DNA of 64,000 nt, taken from a bacterium (GTDB lineage Bacteria; Actinomycetota; Acidimicrobiia; Acidimicrobiales; Bin134). Below, one piece after another: positions 1 through 64,000 of this stretch. Made by a program: the position numbers and the translations under genes. The DNA lies in contig JAPOVT010000056.1 in the NCBI GenBank assembly GCA_026708015.1, forward strand, positions 1 to 64,000, written 5' to 3'. The stretch's first letter is position 1. Each line of letters opens with the position of its first letter. The notes below the pieces were generated by a model. That model was not told the origin of the DNA, did not search any database, and saw nothing but the letters and a program-made list of their open reading frames with translations.

Positions 1-284
1 CACCCGGCCGCGGACCCTCAGATCACGCCCGATACACAAAATTCCTGACAGACCCAGCGAGCACCAGAGCCGGGGTCTGAGCCTGCCTGCATTGGTTGAA
101 GTTCGGGCCGCGTCATTGCAGCTACATATCAGTCATGCTGCTGCGAAGACTTCACATCTCACTAATATGAACTACCATATAACTGTGAAGTAGCTGTTAT
201 CTTACTATGATGATGTCTTCGGAATGAGGCCAGACTGGGCTAAAGCCGCACTGCCGCCGGTGCCCAAAAGGAGAAAGGATAGCG
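1..284. other. Non-coding leader region upstream of the AlbA/ATPase gene
   Basis: No convincing gene is seen here. The last 160 bases are clearly richer in A/T than the rest of the window, as expected of a promoter region in a high-GC genome. They contain an inverted repeat (listed separately). A weak purine-rich stretch (AAAGGAGAAAGGA) ends about 13 bases before the ATG at 285 and is a good ribosome-binding site for the following gene. Confidence 0.5.
149..191. promoter_or_regulatory. Inverted repeat ACTTCACA-N27-TGTGAAGT, possible operator
   Basis: Two perfect 8-base arms (149-156 and 184-191) flank an A/T-rich 27-base centre, about 95 bases upstream of the regulator gene start. The arm spacing is wide for one dimer site but fits two half-sites or DNA looping. 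The adjacent gene encodes a DNA-binding protein, so autoregulation is possible. This is inference from symmetry alone. Confidence 0.3.
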
Positions 285-2147
285 ATGGAGAGCAGTTTGC
301 AGGAACAGCTAGATGCATGGTTGCCCAGGCTGCGAAAGGCAAGAACCGACATGCAGCGCATCGAGGTCAAAGACGCCAAAGGTGGATTTCCGTCGAGCGC
401 TCTGAAGAGCATCTCGGCATTTGCCAATGGGTCGGGTGGCTTGATTGTGCTTGGATTGGAAGAGCCAGGCTTTACCCCTACCAGGGCAGATGCCGACAAA
501 CTGGCATCAGACCTAGCTTCGCAGTGCGCCACCAATCTTGAACCGCGAATCCTGCCAGAGATCGAAATCTGCGAAGTAGACGGCCAGCAGGTGGTAGTGG
601 CCGCCATAAGTGAATTGGACGCACACCAAAAGCCGTGCTTTGTCATGGAGAAGGGCCAGAGGGACAACGCCTACTCGAGGTCGCACGACGGCAACCGCCG
701 CCTGACGTCCTACGAACACCATGCGGTGGAAGCGGCCAAAGGGCAGCCTGTGGATGATCAAGAGCCGGTTGAGGGCGTCGGCATCGACCATCTTGACAGC
801 GACGCGGTGCAGGCAATGCTGCAAAGAATTCGAGCGATGAGGGGCCAGGCGTTTCGCGGTGCCACTGACGACGAGGTCCTCCGTATGCTCGGGGTCCTCG
901 TCAATACGGAAGCAGGGGAGGCGGTCACAATGGCCGGGCTGTTTGCCCTGGGCAGATATCCCCAACAGTTTTTTCCGAGGCTGGGAATAACCTTTGCCGC
1001 CTATCCAACGGAGACGGGTGAACCGTTAGAAGACGGAACTCGATTGCTGGACAACCAGCCAATCGACGGCCCTATCCCGACGATGCTCAATGGCGCGTTC
1101 GAAGCATTGCAGAGGAACATGCTGAGACGTGCCGTAATTCGGGGGATGGGTCGTGAGGATCGCTGGGACTATCCGCTCGAAGCGATTCGGGAGGTGGTGA
1201 TCAATGCCCTGATCCACCGCGATTACCACTCCGCCGCTCGAGGCCAGTCCGTAATGATGTCGCTCTACCCCGATCGGCTGGAGATCGTCAGCCCGGGTGG
1301 CCTATTTGGTGCCATTGATCCTGAGCAGTTGATGAATGAACCGGTTACCGCAGCACGCAATGTCCGACTGACGAAACTTCTCCAAGACGTTGTAGTTCCA
1401 GGAACGAACGAAACAGTGTGCGAAAACGCAGGATCTGGGCTCATCGCAGTAGCGGCGCGATTACGCAAAGCGGGTCTGTCTCCTCCAGAAATCGATTACA
1501 GCCTTTCGAAGTTCAGAGTTGTATTCCGCAATCACACACTTCTCGATGGGGACGCGGTGAAGTGGCTCGGGCTGGTCGCCCACGAGGATCTCAGCGACCG
1601 GCAGAAGTTGGCGCTGGCTTATGCACGCCAGAACGGTGAGATTGACAATCAGCGTTATCGCGCCCTGACTGGCTGTCAGGCCTATGAGGCCACACAGGAT
1701 CTGACCGATCTGGGGCGGCGCGACCTGTTGAGGAAATCCGGTGATCGCCGATGGACCACCTGGCACTTGCCCGATCGCCTGCTGGGAGTAAGACATCCGC
1801 GACTTGAATTCCAGTATCCGAAGCCTCTGACGGTTGACATCTCTGATACTGAAGTGCCGTTAGCAGGTCCGCCGGACCGAACTTTGGCTCAGTTGACCCT
1901 TGGGCCGATAACTCCCAGACAAGGCCAAGTGTTCGACATGCTGGCCGAGGGCACAATGTCTAGTTCGAAGATCGCAGAGCGTCTCGGGGTGACTCGCGGC
2001 GCGGTACACCAGTTGCTGCGCTCTCTCGAAGATCGAGGTTTGGTGCAGACAACTCAGCCGGGACGCAAAAGCCGCTACCAACAATGGGCTCTAGCGGTTG
2101 ATGCGGAGTGGGAGAATATACCGATTTTCGAAGACGGCTCTGATTGA
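285..2147 (+). CDS. AlbA_2/Schlafen-like ATP-binding transcriptional regulator
   Basis: This 620-residue protein has the layout of the COG2865 group. An N-terminal AlbA_2 (Schlafen-type putative DNA-binding) domain covers about residues 20-140, with the motif 'AFANGSGGLIVLGLEE' near 45-60. A GHKL-like HATPase_c_4 domain follows, with the core 'REVVINALIHRDYH' around residue 300. A C-terminal winged helix-turn-helix lies near 550-605 ('SSKIAERLGVTRGAVHQLL'). The family is thought to act in regulation or stress and defence contexts, but the biochemical role is poorly known. The ATG at 285 is chosen because AAAGGAGAAAGGA lies just upstream. It stands alone, convergent with the inositol operon. 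By eye it is lower in GC than the inositol genes, which may hint at transfer. Family assignment is firm; function is open. Confidence 0.85.
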   Translation: MESSLQEQLDAWLPRLRKARTDMQRIEVKDAKGGFPSSALKSISAFANGSGGLIVLGLEEPGFTPTRADADKLASDLASQCATNLEPRILPEIEICEVDGQQVVVAAISELDAHQKPCFVMEKGQRDNAYSRSHDGNRRLTSYEHHAVEAAKGQPVDDQEPVEGVGIDHLDSDAVQAMLQRIRAMRGQAFRGATDDEVLRMLGVLVNTEAGEAVTMAGLFALGRYPQQFFPRLGITFAAYPTETGEPLEDGTRLLDNQPIDGPIPTMLNGAFEALQRNMLRRAVIRGMGREDRWDYPLEAIREVVINALIHRDYHSAARGQSVMMSLYPDRLEIVSPGGLFGAIDPEQLMNEPVTAARNVRLTKLLQDVVVPGTNETVCENAGSGLIAVAARLRKAGLSPPEIDYSLSKFRVVFRNHTLLDGDAVKWLGLVAHEDLSDRQKLALAYARQNGEIDNQRYRALTGCQAYEATQDLTDLGRRDLLRKSGDRRWTTWHLPDRLLGVRHPRLEFQYPKPLTVDISDTEVPLAGPPDRTLAQLTLGPITPRQGQVFDMLAEGTMSSSKIAERLGVTRGAVHQLLRSLEDRGLVQTTQPGRKSRYQQWALAVDAEWENIPIFEDGSD

Positions 2148-2214
2148 TCGAAATACCAGGTTGAGAAGTCGTCCCTAGCTAAGGCGATGCTGCCTAACCG
2201 CCAAGTCGAATGAC

Positions 2215-3063
2215 TTATTCAACCAAGTCCCGCAGGGCGGCGAGGCGGGGGGCGATCAGATCGGCGATGACCTTGGGGCGGTCGGTGGGTGAGGCCAAGG
2301 CGGCTTCGCCCCACAGGGCTCGGCCGACGGTGAATCCGGCGCAGCCCGAGGCCATTGCCACCTCCAGTTGGTCGTGGTAGCTCTCGAAGCTGCCCCCGCC
2401 TGAAAGCAGGGTCCAGGGCATGTCGCACCGTCTGGTGATTTCCCAGCAGGCCGCGGCCCATCGGGCCTTTTCGGGGTCGTGGACGGGATCGACGGGGAAC
2501 GGCAGCTTCAGCACGTCGACTCCCATGGGGGCGAAGCGGTCCACGGTCTCTAGCACGATCTGGGGGCGGACCGAAGGATCATCTAAGCCGTAAAACAGCG
2601 GCTCCACCAGCATGGGGATGCCCACTCGGCGGCACTCGGCCAGAATTTCGGCCGCAGCCTGCTCCTGGGCGGCGGCGTGGGGGCGGTCGGGCCGGTAGAG
2701 CACCAGCAGTTTGGCCGCAGCTGCGCCGCAGTCGGCGGCGGCCTGCACCGACCAGCCCTCCAGCAGGGCAACCGGCGAGGCTTCGGGGTCGGCCATGTAT
2801 CCCTGGGCCTCCAGCGCGGCGGTGAAGCCCACTCCGGGGGGCAGCGTGCCGTCCAGAAGCTGGGGGATGGAGTACTCCGGTTCGAGCATCACCCCGGTGG
2901 CCTGTTCGGCTAGACCAGCCACTAGGTCGCGCTTGAGGTCAACGATGGCCTCGCTGGTTACCGAATCGGGATCGTTTGGTGCGAGGACGGCCCGCAGAGA
3001 GTCGCGGTGGTCGATGGCCAGCACCGCGAATCGCCCGTTGTGGGCTAGGTCGGCTACGCCCAT
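2215..3063 (-). CDS. LacD-type class I aldolase, probable 2-deoxy-5-keto-gluconate-6-phosphate aldolase
   Basis: A 282-residue TIM-barrel protein of the LacD/tagatose-1,6-bisphosphate aldolase group. It starts with the typical 'LAIDHRDSLRAVL' segment (residues 15-27). Lys186 in 'VDVLKLPFPV' is the likely Schiff-base lysine. The ATG at 3063 lies one base after the iolB stop, so the gene is the last of the inositol operon; longer in-frame extensions run antisense-like through iolB and are not credible. From its position I infer it cleaves the product of IolC, 2-deoxy-5-keto-D-gluconate 6-phosphate, into dihydroxyacetone phosphate and malonate semialdehyde. Classical IolJ is a class II aldolase, and some bacteria instead fuse a LacD-like (DUF2090) domain to IolC; here it stands alone. 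A sulfofructose-phosphate aldolase (YihT-like) role is less likely given the neighbours. Confidence 0.75.
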   Translation of the reverse strand: MGVADLAHNGRFAVLAIDHRDSLRAVLAPNDPDSVTSEAIVDLKRDLVAGLAEQATGVMLEPEYSIPQLLDGTLPPGVGFTAALEAQGYMADPEASPVALLEGWSVQAAADCGAAAAKLLVLYRPDRPHAAAQEQAAAEILAECRRVGIPMLVEPLFYGLDDPSVRPQIVLETVDRFAPMGVDVLKLPFPVDPVHDPEKARWAAACWEITRRCDMPWTLLSGGGSFESYHDQLEVAMASGCAGFTVGRALWGEAALASPTDRPKVIADLIAPRLAALRDLVE

Positions 3064-3064
3064 G

Positions 3065-3931
3065 TCAGTTGGAGGGTACCGCGCCGGCCACCGGGAGGGT
3101 CCAGGCACCAGCGCCCCAGTCGGATTCGATCCAGGTGTGCTCGGCGGCGAAGCAGGGGGGAGTGCGCCGCTCTTCTCCAAGCAGCTCCCCGGCCAGATAG
3201 TTGAGGAAGTACATGTTGGCGCTGGGACAGGCCACCGACGTGTGATAGCCCTTGGGCACCAGCACTGCATCGCCGTCGCGGGCCACCACCGCCTCGTCGA
3301 ATCCTTCCTCGGAGCGCCAGTTCCGGTGCATGCAATAGCCCTCGGGACGGTCCAGGCGGAAGTAGTACACCTCCTCCAGATAGGGCGAGCCGTCGCGGCC
3401 GTCGTGGCAGTGGGGCGGCCATCCCGACCAGGTTCCCCGAGGTACGAACACTTCGTAGAGGATGAGCTTCTCGGCGGGAAGCGGATGGGCCAGCGAGTGG
3501 ACCACTTGGCGGTAGGCCTGGCCACCGCCCCGGATCTCCACCCTCATCTCCGAAGGCTCGAAAACCCGGGCCGGATAGCGGCCCTCGGCCGGGGCCGAGC
3601 CCACCGCGGCCGTCAGCGAGCCATCGGTTGAGATCTCATAAGGCGTACCCGGCGGCAGGTAGACGATGCGCCCCAGCTCCTCGAACACCGATGTGCGGCT
3701 GATGGCGGCGTCGACCCCTCCGGCTTGCACCCGACCAGCACCGGAGAGGGGGACGATGGCGGTCTCCCGATCGGACTCCACACCCGACCACGGATCAGAA
3801 GGGGTGAGCTCCACCACCGAGAAGGCCACGTTTTCCCAACCGGCCGACTCCGGGGTGACGTCGAGAATCCGCCCCGGTCCCGGCTGGGGGCGGATGGGGC
3901 CTGATGCGGATGCGGTGGGGGTATAGGCCAT
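3065..3931 (-). CDS. iolB: 5-deoxy-glucuronate isomerase
   Basis: A 288-residue bicupin protein matching IolB over its whole length. Recognisable parts are the N-terminal 'ESAGWENVAFSVVELTPSD' segment and the metal-site region 'WSGWPPHCHDG', followed by the Glu-containing 'YLEEVYYFRLD'. IolB converts 5-deoxy-D-glucuronate to 2-deoxy-5-keto-D-gluconate in the cytoplasmic myo-inositol pathway, between IolD and IolC. The ATG at 3931 has a strong ribosome-binding site (AAGGAGG about 5 bases upstream). It follows the SDR gene by 2 bases and precedes the aldolase by 1 base, so it is part of the operon. Confidence 0.95.
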   Translation of the reverse strand: MAYTPTASASGPIRPQPGPGRILDVTPESAGWENVAFSVVELTPSDPWSGVESDRETAIVPLSGAGRVQAGGVDAAISRTSVFEELGRIVYLPPGTPYEISTDGSLTAAVGSAPAEGRYPARVFEPSEMRVEIRGGGQAYRQVVHSLAHPLPAEKLILYEVFVPRGTWSGWPPHCHDGRDGSPYLEEVYYFRLDRPEGYCMHRNWRSEEGFDEAVVARDGDAVLVPKGYHTSVACPSANMYFLNYLAGELLGEERRTPPCFAAEHTWIESDWGAGAWTLPVAGAVPSN

Positions 3932-3933
3932 GG

Positions 3934-4932
3934 TCAGCCTCCTTTCGCTGTGTTTGTACCGGTGATCGCCGGCACCAGATCGCCGGCATCCATCTCTTGT
4001 TTGAATCGCTCCAGCAGCGCCCGAGTGCCCAACGGCTCATAGCCCAAGACCTCCCTGGTGCGAGGCGTGCCCAGGGAGCTGTCGTAAGGGATGCGGGCGC
4101 CGCCTAGCGATGCCATCATTTCCGGTTCAGGCGGCACCGACCGCAGCAACGACGGGTCGTGGCCGAACACGTCGCAGGCCGTTCGGGCCAGCTCCATGCG
4201 GCCCACTGGCTCGGCCCCGCAACAGTGGAAGATGCCTTCGGCATCGGGGTTGGCGGCGATCAGCCACATGGCCTCGGCGCACTCGCTGGCCAGACTCGAC
4301 GTCGCCGTCATGTTGATGTCGTTGCTCTCCCACACCCCAAAGGGCTCGCCCTGCGACACGGCGTTGAGCACGGTGGTCACGAAATAGCCGAAGCCGGGGT
4401 CTTGGCCTCGGGGCATCTCGGACCGGGCCCAGTGGACACCGTTCACCGCCGACACCCGGGCCACCGCAGCCTGGTCGGCCCGTAGCAGGGCGGCCTGCTC
4501 GCTGATGGCCTTGAGCACGCCGTAGTAGTTCACCGGGTTGGGGGGAGTGTGCTCATCGGCGCCCGCTTGGGTGCCGTCGAACACCCAGTCGGTAGATACC
4601 ACAATCAGCTTGGCCCCGGACCGGTTGGCCGCCTCGGCCAGGGTGAGCGTGGCATCAACGTAGCTGCGCCAGGCCAGCTCCCGCTGGGCGTAAATGCCGT
4701 CGAGGTCGTTGAGGATCATGGAGTGGACGATCACGTCGGGGTCGAAGTGGGCCACGCTGGCCAGCGCGGCCTCGCTGTCGAGCAAATCCAGCGGCTCTGT
4801 GGTGTAGCCCTGGGGGTTGTCGGGCACGAAGGAGTGGACCGGGCAGTGGACTGTGGCGCGGTGGCGTTGGGTGAACACCTTGACGATGTTGGAACCGATG
4901 AAACCGGTCCCCCCGGTGACGTAGGCCCGCAT
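3934..4932 (-). CDS. RmlD-like extended SDR, NAD(P)-dependent sugar/cyclitol reductase or epimerase
   Basis: A 332-residue extended short-chain dehydrogenase of the RmlD/dTDP-4-dehydrorhamnose reductase type. The Rossmann motif 'GGTGFIGSN' is at residues 7-15. 'VVSTDWVFDG' is the family's signature serine strand, and the active-site Tyr and Lys lie in 'YYGVLK'. No other nucleotide-sugar synthesis gene is nearby, so a role in dTDP-rhamnose synthesis is unlikely. Placed between iolG and iolB, it more probably oxidises, reduces or epimerises a cyclitol or derived keto-sugar so that stereoisomers can enter the main pathway. That role is inference; the fold and cofactor class are seen directly. 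Confidence 0.7.
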   Translation of the reverse strand: MRAYVTGGTGFIGSNIVKVFTQRHRATVHCPVHSFVPDNPQGYTTEPLDLLDSEAALASVAHFDPDVIVHSMILNDLDGIYAQRELAWRSYVDATLTLAEAANRSGAKLIVVSTDWVFDGTQAGADEHTPPNPVNYYGVLKAISEQAALLRADQAAVARVSAVNGVHWARSEMPRGQDPGFGYFVTTVLNAVSQGEPFGVWESNDINMTATSSLASECAEAMWLIAANPDAEGIFHCCGAEPVGRMELARTACDVFGHDPSLLRSVPPEPEMMASLGGARIPYDSSLGTPRTREVLGYEPLGTRALLERFKQEMDAGDLVPAITGTNTAKGG

Positions 4933-5002
4933 CGCTCAGCCGATCTCGCGGCGGCGGTCGGCGGTGGTCGCTGGTGGTCTCATGGGGTGCTCCATTTCCG
5001 GT

Positions 5003-6010
5003 TCAGCCGATCTCGTCGATCCGCACCGGGCGGTGCTCGCGGACTGACTTCCACGCGGCTAGGCCGATCACCAGCGGGGCCCGGCCGTCGGCCAGGGCGA
5101 CCGGCGACGGTGCGCCCTCCATCATCTCCACGAACGCCCCCCACTCGGCCAGATATGAGGGTATGTACCGCTCCAAGAAGAAGTAGGGCAGCGTGGGTGC
5201 GTGGGCGCCGTCGGCGGTTCGGGTGATCGCCGTGGCCACCAGCGGGTTCTCAGAGGCCGCCATCCCCGCTGAGCCGAACGCCTCTACCCGCTGGTCGTAG
5301 CCGTAGACCGCTTGGCGGCTGTTGTCGATGGTGCTGATGGCGCCGTTCTCGTGGGTGCAGACGATGACCGCGGTGTCGAGGTCGCCGACCTCGCCGATGG
5401 CCTGGTCGACCCGCACCGCGCCAATGGCGTACACCTCGGTGACCTCGCTTGCGGTGATGAACCGGATCATGTCGAAGTCGTGGATGGTCATGTCGCAGAA
5501 GATGCCCCCGGATTGGTCTAGGTACATCAGCGGCGGGGGCTCCGGATCACGGCTGGAGATGCGAACGAGGTGGACGTCGCCGACCTCTCCGGCCTCCACG
5601 CGGTCGCGCACATAGCGGTGGCTGGGATCGAAGCGTCGGTTGAATCCAACCTGCACGGGGATTCCAGCAGCTTCGGCGGCGGCGATGCCCCGGTCCACGT
5701 CGGCCAAATTGAGGGCCAGCGGCTTCTCCACGAAGACGGCTTTGCCGGCCTCGGCCGCCGCCACCAGCAGGTCGATATGGGTGTGAGTAGAGGAGCAGAT
5801 GGCTACCGCGTCCACATCGGAGGCCCGCAGAATCTCGGCCGGGTCCGCGGCTTGATGAACCCCCAGTTCGCCGGCCAGGGCCGCAGAGGCATCGGCCACT
5901 ACGTCATAGACCGCCGTCACTACGGCGTTGGGCACCTGCTTGGCGATCAGCTCGGCGTGCATCCGCCCGATCCGCCCACAGCCCAGCACCCCGATACGCG
6001 CCGGGATCAT
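5003..6010 (-). CDS. iolG: Inositol 2-dehydrogenase (Gfo/Idh/MocA family)
   Basis: A 335-residue Gfo/Idh/MocA oxidoreductase. The N-terminal NAD-binding motif 'GVLGCGRIGRMH' and the family motif 'EKPLAL' (catalytic-region lysine) are present, followed by the C-terminal alpha/beta substrate domain. Its start overlaps the stop of the desaturase-Rieske gene by four bases (ATGA), which fixes the ATG at 6010; an upstream extension into that gene is not plausible. IolG oxidises myo-inositol to 2-keto-myo-inositol with NAD+. A second Gfo/Idh/MocA gene lies at 9368-10543. This copy is the more IolG-like because it is compact and carries 'IHDFDMIRF' after 'GGIFCDMT', typical of inositol dehydrogenases. 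Confidence 0.88.
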   Translation of the reverse strand: MIPARIGVLGCGRIGRMHAELIAKQVPNAVVTAVYDVVADASAALAGELGVHQAADPAEILRASDVDAVAICSSTHTHIDLLVAAAEAGKAVFVEKPLALNLADVDRGIAAAEAAGIPVQVGFNRRFDPSHRYVRDRVEAGEVGDVHLVRISSRDPEPPPLMYLDQSGGIFCDMTIHDFDMIRFITASEVTEVYAIGAVRVDQAIGEVGDLDTAVIVCTHENGAISTIDNSRQAVYGYDQRVEAFGSAGMAASENPLVATAITRTADGAHAPTLPYFFLERYIPSYLAEWGAFVEMMEGAPSPVALADGRAPLVIGLAAWKSVREHRPVRIDEIG

Positions 6011-7434
6011 ACCCCGGACTCCTCGGATTCGGCTTGCAGGCTTGAGACCACCCGGCCGTTTCGTATCTCCACGGGGTACAAGGTAAGGGGGTCGGTGGCC
6101 GGATACCGAACCGCCTCCCCGGTGCGGAGGTCGAAGCGGCCGTTGTGCTTGGGACACTCCACCAGGCAGTCGAGCACCACGCCCTCGGCTAGGTAGGCCT
6201 GGCCGTGAGTACACAGCCCCTCGGCACACACCAAAGTGCCGTCGCCCAAGCGGAACAGGGCGTAGGCCTCATCGCCCACTTCCACCTGCCGGGCCGATCC
6301 GGGGGTGAGGGCGTTGGCAGGCCCGAGATCGATCAGGCCGTCGTGGCGGTCGCCGGCCCACATGGTGTGCCCGGTGTTGACAAAGCAGCGACCGCCGTCG
6401 GTGGCCGCAGGCAGATCGCCGCGGGGCTCCTCGTAGGCTGAGTCGCGCCACTGGCGGCGCAGGGTGGACAGGATCTGCCGATAGGCCGACCAGGTGTTAG
6501 GCGATGCCGGAGCCAGGCAGTCCTTCACCTCTTGGTGCAAAGCGGGCAGGGAGTAGTAGGGCACGGTGGGGAATATGTGGTGTTCCACGTGGTAGTTCAT
6601 GTTGGAGTACAAGAACCGGAAGACGGGATTCATATGCACGGTGCGGGTGTTGAGGCGGTGGTCGAGTACGTCCTCCTGCAATCCGGCGTGCTGGGTGATG
6701 GCGAAGAACACCATCAGCCAGGCCCCATATACGGTGGGCAGGCCGACGTAGAGCAACGGCACAATGGACCAGATGGCAATCGACCATGCCGTCACGCCGG
6801 CCAGGATGGCGATATAGGCCCGAGACTCCCACTTCAGCTTGCCCAGCTCGTCGGCAGGAATGAAAGAGCGGGCCTCGTCGTCGATGTCCCCGATGGCGTG
6901 CTTGGCAGCGCGGGCTACCAGCCGGGGCACGTTCATCAGCGGCAAGAAGACCAGTGCTACTCCCGTGGGGGAGGGGGGGCGGGGAAAGATGATCTCGGCG
7001 TCGCGTCCCACCACGATGGTGTCGGTGTGGTGGCGGACGTGCGACCAGCGCCACAGGGTGGGCTGGCGCAGCAGCATGAACGAAGCCAGGTAGTACACCA
7101 CATCGTTGAGCCACTTGGTTCTGAAGGCCGTGCCATGGCCGCACTCATGCCAGCGGGAATCGCCGGCACCCCCGTAGAGCGCGCCGTAGGCGGCAAAGGC
7201 GGGGATGGCCCACCAAGTGCCTAGCGAGAGGAAGGCCAGGTAGCCGAACCCGGCCAAGAGCCCGAGCCAGGCAATCGTGTCGATGGCGGCCCGGGCGTTG
7301 CCCCTGACTTGCAGCTCGCGCAGGCGCTCCGGATTGATGGGCGGGCGGAACCACTCAGCTTCGACCAGGCCAGCGGTCGCGGCCCGGTCAGCCTCGGGAC
7401 CACCGACCCGGTAGTCGCGCCGCTCGGTACTCAC
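6007..7434 (-). CDS. MocD-MocE-like fusion: desaturase-fold di-iron oxygenase joined to Rieske ferredoxin
   Basis: A 475-residue two-domain protein. Residues 1-330 are a membrane fatty-acid-desaturase fold with the three histidine boxes: HECGH (96-100), HVRHH (132-136) and HVEHH (282-286), plus hydrophobic helices. Residues about 370-465 form a Rieske [2Fe-2S] domain with Cys408-x-His410 and Cys427-x-x-His430. In rhizobial rhizopine catabolism MocD (desaturase family) and MocE (Rieske ferredoxin) are separate proteins acting together in oxidative O-demethylation. Here they appear fused and sit between iolD and iolG. I infer hydroxylation or O-demethylation of a methylated cyclitol. GTG start at 7434 with GAAGAAG upstream. 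A lipid desaturase is the alternative, but the operon context argues against it. Confidence 0.78.
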   Translation of the reverse strand: MSTERRDYRVGGPEADRAATAGLVEAEWFRPPINPERLRELQVRGNARAAIDTIAWLGLLAGFGYLAFLSLGTWWAIPAFAAYGALYGGAGDSRWHECGHGTAFRTKWLNDVVYYLASFMLLRQPTLWRWSHVRHHTDTIVVGRDAEIIFPRPPSPTGVALVFLPLMNVPRLVARAAKHAIGDIDDEARSFIPADELGKLKWESRAYIAILAGVTAWSIAIWSIVPLLYVGLPTVYGAWLMVFFAITQHAGLQEDVLDHRLNTRTVHMNPVFRFLYSNMNYHVEHHIFPTVPYYSLPALHQEVKDCLAPASPNTWSAYRQILSTLRRQWRDSAYEEPRGDLPAATDGGRCFVNTGHTMWAGDRHDGLIDLGPANALTPGSARQVEVGDEAYALFRLGDGTLVCAEGLCTHGQAYLAEGVVLDCLVECPKHNGRFDLRTGEAVRYPATDPLTLYPVEIRNGRVVSSLQAESEESGV

Positions 7435-7464
7435 TTCTTCGCCCGGCCCACCTGGCTCATCGGT

Positions 7465-9354
7465 TCACCATCCCACCCGTTGATCGGCTCTGCCGGTGTC
7501 CATGGCGGCCCGGGCGGCCCGCACATCGGCGCTGGCGCTCACCTCGGGCACGCCCACTTCCCAGAACGAGCCGCCCTCGGTCCAGCGGTAAGCATGGGTA
7601 TTCAGGGCGATCACATAGGTGCTCTCGGCGGCCCTGGCCCGGCCGAACGCGGCTTCGAGTTCGGCGATGGAGGTCACGGTCTCGGTTTCGCAGCCCATGG
7701 AGGCGGCGTGGGCTGCGAAGTCAACCGCGGTTGGTTCCTGCACTCGGGAGTCGGCGATGAGGTTGTTGAACGGCACGCCGCCCTGGGCCAGTTGCAGGCG
7801 GTTGATCACCGCGTAGCCGCCGTTGTCGCACACGATGACGATGAGTTTGTGGCCGGTGAGCACCGTGCTATAGAGATCGCTGTTCATCATGAGGTAGGAG
7901 CCGTCTCCCACCAGCACCACCACCTCCCGGTCGGGCAGGGCCATCTTGGCCCCCCATCCGCCGGAGATCTCATAGCCCATGCAGGAGTAGCCGTATTCGC
8001 AATCGAAGGAATGGACGGCCTGGCCCCGCCATCCATTGACCAGCTCGCCGGGGAATCCTCCGGCCGCGGCCAGCACATAGGTGGACTCATCGGCGGCCCG
8101 GTCCACCACTCCCACGACCTGGGCGTAGGTGGGCAGATCGGCGTCGGCCTCGGCATCGTCGGCAGATCGTCCGGCCGCTGCCACCGTCTCGGGGGCGGCG
8201 ATCTTGTCGATGTAGGCGTGGTATTGCGAAGTCTCCGAAGAGGCCCGGTCTGACCACTCCTCGGGGGCCCGGCAATCACCCAGGGCCGCTCCCAGCTCGG
8301 TGAGGCCCTCGCGGGCGTCGGCCACCAGCGGCAGCGAGCGATGCTTGGTGGCGTCGAAGCGGGCCGCGTTCAGACCGATGATCTGCACGTCGTCGCCCCC
8401 ACCGAACACCGTCCACGATCCGGTGACGAAGTCGCCCAGGCGGGTGCCCACCGCCAGCACCACATCGGCCTCGGCAGCCATGGCATTGGCCGAGGTGCAC
8501 CCGGTGACGCCGATGGGGCCGCAATTCAGCCGGTGGTCGGCCACCAGCGAGGTGCGCCCGGCCACCGTCTCCACCACCGGGATGTTGTGGATCTCGGCGA
8601 AAGAGCGCAGCTCGTCTTCAGCCAGCGACCAGTGGACCCCGCCGCCGGCCACGATCAAAGGCCGCTCAGCGGCAACCAGCGCGGCCGCGGCCCGACGAAG
8701 CTCGCGGGTGTCGGGCCGGGGACGGCGGATCTCGTGGATGGCCTCCTCGAAGAAACGGGCGGGGAAGTCGTAGGCCTCGCCCTGGATGTCTTGGGGCAGA
8801 CCGATGAAGGCCGGACCGCAGTCGCCGGGGTCGAGCATGGTATTGACGGCGTTGGGGAGCGACTGGACCAGCTGCTCGGGCGCGGTTATGCGATCCCAGT
8901 AGCGGACTACGGGTCGGAAGGCGTCGTTTGCCGTCACAGTCGGATTGTCGAAGTGCTCCACCTGCTGGAGCACGGGGTCGGGGATGCGGCTGTTGAAGGT
9001 GTCGCCGGCCAACAGCAGCAACGGCATCCGGTTGGCCATGGCCACTGCAGCCGCGGTCACCATGTTGGTGGCACCGGGGCCGATGGAGCTGGTGGCGGCC
9101 ATGATACGGCGGCGGCGGTTGGCCTTGGCGTAGGCCACCGCGGCCAGGGCCATGCCCTGCTCGTTCTGACCCCGCCAGGTGGGCAGCGCCTCGCCGGCCT
9201 GCTCCAGATCATGGCCCAGACAGGTGACGTTGCCGTGGCCGAAAATGGCGAATACTCCTGCGAACAGGGGGACGGCCTGGCCGTCGATCTCGATGCGCTG
9301 GGCCGCCAGATAGCGCACCACGGCCCCCGAGGTTGTCAGGCGGATGGTTTCCAT
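7465..9354 (-). CDS. iolD: 3D-(3,5/4)-trihydroxycyclohexane-1,2-dione hydrolase (ThDP-dependent)
   Basis: A 629-residue thiamine-diphosphate enzyme of the acetolactate synthase superfamily with full IolD length. The N-terminal segment 'ALPTWRGQNEQGMA' carries the catalytic Glu65. The ThDP/Mg motif begins at GDG (483-485) and ends near Asn511. IolD opens the ring of trihydroxycyclohexane-1,2-dione to give 5-deoxy-D-glucuronate. The ATG at 9354 has GAGGG about 6 bases upstream. The gene sits between a Gfo/Idh/MocA gene and the desaturase-Rieske gene in one transcription direction. The ring-opening enzyme is the pathway's most specific marker, so the whole operon can be assigned to cyclitol catabolism with confidence. 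Confidence 0.96.
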   Translation of the reverse strand: METIRLTTSGAVVRYLAAQRIEIDGQAVPLFAGVFAIFGHGNVTCLGHDLEQAGEALPTWRGQNEQGMALAAVAYAKANRRRRIMAATSSIGPGATNMVTAAAVAMANRMPLLLLAGDTFNSRIPDPVLQQVEHFDNPTVTANDAFRPVVRYWDRITAPEQLVQSLPNAVNTMLDPGDCGPAFIGLPQDIQGEAYDFPARFFEEAIHEIRRPRPDTRELRRAAAALVAAERPLIVAGGGVHWSLAEDELRSFAEIHNIPVVETVAGRTSLVADHRLNCGPIGVTGCTSANAMAAEADVVLAVGTRLGDFVTGSWTVFGGGDDVQIIGLNAARFDATKHRSLPLVADAREGLTELGAALGDCRAPEEWSDRASSETSQYHAYIDKIAAPETVAAAGRSADDAEADADLPTYAQVVGVVDRAADESTYVLAAAGGFPGELVNGWRGQAVHSFDCEYGYSCMGYEISGGWGAKMALPDREVVVLVGDGSYLMMNSDLYSTVLTGHKLIVIVCDNGGYAVINRLQLAQGGVPFNNLIADSRVQEPTAVDFAAHAASMGCETETVTSIAELEAAFGRARAAESTYVIALNTHAYRWTEGGSFWEVGVPEVSASADVRAARAAMDTGRADQRVGW

Positions 9355-9367
9355 GGCTGCCCTCCCT

Positions 9368-10543
9368 TCAATCCATCCTCAGCGATACCACATCTTCCCA
9401 GGTGCCGGTCTCCCAGCTCTTCAGCATGGCCGCTTGCACGCTCACACAGGCGAGCGCCTGCTCCATGCCCGCACTGTGAGGCCGCCCCTCGGCCACCGCG
9501 GCGAGGAACTCGTGGTCTTGGATGGCCACCATGTCCTCGAAGCCAATGGAGTTGGCGTCGCCCGGTACGAAGACGCCGTGGAAGGGGTGGCGATCGCTGG
9601 CCCGAACGGTGGTGTAGCCCTGCTGGGGGTCGGACGCCCGGAAAAGCTGGAGTTCGTTCAATGTCTCGTGGTTCCAGCTCAAAGCCCCCTCGGTGCCGTA
9701 GACGTCGAAGGCCATTTGGCTTTGGGGACCGACGATGGCCCGGCTGGCCTCGAACATTCCATGGCTGCCGTTGGCAAACACAGCCAGCGCGCCGAAGTAG
9801 TCCTCGTTGGTGACCTCGCCGGTGGGATCACTGGGGCTGCCTCGGTCGTAGTGGGTCCCTGCCCCTGACGGCAGCGGGCGCTCCTTGATGAAGGTCTCAC
9901 CGATGCCCACCACCCGGGTGATGGGGCCGTTCAGCATCAGGGCCAAATCCACCGCATGGCTCAAGATGTCGGTGGTGGCACCGTGCCCGGCTTGGTCGAT
10001 GAGAAAGCGCCAGGAGAGCAGGCCCATGGGGTCAGCCCCGTACATCGAGAAGAACCGGCCCCGATAGTTGGAGATCTGCCCCAGTTGACCGGTGGCGATG
10101 AGCTCTCGGGCGTAGAGCACCAGGGGGGCGAAGCGGTAGTTGTAGCCCACCCCGGTGACGATCCCGGCCTTGCGGCAGGCCTGGGCGATTCGGGCGGTCT
10201 GGATAGGAGTGCCTCCCACCGGCTTCTCGCAGAACACGTGCTTTCCGGCTTCGGCGGCCGCGGTGGCCAATGGCTCGTGGAGCATGTTGGGAGCGCAGAC
10301 GACGACCACGTCGACGTCGGGATGTTCTATGGCGGGACGCCAATCTTCGGTGGCCTCTCGGAAACCGAAGGCACTGATCGCCGCATGGCGGCGGGACTCC
10401 ACGTTGTCGGAGCAGATCACCAAGTCCACGTCGTAGGCCCGATCCTCGAACAGCGTGGGCAGACGCAGGTAGGAGCGGGTGTGGGCCTGGCCCATCCAGC
10501 CGAAGCCCACAACGGCCAGACCGAGTCGTTTTGGGGAGGTCAC
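9368..10543 (-). CDS. Second Gfo/Idh/MocA-family oxidoreductase
   Basis: A 391-residue NAD(P)-dependent oxidoreductase. Its N-terminal motif is 'LAVVGFGWMGQAHTRSY', the Lys motif is 'CEKPVGG', and the C-terminal substrate domain is longer than that of IolG. The GTG start at 10543 overlaps the stop of the 2-hydroxyacid dehydrogenase (GTGA), indicating translational coupling. The upstream in-frame extension reads through that gene and is a shadow. Two Gfo/Idh/MocA enzymes in one inositol operon usually act on different stereoisomers (for example scyllo- or chiro-inositol) or on a derived keto-sugar. The exact substrate cannot be read from the sequence. Confidence 0.85.
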   Translation of the reverse strand: MTSPKRLGLAVVGFGWMGQAHTRSYLRLPTLFEDRAYDVDLVICSDNVESRRHAAISAFGFREATEDWRPAIEHPDVDVVVVCAPNMLHEPLATAAAEAGKHVFCEKPVGGTPIQTARIAQACRKAGIVTGVGYNYRFAPLVLYARELIATGQLGQISNYRGRFFSMYGADPMGLLSWRFLIDQAGHGATTDILSHAVDLALMLNGPITRVVGIGETFIKERPLPSGAGTHYDRGSPSDPTGEVTNEDYFGALAVFANGSHGMFEASRAIVGPQSQMAFDVYGTEGALSWNHETLNELQLFRASDPQQGYTTVRASDRHPFHGVFVPGDANSIGFEDMVAIQDHEFLAAVAEGRPHSAGMEQALACVSVQAAMLKSWETGTWEDVVSLRMD

Positions 10544-11505
10544 GGCCTGGTCCCTACCCGGCGGTCCACTCCCGGATGGGCTGCGGCAGGGTCGAGCAGG
10601 TGCTCGGGTATGCCGCCCCGCAGCCAGGTGAGAGCCTGGTCCAGCGCTTGGCCAATCAGCCTGACGATCCCCACGGTGGTGGTCGAGGCCACATGGGGGG
10701 TGACGACCACGTTGACGCGGCCCAACAGGGGATGGTCGGGGGGCAGCGGCTCGGGGTCGGTGACGTCGAGGCCCGCGCCGGCCACGTGCCCCGAGTCGAG
10801 GGCGGTCAATAGGGCTTCTTGGTCCAGCAGCGCGCCCCGGGCGCAGTTGATGATGATCACGCCAGGACGCATGGCAGCCAGCGAATCCGAATTGATGATG
10901 TGGCGGGTTTCGGAGGTGGCCGGCGCGTGCAACGACACCACGTCGGCCTCCGTCCAAAGCTGGTCGAGGCCGACCAACTCGCCCACGGGCGCGACCTCGA
11001 GATAGGGGTCGTAGACCAGAAGGCTCATCCCCAATGCCTCGGCGTAGCGCCCCAGAAGAGAGCCGATCCGCCCACAGCCCACCAAACCCAGCACTCGCCC
11101 GTCCAGCTCCAGCGCGCCGGGGCCAGTGAGTCGGCCCGGGCCACCCGCGGTACCGGCGGCCAGGCGAGCTTCGGAACCCTTGAGCCGCTTGGCCACCGAC
11201 AGCATCAGCGCCAAGGCGTGCTCGGCGGTGGAAACCGTGGGGGCGTCGGGGGTGTTACAGGCGGCCACCCCGTGGGCGGCGCAGGCAGCGACATCCACGT
11301 TGTCGTAGCCGATGCCCGAGCGGGCTACCACCTTGAGGTTGGACAGCCGGCGGCAGGCATCGTCGTCCCACGCCCGGTCGGCGGCCACCACCACGCCGTC
11401 GGCGTGCTCTGGGCCGTCAACCAACTCCACATCGGGGGGAATAGCCAACTCTGATGGGGGAGTGCGGTCGATCCAAATCCGGAACTTGTTGCCTGATCCG
11501 GTCAT
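10540..11505 (-). CDS. D-isomer-specific 2-hydroxyacid dehydrogenase
   Basis: A 321-residue member of the PGDH/glyoxylate-reductase family. The NAD-binding motif 'LGLVGCGRIGSLLG' is clear. The catalytic triad is visible as Arg in 'NCARGALLD', Glu in 'DPEPLP' and His in 'VTPHVAS'. It lacks the long C-terminal ACT region of SerA, so it is not the serine-pathway enzyme. It lies between iolC and the second Gfo/Idh/MocA gene, overlapping the latter by four bases. This family is not part of the standard iol pathway. It may reduce a keto-acid by-product or oxidise a side-chain product of methylated or aminated cyclitols (inference). Confidence 0.85.
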   Translation of the reverse strand: MTGSGNKFRIWIDRTPPSELAIPPDVELVDGPEHADGVVVAADRAWDDDACRRLSNLKVVARSGIGYDNVDVAACAAHGVAACNTPDAPTVSTAEHALALMLSVAKRLKGSEARLAAGTAGGPGRLTGPGALELDGRVLGLVGCGRIGSLLGRYAEALGMSLLVYDPYLEVAPVGELVGLDQLWTEADVVSLHAPATSETRHIINSDSLAAMRPGVIIINCARGALLDQEALLTALDSGHVAGAGLDVTDPEPLPPDHPLLGRVNVVVTPHVASTTTVGIVRLIGQALDQALTWLRGGIPEHLLDPAAAHPGVDRRVGTRP

Positions 11506-11539
11506 GCTCCGGCCTCACCGGGGAAATCTGTTGGAGCGA

Positions 11540-12520
11540 TCATTGTTCTCGGGCCAGCATCTCGTCGATCTCCGCAGGGGTGGGCATGGCGTCAGAACAG
11601 GCCAAGCGACCAGCCACGATAGCCCCGGCGGCGTTGGCCCGAGTGACGATTGCAACCGGGTCGAGGCCAGCCAGCAGCCCATCAGCCAGCGAACCCCCGA
11701 AAGCGTCGCCGGCCCCGAGGCCACAAACCACCTCCACTGGCATTGGGCGCACCTCGGAGCGGTTCTCTGGAGTGGCCACCAGCACTCCGTCGGCCCCCTG
11801 TTTCACGATGGCTAGCAACACGCCTCGATCCAGTAGCCGATCAGCGGCATCATGGGGATCGGAGGTGCCGATGGCAATCTCGCACTCGGTACGGTTGCCC
11901 ACCGCAACGGTGGCCAACTCGACGGCCTGACCGATGTGGGTGCCGGCCTCTTGGGGGGAGTTCCAGAAGCTGGGCCGGTAGTCCAAGTCGAGCACGGTGT
12001 GGGGACGGCGGTTCCGCCGGTCGAGTACCTCCATCACGGTGGAGCGGGACGGTTCTTGGGCGAAGCGGGATCCGGCGGTCCACAGCACTGGCACTGTGGC
12101 GGCGATGTCGGGGATATCGGCAGGCCGCAGGTTCATCTCCGGGCCGCGGGGCTCGCGGTAGAACAGCAGCGGCGGGTCGGTCGGGGGGTCAAGGGCGCAG
12201 AAGGCCAGCGCGGTGCGCAAGTCGGGGTCAGTGGAGACGAAGCGATTGTCCACTCCGAACTTCTCGGCCAGTTCGCCCCTGATGTACTCGCCGAAGCCGT
12301 CGTCGCCCACCCGGGTCACCACCGCGGTCCGCCGCCCCAGTCGGGCGCAGGCCACCGCCACGTTGGTGGGGGAGCCGCCAATCGACTTGGCGAACGTTTG
12401 GACCTTGCTCAGCGGAACGCCGCTCTGCTGGGGATACAGATCGACGCTGACCCGTCCGATGGTCAGCACCTCGAGATTGGTTGGAGCGCGGGCAGCGTCA
12501 GCCGCCTGTGTGTCAGTCAC
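11540..12520 (-). CDS. iolC: 5-dehydro-2-deoxygluconokinase
   Basis: A 326-residue PfkB-family sugar kinase. It shows the IolC-type N-terminus 'LTIGRVSVDLYPQQSG', the substrate-site segment 'SIGGSPTNVAVACARLG', and the PfkB C-terminal signature 'GLGAGDAFGGSL' near residue 273 with the catalytic Asp. It phosphorylates 2-deoxy-5-keto-D-gluconate using ATP. GTG start at 12520. Unlike many proteobacterial IolC proteins it has no C-terminal DUF2090 aldolase extension; the separate LacD-type aldolase at the end of the operon would supply that step. Confidence 0.93.
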   Translation of the reverse strand: MTDTQAADAARAPTNLEVLTIGRVSVDLYPQQSGVPLSKVQTFAKSIGGSPTNVAVACARLGRRTAVVTRVGDDGFGEYIRGELAEKFGVDNRFVSTDPDLRTALAFCALDPPTDPPLLFYREPRGPEMNLRPADIPDIAATVPVLWTAGSRFAQEPSRSTVMEVLDRRNRRPHTVLDLDYRPSFWNSPQEAGTHIGQAVELATVAVGNRTECEIAIGTSDPHDAADRLLDRGVLLAIVKQGADGVLVATPENRSEVRPMPVEVVCGLGAGDAFGGSLADGLLAGLDPVAIVTRANAAGAIVAGRLACSDAMPTPAEIDEMLAREQ

Positions 12521-12552
12521 GCAGTGATGCTAGTTGTGGCCAGAAGCTCCGA

Positions 12553-13332
12553 CTATGTACCAGCTTGAGCCAGTTCGTGCTGAAGTGCTTCGAGCTCGGC
12601 ACCACCGGCCATGAGCTGGGTCAGATCAGCTTGCGACAGCTCTTCCTTGGCCCAGTTGCCCATGGACACTCCCCGGTTGAGGATCACAAATCGATCGCCC
12701 ACCGGGTAGGCGTGGTTGGGATTGTGGGTGATGAAAATGACCGCCAAGCCCTGGTCCCGGGCCTCCACAATGCGCCGCAGAACCACGCCCGACTGCTTGA
12801 CGCCCAGCGCTGAGGTGGGCTCGTCGAGGATCAGTACCCGGGCGCCGAAGTAGCTGGCCCGGGCGATGGCCACCGACTGCCGCTCGCCCCCGGAAAGCGT
12901 GCCCACGGGTTGCTCGACGTCGCGGATGTCGATTCCCATCTTGGCCATCTCTTCTTTGGCGATGCGCTTGGCCCCCTCGATGTCAATCTGGCGGAAGGGC
13001 CAGATGCCCGTCTTCGGCTCTGACCCCAAGAAGAAGTTCCGCCACACCGACATGAGCGGCACCATGGCCAAGTCCTGGTACACGGTGGCGATCCCTCGAC
13101 CCAGCGCCTCGCGGGGCGAGTTGAAGCGCACTTCCTGGCCTTCCATCAAGAGCGTGCCCTCGTCGTGCTGATGCACGCCGGCCAGGATCTTGATGAAAGT
13201 GGACTTGCCCGCGCCGTTGTCCCCCAGCACGCAGGTGACCTCGCCGGGATTCACCGTGGTGGTCACGCCGGTGAGGGCGATGATGTTCCCGTAGAACTTC
13301 GAGATGTTGTTGAGTTCGAGGAATTCAGCCAT
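12553..13332 (-). CDS. Sugar/cyclitol ABC importer, ATP-binding subunit
   Basis: A 259-residue single ABC ATPase of the RbsA/XylG class. Walker A is 'GDNGAGKST', the signature is '[14 protein letters not shown]' and Walker B is '[12 protein letters not shown]'. It is half the length of canonical RbsA (about 500 residues, two domains), so it probably works as a homodimer. The ATG at 13332 is preceded by AAGGAG at 8 bases. Together with the permease and binding lipoprotein upstream it makes a complete importer, placed with iol genes and so probably taking up inositol or a derivative. Confidence 0.92.
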
Positions 13333-13384
13333 CAGCAGGTCTCCTTGAGGTTGTTGGTAGTCCGAATTGTCTGCCGGGAGAAAG

Positions 13385-15640
13385 TCATCGGACCTTCTCT
13401 GCTTGAGAGCGCACATAGTTGTTGACCAGCACCGCCACCAGCAGCAAGGCGCCCAACACCAGGAAGCGCCAGTCGCTGTTCCAGGTAGCAAAACCGATAC
13501 CGGAGGTGATCATGCCCCAGATCACCGCGCCGATAGCCGCGCCGATGGCCGATCCATAACCACCGGTAAGCAGACAGCCGCCGACCACGGCCACAATGAT
13601 GTAGCGGAACTCGTTTCCGTCGCCCACGTTGGCCTGCACTGAGTTGAGTCGGAAAGCGATCACCATGCCCGTGACCCAGGCCGACGCCGACACCAGCATG
13701 AACAGCGTGGTCTTGGTACGGGCGGCAGGCACACCCACCGAACGGGAGGCGTCCTTGTTGCCGCCCACGGCGAAAATCCAGTTTCCGAACTGGGTGCGGG
13801 CCAGGACCCAGGCCCCTGCCACTGCAAACAACAAGAAAAGCATCACACCCACGCCGAAGCGAGTCTGGGCCTGGGTAGCGGCCAGTTCTTCGCTGGTGAT
13901 GAACATCAGCTTGGCCGCGATGCCCAGCATCACTGAGCCCAGCCCGACGAAGACCAGCGATCGGCCCACGCTCTCGTCGGAGGTGAACAGCGTGCGGTAG
14001 AGGGTGGCCAAGGCAAAGACCGCGAATGCGACGATGCCCCCCTTGGCCACCGCCATGATGATGCTGTAGAGAATCCCGTCGCCATCGGCCAATTCCAGGA
14101 TCAATGACACGAGTCCTGCGACCAATCCGAGCACTGTCCCGACTTGCCGAGCGAGCGGGCCGTGTGCCGGTGGTGGCGGGGCAGAGGTGCGCCGGGCCGC
14201 GATCAGCCGGGCGACGGCGGAGGCGGCGAGTAGGAGCGCGATCAACAGCAGGGCAGTGAACAGCTCCACCCGCAGCTTTCGGGAGGTGGCCTCCGACTGG
14301 ATGAAGAAGGCCAGTATCACGATGCCCACCGAGGTGAGGAGGGTGAACAATGCCGCTAGCCCTCGGCGCCGGGCGGCAATGCTCAGCAGTACCACCCCCG
14401 CAAGGGCCAAGATGCCGAACAGGATGGCTCGGGCCCCCTGCACGGTGATCATGTAGCTGACGGCGGGGATGAGGGCGATAAGGGCACCGATAGCGGGATA
14501 TCCCACGCTGACCCGGCCCAGCGCGGCCAGCACGGCCAATACCCCGGTGGCGCCAATGCCGATGGCCAACACAGCGCGTCCCGGCGTGCCGGTCAAGAAG
14601 TCGAGGCGGTCGGCATTGTTGGAGTCCATGACGGCGGCGATGAGAATGGCACCGACAATGGCCACAACCCCGGCGATCAGGAACTGGACCACCCGCGGGT
14701 CGTGTTCCGTTGAGGTTGGTTCTCGCTCGGCTGGTTGGTAGCGGGCCAGACACCAGCCAGCCACCGCTGCCAGAACTCCCGCTCCGGTGATGATTCCGAA
14801 TATCCAGTTGGAGCTCTTGCTGTCTTTGCTGAGCAGCAGGATGTAGCCAACTGTCCCGACAGCGGCTCCCACGATGAACATCAAGTATCCGCCCAAGACC
14901 GGTCTCTTCCGGCGAGAGTAGGCCAACTCCATGGTGCCCAGGATCAAGACAACCGCGCCGATGATGAGTAGACCGCTCCAAGCCCAGTCTCTGCTGCTCC
15001 AGAGATTGGTCCAGCCATCGTTCTCCCACACATGGCCGTTTCGGACCCAGGTGGCGCCGAAGATGTTGTCCCAGAACTCGTAGCCGCCCGACCGGTCGAG
15101 ACCTTCAGCGATCACCTTGTTGGTGAACAGCTTGGTGAAGCCGAGCTTGGCCCCGATGAGGATGAAGAACGTGCCCAGGGTGACGATGAAGCTGGGCAGC
15201 GAGGTCTTGTCCACCAGCGTCCCGTTGAACCAGCCGATGGCCAAGGCAAAAGCCAGTGAGAGCGGGACTGCGAGGTGGAGGCTGAGCCCGGCACCGCCCA
15301 ACTCAGCGGTGTCACTGCTCAACAAGACCACAATCACCGCGGTGGCCCCGGTCATGGAGCCGGAGGAGAGGTCGAACTCTCCTCCGATCATCAGCAAGGC
15401 CACCGGTATCGCCATCAAGCCGAGCGTGGCCGCTACGTCCAGATAGTTCGCTGTACCCCCAGCGGTTCCGAATGGGGCCGACACCAGCCAGAACAGCAGC
15501 CAGACTCCGACTGCGCCGATCAGAGCGCCGATCTCCGGTCTGGTCAACAGCTGTTGGACCGGACCTCGGTGGGCTAATCGCTCGTCTTCAACCGACGGCG
15601 AGCTATCCGTAGAGTCAGTCGTAGTGGTCGCGTCGGACAC
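13385..15640 (-). CDS. Oversized RbsC-type ABC permease with a large multi-helix insertion
   Basis: A 751-residue permease, over twice the usual 320-350. Residues about 35-245 match the first half of an RbsC-type permease ('[13 protein letters not shown]', '[13 protein letters not shown]'). Residues 614-751 match the second half ('[20 protein letters not shown]', then '[18 protein letters not shown]'). Between them, about 365 residues contain many additional hydrophobic segments, roughly nine to ten predicted helices, not found in ordinary family members. GTG at 15640 is chosen because GAGAGGGGGG lies just upstream; a TTG at 15679 would add 13 residues without a site. No frameshift or stop breaks it. 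The role of the insertion is unknown. Confidence 0.85.
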
Positions 15641-15709
15641 GAGAGCCCCCCTCTCTACCTGGGCGATGTACCCGGCCAATGGACTTCTTTGACTATAAGC
15701 GAAACGAAA

Positions 15710-15741
15710 GGAGCGCTGCCCGGATACCCGGGCAGCGCTCC
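15710..15741 (-). terminator. Strong stem-loop between binding-protein and permease genes
   Basis: A perfect 14-base-pair GC-rich stem (15710-15723 with 15728-15741) closes a four-base loop, with T5 on the + strand side and TTTCGTTT on the - strand side. It lies 50 bases after the lipoprotein stop. In importer operons such a structure usually causes partial termination or protects the 3' end of the upstream message, giving more binding protein than permease. Full termination would cut off the permease and all iol genes, so partial readthrough is inferred. Confidence 0.8.
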
Positions 15742-15791
15742 TTTTTCTTGTTTCTTGCGACGCGCTCAGCGTCGCAGGTCAGTTTTTGGGT

Positions 15792-16835
15792 TTAGCGGGT
15801 TCCCTGGGAAACCAGCGCCTTGACCTCTGCCGCGTTGGCGGTGTCGACGAAGCCCGGGCCGGTGAGGATGGGCAGGCCGCCACCCGCGGTGTTCAGGTTG
15901 GTGGCTTGCAGGTGCATCAGGATGACCGGCAAGTAGCCCTGGAGGTACTGCTGCTGGTCGACCGTGAAGGCCACATGGCCATCCTCAATCTCATTGATGA
16001 GGTCGCTGGACAGGTCGAAACCGCCGATGATGAGGTCCCTACCGGCTTGCTCGCCGGCAGCAAGGGCCCGCAGGGGCAGGTTCGGACCGACACCGAGCAC
16101 GCCGTCGATGCTCTCATCGCCTTGAAGGATCGCAGCAATGGTGTTCTGCTGCTCATCGGGGGTGGCGTCGAGACCGACGAACTCCGAGGTCACCTGGCCG
16201 TTGAAGGTCTCGGCCAGGCCATTGCAGCGCTCTTCCAGAGCCACGTTGGTCTGCTCCTGGCGGGCGCAGAGCACGTGGGTGGCGCCCAGTGCATTGAACC
16301 GCTCGCCGGCGCCGTTACCGGCCACGGTCTCGGTTTGGCCGATGTGGGTGGTGGCGCCGAGGGCCTTGTAGTTGTTCACACCCGAGTTGAGCGTGTACAG
16401 CGGGATGCCCGCGGCAACCACGGCCTCAGCCGCCGACTGGACGCCAGCCGGATCGGCCAGCGAGATGGCAATACCGCTGGAGCCGGCAGCGATGGCCGCC
16501 TCGATCTCCTGGGCTTGCCTCAGGGCGTCGTTGTTGGAGCCGAAGTAGACGACGTCGCAGCCGATGGCCGCGGCGGCGTCACGCACAGCCACCTCAACCA
16601 CTGACCAGAAGGTGCCGGAGTCACCGTGGGTGATGACGTGGTAGGTGTGGTCGCAACCCTGGGTCGGGTCGACTTCCACGGCCTCCGTCGGCGCTGGAGC
16701 TTCAGTGGCTGGTGCCGCTGCTTCGGTAGGTGCGCTGGGTGCATCCTCGCTGGTGTCATCGTCGTCGTTGCCGCAGGCCGCGACTACGAGCGTGAACGCT
16801 AGGAGCAAAGCAAACAGCTTCCATAGCTTTCTCAT
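15792..16835 (-). CDS. Sugar/cyclitol-binding lipoprotein of the ABC importer
   Basis: A 347-residue periplasmic-binding-protein type 1 (Peripla_BP_4, RbsB-like) lipoprotein. Residues 1-20 are a signal peptide with the lipobox 'VVAAC', followed by an Asp-rich start and an Ala/Pro/Glu/Thr linker that spaces the domain from the membrane. The sugar-binding fold begins near 'YHVITHGDSGTFWSVV'. The ATG at 16835 (18 residues into the longest frame) has GAGAGGGG upstream and gives a proper signal peptide. It is the first transporter gene after the iolE-like gene, and the stem-loop behind it favours high expression. The ligand is probably inositol or a substituted cyclitol. Confidence 0.92.
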   Translation of the reverse strand: MRKLWKLFALLLAFTLVVAACGNDDDDTSEDAPSAPTEAAAPATEAPAPTEAVEVDPTQGCDHTYHVITHGDSGTFWSVVEVAVRDAAAAIGCDVVYFGSNNDALRQAQEIEAAIAAGSSGIAISLADPAGVQSAAEAVVAAGIPLYTLNSGVNNYKALGATTHIGQTETVAGNGAGERFNALGATHVLCARQEQTNVALEERCNGLAETFNGQVTSEFVGLDATPDEQQNTIAAILQGDESIDGVLGVGPNLPLRALAAGEQAGRDLIIGGFDLSSDLINEIEDGHVAFTVDQQQYLQGYLPVILMHLQATNLNTAGGGLPILTGPGFVDTANAAEVKALVSQGTR

Positions 16836-16863
16836 TGTTGGGTTACCCCTCTCAAGGTAGTTG

Positions 16864-17778
16864 TTATTGGTTTTGTGAGGTTCCGGCACCCGCGAGTACG
16901 GGTTCCAGACTGCGCAGGAAATCGATGCTCTGGCGGGCGTCGAACCTCAGCCGAGCTACCGCAGAGGGATCATCCTCTGAGATTGCCGCATCCTGCTCCA
17001 GGACGTACCAGAGGTCGCGTCCTGATTTTTCCAGTAGGTCGACGATCTCGGCGATCGGCAGCCCTCCCTGGCCCAAGGGCGGGAATAGGCCCTGCTGAAC
17101 GCCCTGCATGAGCGACAGCTCTCCCGCCATGACCCGAGCGGCGATGCCCAGGTCGACGTCTTTGATGTGTACAAGTGCGACGCGATCCAGATAGCGCTTG
17201 GTCATGTCCAGGACGTCAGCGCCCCCCAACAGAAAATGCGCGGTGTCGAGCACCAGCGCGGTATCGCTGATTTCCAGTACGCGCTCGGCTTCCCCTGCGG
17301 TCTCCACCAGGCATCCAAAATGGGGATGGAGGGCCTGGGTCAGACCGTGGTCGCCGGCTACTCGCCCTACTCCGGCCAAAGCGTCGGCCACGATTCGCCA
17401 TTCGTGATCGGCCAGCGGCTCTTGGCGCCAGTCCTCCAAGTGGCTGACCACACAGGTGACAAAGAAGCCACCGCCTCCACCGGCGATCAGCGCCGCAGAC
17501 TCAGCAGCCGAGGCCAGGGTGCTCCTGATTTGAAGTGGATCGTGCAGAACCAAGGGGACGAAGCCCCCGAGCAGCGACAGATTGTGGCTCTCGAGTACGG
17601 CTCGCAGGTCGCCGGGATCGGTGGGCAAATACCCGAGTGACCCAAGCTCGGTATGGGTGAACCCGGCCTTGGACATCTCCGTCAGCACGGCTTCAACAGG
17701 AAGCTGAAATCCCCAGCCGGGCATCTCGCAGACGCCCCAACTGATAGGCGCGGTCGCGGTTCGCTCAAACAGTGTCAT
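16864..17778 (-). CDS. iolE: IolE/MocC-like TIM-barrel, probable inosose dehydratase
   Basis: A 304-residue AP-endonuclease-2-type TIM barrel (sugar phosphate isomerase/epimerase superfamily). The N-terminus 'ISWGVCEMPGWGFQLP' resembles IolE's start. Metal-ligand candidates are Glu in 'HTELGSLGYLP', Asp and His in 'LVLDTAHF', His in 'VHIKDVD' and Glu in 'YVLEQDA'. IolE dehydrates 2-keto-myo-inositol to trihydroxycyclohexane-1,2-dione. This is the only IolE candidate in the cluster, supporting the call, though MocC-type proteins are equally similar. The ATG at 17778 gives the canonical length, with a GGAGGGG site rather far (about 15 bases) upstream. It is the first gene after the predicted operon promoter. 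Confidence 0.8.
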   Translation of the reverse strand: MTLFERTATAPISWGVCEMPGWGFQLPVEAVLTEMSKAGFTHTELGSLGYLPTDPGDLRAVLESHNLSLLGGFVPLVLHDPLQIRSTLASAAESAALIAGGGGGFFVTCVVSHLEDWRQEPLADHEWRIVADALAGVGRVAGDHGLTQALHPHFGCLVETAGEAERVLEISDTALVLDTAHFLLGGADVLDMTKRYLDRVALVHIKDVDLGIAARVMAGELSLMQGVQQGLFPPLGQGGLPIAEIVDLLEKSGRDLWYVLEQDAAISEDDPSAVARLRFDARQSIDFLRSLEPVLAGAGTSQNQ

Positions 17779-17819
17779 GTGCGCGCCGAATCCCCTCCTT
17801 CGCGCCCCTCCAAAGCCCC

Positions 17820-17849
17820 ATTTTGCTAGTGATCTTGCCAAATGGTCAA
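17820..17849 (-). promoter_or_regulatory. Predicted promoter of the inositol operon
   Basis: On the - strand TTGACC (17849-17844) is followed after 18 bases by CAAAAT (17825-17820). These match the -35 consensus at 5/6 and the -10 at 4/6. It would start transcription near 17812, leaving a leader of about 35 bases that includes the GGAGGGG site of the iolE-like gene. It lies in the only sizeable gap (92 bases) in the operon. Confidence 0.5.
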
Positions 17850-17869
17850 GTCGAAATTTCCCATTTGGC
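17837..17869. promoter_or_regulatory. Inverted repeat GCCAAATGG-N15-CCATTTGGC, likely operator
   Basis: Two perfect 9-base arms, 17837-17845 and 17861-17869, overlap and flank the -35 element of the predicted inositol promoter. No T-tract follows on either strand, so a terminator is less likely than a repressor site. Binding here would block RNA polymerase. No IolR-type regulator is encoded in the operon itself, so the protein would act from elsewhere. Confidence 0.5.
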
Positions 17870-17870
17870 T

Positions 17871-18515
17871 CTATTCCGAGGCTATGACCATGTCGAGTTC
17901 AGCGAGAGCGCCGGAGATGTCGTCTTCTACCAGAATCCCGTGCATGCCGAGATGGCGTGCGGCGGCCACGTTGGGTTCGAAGTCGTCCAAAAATGCGCTC
18001 GTATCCGAGCTGGAAACTCCCAGTTGATCGAGGGCTAGCCGGTATATCCTCGGGTCGGGTTTGCGCATGCCCACCGTACTGGAGTCGATCACCGCGTCGA
18101 AGAGTTCGTCGACGGGGATGAGTTGGCGCCACATGTTGCCGAACTCTTTGGCGTTGTTGGTGATGATGGCCTGTTGCATGCCCGCCTCGTTGAGCTCTCG
18201 GACTTTTGACACGGCCAACTCTCGCCGCTCATCGTTGTTGGTGCCGGACATGGCCTTGAAGAACCCCTCGGAGTTGAACCCCTCAATGCCGTCTGCCCGG
18301 CAGGCCTCCGCCGCCGCCTCTAACGCGTCGGCCAGTGTGCCCTCACCCCGCTCCAGGCGGTGCCAAGGATGGTCGCCGTTGGCCTCGTAGCGCCCGAAGA
18401 CATGCTCCAGGAGACGCTCGTTGGTGGTGCCCAGAGAGCGGGCATAGTCGTCGAGGTGGAACGGCGATCCGGTGAACACCCCGCCAAAGTCCCAGAACAC
18501 GGCCTTGATCATCAA
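17871..18515 (-). CDS. HAD-superfamily hydrolase (class IA phosphatase)
   Basis: A 214-residue HAD-IA hydrolase. Motif I is 'FWDFGGVF', with the second Asp replaced by Gly as in the YihX/epoxide-hydrolase-N branch. Motif II is 'IITNNAKE', motif III Lys is in 'GMRKPDPRIY', and motif IV is 'AFLDDFEPN'. It has an alpha-helical cap near residues 20-95. Likely a small-molecule phosphatase, for example for a sugar phosphate. The start ATG at 18515 has AGGAAG upstream. It sits 14 bases after the RCC1-like gene, and its stop abuts the inositol-promoter inverted repeat, so it may belong to either transcription unit. Confidence 0.85.
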   Translation of the reverse strand: MMIKAVFWDFGGVFTGSPFHLDDYARSLGTTNERLLEHVFGRYEANGDHPWHRLERGEGTLADALEAAAEACRADGIEGFNSEGFFKAMSGTNNDERRELAVSKVRELNEAGMQQAIITNNAKEFGNMWRQLIPVDELFDAVIDSSTVGMRKPDPRIYRLALDQLGVSSSDTSAFLDDFEPNVAAARHLGMHGILVEDDISGALAELDMVIASE

Positions 18516-18529
18516 TCACTTCCTAAGGT

Positions 18530-25582
<7,053 letters not shown>

Positions 25583-25669
25583 GCCACAAGTCTACCGACG
25601 CCAGTGACAAATTGACCTCGCAGCTTTGGGCGGGGCCAAGTGTTTTGCCCTTGGCGTGTCGAGTCTTTG

Positions 25670-26668
25670 TCAGGAGAAGGCAGCGGGATCAGCCATCCGG
25701 AGGAAGTCGCTTTCGTTGATGATCTCAATGGCCGCACCGGAATCTCGTAGCTCTACTGCCTTGCGGAGCTTGGTTGACATGCCGTCAGCCCCGACTCTGC
25801 TGTAATCGGTCATCCCCAGGACCAGAAAGTGGGTGCGCTTGGAAATCGAGGTAGACGGCTTTCCGCCTGAATTGACAGTGACTTGAAATGCCGCATTACG
25901 GGTCATTGAGTCCAGGGTTCCAGTGAAGGCAACACGCTTGTCGAACAGCAGGCCATCAGGATCAATCTCATCAACGGTGGGTTCGATTTCCGATACACGC
26001 GGGCTTGACCTCGACGACGTCGAAGATCGTTGTGCGGCATTGGAGAAAGGTGCATAGTGGTCAACGGACAGCCGACCAATTCTGTAGCCCAATTTCTCGC
26101 ACGCTTCGAAGACACCGCTGCTGTCGAGTTCGCACATGGTCAACAAGACTTGGGCGGCTGCACGGGCGTCCGACAGTGCATCATGGTGATTTAGGTCTGC
26201 AATGCAAAGGGCATCACAGACGTCTGGCAACCTCCAGGATCCAAGGTCTGGCCAGCGACTACGCGCCAGCCGGGAAGTGCATAGGAATGAAGATTCAGGA
26301 GGTGTGTAGTCGTGAAAGATCGCAGAGTGGCGAATAACTGACATGTCAAAGGGGGCGTTGTGAGCTACGAGCACACGATCTCCGATCAGAACGGAAGCTT
26401 GGGTCCAGACGTCACCGAATGAAGGTGCGTTCTTGGTATCAGCAGCGTGGATTCCATGCAGCCAAGTATTGAATTCCTCATATTCGTTGTACGGCGGTCG
26501 AATCAGCCAACTCTGCTCATCGACGATGCGTCCGGCGTCAACGGCAACAACTCCTAAAGCGCACGCAGAGGAGCGTTGGGCAGTGGCAGTCTCAAAGTCG
26601 ATAGCAGCGAAGGAGCAGTCCTGCTCCCACTGGCGCTCTTGGTTTGGCCCGTTCGTCACCTGTTGCAC
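25670..26668 (-). CDS. DnaQ-like 3'-5' exonuclease with C-terminal BRCT domain
   Basis: A 332-residue protein. Residues about 18-190 are a DEDDh exonuclease: Asp24 and Glu26 in 'AIDFETAT', Asp in 'AHNAPFDMSV', and His and Asp in 'HDALSDARAA'. Residues about 240-325 are a BRCT domain like that of LigA ('DKRVAFTGTLDSMTR', 'THFLVLG'). This architecture resembles DNA polymerase III epsilon-like proteins of actinobacteria that act in proofreading or repair. GTG start at 26668. It lies 87 bases upstream of the HNH gene in the same direction; its BRCT domain and that of the nearby ligase suggest action at the same DNA ends (inference). Confidence 0.87.
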   Translation of the reverse strand: MQQVTNGPNQERQWEQDCSFAAIDFETATAQRSSACALGVVAVDAGRIVDEQSWLIRPPYNEYEEFNTWLHGIHAADTKNAPSFGDVWTQASVLIGDRVLVAHNAPFDMSVIRHSAIFHDYTPPESSFLCTSRLARSRWPDLGSWRLPDVCDALCIADLNHHDALSDARAAAQVLLTMCELDSSGVFEACEKLGYRIGRLSVDHYAPFSNAAQRSSTSSRSSPRVSEIEPTVDEIDPDGLLFDKRVAFTGTLDSMTRNAAFQVTVNSGGKPSTSISKRTHFLVLGMTDYSRVGADGMSTKLRKAVELRDSGAAIEIINESDFLRMADPAAFS

Positions 26669-26749
26669 TCTAGTGTTACACCGCGACGTTGAGCATGTGG
26701 TTGCGTCGTCAGATGAGGCTGTGGATGGTAAGAAGTGCTTGACCAGGGT

Positions 26750-27937
26750 CTAGCCCCTTGGCGTCTGGTCTTGGTCTGGCCGGTGCAAAGGAGACTGCAT
26801 GGCTTCTAGCACTGCCAGGGCGACTTCGTGGTTTATGGCCTCGGGCACGGGGTGGGGACCCAAGGGCATGGTTTTGCTTTGGGTGGCCAGAAGCTCCAGT
26901 GAGCGGGCTTGAAGGGTGAAGCCGAGGTCCATTGACTCTATGGAGTTGCCCCGCGAGCCTTGGGCGGCAAGGTTCACGATCTGCCCATCGGCGATCACGA
27001 ATACGCTCTTGTCAGCACCGAGGTCGTAGCGGGTGAGCGACGGTTCCATAGGGCTGGCTGACGCCGCATCTTTGAGTTCCGACACGGTGATCTCCCGGTC
27101 GGTATGGCCCGCGTTGGCGAGCACGGCGCCGTCGCGCATTTGGCGGATCAGGTCGACATCGACCACGCCCTCCCGTCCGGTAGCAGTGATGAAGACTTGC
27201 CCGATTCGCGCCGCTTCGGATGCGCTGGCGATGCTGAATCCGTCCATGGCCGCTTCGAGCAACTTCACCGGGTCGGGATCTACCACCACAACGTTGGCAC
27301 CGCGGGCCGCGGCGAACTGCGCAACGCCTCGACCGCACCAGCCGTAGCCGAAGACCACCACGACCTTGGCGTGAAGCGAGATGTTGGTAGTGCTCACGAC
27401 GGCGTCGACCACCGACTCGCCCACCCCGTACTTGTTCTCCACAATCGACTTGAGCGGGCTGTCGTTGATGACGATAACGGGCATCCGCACCCGCTGGGCA
27501 TACTGCTCTCTCAGCAGAAAGGCGCCCGAGGTGGTCTCCTCTGTGGCCCCTAGCGGCAACCTGCCGGCTTCTATGCACGCCACGATCAGTTCCGCGCCGT
27601 TGTCCAGCAAGAGATCGAATCCCATGGCGGCCATATGTTCGAGGTGCGCAGACACCGAGTGGGCGTCGTCGTCGGGACGGTCGAGCACTTCGCAGCCCCA
27701 CGACTCGATTTCTGCGACGGTGTCGAATTGGGTGGTGCCCACGTTTCCCAAGGCAGTTACTTGCGCACCCCCGCGAATGAGCGCGTTGATCAGCACCGCA
27801 GTCTTGGGCTCCAAGTGAATCCGCAGGCCGATGCCGAGGCCGTCGAAGGGACGGGTGCGGCTGAATTCTTCGGCCACAGAAGCCAGCACAGGCATGTGGC
27901 GGCGGGTCCAGGCGATACGCCCGCGTGCGTCACCCAT
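26750..27937 (-). CDS. Divergent adenosylhomocysteinase-like protein
   Basis: A 395-residue protein with the SAH-hydrolase fold. The Rossmann motif is 'VVFGYGWCGRGVA', with 'ATEETTSGAFLL' (canonical EETTTG), 'NDSPLKSIVENKYG' (canonical ND..KS.FDN.YG) and 'NAGHTDREI' (canonical GHFDNEI). Several canonical positions differ: the usual 'CLHMT' is 'RIHLEPKT', 'STQD' is 'TTQFD', Asp in the KS-FDN motif is Glu, and the C-terminal KPxxYRY tail of other members is absent. It may still cleave S-adenosylhomocysteine to adenosine and homocysteine, or act on a related nucleoside. No methionine-cycle gene is adjacent. The symbol ahcY is withheld because of these differences. Confidence 0.72.
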   Translation of the reverse strand: MGDARGRIAWTRRHMPVLASVAEEFSRTRPFDGLGIGLRIHLEPKTAVLINALIRGGAQVTALGNVGTTQFDTVAEIESWGCEVLDRPDDDAHSVSAHLEHMAAMGFDLLLDNGAELIVACIEAGRLPLGATEETTSGAFLLREQYAQRVRMPVIVINDSPLKSIVENKYGVGESVVDAVVSTTNISLHAKVVVVFGYGWCGRGVAQFAAARGANVVVVDPDPVKLLEAAMDGFSIASASEAARIGQVFITATGREGVVDVDLIRQMRDGAVLANAGHTDREITVSELKDAASASPMEPSLTRYDLGADKSVFVIADGQIVNLAAQGSRGNSIESMDLGFTLQARSLELLATQSKTMPLGPHPVPEAINHEVALAVLEAMQSPLHRPDQDQTPRG

Positions 27938-27993
27938 GAATCTGAGCCGACGAACAAGCGTGACGTACCCAACAAAGGCGACTCACAGCCGAG

Positions 27994-28926
27994 ATGGTAG
28001 AGGTTGGCTTTCCTTGGGGTAGGGAAGATGCTGTAGTGGGACGAGTGAAGGGTCTCTCGGGGGATCGGGCTTGGGCGTGGTTGGTGCGAGTGTGGTGGGC
28101 GGCATTGCCGTTCACTGCTGGGCCGCTCTTGGCCGATGGGTTGCACGAGACGGGCGCGGCCTGGCGGACCACAGCGTCGGTGGGGCTATGGGTGGTGTGG
28201 GGCGTAGTCCTGGTGGGGTCGTTGCTTGCCCATCCGACCACGCTGGTCTTGGTCCGGCTGGCCACACCCTCCGCCGTGGTGGCCTTGGTTTGGTCGGGGA
28301 GGGAGGGGGCCGATTGGGGCGAGGTTGCGCTGGTCTCGGCCATCACCGCCGGGGTGGCCGCAGTGTCGCTGAGCGCTCCGGTGGGCCATTTGTTCGTGAA
28401 CGGCATTTCCTATGGTGACGAAGCGCGGCTCTTGCTTCGACCGTCGGCGCTGTTGCTGGCCGGGCCGCTGCCCGTAGCGGTGGCAATCACGGTCGGAGGC
28501 GTGGTGAGCGGGCCACTGCTGTTGGCTGCTGAACACTGGGCTATTGGCGGGGTGGTCACCGCGGCAGGCGGGGCTCTCGCGATGGTCGGCGCTCGCTCAC
28601 TCCATTCGCTCACGAGACGATGGCTGGTGTTCGTTCCCGCCGGTGTCGTGCTCCACGACCACCTCGCGGTGCAAGACCCCGTTCTGCTCCGTCGCCGTGC
28701 GGTGGGCAGCTTCGGGCCCGCTCGACAGGGGTCCGATGCCTTGGACCTCACCCAAGGTGCCGCTGGTTTGATATTGGAGCTGACCACAAACCAGCCAATC
28801 ACCCTGACCCCGCCCACCCGACGCAAGGGTTCGGCCGAAGAGATCCAGGCCAGCGGCATCCTCATCGCCCTTTCGCGTCCTGGCTATGCAGTGACCCTGG
28901 CCCACCAGCGCCAGCTCATTTCCTGA
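27994..28926 (+). CDS. Polytopic membrane protein of unknown function
   Basis: A 310-residue protein with about six hydrophobic segments between residues 25 and 220, then a soluble C-terminal part containing 'RRWLVFVPAGVVLHDHLAVQD' (hyphenless segment at about 209-229) and 'LELTTNQPITLTPPTRRKG'. The C-terminal part looks like a small membrane-anchored beta domain. I do not recognise the family by name. The ATG at 27994 gives the full frame; a GTG at 28036, preceded by GGGTAGGGAAG, is an equally good or better start and would remove 14 residues. It is divergent from the SAH-hydrolase-like gene and precedes the catabolic operon by 69 bases. Confidence 0.7.
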   Translation: MVEVGFPWGREDAVVGRVKGLSGDRAWAWLVRVWWAALPFTAGPLLADGLHETGAAWRTTASVGLWVVWGVVLVGSLLAHPTTLVLVRLATPSAVVALVWSGREGADWGEVALVSAITAGVAAVSLSAPVGHLFVNGISYGDEARLLLRPSALLLAGPLPVAVAITVGGVVSGPLLLAAEHWAIGGVVTAAGGALAMVGARSLHSLTRRWLVFVPAGVVLHDHLAVQDPVLLRRRAVGSFGPARQGSDALDLTQGAAGLILELTTNQPITLTPPTRRKGSAEEIQASGILIALSRPGYAVTLAHQRQLIS

Positions 28927-28995
28927 GACCCTGAGCACGGACAAAACTTTGGGCCTAAGATAGCGAGCACTGAAATACCTAGGGGGAGGGGCAAC

Positions 28996-29475
28996 GTGGC
29001 GAGTGAATTCACCGATGCCGATTTTTTCGAGCATGTCCAGCGGTACGGGGGCAAGGAACTTGACTGGGAGCCGTTTGCCGCGCAAGGAGACCTGAAGGAG
29101 GAGTACCGGCGGGCCCATGTGCGGATGGTGGGGGCAAGCATCACGGGAAAGCACTACGAGCCGGGAACGGTCACGGCCGACAATTTCACCCTGTCGGTGA
29201 TGATGATGCCCCCCGGTGCGGTGGCCCCCTCCCACGCACATGAGGTGGAAGAGGTTTTCTTCGTGGTCAAGGGAGAGTTGACCGCGTGGTGGGAGGATGA
29301 CGACGGGCGGATCGTCGATACGGTCCTGAAGGAACGAGAGATGATCTACAGCCCTGCCGGAATCATGCACGGATTGCGCAATCACACTGATGAGGAAGCC
29401 CTGGTGCAGGTGGTGATCGGCGTCGGCCGCCCGCAGAAGCCCACCTATCTCGACGCCACCCTTACCAACCTCTGA
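28996..29475 (+). CDS. Cupin-domain protein, first gene of catabolic operon
   Basis: A 159-residue single-domain cupin. The motif 'PPGAVAPSHAHEVEEVFFVVKG' spans a metal site with two His and a Glu, and the second motif is 'IYSPAGIMHGLRNH'. Many such proteins are dioxygenases, isomerases or binding proteins; the substrate cannot be told. The GTG at 28996 has AGGGGGAGGGG just upstream. It is followed 7 bases later by the creatininase-family gene, and everything up to 43548 runs in the same direction with minimal gaps. A TAAGAT about 35 bases upstream could be part of the operon promoter, but no well-spaced -35 is seen. Confidence 0.82.
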   Translation: MASEFTDADFFEHVQRYGGKELDWEPFAAQGDLKEEYRRAHVRMVGASITGKHYEPGTVTADNFTLSVMMMPPGAVAPSHAHEVEEVFFVVKGELTAWWEDDDGRIVDTVLKEREMIYSPAGIMHGLRNHTDEEALVQVVIGVGRPQKPTYLDATLTNL

Positions 29476-29482
29476 GGCGCTC

Positions 29483-30250
29483 GTGCGGCTGGGGGAGATG
29501 AGCTGGACGGCTTTGGGTGAGCAGCTCAAACAGGGTCCGCTGGATGTGATTGTGCCCCTGGGCGCCCTCGAGCAGCACGGTCCTCATCTTCCCCTGGACA
29601 CCGACTCCCTTATCGCCGAGGCGGTAGCCGACCGGGCGGCACAAACGGCGGGGGAGTGCATGGTGGTGCCCGGCATCCCCATAGGCGCCTCTAGTCACCA
29701 TCTGGCTTTTCCCGGCACGGCCAGCCTGAGCGACACAACTCTCCGCAGCATGATGGTGGAAGTGATCCAGACCCTGCTGAGCCACGGTTTTCGGGGGGCC
29801 TATTTGGTGACCGGCCATGCCGGGAACGTCGGTGCTATGGCCGCAGTCATGGCTGAGTTGGATCCCACCGAACGGAGCCGGGTGGTCTCGTTCGACGATT
29901 GGCCCGCCCAACGGGACGCCGTTCATCGGGTGGCCGAGGATCAGCTCGGTTTGGACCGCGAGTTGGTCGGAACCCACGGCGGTCACTTCGAGACCAGCAT
30001 CATTCTGGCCATCGCTCCCGACCGGGTGGATATGGCGTCGGCAGTTGCCGGCCATATCGGACCAGCAGCCTCGGCCAGTGCCAAGTTGCGCTCCGGGGGC
30101 ATGGCCGCCCTCTCCCCGGTTGGCATCATCGGCGACCCCCGCGGGGCCACCGCGGATGCCGGGGAGCGCTACCTCGACGCCTTGGTGGATCTGGTGGTCG
30201 AGGGCATCGAAGCCCATCGCCATCGGTCGAGGCAAGAGGTGGCCCCGTGA
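29483..30250 (+). CDS. Creatininase-family amidohydrolase
   Basis: A 255-residue creatininase-family protein. Metal-site motifs are 'PLGALEQHGPHLPLDTDS' (Glu, His, Asp), 'VTGHAGN' and 'GTHGGHFETS', with the ending 'GIIGDPRGATADAG'. Family members hydrolyse cyclic or linear amides (creatininase, FAPy deformylase ArfB, MftE peptidase of mycofactocin). No mycofactocin genes are nearby, so MftE is unlikely. In this operon it may open a lactam or cleave an amide or peptide bond of the imported substrate. GTG start at 29483. Its stop overlaps the permease start (GTGA). Confidence 0.85.
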   Translation: MRLGEMSWTALGEQLKQGPLDVIVPLGALEQHGPHLPLDTDSLIAEAVADRAAQTAGECMVVPGIPIGASSHHLAFPGTASLSDTTLRSMMVEVIQTLLSHGFRGAYLVTGHAGNVGAMAAVMAELDPTERSRVVSFDDWPAQRDAVHRVAEDQLGLDRELVGTHGGHFETSIILAIAPDRVDMASAVAGHIGPAASASAKLRSGGMAALSPVGIIGDPRGATADAGERYLDALVDLVVEGIEAHRHRSRQEVAP

Positions 30251-31494
30251 CCGAGCCGGCGGTCGCGATGGACTGGGACAGGATCCGTGTCGCCATACCC
30301 CGGGTGGTGGAAGCCGGGTTCGCGATCTTCGTGGTCATCATTTTGGGCGCGGTGATGACGGTCAAGTCCGACGTGTTCCTGACCACCGGCAACCTCCAGA
30401 ACATCCTTCTGCAAACCTCGTTCTTGGCCTGCGCGGCCTTTGGGATGACCCTGGTCATCATCGCGGCCGAACTAGATCTGTCCCAGGGGTCCGTGCTGGC
30501 CCTCATCGGGGTGGTGGCGGCCGAGACCATGGTGCGGAACAACAGCATTGTGCTCGGCTTGCTGGCCGGTGTGGGCGTGGGCATCGCCGCTGGACTGTTC
30601 AACGGGCTCATCACCGCGGTGCTCAAAGTCCCGTCGTTCATCACCACCTTGGGGCTTCTGATCATGGCGAGGGGATTGGCCCGTGAAATCACCGCGGGCA
30701 ACACGGTGGGCAACCTCCCTGGCGGCTGGAAGGCGTGGTGGAGCGGAGAGTTCATCGGCTTGCGAATGCCCATTTGGGTCGCGCTGGGCCTTGGCGTGGT
30801 CTACCACGTGATCCTGCGCTATTCCCGGTTCGGACTGCGGATCTACGCAGTGGGGGGGAACGCCGAAGCAGCCCGCCGGGCCGGAATCAACGTCACCAGA
30901 GTGCGGGTCACGGTGTTTGTGCTGGGAGGACTCGCCGTCGCGGTCGGAGGCTTCACCCTGCTGGGCCGGGTCAATGTCGGCCAGCCCAACGCCGCGGTGC
31001 TTACTGAGCTCTATGCGGTGGCCGCGGTCGTTCTCGGAGGCACCAACCTGTTCGGAGGACGGGGATCAATACCCCGCACCCTTGCCGGGGTGTTGCTGAT
31101 CGGGGTGATTCGCAACAGCCTCAACCTGCTCAATGTGTCGTCCAACATGCAGGACGTGTGGCTGGGCGTTGTCTTCGTGCTGGCCATGACCTCACAATTC
31201 CTGCGCCGCTACTTGGACCGCTGGGCCAATCGAAGCGAGGACACCGCCATTGAAGTCGAAGTCGAGCACGAACTCGATGAAGAACGTCGCGCCATCGAAC
31301 GGGCCGAGCAATCGGCCCGATCGGGCGAGAGAGAACTCCAAGATGCCGACCAGACCGAGCAATCGGCCCGATCGGGCGAGAGAGAACTCCAAGATGCCGA
31401 CCAGACCGAGCAATCGGCCCGATCGGGCGAGAGAGAACTCCAAGATGCCGACCAGACCGAGCAATCGGCCCTGTCGACGTCGGAGCAACCATAA
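30247..31494 (+). CDS. RbsC-type ABC permease with a tandem-repeat cytoplasmic tail
   Basis: A 415-residue permease (BPD_transp_2). The first half shows 'AAELDLSQGSVLALIGV' and 'VPSFITTLGLLIMARG'; the second half has 'RIYAVGGNAEAARRAGIN' and 'LGGTNLFGGRGS', followed by the last helices. After about residue 325 a charged tail contains three exact copies of a 17-residue unit plus part of a fourth, which ordinary RbsC proteins lack. The GTG at 30247 overlaps the creatininase stop and fixes the start. It works with the binding protein at 31515 and the ATPase at 40184, so the importer genes are split by catabolic genes. Confidence 0.92.
   Translation: MTEPAVAMDWDRIRVAIPRVVEAGFAIFVVIILGAVMTVKSDVFLTTGNLQNILLQTSFLACAAFGMTLVIIAAELDLSQGSVLALIGVVAAETMVRNNSIVLGLLAGVGVGIAAGLFNGLITAVLKVPSFITTLGLLIMARGLAREITAGNTVGNLPGGWKAWWSGEFIGLRMPIWVALGLGVVYHVILRYSRFGLRIYAVGGNAEAARRAGINVTRVRVTVFVLGGLAVAVGGFTLLGRVNVGQPNAAVLTELYAVAAVVLGGTNLFGGRGSIPRTLAGVLLIGVIRNSLNLLNVSSNMQDVWLGVVFVLAMTSQFLRRYLDRWANRSEDTAIEVEVEHELDEERRAIERAEQSARSGERELQDADQTEQSARSGERELQDADQTEQSARSGERELQDADQTEQSALSTSEQP
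31306..31470 (+). repeat. 51-base tandem repeat, three exact copies plus 12 bases
   Basis: Units run 31306-31356, 31357-31407 and 31408-31458 with no differences, followed by a partial copy (31459-31470). The unit keeps frame (17 codons) and encodes 'EQSARSGERELQDADQT'. Each unit contains the palindrome CCCGATCGGG. Copy number is likely to vary between strains by slippage. Confidence 0.95.
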
Positions 31495-31514
31495 ACACCC
31501 GGAGGGGAACCACA

Positions 31515-32510
31515 ATGAAAACCAAAAAACTGTTGTTCAAACTTCTGGCGCTGCTGTTGGCCTTTGGGCTGGTGGTGTCGGCCTGTGGCAACGACGATGA
31601 CGACGACGCCGCGTCCGGTGACGGAGGCTGTGAGGAGATCTACGAGGTGCGATACGCCAACCTGGCGACCTTCATCTTGTACTTCCGCGACCTCGAAGCT
31701 GGCCTGGCCGAGTTCGGCGCCCAGAACTGCTGGAACTTCGTCGCCGCCGACGCTGCGTACGTGATTGAAGACCAAGTGGCTCAGATCGAGGACTTCGTCA
31801 CCCAGGGGGTCGACCTCATCATCGCCTCGCCTGGCGACCGCCAAGCGCTCATTCCCGCATATGAAGCCGCTGCGGCTGCCGGCATCCCCATGCTGTCTAC
31901 TGGCGACAGCGTGCAGGAGGCCGCCCCGGAGATCGGCTTCATCGGCACTGACTGGGGTGTTGAGGGCACCAAGCAGAGCGAGTGGATGGTCGAACAACTC
32001 GGCGGATCGGGCAAGATCGCCCGGATCGGCGGACCGGGGGCCAGCGAGTATGTGGAGAAGCGGCGCGAGGGCTTCGAGCACACCATGGAGGCCAATCCCG
32101 GCGTCGAGGTGGTGTTCAACCAGAGCGCCAACAGCTTCACCGCTGAAGAGGGCCTCCGTTTGGCTCAGGACGCGCTGACCGCCAATCCCGACCTCGACGG
32201 AATATGGGCCGACAGCGACGCTCTGGCATTGGGCGCGGCCACCGCAGTGGAAGAGGCCGGCATCGACCATGCCGACATCCTCGTCACCGGTACCGACGGC
32301 GAGCCGGCGGTGTTCGATCAGATTCGGGCTGGTACCGGCGTGGATATGACCATCGCCCTGCGGGGCTACCAGTGGGGTTGGCAGACTGCCGAAGTCGCCC
32401 ACCAGTACCTCACTACCGGCAGCACTGGCCAGGGATACTTCATCCAGGCCCCCACCTTCGTGGTGGATGCCGACACTATCGAAGGCATGACCAACGCCGA
32501 CCTCCGGTAG
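31515..32510 (+). CDS. Substrate-binding lipoprotein of sugar-type ABC importer
   Basis: A 331-residue Peripla_BP_4 (RbsB-like) lipoprotein. Signal peptide with lipobox 'VVSAC' ends at about residue 24 and is followed by an Asp-rich stretch. The fold has the usual two lobes: 'DLIIASPGDRQALIPAYEAA' in the first and 'GIWADSDALALGAATAVEEA' in the second. ATG at 31515 with GGAGGGG upstream. It begins 20 bases after the permease. The family binds monosaccharides, polyols, autoinducer-2 and similar polar molecules, so the operon's substrate is likely to be of that kind. Confidence 0.93.
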   Translation: MKTKKLLFKLLALLLAFGLVVSACGNDDDDDAASGDGGCEEIYEVRYANLATFILYFRDLEAGLAEFGAQNCWNFVAADAAYVIEDQVAQIEDFVTQGVDLIIASPGDRQALIPAYEAAAAAGIPMLSTGDSVQEAAPEIGFIGTDWGVEGTKQSEWMVEQLGGSGKIARIGGPGASEYVEKRREGFEHTMEANPGVEVVFNQSANSFTAEEGLRLAQDALTANPDLDGIWADSDALALGAATAVEEAGIDHADILVTGTDGEPAVFDQIRAGTGVDMTIALRGYQWGWQTAEVAHQYLTTGSTGQGYFIQAPTFVVDADTIEGMTNADLR

Positions 32511-32542
32511 GGGTTCTCCCCTCCGGTAACCCGAAAGCGAAC

Positions 32543-34153
32543 ATGACCTATCGGGCCGACGTCTTGATTATCGGTGCCGGTGCGTCCGGCGGGGTGGCGG
32601 CGCGCCACCTGGCCGAGCACGGCTTCGATGTCGTCTGCCTTGAGCAGGGCGATTGGCCCGATAGGTCCGCGTTCCCCGGCACTCGACCTGATTGGGAGCT
32701 GGCCATACGCAAGGACTGGGCCATGAGCCCCAATGTGCGTAATCGGCCGGAGGACTACCCGGTGGTTCACGATGAGTCGGACATCGAGCCCCTCATGTAC
32801 AACGCGGTGGGGGGCAGCATGATCATCTACGCCGGGACGTGGCCTCGGATGCTTCCTTCGGACTTCCGGGTGCGGACGATGGACGGGGTGGCCGACGACT
32901 GGCCCATCGCCTACCGGGAGCTGGTGCCGTACTACGACGCCATCGACCAGCAGATCGGCGTGTCCGGCTTGGCCGGAGACCCGGCCTATCCTCCCCACGA
33001 CGACTACCCGCTGCCTCCGCTGCCCTTGGGTGCGGCCGGGCGGCGGGTGGCTGAGGGGCACAACCGGCTGGGATGGCACTGGTGGCCTGAGCCCAATGCC
33101 ATTTTGTCCGCCCCCTACGACGGGCGGCGACCGTGTGTGCAGCGGGGAGTGTGTACCTCAGGGTGCGCCGAGGGGGCCAAGGCCTCAACCGACCTGACCC
33201 ACTGGCCCAAGGCGACCGCCGCCGGAGCCCGGCTCATCACCGGCGCCCGGGTCAGCCGAATCACTATGGGCCCGCGAGGGCTGGCCACCGGGGCCGTCTG
33301 GCTGGATCGCTCTGGCGTCGAGCGCCACCAGGAGGCTGATGTGGTGATCTTGGCGGCCAACGCCATCGGCACGGCCCGGCTGCTGCTGCTGTCGGCCGAC
33401 GACCGCCACTGCCCCGATGGGCTGGCCAACTCCAGCGGCTTAGTGGGTCGTCGCTTGATGATGCACCCGTTCTCGGTGGTGACCGGGTGGTGGGACGATC
33501 AGGTGGAGGGCTGGCAGGGCCACTTCGGGGCCAGCATCACCAGCTACCAGTTCTACGAGACCGACCCCGGTCGCGGGTTTGTCAGGGGAGCCAAGTGGGC
33601 GCTTTCACCGGTCGGTGGTCCCCTCAACCACATCTTGCCCATGCGGGCTGGCAACGAGGTTTGGGGACCGGATCACCATGTACTCATGGGCCGCACCTTC
33701 GGCCGAGGAGCGAGCTGGGCCATTTTCGGCGAGGATCTTCCCGAGGAGTCCAACCGAGTAGAACTCGATTCCGAGTGCATTGACACCCACGGAATACCCG
33801 CGCCCCGGGTGAGCTACCGGATCTCCGACCACTCGCGGCGGCTGATGGCCTTCCAGGAAGACCGGGCCACCGAATCGCTGAAGGCATCGGGGTGCCAGGA
33901 GACCGCAGTGGCCAGCATGATCCCCTATTCGGGATGGCACCTCATGGGAACCGCCCGTATGGGCAATGACCCGGCTACTTCGGTGGTCAATCCCCGCCAG
34001 CAAGCTCACGACGTGGCGAACCTCTATGTCGCCGACGCCAGCGTGTTCGTGACCAGTTCCGGGGTCAATCCCACATGCACCATCACCGCGCTGGCCCTGC
34101 GGACCGCGGACCTGCTGGTTCGGCACCGCAGCGAGCAGAAAGTCCCGGCATGA
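32543..34153 (+). CDS. GMC-family FAD oxidoreductase, large subunit
   Basis: A 536-residue GMC oxidoreductase. FAD-binding motif 'VLIIGAGASGGVAARHLAEHG' region at residues 7-27, 'NAVGGSMIIYAGTWPRM' near 92-108, and a C-terminal 'GVNPTCTITALALRTADLL' with the preceding 'SGWHLMGTARMG' that carries the active-site His. A Cys-rich segment 'CVQRGVCTSGCAEG' near 196-209 is typical of the gluconate/sorbitol dehydrogenase branch. The ATG at 32543 comes 32 bases after the lipoprotein stop; longer in-frame starts overlap that gene. Its partner is the subunit-3 gene that follows with an ATGA overlap. It would oxidise an alcohol group of the substrate. Confidence 0.92.
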   Translation: MTYRADVLIIGAGASGGVAARHLAEHGFDVVCLEQGDWPDRSAFPGTRPDWELAIRKDWAMSPNVRNRPEDYPVVHDESDIEPLMYNAVGGSMIIYAGTWPRMLPSDFRVRTMDGVADDWPIAYRELVPYYDAIDQQIGVSGLAGDPAYPPHDDYPLPPLPLGAAGRRVAEGHNRLGWHWWPEPNAILSAPYDGRRPCVQRGVCTSGCAEGAKASTDLTHWPKATAAGARLITGARVSRITMGPRGLATGAVWLDRSGVERHQEADVVILAANAIGTARLLLLSADDRHCPDGLANSSGLVGRRLMMHPFSVVTGWWDDQVEGWQGHFGASITSYQFYETDPGRGFVRGAKWALSPVGGPLNHILPMRAGNEVWGPDHHVLMGRTFGRGASWAIFGEDLPEESNRVELDSECIDTHGIPAPRVSYRISDHSRRLMAFQEDRATESLKASGCQETAVASMIPYSGWHLMGTARMGNDPATSVVNPRQQAHDVANLYVADASVFVTSSGVNPTCTITALALRTADLLVRHRSEQKVPA

Positions 34154-34593
34154 CTGCTGCCGTATCGCCTGCCGAAACCGCCGACATCGACATCGGTCGG
34201 CTGACTGCCCTCGCCGATGTGATGCTTCCCGCGGCCCACGGCATGCCCGCAGTCTCCGACGTGAAGGCAGTGGAGTTTTATCTGGCTCAAATTCTCAGTT
34301 GGCGCGACGATCTCCGCCAGCCCTTGGTCCGGGCGGTGGACGCGCTCGATCCAACTTCGTTCACCGTCGACCGACTGGCGGCCCTCCACGCCGACGACGA
34401 GGCCGCTTACGTCGCGCTGACCATCGCCGTCGCGGCCTGCTATTACCTCAGCCCGGTGGTACGCGAGCAGATCGGCTACCCCGGCCAGGTGGCCAAGACC
34501 TACGACCCCTACGCCTACACCGAGTGGGTGGCCGAAGGCCTGCTCGATCCGGTGGTTGAGCGGGGCCCGATATGGCGGGAGGCTCCCGAATGA
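34150..34593 (+). CDS. Gluconate 2-dehydrogenase subunit-3-like small subunit
   Basis: A 147-residue protein of the gluconate-2-dehydrogenase subunit 3 family, shown by length, by 'LTALADVMLPA' near the N-terminus and by the C-terminal motif 'GYPGQVAKTYDPYAYTEW'. In related enzymes this subunit carries a Tat signal and takes the GMC subunit to the periplasm. Here no twin-arginine signal is present, so the complex is probably cytoplasmic. The ATG at 34150 overlaps the GMC stop, and its own stop overlaps the next start (ATGA on both sides), as expected for stoichiometric partners. Confidence 0.88.
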   Translation: MTAAVSPAETADIDIGRLTALADVMLPAAHGMPAVSDVKAVEFYLAQILSWRDDLRQPLVRAVDALDPTSFTVDRLAALHADDEAAYVALTIAVAACYYLSPVVREQIGYPGQVAKTYDPYAYTEWVAEGLLDPVVERGPIWREAPE

Positions 34594-35678
34594 GTCGGGC
34601 AGTGATGTTGGCGGACTACAGCCACGGACCCACGATTGAATCGCTCGATCTAGGGCCCGTTCTTCCCGGGGGCGCGCTGGTGCGGATCGACGCCGCCACC
34701 GTGTGCGGAACCGATGTCCACATCTCCGATGGCGTCTTCGGGCATCTGGCCCGTCTGCCCCTGGTAATGGGCCACGAGGGCACCGGCACGGTTGTGGAGT
34801 TGGGCCCGGGGTTGGAGCGCGACGCGCTGGGGCAGCCGATTCGAACCGGAGATCGCATCGTCTGGGCCCACAACTGGTGCGGCCGGTGCTATTTCTGTGC
34901 GGTGGCCAAGCAGCCCACGCTGTGCGAGAACACCATGGGCTATGGGTGGGGTCCCTATGAGGAGGGCGTGGCCAGCGGGACTTTCTCAGAACACCTTCAT
35001 GTCTCTCCCGATTCGCGTGTCCTGCGGGTTCCCGCTGGTGTGTCCAGCCCACTGGCCTCGGCGGCCACCTGCGCTTTGCGCACGGTCATGCACGCCCTAG
35101 ATCGAATGCCCCGCATTCGCTTCAGCGACACGGTGGTCGTTCTCGGGGCCGGTCCGGTCGGGGTTCTGGCCGCGGCGGCGGCTATGCGGAGTGGAGCCGA
35201 CCAGGTAGTCCTCATCGGTGCGCCAGGGTCCCGGCTGGCCGCCACCGAGTCGTGGGAATTGACCGCCCGCATCAACATCGATGACACCGAGCCCGACGAG
35301 AGAATCGAAGCGGTTCGCAGCATGACGGAGGGCAGGGGGGCAGACATCGTGCTCGAATGCGCGGGGCCGCCCGATGCCTTCACCGAGGGTATGGAGATGG
35401 TGCGGGCGGGGGGCACGCTCATGGTGATCGGCCAAGCCCACGGCGAGACAGTGCCCGTGCCGACCACGGCCATGAAGGTCCGCCAGCTCACGGTGAGGAC
35501 TTCGCTTTCGGCCGACATCTCCCACTTCCACGACGCCCTCCGGTTCTTGGACCGGCACGGCGGCGAGCTGGAGCTGGAATCGGTGGTGTGCTCAACGGCC
35601 TACTCGCTGGATCAGGTGACCGACGCGCTGGTCGCCATGCGGTCCGGCGCCGAGATGAAACCGGTGATTTTGCCATGA
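34590..35678 (+). CDS. Zinc-dependent alcohol dehydrogenase (MDR family)
   Basis: A 362-residue medium-chain dehydrogenase. Catalytic-zinc residues are Cys and Asp in 'TVCGTDVHIS' and 'GHEGTG'. Structural-zinc cysteines lie in 'NWCGRCYFCAVAKQPTLCEN'. The NAD motif is 'VVVLGAGPVGVLAAAAA'. It resembles sorbitol and threonine dehydrogenase-type enzymes. The ATG at 34590 overlaps the preceding stop; six residues of upstream frame are discarded. Follows the GMC pair and precedes an aldehyde dehydrogenase, so it may supply the aldehyde. Confidence 0.9.
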   Translation: MSRAVMLADYSHGPTIESLDLGPVLPGGALVRIDAATVCGTDVHISDGVFGHLARLPLVMGHEGTGTVVELGPGLERDALGQPIRTGDRIVWAHNWCGRCYFCAVAKQPTLCENTMGYGWGPYEEGVASGTFSEHLHVSPDSRVLRVPAGVSSPLASAATCALRTVMHALDRMPRIRFSDTVVVLGAGPVGVLAAAAAMRSGADQVVLIGAPGSRLAATESWELTARINIDDTEPDERIEAVRSMTEGRGADIVLECAGPPDAFTEGMEMVRAGGTLMVIGQAHGETVPVPTTAMKVRQLTVRTSLSADISHFHDALRFLDRHGGELELESVVCSTAYSLDQVTDALVAMRSGAEMKPVILP

Positions 35679-37156
35679 CTGTCGAACTTCTTGAAGTCGA
35701 CCTCCGCGACCGCTATCCGCTGTTGGTGGGAGACGGCGAGGTGTCCGATGGCGACATGATGGCGGCCATTGCCCCGGGCACCGGCGAGACGGTGGCCGAA
35801 GTGCCGCGAGCCGATGCCGCGGTGGTGGATCGCGCCGTCGATGTGGCTGCGAAGGCCCAACCGGGATGGGCGGCGCTGTCGGCCGCTGAGCGAGGCCGAT
35901 ATCTGCGCGCTCTAGCCGACGCGGTGCGGTCGCAAACTGAGCGTCTGGCCCGGATCGACGCCATGGACAGCGGGAACCCCGTGGCCGCCATGCGCAATGA
36001 CGTGGCCTACGGGGCCGATGCCCTGGACTACTTCGCCGGCATCGCCCGAGAACTGCACGGAAAGACCCTGCCAGCCTCGGCCAACAGCCTCCATCTGACC
36101 TTGCGAGAGCCCTACGGCGTGGTGGGGCGCATCCTGCCCTTCAACCACCCGCTGATGTTCACCCTGTTCCACTCGGCCGCTCCTCTGGCCGCGGGCAACA
36201 CCGTCATCGTGAAGGCCCCCGACCAAGCCCCCATATCCCCCTTGGAAGTGGCCTATCTCGCCGCGGAGATTCTTCCTCCCGGCGTGCTCACCGTGCTCAC
36301 CGGTGACGGGGCGACAACGGGCGAAGCCTTGGTGGCCCACCCGGGCGTTGGCCGGATCGGGTTCACCGGGCGGGGCACGACCGGGCTGCGGGTGATGGAG
36401 GCTGCTGCGCAATCCGGGCAGGTCAAGAACGTGACCATGGAGCTCGGGGGCAAGAACCCCCTTCTGGTGGCGCCCGATGCCGATCCCGCATTCGTAGCCG
36501 AGCAGGCCGTGGGAGGGATGAACTTCGAGTCCTCCCAGGGGCAGTCTTGTGGGTCTACTTCGCGGCTCTATGCCCCGGCTGATCTGCACGACGAGATCGT
36601 TGACGCCGTGGCCGCCCGACTCGACCAAATCAGGGTGGGCGATCCTCTGGATTCCGCCACCACCATGGGGCCGCTGGTGTCGGAACCTCAGCTCAGGCGG
36701 GTGCGGGGCTTCGTGGAGACCGGCCACTCCGAGGGTGCCCGGCTGATTCGGGGCGGTGGCTCTCCCAACGGCGTGCCCGAGGGCGGGTACTACCTGGTGC
36801 CGACGCTGTTCGACCGGGTGGAGCCGGGCCATGTCATTGCCACCGAGGAGATATTCGGTCCGGTGCTGTCGGTTCTGGAATGGCGAGACCCCGACGATCT
36901 CATCGCCCAGGCCAATGCCACCCGCTATGGACTGACCGCCAATATCATCACCAACGACTTGGACTGGGCCATGGACGCCGCCCGCCGAGTACAGGCCGGA
37001 TGCGTCTGGATCAATGGGCGGGGCCAGCACTTCCTGGAAACGCCATTCGGCGGGTACAAGGACTCCGGGTTGGGAGCAGAGGGATCGATGGAGTCGCTGC
37101 TCAGCTACACCCGCACCAAAGTCGTTCACATTCTCGATATCGGAGCGCGGCCATGA
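35675..37156 (+). CDS. NAD(P)-dependent aldehyde dehydrogenase
   Basis: A 493-residue ALDH of normal length. The general-base Glu is in 'VTMELGGKNP', and the nucleophile Cys is in 'SSQGQSCGSTSRL'. The cofactor segment 'GRILPFNHPLMF' and the C-terminal 'TPFGGYKDSGLGAEGS' are also present. It is closest in look to the betaine/vanillin-type ALDH group. The ATG at 35675 overlaps the alcohol dehydrogenase stop, and the longer frame upstream is a shadow of that gene. Oxidises the aldehyde made by one of the neighbouring alcohol dehydrogenases. Confidence 0.92.
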   Translation: MTVELLEVDLRDRYPLLVGDGEVSDGDMMAAIAPGTGETVAEVPRADAAVVDRAVDVAAKAQPGWAALSAAERGRYLRALADAVRSQTERLARIDAMDSGNPVAAMRNDVAYGADALDYFAGIARELHGKTLPASANSLHLTLREPYGVVGRILPFNHPLMFTLFHSAAPLAAGNTVIVKAPDQAPISPLEVAYLAAEILPPGVLTVLTGDGATTGEALVAHPGVGRIGFTGRGTTGLRVMEAAAQSGQVKNVTMELGGKNPLLVAPDADPAFVAEQAVGGMNFESSQGQSCGSTSRLYAPADLHDEIVDAVAARLDQIRVGDPLDSATTMGPLVSEPQLRRVRGFVETGHSEGARLIRGGGSPNGVPEGGYYLVPTLFDRVEPGHVIATEEIFGPVLSVLEWRDPDDLIAQANATRYGLTANIITNDLDWAMDAARRVQAGCVWINGRGQHFLETPFGGYKDSGLGAEGSMESLLSYTRTKVVHILDIGARP

Positions 37157-37869
37157 GCAGCAACAGCACCGAGGCCATTGCGGTTCTCAGGGAGAAGATC
37201 GCCACGTCTACTCGGATATTGGTCCGCGAGCGGCTGATCGGCCCCTTTGGCCACCCGTCGGCCCGGATTCCGGGCACCGACTTGGTGGCAGTGCTGGGGC
37301 ACACACATGACGATGTGAAGGATCTGGCCAAGACGGAGCCGAGCGATGTGGTGGTGATGGACCTGGACGGCGAGGTTGTGGACGGATCGATGGATGCTCC
37401 CGGAGAGCGGTTCATGCACACAGAGATATATCGGGCCCGCCCCGATGTGGGAGCGGTGATCCACGCCCACCCCATGCACTGCATTGCCTTCTCTATGACC
37501 GACGTTCCCCTCGCCCCGGTCTGGCACCTGTGCACGCTGTTTGCCGACGGCGTGCCGGTGTACGACTCCGCAGTGCAGATTGACAACCCTGAGCGGGGCC
37601 AGGCAGTGGCCGCGGCCCTGACCGACCGGAAGGGGATCCTGCTGAAGGGGCACGGCCTGACAGTGGTGGGCTCGTCCATCGAGGAGGCCACCGTCAGCGC
37701 AGTCAACCTCGAGCGCTCAGCACGATTGCAGATCATGGCCCGAGGTCTCGGCACGGTGGAATCAATCGACCGGTCTGAGCTGACCGACGAGCTGCTCACC
37801 GACGGACTGACGCTGGAGGAGTACACCCATACCCAGTGGGACTACTGGGCGATGGAGATAGCCCGGTGA
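37153..37869 (+). CDS. Class II aldolase/adducin-family protein
   Basis: A 238-residue class II aldolase (fuculose-phosphate aldolase-like). The zinc motif 'AVIHAHPMHCIAFSM' gives two His, and a further His is in 'LLKGHGLTVVG'. The acid/base Glu of sugar-phosphate aldolases is less clear, and some relatives are decarboxylases or dehydratases. No sugar kinase is encoded in this operon, so it may act on an unphosphorylated substrate. ATG start overlaps the ALDH stop, and its stop overlaps the next start. It would perform C-C cleavage or decarboxylation in the pathway. Confidence 0.87.
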   Translation: MSSNSTEAIAVLREKIATSTRILVRERLIGPFGHPSARIPGTDLVAVLGHTHDDVKDLAKTEPSDVVVMDLDGEVVDGSMDAPGERFMHTEIYRARPDVGAVIHAHPMHCIAFSMTDVPLAPVWHLCTLFADGVPVYDSAVQIDNPERGQAVAAALTDRKGILLKGHGLTVVGSSIEEATVSAVNLERSARLQIMARGLGTVESIDRSELTDELLTDGLTLEEYTHTQWDYWAMEIAR

Positions 37870-40187
37870 AGGCACTGCGGCGGGAGGATCCCCGGTTGCT
37901 GCGGGGCGGCGGACGCTATGTGGCCGACATCGAGCTTGCGTCGATGCGCTATGTCGCGTTCGTTCGCAGTCCTGTGGCCCACGCCGACGTGAACGGGGTG
38001 GAATTGCCCCCGGACGTTGTTGGCTGGACCGGCGCGGATCTGATCGGGCGGATCGACACGATGGCGCCCAACGAGGCCGATGGCGGCGTCTACCAGGACA
38101 AATTGCTGGAATCTCTGGGCGACGAGCGGCTATTCGTTCGCCATGAGGGTCGGCCGCTGCTAGCGGTGGACCGGGTACGACATGTGGGCGATCCGATTGC
38201 GGTCGTCATCGCCGAAACCCCCTATGCCGCAGCAGACGCTGCTGAACGGGTGCTCCTCGACCTGGCTCCCCGTACGCCAGTGATCGATCCCTTCGCGGCA
38301 CTGGCCGACGACGCTCCCCGGCTGTACGACCACTGGCCCGACAACCGCTCTTTGTTTATCGCCGCCGGATTTGGCGACATTGACGGTGCCTTCGCCGAAG
38401 CCGCCCACGTCAGCCAGCGGCGACTGCACTCGGGCCGACTGGCCTGTCACCCGATGGAGCCGAGGGGCGTGGTGGCCGAGCACGATCCCCGTACCGACCT
38501 GCTCACCGTGTGGAGCAGCACTCAGATTCCCCATCCGCTGCGCACCGCCTTGGCCAAGGCTCTAGGCAGGCCGGCGCACCGCATTCGGGTTGTGGCCCCC
38601 GATGTGGGTGGCGGCTTCGGCGTCAAGGCCATTCCCTATGCCGAAGAGCTGGTAATGGCCTTTCTGGCCTTGGAGATGGGGGTCGCCCTCAAGTGGGTAG
38701 AGCAGCGGAGCGAGCACGGCCTGGCCGCGATCCAGTCCCGAGACCAGATCCACGAGATTGAGATGGCCCTCGACGGCGACGGTCGCATCTTGGGAGTGAG
38801 AGACCGCTTCGTCGTGGACAATGGAGCGGCCAATCCACTGGGCGTGGTCCAGCCCTATAACACCCTGGCCCACCTGTGCGGCTGCTACCGGGTGCCGGCT
38901 TTGGACGTGGAAGCCACCGCGGTGGTCACCAACAAGGCACCGGTCTCGCCCTATCGAGGAGCAGGAAGGCCCGAAGCGGTCTTTGCCATGGACCGCATCA
39001 TCGAGGTGGCCGCCCGAGAAATGGGCATCGACCCGGTGGAGCTTCGCCGTCGCAATCTCATCACTGCCGACGAGATGCCCTATTCGGTGGGTCTCAACTA
39101 CCGAGATGGCACGCCCATGACCTACGACAGCGGAGACTTCTCCGGATGCTTCGAGGCGGCCATGGAGTCGAGCGGGATGACACAGGGCCTTCGGGGTGGG
39201 GCGCGGGACGAATACGGTCGGTTGGTCGGCGTCGGTGTCTCCACCTATGTGGAGGGTACGGGAGTGGGGCCGTTCGAGAGCGCTCGGGTGCGGGTGGACG
39301 AGACCGGTTGGGTCGAGGTGGCTACCGGGGCGTGCTCACAAGGCCAGGGACATGAGACGGTGTTTGCCGAGTTGTGCGCTCAAACGCTTGGGGCCGACCC
39401 CGATCGGGTGACGGTGATTGGAGGTGACACCGCCGCGGTCGAACATGGCTGGGGCACGCTGGCCAGCCGCAGCGCGGTGGTGGCAGGCAGTGCAATCCAT
39501 GAGGCGGCCACGGCCCTGCGAGAACGGATTGTGAATGCGGTGGCTGATCATTGGGAGTTGTCTCCCGCTGACCTGAGCATCCGACGGGGCGCAGTGGAGG
39601 TAGTGGGAACGCCCACTCGGCGCATGGAGTTGGCCGAGGTGGCCGCCGGTTTCGCTCCGGGAGGGGTGTTCGCCAACGGCAGCGAGGCAAGCTTGGACGA
39701 GGTGGTCTGCTTCGAGCCTCCGACGGTGACCTTTGCCGCCGGAGTGCATGTGGCCCGGGTTGCCGTCGATCCGACCACGGGCGCGGCCGAAGTTCTGGAC
39801 TACGTCGTGGCCCACGACTGCGGGCCACTGCTGTCCCCCATGATCGTGGACGGCCAGATCGCTGGGGGAGTGGCCCAGGGGATCGGAGCAGCGCTGTTCG
39901 AGCAAGTTGCCTACGACGCCGACGGACAGCCCCAGAATCCCAGCCTGGCCGACTACCTGGTGCCCGACGCCGCCGGAGTGCCCGAATTGGCCGTCACCCA
40001 TCTCGAGACGCCATCGCCGCTCAATCCGCTGGGCATAAAGGGCGTGGGGGAGGCGGGAGCAATCTCGCCTCCGGCCGCGGTAGCCAACGCCATTGAGGAC
40101 GCCTTGTCCGAATTGGGCGTCCAGGTGAACCGGGTGCCGGTCTCACCCGACTATCTGTTCGAGCAATTGCAGGGAGCAAGATCATGA
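37866..40187 (+). CDS. Molybdenum hydroxylase large subunit (xanthine/aldehyde oxidase, form II CoxL-like)
   Basis: A 773-residue molybdopterin-cytosine-type large subunit. Markers are 'VGGGFGVKA' near 247-255, the form II signature 'PYRGAGR' at 362-368 (form I CO dehydrogenases have AYRCSFR), 'GQGHETVFA' and the catalytic Glu729 in 'GVGEAG'. The GTG at 37866 overlaps the aldolase stop. Enzymes of this family normally also need a [2Fe-2S] small subunit and an FAD medium subunit, usually adjacent; neither is encoded anywhere in the window. They may be elsewhere, or electrons may leave by another route. Likely hydroxylates an aldehyde or N-heterocycle. Confidence 0.88.
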   Translation: MKALRREDPRLLRGGGRYVADIELASMRYVAFVRSPVAHADVNGVELPPDVVGWTGADLIGRIDTMAPNEADGGVYQDKLLESLGDERLFVRHEGRPLLAVDRVRHVGDPIAVVIAETPYAAADAAERVLLDLAPRTPVIDPFAALADDAPRLYDHWPDNRSLFIAAGFGDIDGAFAEAAHVSQRRLHSGRLACHPMEPRGVVAEHDPRTDLLTVWSSTQIPHPLRTALAKALGRPAHRIRVVAPDVGGGFGVKAIPYAEELVMAFLALEMGVALKWVEQRSEHGLAAIQSRDQIHEIEMALDGDGRILGVRDRFVVDNGAANPLGVVQPYNTLAHLCGCYRVPALDVEATAVVTNKAPVSPYRGAGRPEAVFAMDRIIEVAAREMGIDPVELRRRNLITADEMPYSVGLNYRDGTPMTYDSGDFSGCFEAAMESSGMTQGLRGGARDEYGRLVGVGVSTYVEGTGVGPFESARVRVDETGWVEVATGACSQGQGHETVFAELCAQTLGADPDRVTVIGGDTAAVEHGWGTLASRSAVVAGSAIHEAATALRERIVNAVADHWELSPADLSIRRGAVEVVGTPTRRMELAEVAAGFAPGGVFANGSEASLDEVVCFEPPTVTFAAGVHVARVAVDPTTGAAEVLDYVVAHDCGPLLSPMIVDGQIAGGVAQGIGAALFEQVAYDADGQPQNPSLADYLVPDAAGVPELAVTHLETPSPLNPLGIKGVGEAGAISPPAAVANAIEDALSELGVQVNRVPVSPDYLFEQLQGARS

Positions 40188-40999
40188 CCGCTAGCCAACC
40201 TGGATCAGTTGCCGACACCTCCCGCACCGAGGGCTCCCAGCCGTCGGAAATCGCGCTGAGCGTGTCGGGGATCCACAAGCGCTATGGAGGGGTGGTTGCC
40301 CTTCGGGATGTGTCGTTGGACTTTCCCACCGGATCGCTCACCGCCATAGTGGGCGACAACGGAGCCGGCAAGAGCACCCTGCTCAAGGTGATCTCCGGTG
40401 CGGAGCAGCCCGATGCGGGAAGAGTCGTGCTGCACGGCGAGGCCCGTCGGTTCCGGTCCCCGTTGGACGCCCGCACGGCTGGCATCGAAACCGTGTACCA
40501 AGACTTGGCGCTGGCCGACAATCTCGACGCGGCCCAGAACCTGTTCATGGGGCGCGAGCACAAAGTGGGGTGGGGGCCGTTCACTTTCCTGCGGCGCCGG
40601 GCCATGCGTCGAGACACCGAGCAGATCATCCGTCGGCTCAACATCAAGATCCCGTCGGTGCGTATTCCGGTCCAGCACTTCTCCGGGGGCCAGCGTCAGG
40701 GAGTGGCCATCGCCCGGGCCATGAACTGGGGCAACGAGGTGATAATCATGGACGAGCCCACCGCCGCTCTGGGCATCGCCGAGACGGCCCGAGTGGAAGA
40801 CCTCATCACCACCCTGCGGGAGCGCGAGCTGACCATCATCGTGGTCAGTCACAATCTGGACCAGGTGTTCCGCCTTGCCGACCGGATAGCGGTGATGCGC
40901 CGGGGCCAGCTCATCGAGCTCTTGGACGCTCACAGCACCGACGCGCAAAAGCTGGTTTCGCTCATTACCGGTCTGGCTGCCTCTCACGAAGGGGCGTGA
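40184..40999 (+). CDS. ABC importer ATP-binding subunit
   Basis: A 271-residue single-domain ABC ATPase. Walker A is '[12 protein letters not shown]', Q-loop 'VYQDLAL', signature 'FSGGQRQGVAIARA' and Walker B 'VIIMDEPTAALG'. It has the same half-length RbsA design as the ATPase in the inositol operon. The first 25 residues are a polar extension before the domain. ATG overlaps the molybdenum-hydroxylase stop. With the permease at 30247 and the binding protein at 31515 it completes the importer, although 7.7 kb of catabolic genes intervene. Confidence 0.92.
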   Translation: MTASQPGSVADTSRTEGSQPSEIALSVSGIHKRYGGVVALRDVSLDFPTGSLTAIVGDNGAGKSTLLKVISGAEQPDAGRVVLHGEARRFRSPLDARTAGIETVYQDLALADNLDAAQNLFMGREHKVGWGPFTFLRRRAMRRDTEQIIRRLNIKIPSVRIPVQHFSGGQRQGVAIARAMNWGNEVIIMDEPTAALGIAETARVEDLITTLRERELTIIVVSHNLDQVFRLADRIAVMRRGQLIELLDAHSTDAQKLVSLITGLAASHEGA

Positions 41000-41000
41000 A

Positions 41001-41777
41001 ATGGCGCCCCGGGTAGGAGTCCAGATCAGGCCCAACCATGTGACCTGGGACGAGATGGCGGCCGCTTGGCGGCACGCTGACAAGGCTGGTGCCGACAGCA
41101 TCTGGACGTTCGACCACTTCTTTCCGATTGACGGCGACCTCGAGGGCACTGCCTTCGAGTGCTGGTCCACGTTGGCGGCCATGGCGTCAGTCACCAAGAG
41201 GGCCCAAATCGGCCCGCTGGTCACCGGCACCGGATTCCGCAATCCCGATCTGCTGGCCGACATGGCCCGAACGGTGGACCACGCCTCGGGAGGCCGATTG
41301 GTGCTCGGCCTGGGTTCAGGCTGGTTGGAGCGCGACTACCAGTCTTACGGGTATGCCATGTCCCGTGATGCCGATCGAATTCGAGAGATGGAGGTGGCTA
41401 TCCACCGAATCCGCCACCGGCTGGGACAGCTCAGGCCCGGCCCAGTGGGACCGCTTCCCATTCTGGTCGGCGGTCTGGGTCCGCGGATGACCCTGGATGT
41501 GTGCGCCCGGCTGGCCGATGCCTGGAACGGCTGGGGCACGCCCGATGAGATCGCCCACCTCAACCGGGTGCTGGACGGATGGTGCGAGCGGGCTGAGCGC
41601 GATCCATCTCAGATAGAGCGGACGGTGGCGGTGTTCGAAACCGCCAGCGATGCCACCTACGACGACTACACCGCCGCCGGGGCCGATCACCTGATCTTGG
41701 TGCGGTCGGGTCCCGACTATCAGATTGAAGAACTGGAGTCCCTTTTGGCCTGGCGGGACTCGCGGAGCGGGTCATGA
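41001..41777 (+). CDS. LLM-class flavin-dependent oxidoreductase
   Basis: A 258-residue luciferase-like monooxygenase-family protein. The N-terminal 'VGVQIRPNHVTWDEM', 'GADSIWTFDHFFP' and 'LVLGLGSGWLERDYQ' segments are typical of the actinobacterial F420- or FMN-dependent branch. It is somewhat short for the family (usually 280-330), with a compact C-terminus. It starts one base after the ATPase stop and overlaps the aminotransferase start. It could hydroxylate or reduce a pathway intermediate; cofactor and reaction cannot be decided from the sequence. Confidence 0.85.
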   Translation: MAPRVGVQIRPNHVTWDEMAAAWRHADKAGADSIWTFDHFFPIDGDLEGTAFECWSTLAAMASVTKRAQIGPLVTGTGFRNPDLLADMARTVDHASGGRLVLGLGSGWLERDYQSYGYAMSRDADRIREMEVAIHRIRHRLGQLRPGPVGPLPILVGGLGPRMTLDVCARLADAWNGWGTPDEIAHLNRVLDGWCERAERDPSQIERTVAVFETASDATYDDYTAAGADHLILVRSGPDYQIEELESLLAWRDSRSGS

Positions 41778-43015
41778 AGAGCGCGTCCGGCTCGTTGTGG
41801 ATGCCGTTCACCTCTGCTGGCGGCAGCACGCCACCGGTGGTGGTGGCTGGTGACGGGAACTACGTGGAGACCGATGACGGGGCTCGGCTGCTTGACGGCA
41901 CGGCCGGAGGAGTGGCCTGTGTGATCTTGGGACACGGCCGAACCGAGATCGCCGACGCAGTGAGCGACCAACTCCGCATCCTGGAGTATCACTGCCTGTT
42001 CGGCTACAGCCATCCCCGGGCTCAGGAACTGGCCGAGGCTGTTGCCGCCCGAACTCCTGGCGATCTGAACCACGTCTTTTTCACAAACTCCGGCTCCGAG
42101 GCGGTAGAGACCGCCCTCAAGATTGCCCGCGGGTACTGGCGCCGGGTCGGCCAGGCATCCAAAACCGGCTTTGTGTCGCTGCATCGGGGCTACCACGGCA
42201 TGAACCTTGGGGGGATTTCGGTGGGGGGCCTGACGGAGAACCGGTCGGGATTCGGACCTCTACTGGAAGGCTGCACTCAGGTACCGGCCCACGAGGTCGA
42301 TACACTGGAACGCGAACTGGTCCATCGCGATCCGAGCACTATCGCTGCGGTGATTATGGAGCCGGTGCAGGCCGCTGGAGGGGTATACCCGCCGCCTGAG
42401 GACTATTTGTCCGAGGTAAGGGCGATGTGCGACCGCCATGATGTGCTGCTCGTGCTGGATGAGGTGGTATGCGGATTCGGACGGCTGGGGCACTGGTTCG
42501 GCGGTCACCGCTATGGGGTGGTTCCCGACATCATGACGGTGGCCAAAGGGCTCACATCGGCCTACATACCGATGGGGGCGGCCATAGCCAGCAGCGGGAT
42601 TCACGAGGCATTCGTCGATCCCGAGGGCTCGATCGAGCTGATGCACGGTTACACCTACAGCGGGCATCCCGCGGCCTGTGTCGCCGGGCTGAAGGTGATC
42701 GAGATTCTGGAGCGAGAAGGCCTTGTCGACCACAGCCGCCAGACCGGGCGTCATCTCCAAGAGCGAGTCGGCAAGCTGGACTCCCTGCCAGTTGTGGCCG
42801 AAGTCCGAGGAGAGGGGATGCTGGCCGCAGTCGAGTTGGCCGGTGACAGCCCTGAGCCCCTCGTGGTCGAGGCCCAGCGTCGCGTCCAGTCTGCTGGAGT
42901 GCTGGTGCGGGCCCAAGCCGACCACCTGGGCATCTACCCGCCGTTCACGTTTACCGATTCAGAGGTGGATCGAGTAGTCGACACCATCGGAACGGTGCTG
43001 GAGGAGTTGTCGTGA
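41774..43015 (+). CDS. Class III PLP-dependent aminotransferase
   Basis: A 413-residue omega-aminotransferase. The PLP lysine is Lys258 in 'TVAKGLTSAY', the cofactor Asp is Asp229 in 'LVLDEVVCGFGR', and the phosphate-binding segment is 'TNSGSEAVETALK' at about 104-116. It looks like the beta-alanine/taurine:pyruvate group. Its presence implies an amino group in the substrate or intermediate, removed to pyruvate or a similar acceptor. Start and stop both overlap the neighbouring genes. Confidence 0.9.
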   Translation: MKSASGSLWMPFTSAGGSTPPVVVAGDGNYVETDDGARLLDGTAGGVACVILGHGRTEIADAVSDQLRILEYHCLFGYSHPRAQELAEAVAARTPGDLNHVFFTNSGSEAVETALKIARGYWRRVGQASKTGFVSLHRGYHGMNLGGISVGGLTENRSGFGPLLEGCTQVPAHEVDTLERELVHRDPSTIAAVIMEPVQAAGGVYPPPEDYLSEVRAMCDRHDVLLVLDEVVCGFGRLGHWFGGHRYGVVPDIMTVAKGLTSAYIPMGAAIASSGIHEAFVDPEGSIELMHGYTYSGHPAACVAGLKVIEILEREGLVDHSRQTGRHLQERVGKLDSLPVVAEVRGEGMLAAVELAGDSPEPLVVEAQRRVQSAGVLVRAQADHLGIYPPFTFTDSEVDRVVDTIGTVLEELS

Positions 43016-43548
43016 CCTACGACCGAGTTGACTCGATATTGGAGCAGTGGGCCAGCGAGCGTCCTGATCTGGACGCATCACCCATTGGCATCTTCGGGCG
43101 AATCTCTCGGATCGACCGATTGTTCGAGCAGTCAATGGCCGAGTTCCTCCGCCCCCACGGCCTTACGCTCGGCCTATTCGACGTCCTGGCAGCATTGCGG
43201 AGAAACGGGGAGCCGTTTCAGGCCAAGCCAAGCGAGCTGGCCGCCATGACCATGCTGACTTCGGGGGGAATGACCGGGCGCGTAGACCAGCTTGAGAAGC
43301 TGAATCTGATCCGCCGGGTGCCCGATCCCGACGACCGCCGGGTGATGATGGCCCAGCTCAGTCCGGAGGGCAAGGACCTCATAGACCGGCTCATGGGCGA
43401 GCACCTAGAACGCGAGCGGGACCGATTGGAGTGGTTGCAGGACGGAGAATCGGTGGAGTTCGCCGGATACTTGCGCCTGCTGGAGGCATCCCTGCGGTCC
43501 CTCCATGGACAAGCGCGGGGGAAGGTTTCAGCGACTAGGAAGCCGTGA
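43012..43548 (+). CDS. MarR-family transcriptional regulator, last gene of catabolic operon
   Basis: A 178-residue MarR-type winged-helix protein. The recognition region is 'MLTSGGMTGRVDQLEKLNLI' and the wing is 'PDPDDRRVMMAQLSPEG'. GTG start at 43012 overlaps the aminotransferase stop. As the last gene of the operon it is probably its local repressor, responding to the substrate or an intermediate. Its 3' end overlaps the convergent hypothetical gene by 14 bases. Confidence 0.9.
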   Translation: MTYDRVDSILEQWASERPDLDASPIGIFGRISRIDRLFEQSMAEFLRPHGLTLGLFDVLAALRRNGEPFQAKPSELAAMTMLTSGGMTGRVDQLEKLNLIRRVPDPDDRRVMMAQLSPEGKDLIDRLMGEHLERERDRLEWLQDGESVEFAGYLRLLEASLRSLHGQARGKVSATRKP

Positions 43549-43954
43549 AGCACCAAGAGATGGTGTCGGCATCGGCGGGACCGACCTCTTGGCGCCAATA
43601 GGTCGCCAGTACGCAGTTTTGTTCGGCGCGCAGGCTCTCGATCGCCTTGCCTTGATCGGGGCGAAATGTGAAGCGGTTGAGGTTGGGGAGATGTCGAATC
43701 TGACCAGGCGGTATCTCCACTCCGTTGATGGTCAGGCGGGCGTCGTAGCCGGCAGCCAAGTCGATGCCCACAGTTTCCTGGGAGAGGACTTCAGCGTTGC
43801 GGGGAGGGATGAGCTCGTCCACCGCGGCGTTGCCGGTGACGGCCACGTCGTTGTCGTCGGTGTCGGCCAGGAACAATGCCAAGAGAATGGCCGCGGCTCC
43901 CATCAGGGCCGCAATGCCCAACAGCACCCGGCGCAGAACGATGGATTCCAGCAC
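43535..43954 (-). CDS. Hypothetical membrane-anchored protein
   Basis: A 139-residue protein with one N-terminal hydrophobic helix (about 9-31) and an exported-looking domain containing 'VGIDLAAGYDARLTINGVEI' and a final 'DADTISWCFTAS'. Two cysteines (in 'EQNCVLATYW' and 'SWCF') could pair. I do not recognise the family. It is convergent with the MarR gene and divergent from the PASTA kinase gene, and may be a small cell-envelope protein. Confidence 0.7.
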   Translation of the reverse strand: MLESIVLRRVLLGIAALMGAAAILLALFLADTDDNDVAVTGNAAVDELIPPRNAEVLSQETVGIDLAAGYDARLTINGVEIPPGQIRHLPNLNRFTFRPDQGKAIESLRAEQNCVLATYWRQEVGPADADTISWCFTAS

Positions 43955-44097
43955 GCTTCAAGTGTGCCCGCTGACAGGGTACGGAGACACCCTGGGTGGC
44001 GCGGAACTTGTTGATTCGCCAGGTACCCTCAGAGTGTGACCCAAGTAAGCGGGGCGCCCGGTGACCCTCAGTCAACTACACCGCCTCGGTGGTCAGC
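43955..44097. other. Divergent promoter region between membrane protein and kinase genes
   Basis: About 140 bases without a gene separate two divergently transcribed genes, so promoters for both should lie here. No -35/-10 pair with good spacing and no tRNA-like fold stands out by eye. Confidence 0.35.
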
Positions 44098-45996
44098 ATG
44101 ACCCAAGGCAGCGGGGAGATCGGCCGAGTTCTGGGCGGGCGCTACCGGCTTGTGACCCGCATCGGCGCCGGTCGATTCACCCATGTCTACTTGGCCTACG
44201 ACTTGTCTCAGTCGCGTCGGGTGGCGGTCAAGCTGCTGGCCGAGGAGGTGTTGCCCGAGGGGTGGAACAGAGACGGGGTTTTCACCAGACGCTACCTGGA
44301 GGCTGCCGAGGAGGCTGCCGCGGTGGTTCACCCGCATCTGGCCGCCGTGTACGACTGGGGAGACTCCGAGGTCGGCCCCTATGTGGTGAACGAGTATCTG
44401 GTAGGCGGGAGCCTTCGGGGAATGCTCGATTCTGGGCACTTGCTGTCGCCTTCGCAGACGCTGATGGTTGGATTGGAGGCAGCCCGCGGGCTCGAGCACA
44501 TTCATCGCCTTGATCTCGTCCATCAAGATGTCCGGCCCTCCAACATCCTGTTCGACGGCCGCGGCCGATCTCGTCTGGCTGATCTGGGCACGTCATCGGT
44601 ATTGAACTCGTTCGAGTCGGGGGGGGCGCTCATGTCGAGGTCGGTCTTCTCGGAGATCGACGCGGTGCGCTATTCCTCCCCGGAGCAGGCGCAGAGGCTG
44701 GCTCCCGACCACAAGAGCGACGTGTATTCCTTGGTTCTGGTGCTCACCGAGGCGTTGTCGGGCCGAGTGCCATTCGAATCCGACGATCCCGAATACACGC
44801 AGATGGCCAAGATGAGCCGCCAGCTCGACCTGGCCGGTCAATTCGACCGGTTGGGACGGGTGTTGGAGATGGCGGGACGGCCGGAAAGGGACGATCGTCC
44901 CAGTGCCCGCGATCTGGGACTCGCGCTGCTGGCCTCGGCAGGAACGCTGCCCCGGCCGGTTCCGCTTCCGCTGCCCAAAGAAGGGCCGGAGATCCCCGAT
45001 ACCGCGGAGACCGCCGCGGTAGGGGCACCGTCGAATCGTTCAGATGCGGCAAGCGCACCGCCCGATGCCAGAGGCCCGGGGTTCAGACGCCTGCTGGCAG
45101 CGCTGGTGGCCATGGTGTTGCTGGGAGCAGCCGGATTTGGGGCATTTGCCCTCTGGGAGAGGCAATTCGGCACAGAAACCCAGCCGGTGCCGGATCTGTC
45201 TGGCGCTGACGAAGCTGAAATGCTCCGCATTGAGAGCGAATTCGGCTGGGTTCTCAATCGCCTCGACCAAAGACAAAACGGCACGGTGGCGGGCCAGGTA
45301 CTCCGACAAGCGCCTCAGCCGGGTACCGGATTGGAGGAGGGGAAGACTGTCACGGTGTGGGTGTCATTGGGTCCTGAGCTGGTAGCAATTCCCAGCAACC
45401 TGGCCGGTCTCGCGGCGGAGGATGCTGAGACTTCGCTGGGTGCGGTGGGTCTTTCGGTGGGGGATATCACCCAGCGGCCCGACGAATCGGTGATCGCTGG
45501 GGTGGTCATCGAGGTGGACGAGCTCTTCACCGAGGTAGAGCCGGGCTCCAGCGTGGATTTGGTGGTTTCGCTTGGGCCTTTGCCTCGCGTGGTGCCCGAC
45601 ATCGAAGCCGGATCTTCGTTGGCCGTAGCCAGGGAAAGGCTGGAACAAGTCCGTCTGGGAGTGTTGGAGTGGCGGGTGTCAGACAATGAGGTGCAGGTCG
45701 ACCACGTGGTGAGATTGGAGCCCCCGCCGGGAACCGAGGTGGCCGCCGACTCGATAATCACTGTGGTGGTCTCCACTGGGCCTGAGCAGGTACGAGTGCC
45801 CGATGTGGCCACCCTCGGAGTTGGCGATGCCCTAGGCGTTCTGGAAGAAGCGGGATTGTGTCTTGGCGAGGTCGAGGGTCCGCTGGAATCCGAGATTCTG
45901 GCATCCAACCCTCCCGCCGACACCGTGGTTGACTTCGGCACGTGCGTGGACCTGTTCACCCGCCCCGACGAAGAAGAGGGTGACAGTTCCGGATAA
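44098..45996 (+). CDS. Transmembrane Ser/Thr protein kinase with four PASTA domains
   Basis: A 632-residue PknB-type kinase. Kinase domain residues about 14-280: Gly-loop 'IGAGRFTHVY', ATP Lys45, catalytic loop 'HQDVRPSN' with Asp144 and Asn149, and 'DLG' (162-164) in place of DFG. The usual HRD Arg is Gln143, so it is a non-RD kinase. One transmembrane helix lies at about 331-353, followed by four PASTA domains (363-632) that in relatives bind peptidoglycan fragments outside the cell. ATG at 44098 is chosen; a GTG three codons earlier is possible, and neither has a clear ribosome site. It probably senses cell-wall state. No cell-division cluster is adjacent. Confidence 0.9.
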   Translation: MTQGSGEIGRVLGGRYRLVTRIGAGRFTHVYLAYDLSQSRRVAVKLLAEEVLPEGWNRDGVFTRRYLEAAEEAAAVVHPHLAAVYDWGDSEVGPYVVNEYLVGGSLRGMLDSGHLLSPSQTLMVGLEAARGLEHIHRLDLVHQDVRPSNILFDGRGRSRLADLGTSSVLNSFESGGALMSRSVFSEIDAVRYSSPEQAQRLAPDHKSDVYSLVLVLTEALSGRVPFESDDPEYTQMAKMSRQLDLAGQFDRLGRVLEMAGRPERDDRPSARDLGLALLASAGTLPRPVPLPLPKEGPEIPDTAETAAVGAPSNRSDAASAPPDARGPGFRRLLAALVAMVLLGAAGFGAFALWERQFGTETQPVPDLSGADEAEMLRIESEFGWVLNRLDQRQNGTVAGQVLRQAPQPGTGLEEGKTVTVWVSLGPELVAIPSNLAGLAAEDAETSLGAVGLSVGDITQRPDESVIAGVVIEVDELFTEVEPGSSVDLVVSLGPLPRVVPDIEAGSSLAVARERLEQVRLGVLEWRVSDNEVQVDHVVRLEPPPGTEVAADSIITVVVSTGPEQVRVPDVATLGVGDALGVLEEAGLCLGEVEGPLESEILASNPPADTVVDFGTCVDLFTRPDEEEGDSSG

Positions 45997-46005
45997 GGCT
46001 TACCA

Positions 46006-46434
46006 CTATTCCAGGTCGGTGATTGCCTGAAGGCGGGCTTGAGCATGTCGGGCGAAGGCGATTTGCTCTTCGCTCGTTCCCTCGCCGAAGAGTATGAGGA
46101 CGAGGGCCAAGTCGCCGTCTACCCGAAGGGCGCCGGTGAGAAAGCCGTGGGCAACGGCATCGGGATCGTCGGTCACGAACGCGGCCAGAGCCGCGGAATA
46201 GTCCAGTACGACGGTGGCATCAGGGTCTTCCAGATTGCCGGGAACGGGCAGCGGTCCCCCCGCTTCGGTGTCGATGTAGGCCTGGAACCGGCCGTCGCCG
46301 AAGGGGGTTCCGGTGACCATCAGGTTGACTTTGGCATTCTGCCGTGCCGCTGGCGCCTTTGGGGCAAGCTCATCCCGCAGCGCCATTGCTGCCTCGATCC
46401 ATTCGGGGCTGAGAAACCGGTGCGACCCCATCAT
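46006..46434 (-). CDS. SCP2 sterol-carrier-domain protein
   Basis: A 142-residue protein, essentially one SCP2-like domain. 'VNLMVTGTPFGDGRFQAYID' at about 42-61, then 'DATVVLDYSAALAAFV' and 'FLTGALRVDGDLALVLIL'. Such domains bind lipids or acyl-CoA. The start ATG ATG at 46434/46431 fits the domain; the longer frame upstream is antisense to gatC. It is convergent with the kinase gene and divergent from gatC. Confidence 0.82.
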   Translation of the reverse strand: MMGSHRFLSPEWIEAAMALRDELAPKAPAARQNAKVNLMVTGTPFGDGRFQAYIDTEAGGPLPVPGNLEDPDATVVLDYSAALAAFVTDDPDAVAHGFLTGALRVDGDLALVLILFGEGTSEEQIAFARHAQARLQAITDLE

Positions 46435-46495
46435 GGCAACGTAGACCGCCGAAAGACTCCGGCGCGGGAATGGGGCGGTACGATGTCGATTCGGT

Positions 46496-46801
46496 ATGGG
46501 GCAGCAACGCATAACTCGGGCCGAGTGCGCCCATGTGGCCGCGTTGGCCCGCCTGGAGCTGACCGATGAGGAGCTGGACCGCTTCACCGGCCAGCTCGAC
46601 GAGCTGCTGGACCATGTGGCCGAGGTGGAGGCGCTGGACTTGGAGGAGCTCCCTCCTACGATGCATGCCCTGCCCATTGCCAACCTGCTTCGTCCGGACA
46701 CGCCTGGCGAGGTGCTCGACCGCGACGAGGTTCTATCTCAGGCACCGGTGGCTGAAAACGGGCAGTTCCGAGTTCCTCCAATACTGGGGGAGGCACCGTG
46801 A
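46496..46801 (+). CDS. gatC: Aspartyl/glutamyl-tRNA amidotransferase subunit C
   Basis: A 101-residue GatC of normal length: 'CAHVAALARLELTDEELDRF' at the N-terminus, 'LRPDTPGEVLDRDEVL' and the C-terminal 'FRVPPILGEA'. GatC stabilises the GatA-GatB complex that converts misacylated Glu-tRNA(Gln) and Asp-tRNA(Asn) to the cognate forms. First gene of gatCAB; its stop overlaps the gatA start. No strong ribosome site is seen, so it may be translated from a short leader. Confidence 0.95.
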   Translation: MGQQRITRAECAHVAALARLELTDEELDRFTGQLDELLDHVAEVEALDLEELPPTMHALPIANLLRPDTPGEVLDRDEVLSQAPVAENGQFRVPPILGEAP

Positions 46802-48213
46802 GCGCAGTGGAAATTGCCGCGGCAGTGCGGTCGGGACGCCAATCAGCCCGCTCGGCGGTCGAAGAGTGCTTGAGTGTGATCGAAGAAGGCGATGCTGAGG
46901 TCCATGCCTTCAACCTGGTGACCGCGTCGCGGGCTTGGGCTCGGGCTGACGAGATTGATGCCCAAGTGGCGGAGGGACAAGACCCTGGTCCGCTGGCCGG
47001 GGTTCCCGTCGCCCTCAAAGACAACCTGTGTACTCGGGAGGTGCCCACCACGTGCTCTTCTCGCATCTTGGAGGGTTGGGAGCCCCCGTATGACGCCACG
47101 GTGGTGGAGAAGCTCCACAATGCTGGGGCCATAGTGGTGGGCAAGACCAACATGGATGAATTCGCCATGGGCAGTTCGACGGAGAATTCGGCGTTCGGTC
47201 CCACCCGGAATCCGTGCAACCCCAGCCGCGTGCCGGGTGGGTCGTCGGGGGGGAGCGCGGCCGCCGTGGCCGCCGGGTTCGCCCCCATTGCGCTGGGCAG
47301 CGACACCGGAGGATCGATTCGCCAGCCCGCGGCGTTGTGCGGGGTTGTCGGAGTGAAGCCCACTTACGGGTTGGTGTCCCGCTACGGGTTGGTGGCCTTC
47401 GCCTCCTCTTTGGACCAGATTGGCCCGTTCACCACCACGGTGGCCGACTCGGCCGCGGTACTGGATGTCATAAGCGGGCCTGACCACCGCGACTCCACCA
47501 GCATCCGGGAATCCCAGCCTCCGGTGACCGATACGCTGACCGACGGAGTGGATGGGCTCCGGGTGGGAGTGCTGGCCGAGTTGAGCGGCGACGGCATAGC
47601 CCCCGATGTGTCGGCTCGCTTGCGGGCCGCGGTTGGCGCCCTGGAATCGGCTGGGGCCCGAGTAGCCGAGGCCAGCGTCCCTGCGGCGGTGTTCGGACTG
47701 TCGGCCTACTACCTGATCGCCCCCGCTGAGGCGTCCAGCAATCTGGCCCGCTACGACGGGGTCCGCTACGGATTGCGGATGGACGCTTCCAGCACGCCTG
47801 ACATGAACACCGCCACCCGCTCGGCTGGCTTCGGCGATGAGGTCAAGCGCCGCATCATGATCGGAACCTACGCCCTGTCGGCCGGGTACTACGACGCCTA
47901 CTACGGCAAGGCGCAGAAGGTCCGCACACTGATCATCAACGACTTCGCCTCGGTTTGGGAGCAGTTCGACCTGTTGGTGAGCCCTACCTCGCCCACCACC
48001 GCGTTCTCGCTGGGCGAGCGCACCGCCGATCCCATGGCCATGTACATGAGCGACGTCTGCACCGTTCCGGTGAACCTCACCGGACAGACCGCCATGTCGG
48101 TGCCCTACGGCGTCGGCGACGACGGCCTGCCGGTGGGCGTGCAGGTCATGGCCCCCGCCTTGGGCGAATCGGTCATGTTCCGGGCCGCTGCGGTTCTGGA
48201 AGCGAGCCTGTGA
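46798..48213 (+). CDS. gatA: Aspartyl/glutamyl-tRNA amidotransferase subunit A
   Basis: A 471-residue amidase-signature protein. The Ser-cisSer-Lys triad is visible: Lys in 'VALKDNLC', cis-Ser in 'GGSSGGSAAAVA' and the nucleophilic Ser in 'GSDTGGSIRQPA'. It releases ammonia from glutamine for transfer by GatB. GTG start overlapping gatC; stop overlapping gatB. Full length and ordinary in sequence. Confidence 0.97.
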   Translation: MSAVEIAAAVRSGRQSARSAVEECLSVIEEGDAEVHAFNLVTASRAWARADEIDAQVAEGQDPGPLAGVPVALKDNLCTREVPTTCSSRILEGWEPPYDATVVEKLHNAGAIVVGKTNMDEFAMGSSTENSAFGPTRNPCNPSRVPGGSSGGSAAAVAAGFAPIALGSDTGGSIRQPAALCGVVGVKPTYGLVSRYGLVAFASSLDQIGPFTTTVADSAAVLDVISGPDHRDSTSIRESQPPVTDTLTDGVDGLRVGVLAELSGDGIAPDVSARLRAAVGALESAGARVAEASVPAAVFGLSAYYLIAPAEASSNLARYDGVRYGLRMDASSTPDMNTATRSAGFGDEVKRRIMIGTYALSAGYYDAYYGKAQKVRTLIINDFASVWEQFDLLVSPTSPTTAFSLGERTADPMAMYMSDVCTVPVNLTGQTAMSVPYGVGDDGLPVGVQVMAPALGESVMFRAAAVLEASL

Positions 48214-49664
48214 TGATCGCGGCCACCCTCGACGTACCTGGATTGGGCGCTCCAGCCGACACCGAGTGGGAGACGGTGGTGGGGTTGGAGGTCCATGCCG
48301 AGCTGGCCACCGAGACCAAGCTGTTCAGCGCCAGTCCCAATCGGTTCGGCGGCGAACCCAACACCCACATCGACCCGGTGTCGCTTGGATTGCCGGGTTC
48401 GCTCCCTGTCCTCAACGAAAAAGCGGTGGAGTTGGCCATCCGGGTGGGACTGGCCCTCAACTGCCGAGTCCAGCCATCGATTTTCGCCCGCAAGAACTAC
48501 TTCTATCCCGACATGCCCAAGGATTTTCAGATCAGCCAGTACGACCAGCCGATCAACGTCGACGGCTGGCTGGAGCTGCCCTCAGGCAAGCGGGTCGGAA
48601 TCGAGCGGGCCCATCTGGAGGAGGACACCGGCAAGACCGTCCACATCGGCGGGGGAGGGCGCATCCACGAGGCCGGTTACTCGCTGGTTGACTACAACCG
48701 GGCCGGGGTGCCGCTCATTGAGATCGTGGGCCACCCGGAGCTGCGGTCGGCTGAGGAAGCCCGCCAGTACGTGACGGAGTTGCGAGCCGTTCTGGTGGCG
48801 GTGGGGGCGTCGGACGGCAAGATGGAGGAGGGTTCGCTGCGGGTGGACTGCAATGTGTCGGTGAGGCCGGTGGGCAGCAACCGGCTGGGCACCCGGTGTG
48901 AGATCAAGAACGTGAACTCGTTGCGCTCGCTGGGCCGGGCCATCGAGTACGAGTCACGCCGTCAGATCGATCAGTTGACCAGCGGCCATCCGATAGAGCA
49001 GCAGACCCGTCATTGGAACGAGGACGACGGGCGCACCCACGCCCTGCGCTCCAAGGAGGAGGACTACGACTACCGCTACTTTCCCGAGCCCGATCTACTG
49101 CCGCTTGACCCCAGCGCCGAGTGGGTGGAGCAGATCCGCCAGGCGCTGCCCGTATTGCCCCGCGACCGCCGGCAGTCCCTGGCAGAGGCAGCCCCCACAG
49201 TCGAGGCCGATCACATCGCACTGGCCGTCGAGCGCTCGATGGATGAACTGGCGCTGGTCGCCATCAGCGGGGGAGGGCCATCCGAGCGGGTGATGACCCA
49301 TGTCATCCAAAACCTGGCCAACGGAGTTGGAATGCTTACCCCCGAATCCCTAGCCGGCTTGGTGGCCCTGGAGGAGGCGGGCGAGTTGACCGCAACCCAG
49401 GCCAAAAAGGTGCTGGCTGTGCTGGTGGAGAGAGGGGTATCGCCCCAAGAAGCGGCCCAGTCACTGGGGTTCGAGGCCATGGACTCCGGCGAGCTGGAGG
49501 CCCTGGTGGATGGGCTCATCAGCGAGCACCCCGACGAGTGGTCTCGCTTCTGCGATGGCGACAACAAGCTCACCGGATTCTTCGTCGGCCAAGTGATGAA
49601 GACCACCCAGGGACGGGCCGACGGAAAAGCTGTCACCCAGCTCCTCAACGCCCGCCGGGGCTAG
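48213..49664 (+). CDS. gatB: Aspartyl/glutamyl-tRNA amidotransferase subunit B
   Basis: A 483-residue GatB. 'GLEVHAELATETKLF' near the N-terminus, the kinase-like core 'ARKNYFYPDMPKDFQISQYD', and 'RTHALRSKEEDYDYRYFPEPD'. The C-terminal YqeY-like tRNA-binding region ends in 'FFVGQVMKTTQGRADG'. It activates the misacylated tRNA and transfers ammonia. ATG at 48213 overlaps the gatA stop by one base; the GTG three bases earlier is also possible. The presence of gatCAB suggests the genome relies on indirect Gln-tRNA and/or Asn-tRNA synthesis. Confidence 0.97.
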   Translation: MIAATLDVPGLGAPADTEWETVVGLEVHAELATETKLFSASPNRFGGEPNTHIDPVSLGLPGSLPVLNEKAVELAIRVGLALNCRVQPSIFARKNYFYPDMPKDFQISQYDQPINVDGWLELPSGKRVGIERAHLEEDTGKTVHIGGGGRIHEAGYSLVDYNRAGVPLIEIVGHPELRSAEEARQYVTELRAVLVAVGASDGKMEEGSLRVDCNVSVRPVGSNRLGTRCEIKNVNSLRSLGRAIEYESRRQIDQLTSGHPIEQQTRHWNEDDGRTHALRSKEEDYDYRYFPEPDLLPLDPSAEWVEQIRQALPVLPRDRRQSLAEAAPTVEADHIALAVERSMDELALVAISGGGPSERVMTHVIQNLANGVGMLTPESLAGLVALEEAGELTATQAKKVLAVLVERGVSPQEAAQSLGFEAMDSGELEALVDGLISEHPDEWSRFCDGDNKLTGFFVGQVMKTTQGRADGKAVTQLLNARRG

Positions 49665-49704
49665 GCGGCTGCGATTAGGACGATTGGGTAGGGTGCGGGG
49701 CGAT

Positions 49705-50946
49705 ATGACGCTTTTGGAACAGTCGGCCCGTTTGATCGACGAGTCGATCTACGAGGGACCGCGGTCAGTCCAGCCCATGGACGGCTCATTCCACGAGATC
49801 GCCGATGGCATTGCCGTAGTGTGCGCCTTCTCCCACGTCTGGTCGCTGGCCACTGACGAGGGGCTGGTGGCAATCGACACGTCGCTGCCGATGTTCGCTC
49901 CCGGCGTGCTGAAGCACCTCCATAAGTGGAGGAGCCAGCCGGTTCACACGATCGTTTACACCCACGGCCACGCCGACCACGTCGGCGGCGCCCCAGCCTT
50001 CGTCGAAGATGCCAAGGAGCGAGGAAGTCCGGCCCCCCGGGTGGTCGCCCATGAGGCAGTGCGACCCCGTTTCGACCGCTACAACCTCACGCACGGCTAC
50101 AACCAAACGATCAATCGCCGCCAGTTCAGCGCCAACGACATGTTGGACCTGTTCGCCGACAACTGGGTGTACCCGAACACCACCTATGCCGATGCCCTCG
50201 ATCTGGAGGTGGGCAGCGCTTCGCTTCAGCTCATGCACGCCCAGGGGGAGACCGACGACCACACCATGGTGTGGATGCCCCAAGAGCGGGCGCTGTTTGT
50301 GGGTGACCTGTTCATCTGGTTCTTCCCCAACGCGGGCAACCCCCAAAAGGTGCAGCGCTACCCCTCCGAGTGGGCCGCCGCTCTGCGGCGAATGATCGAG
50401 TTGCGTCCGGCTTTCCTGCTTCCGGCCCACGGCCTGCCCATTGCCGGCGAGGAGCGCATTGCCATGGTGCTGGATGATGTGGCCACCGCGCTGGAGGGTC
50501 TGGTGGCCGACACGCTGGAGATGATGAATGCCGGGGCGCGCCTCGACGACATCATTCATCAGGTGCGGGTTCCCGACGAGCTCATGGCTAAGCCTTACCT
50601 GCGAGCCGCCTACGACGAGCCCGAGTTCGTGGTACGCAACATCTGGCGGCTCTACGGTGGCTGGTACGACGGCAACCCTGCTCGCCTCAAGCCTGCCTCC
50701 GACCAGGCTCTGGCCGCTGAGGTGGCTCAGTTGGCCGGAGGCGCGGCGGCTGTGGCGGCCAGGGCCGCTGAACTCAGCAAAGCTGGCAATCTGAGGTTGG
50801 CCTGCCACCTCGCCGAGTGGGCTGCCCAAGCGGCACCTGATGACGCCGATGTTCTCGAGGTGCGAGCCGACATCTACCGCCAGCGGCGAGACCAAGAGCA
50901 GTCGCTTATGTCCCGAGGCATCTACAACGACGCCAGCCAATCATGA
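49705..50946 (+). CDS. MBL-fold hydrolase related to alkyl sulfatases
   Basis: A 413-residue metallo-beta-lactamase-fold protein. Metal motif 'THGHADHVGG' at about 89-98, then 'QGETDDHTMVWMP', 'FVGDLFIW' and 'LPAHGLPI'. The C-terminal part (about 275-410) resembles the alkyl-sulfatase dimerisation domain ('YLRAAYDEPEFVVRNIWRLY', 'GWYDGNPARL'). Classical SdsA1/BDS1 enzymes add a third, SCP2-like C-terminal domain; it is missing here. It may hydrolyse sulfate esters or another ester. ATG at 49705 is taken; an in-frame start seven codons earlier has no support. Follows gatB by 40 bases. Confidence 0.83.
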   Translation: MTLLEQSARLIDESIYEGPRSVQPMDGSFHEIADGIAVVCAFSHVWSLATDEGLVAIDTSLPMFAPGVLKHLHKWRSQPVHTIVYTHGHADHVGGAPAFVEDAKERGSPAPRVVAHEAVRPRFDRYNLTHGYNQTINRRQFSANDMLDLFADNWVYPNTTYADALDLEVGSASLQLMHAQGETDDHTMVWMPQERALFVGDLFIWFFPNAGNPQKVQRYPSEWAAALRRMIELRPAFLLPAHGLPIAGEERIAMVLDDVATALEGLVADTLEMMNAGARLDDIIHQVRVPDELMAKPYLRAAYDEPEFVVRNIWRLYGGWYDGNPARLKPASDQALAAEVAQLAGGAAAVAARAAELSKAGNLRLACHLAEWAAQAAPDDADVLEVRADIYRQRRDQEQSLMSRGIYNDASQS

Positions 50947-50959
50947 GGGTAAGCCGATC

Positions 50960-52117
50960 ATGAAGATTGACACGGAAGCGGTGGATCTGGCCCTGACCAC
51001 GACCAGGGCGGTGCGGAAGCGGCTGGATCTAGAGCGACCGGTGGACGACCAGATCATCCTCGACTGCATCGACATCGCCGAGCAGGCCCCCACCGGGGGC
51101 AACCAGACCAGCCGCCGTTGGATCGTGGTGCGCGATCCGGAGATCAAACAGGAGCTGGCCCGGCTTTACCGCGAGGTGGTGGGCGGCTTCATGCTCGAGG
51201 CTCGCGACCGCTTGGAGGGCACCGATCATCCCCGGGCCAGAACGGTGAGTTCGTCCGCCTATCTGGTGGAGCACCTGGCCGAGGTGCCAGCGATTGTTAT
51301 TCCCACCATCGTGGGCCGTCACGACGGCAGCGGCGCGCCCGGCTTGTTCGACTCGGTCATCCAGAGCGGGTGGAGCTTCTGTGTTGCTTTGCGGGCCCGG
51401 GGGTTGGGCACCACTTGGACCACGGCCATCCTGGCCAAGGCCCCCGAGTTGAAGGAGCTGCTGGGCATCCCCGCAGAGATCACCGAGATCGCCATGTTCC
51501 CGGTGGCCTGGACCAAGGGCACCGACTTCCGACCCGCTCGCCGTACCCCAGCCCGAGACATCACCTTTTTCGACGGCTACGGCCGCATCTACGAGTCGGG
51601 GCCGGGATCATCGGCGACGATGGCCGCCGGTCCCGGAATGGTGGTGGAGACCGACATCGCGGCCGAGGTGGACGAAGTCTGGGCCGCAGTCACCGACATC
51701 GACCTGCCGGCGCAGTTCTCCGACGAGTTCACTGGGGCAAATTGGGACGAGGGTTTCGACGGCCCTGCCCTGGGGGCTGTGTTCACCGGCCGCAATCACC
51801 TAGAGGCGATGGGCGACTGGGAGGTCCCCTGCTTTGTGGACGTGTGCGAAGAGCCCACGGCCTTCGGCTGGTGTACCTCCGATCCCGACAATCCCGGCGC
51901 TAGGTGGCGCTTTGAGCTCCAGCCCCTTATGGGCGGCGGCACCCGGCTGCTGTACCGCCTCCTCCTCGGCCCCGGCCCCTCGGGTCTCAACATGTTCATC
52001 GAACAGAACCCCAACAAAGAGCACCGGATCATCGCCAATCGCCTCCGAGTCCACCGGGTCAACATGCAGCGGGTAATAGACGGCATCAAAGCCCACATCG
52101 AGGCCGCCGCCGGCTAG
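50960..52117 (+). CDS. Nitroreductase fused to an SRPBCC domain
   Basis: A 385-residue two-domain protein. Residues about 8-210 are an FMN nitroreductase fold: 'TTTRAVRKRLDLERP', 'AEQAPTGGNQTSRRWIVV' and 'ARGLGTTWTT'. Residues about 230-380 look like a START/SRPBCC ligand-binding domain: 'VVETDIAAEVDEVWAAVTDI', then 'WRFELQPLMGGGTRLLYRLL'. The ATG at 50960 has GAGGG upstream and lies 13 bases after the MBL gene, so both may be co-transcribed. The SRPBCC pocket could bind the substrate or a product of the flavin site. The individual domains are well supported; the joint function is unknown. Confidence 0.82.
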   Translation: MKIDTEAVDLALTTTRAVRKRLDLERPVDDQIILDCIDIAEQAPTGGNQTSRRWIVVRDPEIKQELARLYREVVGGFMLEARDRLEGTDHPRARTVSSSAYLVEHLAEVPAIVIPTIVGRHDGSGAPGLFDSVIQSGWSFCVALRARGLGTTWTTAILAKAPELKELLGIPAEITEIAMFPVAWTKGTDFRPARRTPARDITFFDGYGRIYESGPGSSATMAAGPGMVVETDIAAEVDEVWAAVTDIDLPAQFSDEFTGANWDEGFDGPALGAVFTGRNHLEAMGDWEVPCFVDVCEEPTAFGWCTSDPDNPGARWRFELQPLMGGGTRLLYRLLLGPGPSGLNMFIEQNPNKEHRIIANRLRVHRVNMQRVIDGIKAHIEAAAG

Positions 52118-52128
52118 TCCGAATCTGC

Positions 52129-53466
52129 TCAGCGGACGGCGCCGGGAACCAGCCAGCGGGAGCCGGCGAATCGCCAGAGCAGGGCGATCAGGCGGGCGCC
52201 CATAAGGGCCCACATGGCCCCCCACAGCCAGCCGATGCCCGCGTCGGCGGCCATCACCCACAGGGCCAAGGGGATGAACACTGCCGCGGCGCCGGCCATG
52301 GCCACGGCCAGGAATCGCATGTCGCCGGCGCCGATCAGCACGCCGTCGAGGGCGAACACCACCCCGTTCACCGGCTGGATGAACGCCAAATGCAGCATCA
52401 GGAAGCCGACCAGGGACAGCACCGCCTCATCGCTGGAGAACACCAGCGGGAGCCACGGCCTGGTGATCAGCAACACAATGGTGGCGGCCAATCCGGTCGC
52501 CAACCCCCACTCGATCATGCGACGGCCCGCGGCCCGGGCTTGGGGCAACTCGTTGGCTCCCAGAAAGCGGCCGATCATGGCTTGTCCGGCAATAGCCACC
52601 GCGTCCAGCACCAGGGCCAAGAAGAACATGAGCTGGTAGATCACCTCATGGGCGGCCAATTCGATGTCGCCCAATCGGGCGGCCACGGCCACCGACATGG
52701 TGAACGAGGCCCGCAGAGCCGCGGTCCGCAGGAACAGGTCCAAACCGACGACGGCCAGGCGGGCGATCATCGAGCGGTCAGGAGCCATGGTCACTCCATG
52801 GGCCTTCACAGCCTCCCGGATCCACCACACGTAGGCCCCGGCGGCGAGCCATTGGGCGACAACGGTGGATAACGCCGAGGCGCCAATGCCGAATCCGAGT
52901 CCGTAGATCAGCACCAACTCCAGCGCGAGGTTCAGCCCGGCAGTGAATACCGCCACCTTGAGCGGGCGCAGCGTGTCTTGCAGCCCTCGCAGATAGCCCA
53001 CCCCGGCCAGCGTGATGAGCATGCCCGGCAGACCGAAGAGGCTGATGCGCAGATATATCCGACCCTGGGCCAGCACCTCGCCGTCTGCTCCGAGGATTCT
53101 CAGCAGGGGGTCGGCGAAGACATAGGCCGCGGCGGCCAATACCGCGCCGACCGCAGCGGCCAGCCATAGTCCCTGCACCGCTTGCTGGGCGGCCCGGTAA
53201 TGGTCTCCCGCGCCGATCAGCCGCCCCACCGCGGCGGTGGTCCCGTAGGCCAAGAAGATGAACAGAGACAGCGCCCCCAACAGCACCTGCGAGGCCACCG
53301 CCAGCCCGCCCAAATGAGGGGTGCCCAGGCGCCCCACCACTGCGGTGTCGGCCAGGGTGTAGAGCGGCTCGGCGATCAGCGCGCCCAGGGCGGGAATCGC
53401 CAACCGGGCGATCTCCCGGTCATAGGGCGACTTGTGCAAGCCCAATAGCCCTTTCATTTGCGACAC
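52129..53466 (-). CDS. MATE-family efflux transporter
   Basis: A 445-residue polytopic protein of the DinF/MATE group with about 12 hydrophobic segments. Typical are 'REIARLAIPALGALIAEPLY' near the N-terminus and 'GRLGTPHLGGLAVASQV'. Expels organic cations or drugs using Na+ or H+. The GTG at 53466 is preceded by GGAG about 10 bases away; an ATG at 53457 is the alternative. The much longer open frame reaching 54189 crosses ilvD on the other strand and is rejected. Divergent from ilvD. Confidence 0.9.
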   Translation of the reverse strand: MSQMKGLLGLHKSPYDREIARLAIPALGALIAEPLYTLADTAVVGRLGTPHLGGLAVASQVLLGALSLFIFLAYGTTAAVGRLIGAGDHYRAAQQAVQGLWLAAAVGAVLAAAAYVFADPLLRILGADGEVLAQGRIYLRISLFGLPGMLITLAGVGYLRGLQDTLRPLKVAVFTAGLNLALELVLIYGLGFGIGASALSTVVAQWLAAGAYVWWIREAVKAHGVTMAPDRSMIARLAVVGLDLFLRTAALRASFTMSVAVAARLGDIELAAHEVIYQLMFFLALVLDAVAIAGQAMIGRFLGANELPQARAAGRRMIEWGLATGLAATIVLLITRPWLPLVFSSDEAVLSLVGFLMLHLAFIQPVNGVVFALDGVLIGAGDMRFLAVAMAGAAAVFIPLALWVMAADAGIGWLWGAMWALMGARLIALLWRFAGSRWLVPGAVR

Positions 53467-53548
53467 GCCCGTTCCACTCCTACCGGGTTGCCGGGTTACC
53501 AGCTTTTGCCATGCCAGATTTCGCCATGTCGCTAGATAGCCTGTCGCT

Positions 53549-55225
53549 ATGAGCGACATGAAGCCACGTTCACATGAGGTCACTTCTGGGGCTGAGCGGG
53601 CCCCGGCGAGGGCCATGCTGCGGGCAGTGGGCATGACCGACGACGACTGGGACAAGCCCCAGGTGGGGGTGGCGTCGTCGTGGAACGAGGTGACCCCCTG
53701 CAATCTGCCGCTGGACCGCTTGGCCAAGCGGGCCAAACAGGGCGTGCGCGACGCCGGCGGTTTCCCCATCGAGTTCAACACCATCGCGGTGTCCGACGGC
53801 ATCTCCATGGGCCACGAGGGGATGCGGGCCTCGTTGGTGAGTCGGGAGATCATTACCGACTCGGTGGAGGCAGTGATGCACGCCGAGCGCCTGGACGCAT
53901 TTGTGAGCTTCGCGGGTTGCGACAAGTCGCTTCCCGGCATGCTTATGGCCGCCGCTCGGCTCAATCTGCCGTCGGTGTTCGTGTATGGCGGGTCCATCCT
54001 CCCTGGACAGCACAACGGCAAGGTGCTCGACATCGTGAGCGTGTTCGAGGCGGTGGGCGCCCACGCGGTGGGCGACATCGACGATGAAGAGCTCGATGCC
54101 ATCGAGCGCAATGCGTGCCCAACCGAGGGTTCCTGCGCGGGGATGTTCACGGCCAACACCATGGCCTCGATCGGGGAGGCGCTGGGCATGTCGCTGCCGG
54201 GTAGCGCTTCGGCCGCTGCCGTTGACCGCCGTCGCGACGACTACAGCTATGCCAGCGGCACCGCGGTGATCGGGCTCCTGCGAGACAACATCCGTCCCCG
54301 CACCATCATGTCCAAGGGGGCCTTCGAGAACGCCATCGCGGTGACCATGGCCTTGGGCGGATCGACCAACGCAGTGCTGCACCTGCTGGCCATCGCCTGG
54401 GAGGCCGATGTGGAGCTGGCGCTTGACGACTTCAACAAGGTGGCGGCCCGGGTTCCCCATCTGGCCGACACCAAGCCCCACGGGCAGTACCACATGGCCG
54501 ACATCGACCGCATTGGCGGCGTTCCCGTAGTGATGAAGATGCTGCTGGACGAGGGCCTGCTGCACGGCGATGAGATCACCGTCACGGGCAAGACCATGGC
54601 CGAGAACCTTGCCCTGCTAAACCCGCCCGGACCGGACGGAGATGTGATTCATGGTCTGGACGACCCGCTTCACGATGTAGGCGGAATAGCAGTGCTAACC
54701 GGGTCTCTGGCCCCCAACGGAGCGGTGCTGAAGGTGGCCGGCATCGACTTCGACCATTTCGAGGGCCGGGCCCGGGTGTTCGATGGGGAAGACACGGCCA
54801 TGGACGCGGTGCTGAACGGGCGCATCGAATCCGGCGACATCGTGGTGATCCGCTACGAAGGCCCCAAGGGCGGTCCCGGCATGAGGGAGATGCTGGCCAT
54901 TACCGGCGCTATGAAGGGCGCGGGCCGCGGCGGAGACGCTGCACTGGTTACCGACGGCCGATTCTCGGGGGGCACCCACGGGTTCTGCGTGGGCCACGTG
55001 GCCCCTGAGGCCACCGAAGGCGGGCCGATTGCCCTGGTGGCCGAGGGCGATCGGATTCGAATAGACGTTCGGGAGCATTCCATCGACCTGCTGGTAGACG
55101 AGGCTACTCTGGCCGAGCGCCAGGCTAACTGGAAGCCGCCTGAACCCCGCTACACCAAAGGCGTGCTGGCCAAGTACGCCCGCTTGGCCCAGGGAGCCGA
55201 AAAGGGCGCCATCACCGAGGCCTGA
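53549..55225 (+). CDS. ilvD: Dihydroxy-acid dehydratase
   Basis: A 558-residue IlvD/Edd-family protein of normal length. Iron-sulfur cysteines are in '[11 protein letters not shown]' and '[16 protein letters not shown]'; the C-terminal '[17 protein letters not shown]' is also characteristic. It converts dihydroxy-isovalerate and dihydroxy-methylvalerate to the keto-acids of valine and isoleucine synthesis. ATG at 53549. It lies close to ilvBNC but in a separate unit; its 3' end overlaps the convergent NadD-like gene by 14 bases. Confidence 0.96.
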
Positions 55226-55784
55226 CTCGTTCGTAGAGACTGGGGTCAGACCAGGCCCCAGTGGCGCCGTCGAAGGCCCGGGCCGCGGGGGTCATCCACT
55301 CCAGCCGGCCTTGGCGGGCACCGCTGGACGACACTTCGACCAACTCGGGTGCGATGTCCAACTCCGCGCCGCTCGGCACCGCAAATGGCGGTCGGGGAGC
55401 GACGGCCAATTCCAATCCAAGCAGGGATTCCACTGCCCGGTCGCGGGCCTCGACCGAGTTCCCGTAGAACGCCGGGTCTTGTACTTGGGCCCATTTGTCA
55501 GCGCCCATCACCACCACGTAATACCCCTGGGCGATGTCGACGAGGAGCTGATGATCGGTGACCACAACCTCCACGCCGTCGATATCGGCCACTGACGCCT
55601 CCAACACCGCAATGCGGTCCTCGAACGTGGGGACAACCGTTGGCTCCTTGCCCAGCGCCACTCGCGACACCGCAAGGTCCACCCGCTCGAGCCCCCGTTG
55701 CCGCGCGGCCGCCCGGGCGATGGCCAGGTGCCCGATAGTGGGCGGGTTAAACGAACCGGGATACACCCCAAACCGTCTTGTCAC
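55212..55784 (-). CDS. NadD-like nucleotidyltransferase
   Basis: A 190-residue cytidylyltransferase-fold protein. The nucleotide-binding start is '[20 protein letters not shown]' with the TIGH version of the HxGH motif. '[14 protein letters not shown]' resembles the 'GxDxxxxxxxWxxxxxI' region, and '[15 protein letters not shown]' parallels the SSTxxR motif. It resembles nicotinate/nicotinamide mononucleotide adenylyltransferases but is divergent enough that the substrate is uncertain. GTG start at 55784. Its promoter must lie in the same short gap as the ilvB promoter, which overlaps its first codon. Confidence 0.75.
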
Positions 55785-55807
55785 AAGCGGGCCTTAGCGT
55801 TCATACT
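55778..55807 (+). promoter_or_regulatory. Predicted ilvBNC promoter
   Basis: TTGTCA (55778-55783, 5/6 match to -35) is followed after 18 bases by CATACT (55802-55807, 4/6 match to -10). Transcription would begin near 55814, only a few bases before the leader-peptide ATG at 55819, a common layout for actinobacterial leaders. Confidence 0.5.
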
Positions 55808-55818
55808 GGTGGCATCCT

Positions 55819-55866
55819 ATGAAGCGCCATCCCCACACCGGAGCGATTCTCGTAGTACGCCTTTAG
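55819..55866 (+). CDS. ilv leader peptide (attenuation)
   Basis: A 15-codon open frame reads MKRHPHTGAILVVRL and stop. Five of the last six residues are regulated branched-chain amino acids (Ile, Leu, Val, Val, then Arg, Leu). It sits between the predicted promoter and the terminator hairpin of the ilvB leader. Ribosome stalling at these codons when branched-chain aminoacyl-tRNAs are scarce would prevent the terminator from forming, as known for the Corynebacterium ilvBNC leader. Composition, position and downstream hairpin all agree. Confidence 0.85.
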   Translation: MKRHPHTGAILVVRL

Positions 55867-55871
55867 CGCGC

Positions 55872-55930
55872 GGTCCGGGCTCGGCCCGGGAACCGAGCGC
55901 TACCGACCTCCCACACCGGGAGGTCTTTCC
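55872..55930 (+). terminator. ilvB attenuator: upstream hairpin and intrinsic terminator
   Basis: A first GC-rich hairpin pairs CCGGGC (55875-55880) with GCCCGG (55884-55889). The terminator stem pairs GACCTCCC (55905-55912) with GGGAGGTC (55918-55925) around a five-base loop, followed by TTTCC and ATTT. Located between the leader peptide stop and ilvB. The exact antiterminator pairing cannot be fixed without folding the RNA. Confidence 0.75.
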
Positions 55931-55961
55931 ATTTGGGAGAAGCCCGAAAGGTTGATCCAAC

Positions 55962-57701
55962 ATGAAAATGAACGGCGGACAAGCCCTGATGAAGGCCCTC
56001 GAGAACGAGGGCGTGGACATCTTGTTCGGGCTGCCCGGCGGGGCCATCCTGCCGGTGTATGACCCGCTGATCGACTCCTCCATCCGCCATGTGCTGGTGC
56101 GCCACGAGCAGGGCGCCGGCCACATGGCCGAGGGGTACGCCCACGCCACCGGCCGCCCCGGAGTGGCCATGGTCACCTCAGGCCCAGCGGCCACCAACAT
56201 CGTCACCCCGCTGTGCGATGCGTATATGGACTCCATCCCCATGGTGGTGGTGACCGGCCAGGTTCCCTACGCCGCCATCGGCACCGACGCCTTCCAGGAG
56301 TGTGACACCACCGGCATCACCATGTCGGTGACCAAGCACAACTACCTGGTGACCGAGGCGGCCGACATCCCCCAGGTGATCCACGACGCCTTCTACATTG
56401 CCACCACCGGCCGGCCCGGACCCGTGCTGGTGGACATCCCCAAGGACATAGTCGACCCCAACAATCCCCGTTCGGCGATGGAGTGGTACGCCCCCGACAG
56501 TCACGACCTGCCCGGCTACCTCCCGAACATCGCGGGCGATGCCGAGCTGATCCGCCAGGCGGCCAAGCTCATCTGCGAGGCCGAGCGTCCGATCCTCTAC
56601 ACCGGGGGCGGCATCTTGAAGTCGCGGGGTGCGGAGGCCCTGTTGGAGCTGGCCGAGATGACCGGCATCCACGTTGTCACCACGCTGATGAACCGGGGAG
56701 GCTTCCCCGACGACCATCCGCTGTGTTTGGGCATGCCCGGTATGCACGGCAACTACACCGCGGTCACCGCCATGCAGGAGGCCGACCTGCTCATCGCGCT
56801 GGGCGCCCGTTTCGACGACCGGGTCACCGGCAAAGTGGGCGAGTTCGCCCCCTTGGCCAAGGTCATCCATGTGGATATCGACAGCGCCGAGTTGGGCAAG
56901 GTTCGCCGTCCTGACGTGGCCATTCAAGGCGATTGCCGGGTGGTCACCGAAGAGCTGGTCAAAGCGCTCAAGGAGATGGGGGGCAGCGAGGCCCAGCCCG
57001 ACCGCAATGCCTGGCGGTCCCGCATCAGCGGCTGGCAGGAGCGGTTTCCCCTGACCTATGAGCAGTCCAAGGGCGACGATCTGCTGAAGCCTCAATACGT
57101 GTTGGAGCAGCTCCGGGATTCCACTCCGACCGACACCATCGTGGCCTCGGGAGTGGGACAGCACCAGATGTGGACCAGTCAATATTGGAAGTTCAACCAC
57201 CCCTACACCTGGGTCAACTCGGGCGGCTTGGGCACGATGGGGTTCGCCATTCCCGCGGCTATCGGAGCCAAGGCGGGCCGACCGGACCGAATGGTGTGGG
57301 CGGTGGACGGCGACGGCTGCTTCCAGATGACCGCTCAAGAGCTGGTCACCGCGGCCACCGAGGGGTTTCCCATCAAGGTGGCTCTGATCAACAACGCCTA
57401 TTTGGGGATGGTCCGCCAGTGGCAGGAGATGTTCTACGAAGAGCGCTATTCCGAGGTGTACCTGACCCGCGACGTGCCCGACTACAAGCTGTGGGCCGAG
57501 GCCCTGGGATGCGTCGGGCTTCGGGTGGAGTCACCCGAAGAGGTTGGCCCGGCCATCGAACAGGCCAATGAGATCGACGACAAGCCGGTGGTAGTGGAGT
57601 TCCGGTGCGAGGCTGAGGAGAACGTCTTCCCCATGGTTCCAGCGGGCATGTCCAACAGCGACGTCGTGGTCGACCCCTCCCAGCGGGACCGGCCCCGATG
57701 A
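55962..57701 (+). CDS. ilvB: Acetolactate synthase large (catalytic) subunit
   Basis: A 579-residue ThDP enzyme of normal AHAS length. Catalytic Glu in 'VRHEQGAGHMAEGYA', FAD/ThDP core 'TSGPAATNIVTPL', and ThDP motif 'DGDGCFQMTAQEL' ending at 'LINNAYLGM'. Condenses pyruvate with pyruvate or 2-ketobutyrate. It starts after the attenuator; an AAAGG lies upstream of the ATG at 55962. Its stop overlaps the ilvN start (ATGA). Confidence 0.97.
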   Translation: MKMNGGQALMKALENEGVDILFGLPGGAILPVYDPLIDSSIRHVLVRHEQGAGHMAEGYAHATGRPGVAMVTSGPAATNIVTPLCDAYMDSIPMVVVTGQVPYAAIGTDAFQECDTTGITMSVTKHNYLVTEAADIPQVIHDAFYIATTGRPGPVLVDIPKDIVDPNNPRSAMEWYAPDSHDLPGYLPNIAGDAELIRQAAKLICEAERPILYTGGGILKSRGAEALLELAEMTGIHVVTTLMNRGGFPDDHPLCLGMPGMHGNYTAVTAMQEADLLIALGARFDDRVTGKVGEFAPLAKVIHVDIDSAELGKVRRPDVAIQGDCRVVTEELVKALKEMGGSEAQPDRNAWRSRISGWQERFPLTYEQSKGDDLLKPQYVLEQLRDSTPTDTIVASGVGQHQMWTSQYWKFNHPYTWVNSGGLGTMGFAIPAAIGAKAGRPDRMVWAVDGDGCFQMTAQELVTAATEGFPIKVALINNAYLGMVRQWQEMFYEERYSEVYLTRDVPDYKLWAEALGCVGLRVESPEEVGPAIEQANEIDDKPVVVEFRCEAEENVFPMVPAGMSNSDVVVDPSQRDRPR

Positions 57702-58246
57702 GCCCAAATCCAATGAACCCAGTCCCCGGCTCTGACGGCGGAGGCACCACCACCCTGGTGGTGCACGTTGAGAACAAAGCCGGCGTGCTGGCCCGGGTGG
57801 CCGGGCTGTTCGCCCGCCGGGGCTTCAACATCGAGTCGCTGGCCGTGGCCCCCACCGTCGACGAGCGGTTCAGCCGTCTCACCATCGTGGTCGGGGTGGA
57901 CGCCGCGCCGATGGAGCAGGTGGTCAAGCAGCTGGACAAGCTGGTCAACGTGGTGGATATCCAGGAGCTGAATCCCGCCGCCAGCGTTGAGCGAGAGCTG
58001 ATGATGGTCACCGTCCGGGCCGATTCCGAGATTCGGGGTCAGATCCTGGATCTGGTGCGCATCTTCCAGGCCACCGTGCTCAATGTGGGTTACGACGAGA
58101 TCATGGTGTCTCTTACCGGATCGCCCAGCCGAGTGGATGATTTCGAAGACCTTCTGCGACCCTATGGGATTGTGGACGTGCAGCGCACCGGCAAGGTGGC
58201 TCTGTCCAAGCTGGTCAAGAACGCCCCCGACCCTCTGGGTCCCTGA
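57698..58246 (+). CDS. ilvN: Acetolactate synthase small (regulatory) subunit
   Basis: A 182-residue regulatory subunit. An N-terminal ACT domain ('VVHVENKAGVLARVAGLFA', 'RRGFNIESLAV') binds valine, and a C-terminal AHAS-small domain follows ('ERELMMVTVRA', 'DFEDLLRPYGI'). It gives the catalytic subunit feedback inhibition and higher activity. The first 18 residues (Pro/Gly-rich) extend beyond the usual start. Coupled to ilvB by an ATGA overlap. Confidence 0.95.
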   Translation: MSPNPMNPVPGSDGGGTTTLVVHVENKAGVLARVAGLFARRGFNIESLAVAPTVDERFSRLTIVVGVDAAPMEQVVKQLDKLVNVVDIQELNPAASVERELMMVTVRADSEIRGQILDLVRIFQATVLNVGYDEIMVSLTGSPSRVDDFEDLLRPYGIVDVQRTGKVALSKLVKNAPDPLGP

Positions 58247-58292
58247 TCAGAACAAGATCAATAGCCAATACCGACGACTGTAAGGACACCAA

Positions 58293-59330
58293 ATGGCAAC
58301 CGTGTTGTATGAGAATGACGTCGACCGCTCTCACATCGCCGATCGAAAGGTGGCGATCCTGGGGTACGGGTCGCAAGGCCACGCCCACGCCCTGAATCTG
58401 AAGGAGTCGGGGATCGACGTGCGAGTCGGGCTGCGGGAGGGTTCGTCGTCGGCAGCCAAGGCCGCCGAAGCGGGGTTGCGAGTGATGTCGATGGCTGAGG
58501 CATCGGCCGAGGCTGACATCGTCATGCTGCTTCTGCCCGACACCGAGCAGTCCGACATCTACCAGGCCCACATCGAGCCCCACCTCCAGCCCGGCGACGC
58601 CCTGTTCTTCGCCCATGGATTCAACGTGCGATTCGACCTGATCGCAGCTCCCGAGGGCGTGGATGTGGCCATGGTGGCCCCCAAGGGCCCCGGCCATCTG
58701 GTGCGGCGCACCTATGTCGAAGGCGGCGGCGTGCCCTGTCTGATCGCGGTGGGCCAAGACGCCTCCGGAAATGCCCGGGACCTGGCCTTGGCCTACGCCG
58801 ACGCCATCGGCGGCGCCCGCGCCGGGGTAATCGAAACCACCTTTGCTGAGGAGTGCGAGACCGACCTGTTCGGCGAGCAGGTGGTGCTGTGCGGCGGACT
58901 CACCTCGCTGGTGACCGCGGCATTCGAGACGCTGTGCGAGGCCGGATACCAGCCCGAGGTGGCCTACTTCGAGTGTCTCCATGAGCTGAAGCTCATCGTC
59001 GACCTCATGTACGAGGAGGGAATCGGCGGGATGCGCTATTCCATCTCCGATACCGCCGAGTACGGAGACCTGAGCCGGGGCGACCGCATCATCAACGAGG
59101 ACACCCGGGCCGAGATGAAGAGGATCCTGAACGAGATCCAGAACGGATCGTTCGCCGAGGAGTGGATGAGCGAGAGCCGCAGCGGCCGGCCCAACTTCCT
59201 GCGTCTAGAAGCCGAGGGCCAAAAGCACCCCATCGAGCAGGTAGGGGCTGAGCTGCGGGCCATGATGCCCTGGATCTCCGAAGGCCGCCAGAGTGTCCAA
59301 GCTGTATCCGGAGGCCAGGGGAAGGAATAG
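58293..59330 (+). CDS. ilvC: Ketol-acid reductoisomerase
   Basis: A 345-residue class I KARI. NAD(P) motif '[17 protein letters not shown]', metal-binding '[19 protein letters not shown]', and '[20 protein letters not shown]' with the second metal Glu. C-terminal '[13 protein letters not shown]' is typical. It isomerises and reduces acetolactate to dihydroxy-isovalerate. ATG at 58293 with TAAGGA upstream. Last gene of the attenuated ilvBNC operon, 46 bases after ilvN. Confidence 0.97.
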
Positions 59331-59415
59331 TCCCCGGGCCAGCCTTCGATAGCTGCGAAACGGCAGCAATTCATTAGTATCTATCCGGCAACTCCGAAAG
59401 GAAGAGAGAAGAGCC

Positions 59416-60729
59416 GTGAGCGAAAACTGGGGCTTTGAGACCAAGCAGATCCACTCCGGGCAGGAACCCGATCCGGCCACCGGATCGCGGGCCGTGCCCA
59501 TCTACCAGACCACCTCCTATGTGTTCCGCGACACCGAACACGCCGCTGCGCTGTTCGGTCTGGCTGAAGTGGGCAACATCTACACCCGGATCATGAATCC
59601 CACCCAGATGGTGCTGGAGGCCCGGCTCTCCGCGCTGGAAGGCGGCACCGAGACCGCCATTGGGATCCCCGGCGCGCTGGCCATGGCCTCAGGCCAGGCC
59701 GCGGAGACGCTGGCCATCTTGAACCTGGCCGAGTCGGGCGACCATGTGATTTCCTCTGCGTCGCTGTATGGCGGCACCTACAACCTTCTGCACTACACCC
59801 TGCCCAAGATGGGCATCGAGGTGTCGTTCATCGAGGACCCCGACGACCTGGGCGCTTGGAAGAACGCCATCCAGGAGAACACCAAGGTGCTCTACGCCGA
59901 GACAATCGGCAACCCCAAGAACGACTGCCTCGACATCGAGGGCGTCGCCGCGGTGGGCCACGCCGAGGGAATCCCGCTGATGGTGGACAACACGGTGCCG
60001 TCTCCCTATCTGATCCGCCCGCTGGAGCACGGGGCCGACATCGTGGTCCACTCCATGACCAAGTTCATCGGCGGCCACGGCAACTCCATCGGGGGAGTCA
60101 TCATCGACGGCGGCACCTTCGACTACGGGGCCAGCGGTCGTTTCCCCAACTTCACCGAGCCCGACCCCAGCTACCACGGCCTGGCTTTCTGGCCGGCTTT
60201 GGGCAACGGTTCCTTCATCATCAAGGCCCGGGTGCAACTGCTTCGGGACATTGGCGCGGCCATCTCACCGCAGAATGCCTTCTACTTCCTCCAGGGCCTA
60301 GAAACGCTCAGCATGCGCATGGAGCGGCACTGCTCTAACGCCAACGCGGTGGTCGACTACTTGGAAGGCCACGACCAGGTGGAGTCTGTGCAATTCGGCG
60401 GCCTGCCGTCCAGCCCGTGGCACGAGCGGATGAATCACTACACCGGCGGCAAGGGCTACGGCTCGGTGCCCGCCTTCCACATCAAGGGCGGACGCGATGC
60501 CGGTGAGAAGTTCGTGAACGCTCTCACCCTGCACAGCCATGTGGCCAACATCGGCGATGTGCGCAGCCTGGTGATCCACCCGGCGTCCACCACCCACTCC
60601 CAGCTCACCGAGGAAGAGCAGGTCAGCACTGGGGTGTACCCCGGACTGGTGCGGCTCTCGGTCGGTTTGGAGACGGTGGACGACATCATCGCCGACTTGG
60701 AGCAGGGCTTCGCAGCTGCCCGCGGCTGA
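59416..60729 (+). CDS. metY: O-acetylhomoserine sulfhydrylase (PLP)
   Basis: A 437-residue Cys/Met-metabolism PLP enzyme of MetY length. '[20 protein letters not shown]' at the N-terminus, '[20 protein letters not shown]', PLP Lys in '[13 protein letters not shown]' and the C-terminal '[10 protein letters not shown]'. It makes homocysteine directly from O-acetylhomoserine and sulfide. GTG start with AAAGGAAGAGAG upstream. An 85-base gap with an A/T-richer patch separates it from ilvC, so a separate promoter is possible. No SAM riboswitch was recognised there. No MetX neighbour is present. Confidence 0.93.
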
Positions 60730-60772
60730 CCCCGCCGCCCGCGCAACCTCTACTTCGTGCGACGATAAAGGC

Positions 60773-62344
60773 GTGCGGCTCGCCCGCTTCCTCAAGTTTG
60801 CAACTGCGCCGTTCGCGTTGATGCTGGCGCTGGCCTTGGCCGTCGCGGGCTGCAAGACCCCCGATCTCCAGGGGCCGCTGGTGTCGTCGCCCGAACTGGC
60901 CACCCCCACTCCCACCCCCGAGCCTCAGGACACAGTGGTGCCCGGACCGACAGCCGAGCCGATTCGTTCCGGGATCAGCGATGAAGTGGTTCGCATCGGG
61001 GTAATCGCCGACAGCAGCACCGGCAACCCGGTTACCGGGGGGAGCGAAGCGGCATGGCTGGCCATGCGGGCCTGGGCCCAAGCGGTGAACAGCAGCGGCG
61101 GCCTGGGTGGCCGGGACGTGGAGGTCGTCCTTTTCGACGCCAACGTGTTCGACCACCGGGCCGCTATTCAAGAGGCCTGCGAGAGTGACATCTTCGCCTT
61201 GGTGGGGTCTTATGCCCTGTTCGACGGCGATGGAGCGGACCTCTTGAACGACGAGTCCTGCCTCTTGCCCGACTTCCCGGCTGCCGCACTGAGCCCGGCT
61301 CGGCGGTCTTCGCCGGTGACGTTTGTCTCCAATCCAACATCCAATACCGTTTGGCAGGCCGGTCCGGCCCAGTTCATGAGCGAACGTTTCCCGGCCGCCG
61401 CGGCCGCGGTGGGCACGGTGGTGCTGGACGTGCCGGCGGCGTTCTATCGGGCCCAGCGGGATATCGAGGCGGCCACTGCTGGAGGACTCAACTTTGTCTT
61501 TCAGGCCACGGCCGACGTGATCGATGAGGACTACGACGCGCTGGCCTCAGCCATGTTGGAAGCCCAGGTTCTGGGGATCACCTGGTCAGCCGACAGGAAT
61601 CGGCTGATGGAACTGCTCCAGGCCCGGGCCGACCTTTTTGAGCAGCTGCCGACCTTCGATTTTCCTGCGCCCGAGGAAGAACCCACCACTCGGCCCGAAG
61701 TGGAGCCTGGCGATACTTCCGAAGCGGGCTCTGATGAGACGGGCGAAGGAGAGCCCACTGCCGATTCTGAAGTCGGGCCCCAGGAAGGGGAGGCAGAAGA
61801 GGAGCCCACGGATGGGCCAACCTTCGTCCTCTGCGGCGCCGACTGCTACTCGCAGAGTTGGGCGGCCGAAGTCGCCAAACTGGGGTCGGATCTTTGGGTG
61901 AGCATCGGGGTGCTTCCCTTTGAGGAGCCGGGCGACAACGTCGAGCTGGTGAGGTACGTGCTCTTCTTGAGAGAGGAAGTGGACGAGGAAGCCGAGGTGG
62001 ACTTGATTGGCCTGTCCAGTTGGGCCTCAGCACTCTTGTTCGAAGAAGCGGTCAACCGGGCGATGTTCACCAGCGGCGGGGGACTGACCCGGGAGCTGGT
62101 GATTGAGGCGGCCCGCACCATAACCGAATGGGATGGCCGAGGCTTGCACGGGCCGACCAATCCTGCCGAGGGTATCCCGTCGCCATGCTTCCTGCTGATG
62201 AGCCCCACCCCCAGTGGCTGGATCCGCCGCCACCCCGCCACCCCGGGCACCATGGACTGCGATCCCGACAACTTGGTGGAGCTGGTGGAATCGGCCACCC
62301 TAGGGATCGACCCCAGCCGCCGCGATTCAGCCGGCTTGTCGTAG
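60773..62344 (+). CDS. Peripla_BP_6-like lipoprotein with an internal acidic insertion
   Basis: A 523-residue lipoprotein. Signal peptide with lipobox 'AVAGC' (Cys about residue 27), a Pro/Thr linker, then a type-1 periplasmic-binding fold starting at 'VVRIGVIADSSTGNPVTGG', as in Leu/Ile/Val-type receptors. Between about residues 300 and 350 the fold is interrupted by a low-complexity Glu/Pro/Gly/Thr stretch, after which it resumes with 'TFVLCGADCYSQSWAAEV'. No permease or ATPase gene adjoins, so the transporter partner is unknown and a sensing role is possible. GTG start at 60773. Convergent with the next gene. Confidence 0.8.
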   Translation: MRLARFLKFATAPFALMLALALAVAGCKTPDLQGPLVSSPELATPTPTPEPQDTVVPGPTAEPIRSGISDEVVRIGVIADSSTGNPVTGGSEAAWLAMRAWAQAVNSSGGLGGRDVEVVLFDANVFDHRAAIQEACESDIFALVGSYALFDGDGADLLNDESCLLPDFPAAALSPARRSSPVTFVSNPTSNTVWQAGPAQFMSERFPAAAAAVGTVVLDVPAAFYRAQRDIEAATAGGLNFVFQATADVIDEDYDALASAMLEAQVLGITWSADRNRLMELLQARADLFEQLPTFDFPAPEEEPTTRPEVEPGDTSEAGSDETGEGEPTADSEVGPQEGEAEEEPTDGPTFVLCGADCYSQSWAAEVAKLGSDLWVSIGVLPFEEPGDNVELVRYVLFLREEVDEEAEVDLIGLSSWASALLFEEAVNRAMFTSGGGLTRELVIEAARTITEWDGRGLHGPTNPAEGIPSPCFLLMSPTPSGWIRRHPATPGTMDCDPDNLVELVESATLGIDPSRRDSAGLS

Positions 62345-62395
62345 GGGTTGCGGCGACGATTCCCGAACAAATGGAGGTCGTGTTGTTGACCGGGG

Positions 62396-63823
62396 TCAGT
62401 TGCCGCTGACGAATTCGCTGTTCTCGGAGTCCCAGTAGAGCCGGACAAGCGGTGCGTTGTCAGCGCTGTACTTTCCTTCGCTGAGGGAGGCGGAGGTGGT
62501 GCCGGTGAGATCAAATGATCCCAGGCCACGGGCGGCCTCGAGGAACGATTCTTGGGTGAGCACCGGACCTGCGGTGCTGGCGATGGCAACGAAGAGGTCA
62601 ACACCACGACATGATCGGATAGTCGGGGGGAGGTTGTTGGGCCTCGGGTTGGGGACATTGACGTTGACCACATTGCCGCTGCGGGTTTCATAGTTCTCGA
62701 CGCATTCTCGAACGCCGGCTTCGCCAGCGTTGTAATAGTCTTGGAGCGTCGGGAAGCCGTAGGCATACAAGTCGACCTGGCTTGGGTCGTAGCCGAGTTC
62801 GACATACCCCGCCTTGCTGACCGAATCGGTGATGACCATCAGATCGCTTCCGGCCCGCTCCACGCCTCCAACCGCTCCGTAGCCAGCTGTATTGAAGGCC
62901 AAGACGGCATCTACACCATCAGCTTCTGCTCGTTCGATCCAGACGTCGACTTCTGCTTCCCCTGCCGGGACATCACCGGGTGGCGCAGTTCCGGACACCG
63001 CTCGGGTCACGGTGCCGCCGGCAGCTTCAACCAGCTCCTGCACTGGCCCAAGGAGGAACTCGTCATCACTCGATGCATGGATCTGGATCTTCCGACCGTC
63101 GATCAGCCCATCAGCCTTGGCAGCATTGACGAGACTGGCGATCCTCTCAATGAGCCCCCCCTGAGTGGTAAAGAGCAGCCCGCCGCTTCGACCGATGACG
63201 TCGGGTGCCATCTCGGCCGTGTTCACGGCCAGCGCCCCGTACAGCTCGGTGTAGCAGAGCACTCCGTCCCAGAGGACGAAACCCACAAACGCGAAGACCT
63301 CTTCGTCTTCGATGAACTGCACGCATACTGCCTCGATGGCAGAATCGTCGACTGGCGAGTATTGCCCGAACACCGGTACCAGCAGTCGCCCATTGACGCC
63401 TCCCGCGTCGTTGGCCCGGTCGATTGCGGCCTGCCACTGGGCCTCGTGGTCGCCGTTGTCGATGCCGAATTCGGTGACGTCGACGAACCCTACGCCGATC
63501 TTGATCTCAGTCTCGGTGACTCCGCGGTACGACGCGGTGAGCACCACCGGCTCGGGCTCGGGCTCCTCGGGGGCCGCCTCTTCAGCCGCAGTCTCTTCGG
63601 GCTCGGCGTCTTCGGGCTCTCCCTCCTCGGGTTTTGGGGCCTGAGGCTCGGCCTCGGATTCGGCGTCTTCCGGTTCAGCAGCTTGGGGTGCAGGTGCCTC
63701 GGGTTCCGCTTCTTCGGCACTCACCGGTGGGGCATCGCCGCCCGCCTCGGTGTTGTCGCTGCCTCCGCAGGCTGCCGCCACAAGCGCCAATGCGAGAACC
63801 AGAGCCAGGATCCATCGCCGCAT
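62396..63823 (-). CDS. ABC-type branched-chain/amide-binding lipoprotein
   Basis: A 475-residue Peripla_BP_6 lipoprotein. Signal peptide and lipobox 'VAAAC' (Cys about residue 19), then some 65 residues made almost only of Glu, Ala and Pro that form a long acidic tether. The binding fold follows from 'ETEIKIGVGFVDVTEFGIDN' on, with 'GGVNGRLLVPVFGQYSPVDD'. No transporter genes adjoin. ATG at 63823, with only a weak ribosome site upstream. It is the second orphan receptor of this class here, convergent with the first. Confidence 0.85.
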   Translation of the reverse strand: MRRWILALVLALALVAAACGGSDNTEAGGDAPPVSAEEAEPEAPAPQAAEPEDAESEAEPQAPKPEEGEPEDAEPEETAAEEAAPEEPEPEPVVLTASYRGVTETEIKIGVGFVDVTEFGIDNGDHEAQWQAAIDRANDAGGVNGRLLVPVFGQYSPVDDSAIEAVCVQFIEDEEVFAFVGFVLWDGVLCYTELYGALAVNTAEMAPDVIGRSGGLLFTTQGGLIERIASLVNAAKADGLIDGRKIQIHASSDDEFLLGPVQELVEAAGGTVTRAVSGTAPPGDVPAGEAEVDVWIERAEADGVDAVLAFNTAGYGAVGGVERAGSDLMVITDSVSKAGYVELGYDPSQVDLYAYGFPTLQDYYNAGEAGVRECVENYETRSGNVVNVNVPNPRPNNLPPTIRSCRGVDLFVAIASTAGPVLTQESFLEAARGLGSFDLTGTTSASLSEGKYSADNAPLVRLYWDSENSEFVSGN

Positions 63824-63863
63824 CTTCCTGTCCCCCGAATCTTGCTGAGCAAAGGGTAGTCAA

Positions 63864-64000
63864 CTAGAGCCCGGCGGGGCGGGTGCCGATGACTCCCTTG
63901 GCCTCGAGTTCAGTCAGCTCTTCGTCTGACAGACCCAACTCGCCGCCCAGTACCTCGTGATTGTGCTGGCCGAGGGTGGGGGCCGGGGTTGTGGTCCAGG
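63864..64000 (-). CDS. CaiB/BaiF-family CoA-transferase, 3' end only (runs off the window)
   Basis: The last 45 codons of a - strand gene are present, ending in TAG at 63866-63864. The visible residues include 'TPAPTLGQHNHEVLGGELG' and 'LSDEELTELEAKGVIGTRP', the usual C-terminus of family III acyl-CoA transferases. These enzymes move CoA between carboxylic acids such as carnitine, bile acids or formate/oxalate. The substrate cannot be judged from this fragment. It lies 40 bases upstream of the lipoprotein gene in the same direction. Confidence 0.8.
   Translation of the reverse strand, partial: WTTTPAPTLGQHNHEVLGGELGLSDEELTELEAKGVIGTRPAGL

Follow-up and report, generated by a model that had tools for sequence, protein, structure and literature searches.

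A predicted twelve-helix hairpin array, gained once within Acidimicrobiia, in the outward loop of an RbsC-type importer permease

Permeases of RbsC-type ABC importers are commonly regarded as having an unvarying set of ten helices, and many Acidimicrobiia use a version with about double that number. What is the additional membrane block, how did it arise and what could it do? We examined these questions for one such permease, encoded in a window of 64,000 nucleotides (the whole stretch of DNA that was analysed). A sequence-only reading had described it as an RbsC-type permease with a membrane insertion that would double the number of spans and could add a regulatory, lipid-facing or second transport unit. 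The gene and its parts are:

13385..15640 (including the stop codon), minus strand: permease gene, RbsC/BPD_transp_2 type with a 12-helix insert, 751 aa
15646..15656, minus strand: ribosome-binding-site-like AGAGAGGGGGG, 5 bases upstream of the permease GTG start (read in the sequence)
15053..15586, minus strand: core part 1, residues 19–196, core helices 1–5 and the beginning of the outward loop (alignment with ordinary permeases, AlphaFold)
13859..15052, minus strand: insert, residues ∼197–594, predicted to form 12 membrane helices and placed in the core helix 5–6 loop (alignment, hydropathy, AlphaFold)
13388..13858, minus strand: core part 2, residues 595–751, core helices 6–10 and the coupling region (alignment with ordinary permeases, AlphaFold)

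The window protein is an RbsC-type (PF02653) ABC permease. Its frame starts with GTG and runs through 751 codons with zero internal stops, and the product matches Pfam BPD_transp_2 (PF02653) in two stretches at 118 bits, the gathering cut-off being 26.8. The best NCBIfam permease equivalogs also gave two-stretch matches, with scores far under their cut-offs. In alignment both halves are ∼50% identical to ordinary actinobacterial permeases of ∼340 aa and a single block differs, while the AlphaFold model contains the ten-helix core of PF02653 permeases besides the insert. Both the proposed identity and a membrane insertion in an uninterrupted frame were therefore borne out.

The borders of the insert were set with an alignment of the window protein, 20 long relatives and 7 ordinary ones. 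Approximately 400 residues stand where ordinary permeases have an outward-facing loop of ∼20 residues between core helices 5 and 6, and they fall inside the loop pattern of the ordinary relatives (roughly ‘GF..A..IFA....GG.F.V.ILWW’). The borders first suggested, 248 and 613, lay ∼50 and ∼20 residues too C-terminal, and residues 35–245, which had all been assigned to the permease, include the first inserted helix (217–240).

The structure of the permease was predicted with AlphaFold as a template-free monomer, giving a mean pLDDT of 84.3 and a pTM of 0.82 with an alignment of 60 sequences, where the insert part rests on 21 insert sequences; this run superseded one with the 21 insert sequences alone, which gave a poor pLDDT of 57. 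Twelve membrane helices are predicted within the insert (217–240, 249–271, 275–300, 315–337, 352–373, 382–397, 400–425, 429–450, 454–480, 495–518, 523–552 and 558–579), in agreement with hydropathy averaged across relatives, and Lys/Arg counts are generally higher in the insert loops predicted to be cytoplasmic. In the window copy the insert is predicted to enter and leave the membrane at the outer face. With 12 inserted helices, as the model and the charge distribution indicate, the window permease would have 22 helices instead of 10, and the suggested doubling of membrane spans is upheld by hydropathy and AlphaFold.

Distinct, intact orthologues bearing the insert numbered 47, comprising 20 long ones from a scan of genome contigs and additional ones from whole-genome searches; each lies in a single open frame and all are from Acidimicrobiia. 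A profile of the insert matched 37 of the 395 sampled genomes of the class, two of them weakly, and every frame with a strong match was 620–826 aa long, except one at a contig edge. Carrier genomes that consist of a single contig include G322, G157 and G399. Among 397 genomes drawn from the phylum the profile matched three, all Acidimicrobiia, plus one weak match of 41 residues. The insert was also sought as a family of its own, and was not found as such in the 395 class genomes or the 397 phylum genomes.

In a tree of the core, with the insert left out, all 47 insert-bearing proteins lie on one side of one branch (support 100/99), which was recovered in 100% of 200 bootstrap trees. The ordinary permeases of Actinobacteria and of other Acidimicrobiia lie outside this clade, and zero insert-free members are nested within it. 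The hairpin array was gained once within the class, in the same loop throughout, and our confidence in the anatomy, single origin and distribution of the insert is high. The nearest insert-free permease is L147 (G265:C17), a 359-aa frame on a long branch; its C-terminal part is 59% identical, and it provides a useful natural short-loop counterpart of the insert clade.

Insert lengths are stepped, at about 294–304, 341–377 and 401–417 residues, plus a single insert of 536. Hairpin numbers of 4, 5 or 6 were assigned from these lengths (the longest insert via alignment), and array length changes by entire hairpins, with at least six changes of number required on the core tree. The elements of the window copy, which has the optional hairpin i5-i6 and the i10-i11 hairpin of its own clade, are:

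14828..14992, minus strand: hairpin A, i1-i2, residues 217–271, a repeat unit that opens with R217 (invariant) and D218 (conserved)
14630..14818, minus strand: hairpin B, i3-i4, residues 275–337, with invariant R300; weak kinship to hairpin A
14450..14587, minus strand: optional hairpin i5-i6, residues 352–397, filled in 26 of 47 relatives
14291..14443, minus strand: hairpin D, i7-i8, residues 400–450, with a T399/Q401/R404 motif at its outer end
14201..14281, minus strand: helix i9, residues 454–480, first half of hairpin C, with invariant R457
13985..14158, minus strand: hairpin i10-i11, residues 495–552, sitting within hairpin C, in 12 of 47 relatives
13904..13969, minus strand: helix i12, residues 558–579, second half of hairpin C, leading to invariant E585 and core helix 6

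The 12 carriers of i10-i11 are the clade of the window's genus and the sister group of that clade.

Profiles of the inserted hairpins were compared among themselves and against core hairpins, ordinary permeases and permeases of the XylH type. In hhalign, hairpin A matched hairpin C (i9 plus i12) with a probability of 94% (E 1.8e-7), the A-B and B-C matches being weaker (62% and 50%). With the hairpin A profile, hairpin C of L108 was also recovered at 1.4e-7 and that of several other relatives near 1e-5. Controls in which columns were shuffled never attained the observed score (0 of 60) when hairpin A was set against B, i7-i8 or i9-i10, and gave no support for kinship among the remaining pairs. 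Judged from these profiles, at least two, and probably three, of the four shared hairpins descend by old duplication from a single unit. Recent tandem duplication of hairpins was considered for L107, L110 and L024 but not demonstrated: simple alignments gave z = 5.1, 3.0 and 0.7, and shuffles equalled or exceeded the score each time. Core-hairpin profiles searched against the insert gave no match below about 0.01.

A search of Pfam with the window insert returned zero matches. When 21 inserts were run through hmmscan, scattered weak matches to differing families appeared, each in at most 3 of the 21 members (the best being Bax1-I, 5.9e-7, in two members), and no family was common to most; we take these as noise of helix composition. 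Profile searches of the PDB with the insert and with the entire protein yielded nothing significant. In the PDB, Foldseek gave no match at E ≤ 0.001, the core included, and every listed match had an rmsd above 20 Å, so that this comparison is uninformative.

The genetic context of the permease was examined next to that of its relatives. The operon runs in the order HAD hydrolase, IolE-like protein, binding lipoprotein, permease, ATPase, IolC, 2-hydroxyacid dehydrogenase, Gfo/Idh, IolD, and includes:

16864..17796, minus strand: IolE-like inosose dehydratase, under cut-off
15792..16889, minus strand: partner substrate-binding lipoprotein, Peripla_BP_4
12553..13383, minus strand: partner ATPase, single nucleotide-binding domain, 276 aa
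11540..12520, minus strand: IolC-type kinase, above the NCBIfam cut-off (IolC_N, 341 bits against 300)
9368..10558, minus strand: Gfo/Idh-family dehydrogenase, IolG-like, under cut-off
7465..9354, minus strand: IolD, above the NCBIfam cut-off (838 bits against 715), marking the operon as inositol catabolism

Among NCBIfam models the lipoprotein scores best with that of the rhizopine-binding protein, its 190.7 bits falling short of the cut-off of 420. The core of the operon order is kept in most insert-bearing loci (L151, L157 and L158 are also insert carriers) and in many insert-free ones, and the partners of the insert-bearing permease are those of its insert-free relatives. Because of this context myo-inositol, or else a cyclitol related to it, is the most likely substrate, and we attach fairly high confidence to an inositol-type function of the importer, as suggested by the neighbouring genes. 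A hairpin of very high stability lies at 15710–15741 (minus strand), between the genes for the binding protein and the permease, and a T-rich stretch comes after it; the region folds at ∼−40 kcal/mol over 81 nt (z −7.1 against shuffles) and may lower or stabilise the transcript between the two genes.

Other genes of the window were noted in passing. At 21157–24441 (minus strand) lies the frame of an NAD-dependent DNA ligase of 1094 aa, with two HHH_2 matches and extra sequence; such ligases are usually about 670–700 aa long, and this one may hold a duplicated helix-hairpin-helix part. Adjoining it at 18530–21160 (minus strand) is a secreted-looking protein of 876 aa with RCC1-like CGLR-DG---CWG repeats (13 stretches). 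A second RbsC-type permease, at 30295–32510 (plus strand), is ordinary and insert-free, has its own binding protein and ends in a tail with a repeated ‘DQTEQSARSGERELQDA’ peptide.

What, then, might the array do? Insert columns conserved at 80% or more are all glycine or alanine at mid-membrane, with none polar, and conserved polar columns are located in loops and at helix ends, mostly at the outer face. Invariant residues of the insert include R217, R300, T399, Q401, R404, R457, R484 and E585. Since conserved polar residues are mostly outer and none is mid-membrane, a role at the outer face is favoured and a second transport path disfavoured; this is the chief argument on both points, though an indirect one. 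Our best overall explanation, to which we assign a probability of roughly 0.42, is a myo-inositol-type importer permease with a once-gained collar array that would aid docking or the outward gate. Transport would be mechanistically ordinary, the substrate being carried by the core, and the array would be embedded in the lipid as a collar that surrounds each core or lies next to it. The outer surface of the array beside the gate loop (W198, R200, N201, H203, R217, D218, D273, N278, D339, T399, Q401, R404, K455, R457 and E585) could help to dock the binding lipoprotein or stabilise the outward gate. Helix interiors would need merely to be apolar and packable, which would make fast change and the gain or loss of hairpins possible. 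The second transport unit raised by the sequence-only reading is not supported; a structural element embedded in the lipid, its conserved face turned outward, fits better.

Taken by itself, the collar, docking or gating role is put forward tentatively, at somewhat below even odds. It is doubtful that the array represents a new membrane module, grown partly by duplication in the gate loop, that as a collar would control lipoprotein docking or outer gating while its count of helices could vary in evolution. Conservation of the outer surface could instead reflect folding or topology signals (charged helix ends) rather than docking, and a changing hairpin number is also expected of a loosely constrained, nearly functionless expansion. 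Permissive expansion of the loop is the main rival to the collar, and we consider it unlikely: the array would have grown by insertion and duplication and been kept mainly since it could not be cleanly lost, with little function beyond folding. Among close relatives dN/dS is 0.09–0.34 for the insert and 0.014–0.049 for the core, showing that the insert is under purifying but relaxed selection and evolves several-fold faster than the core. This excess over the core, the six or more changes of hairpin number and the single hairpin that XylH has in the same loop all suit such an expansion; so does the fact that ordinary relatives whose operons have the same context function with no array, which is also a counterpoint to docking or gating. 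However, ∼300–540 residues with invariant positions have been kept in 47 distinct orthologues, the dN/dS of the insert is well under 1, and the clade contains no insert-free member.

A regulatory or sensory membrane domain, in which the array would sense membrane, lipid or a partner protein and tune import, is less probable again. Its position as a large conserved domain at the gate loop is consistent with such a role, as are the charged invariant or near-invariant residues at cytoplasmic ends too (E238, R243, R300 and R484), but no known sensor family was matched in Pfam or the PDB, and among nine window genes tested no partner was peculiar to insert loci except in the closest relatives. Twelve extra helices would suffice for a pathway, yet a second transport unit fused into the permease is very improbable given a mid-membrane zone with no conserved polar or charged residue, the absence of a shared match to any transporter family in Pfam or the PDB, fast evolution and a helix number that varies. 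Although the size excess is about that of one extra permease, the insert is with near certainty neither a duplicated permease half, as its hairpin profiles match neither core helices nor ordinary permeases, nor an assembly join, misassembly fusion or frameshift, which the 47 distinct intact copies and the single-contig genomes rule out. Both conditions that the sequence-only reading had named as its own refutation, a duplicated half and an assembly join, were checked and failed.

The collar reading can be set against several known systems. Inositol-operon permeases of Actinobacteria (∼340 aa; for example L044 of Solirubrobacter, L028 of Nonomuraea and L147 of genome G265) have the same core at ∼50% identity and share the order binding protein, permease, ATPase, many adjoining IolE/IolC/IolD. 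Their loop has ∼20 residues and no extra helices, whereas that of the insert clade has ∼300–540 residues. The IbpA-IatA-IatP importer of the alphaproteobacterium Caulobacter, in which each of three genes is reported as required for growth on myo-inositol, is of the same system type; compared by description, no such insert appears in the account of that system (PMC2597717). One extra hairpin occupies the same loop in XylH of E. coli and in XylH-like proteins from Acidimicrobiia, against 4–6 in the insert clade, and because XylH carries it this loop is known to tolerate a hairpin. Against the XylH/GguB model (NF040906) the window protein scores 88.1 bits, under the cut-off of 450, which the Acidimicrobiia and E. 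coli sequences likewise do not reach. Derivation of the array from a XylH-type hairpin was considered, and is ruled against by the lack of any match between the inserted-hairpin profiles and the XylH hairpin.

E. coli RbsC and the type II importers have the ten-helix core in common with the window permease, and a homodimer is expected. For type II importers a dimer of 20 helices has been described in B. subtilis (PMC11466899); the window permease, with 22 predicted helices per subunit, would have 44 if homodimeric. No published description of the hairpin array was found in the open-licence literature searched. The array is an unusual, once-gained and evolving membrane addition to an ordinary importer, with no counterpart among known Pfam or PDB families, and it bears on how membrane proteins grow by entire hairpins and on the extra membrane mass that transporters tolerate. 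It lies next to the outer gate, its operon is ordinary in other respects and close insert-free relatives exist, so that it offers a natural comparison for the role of the gate loop.
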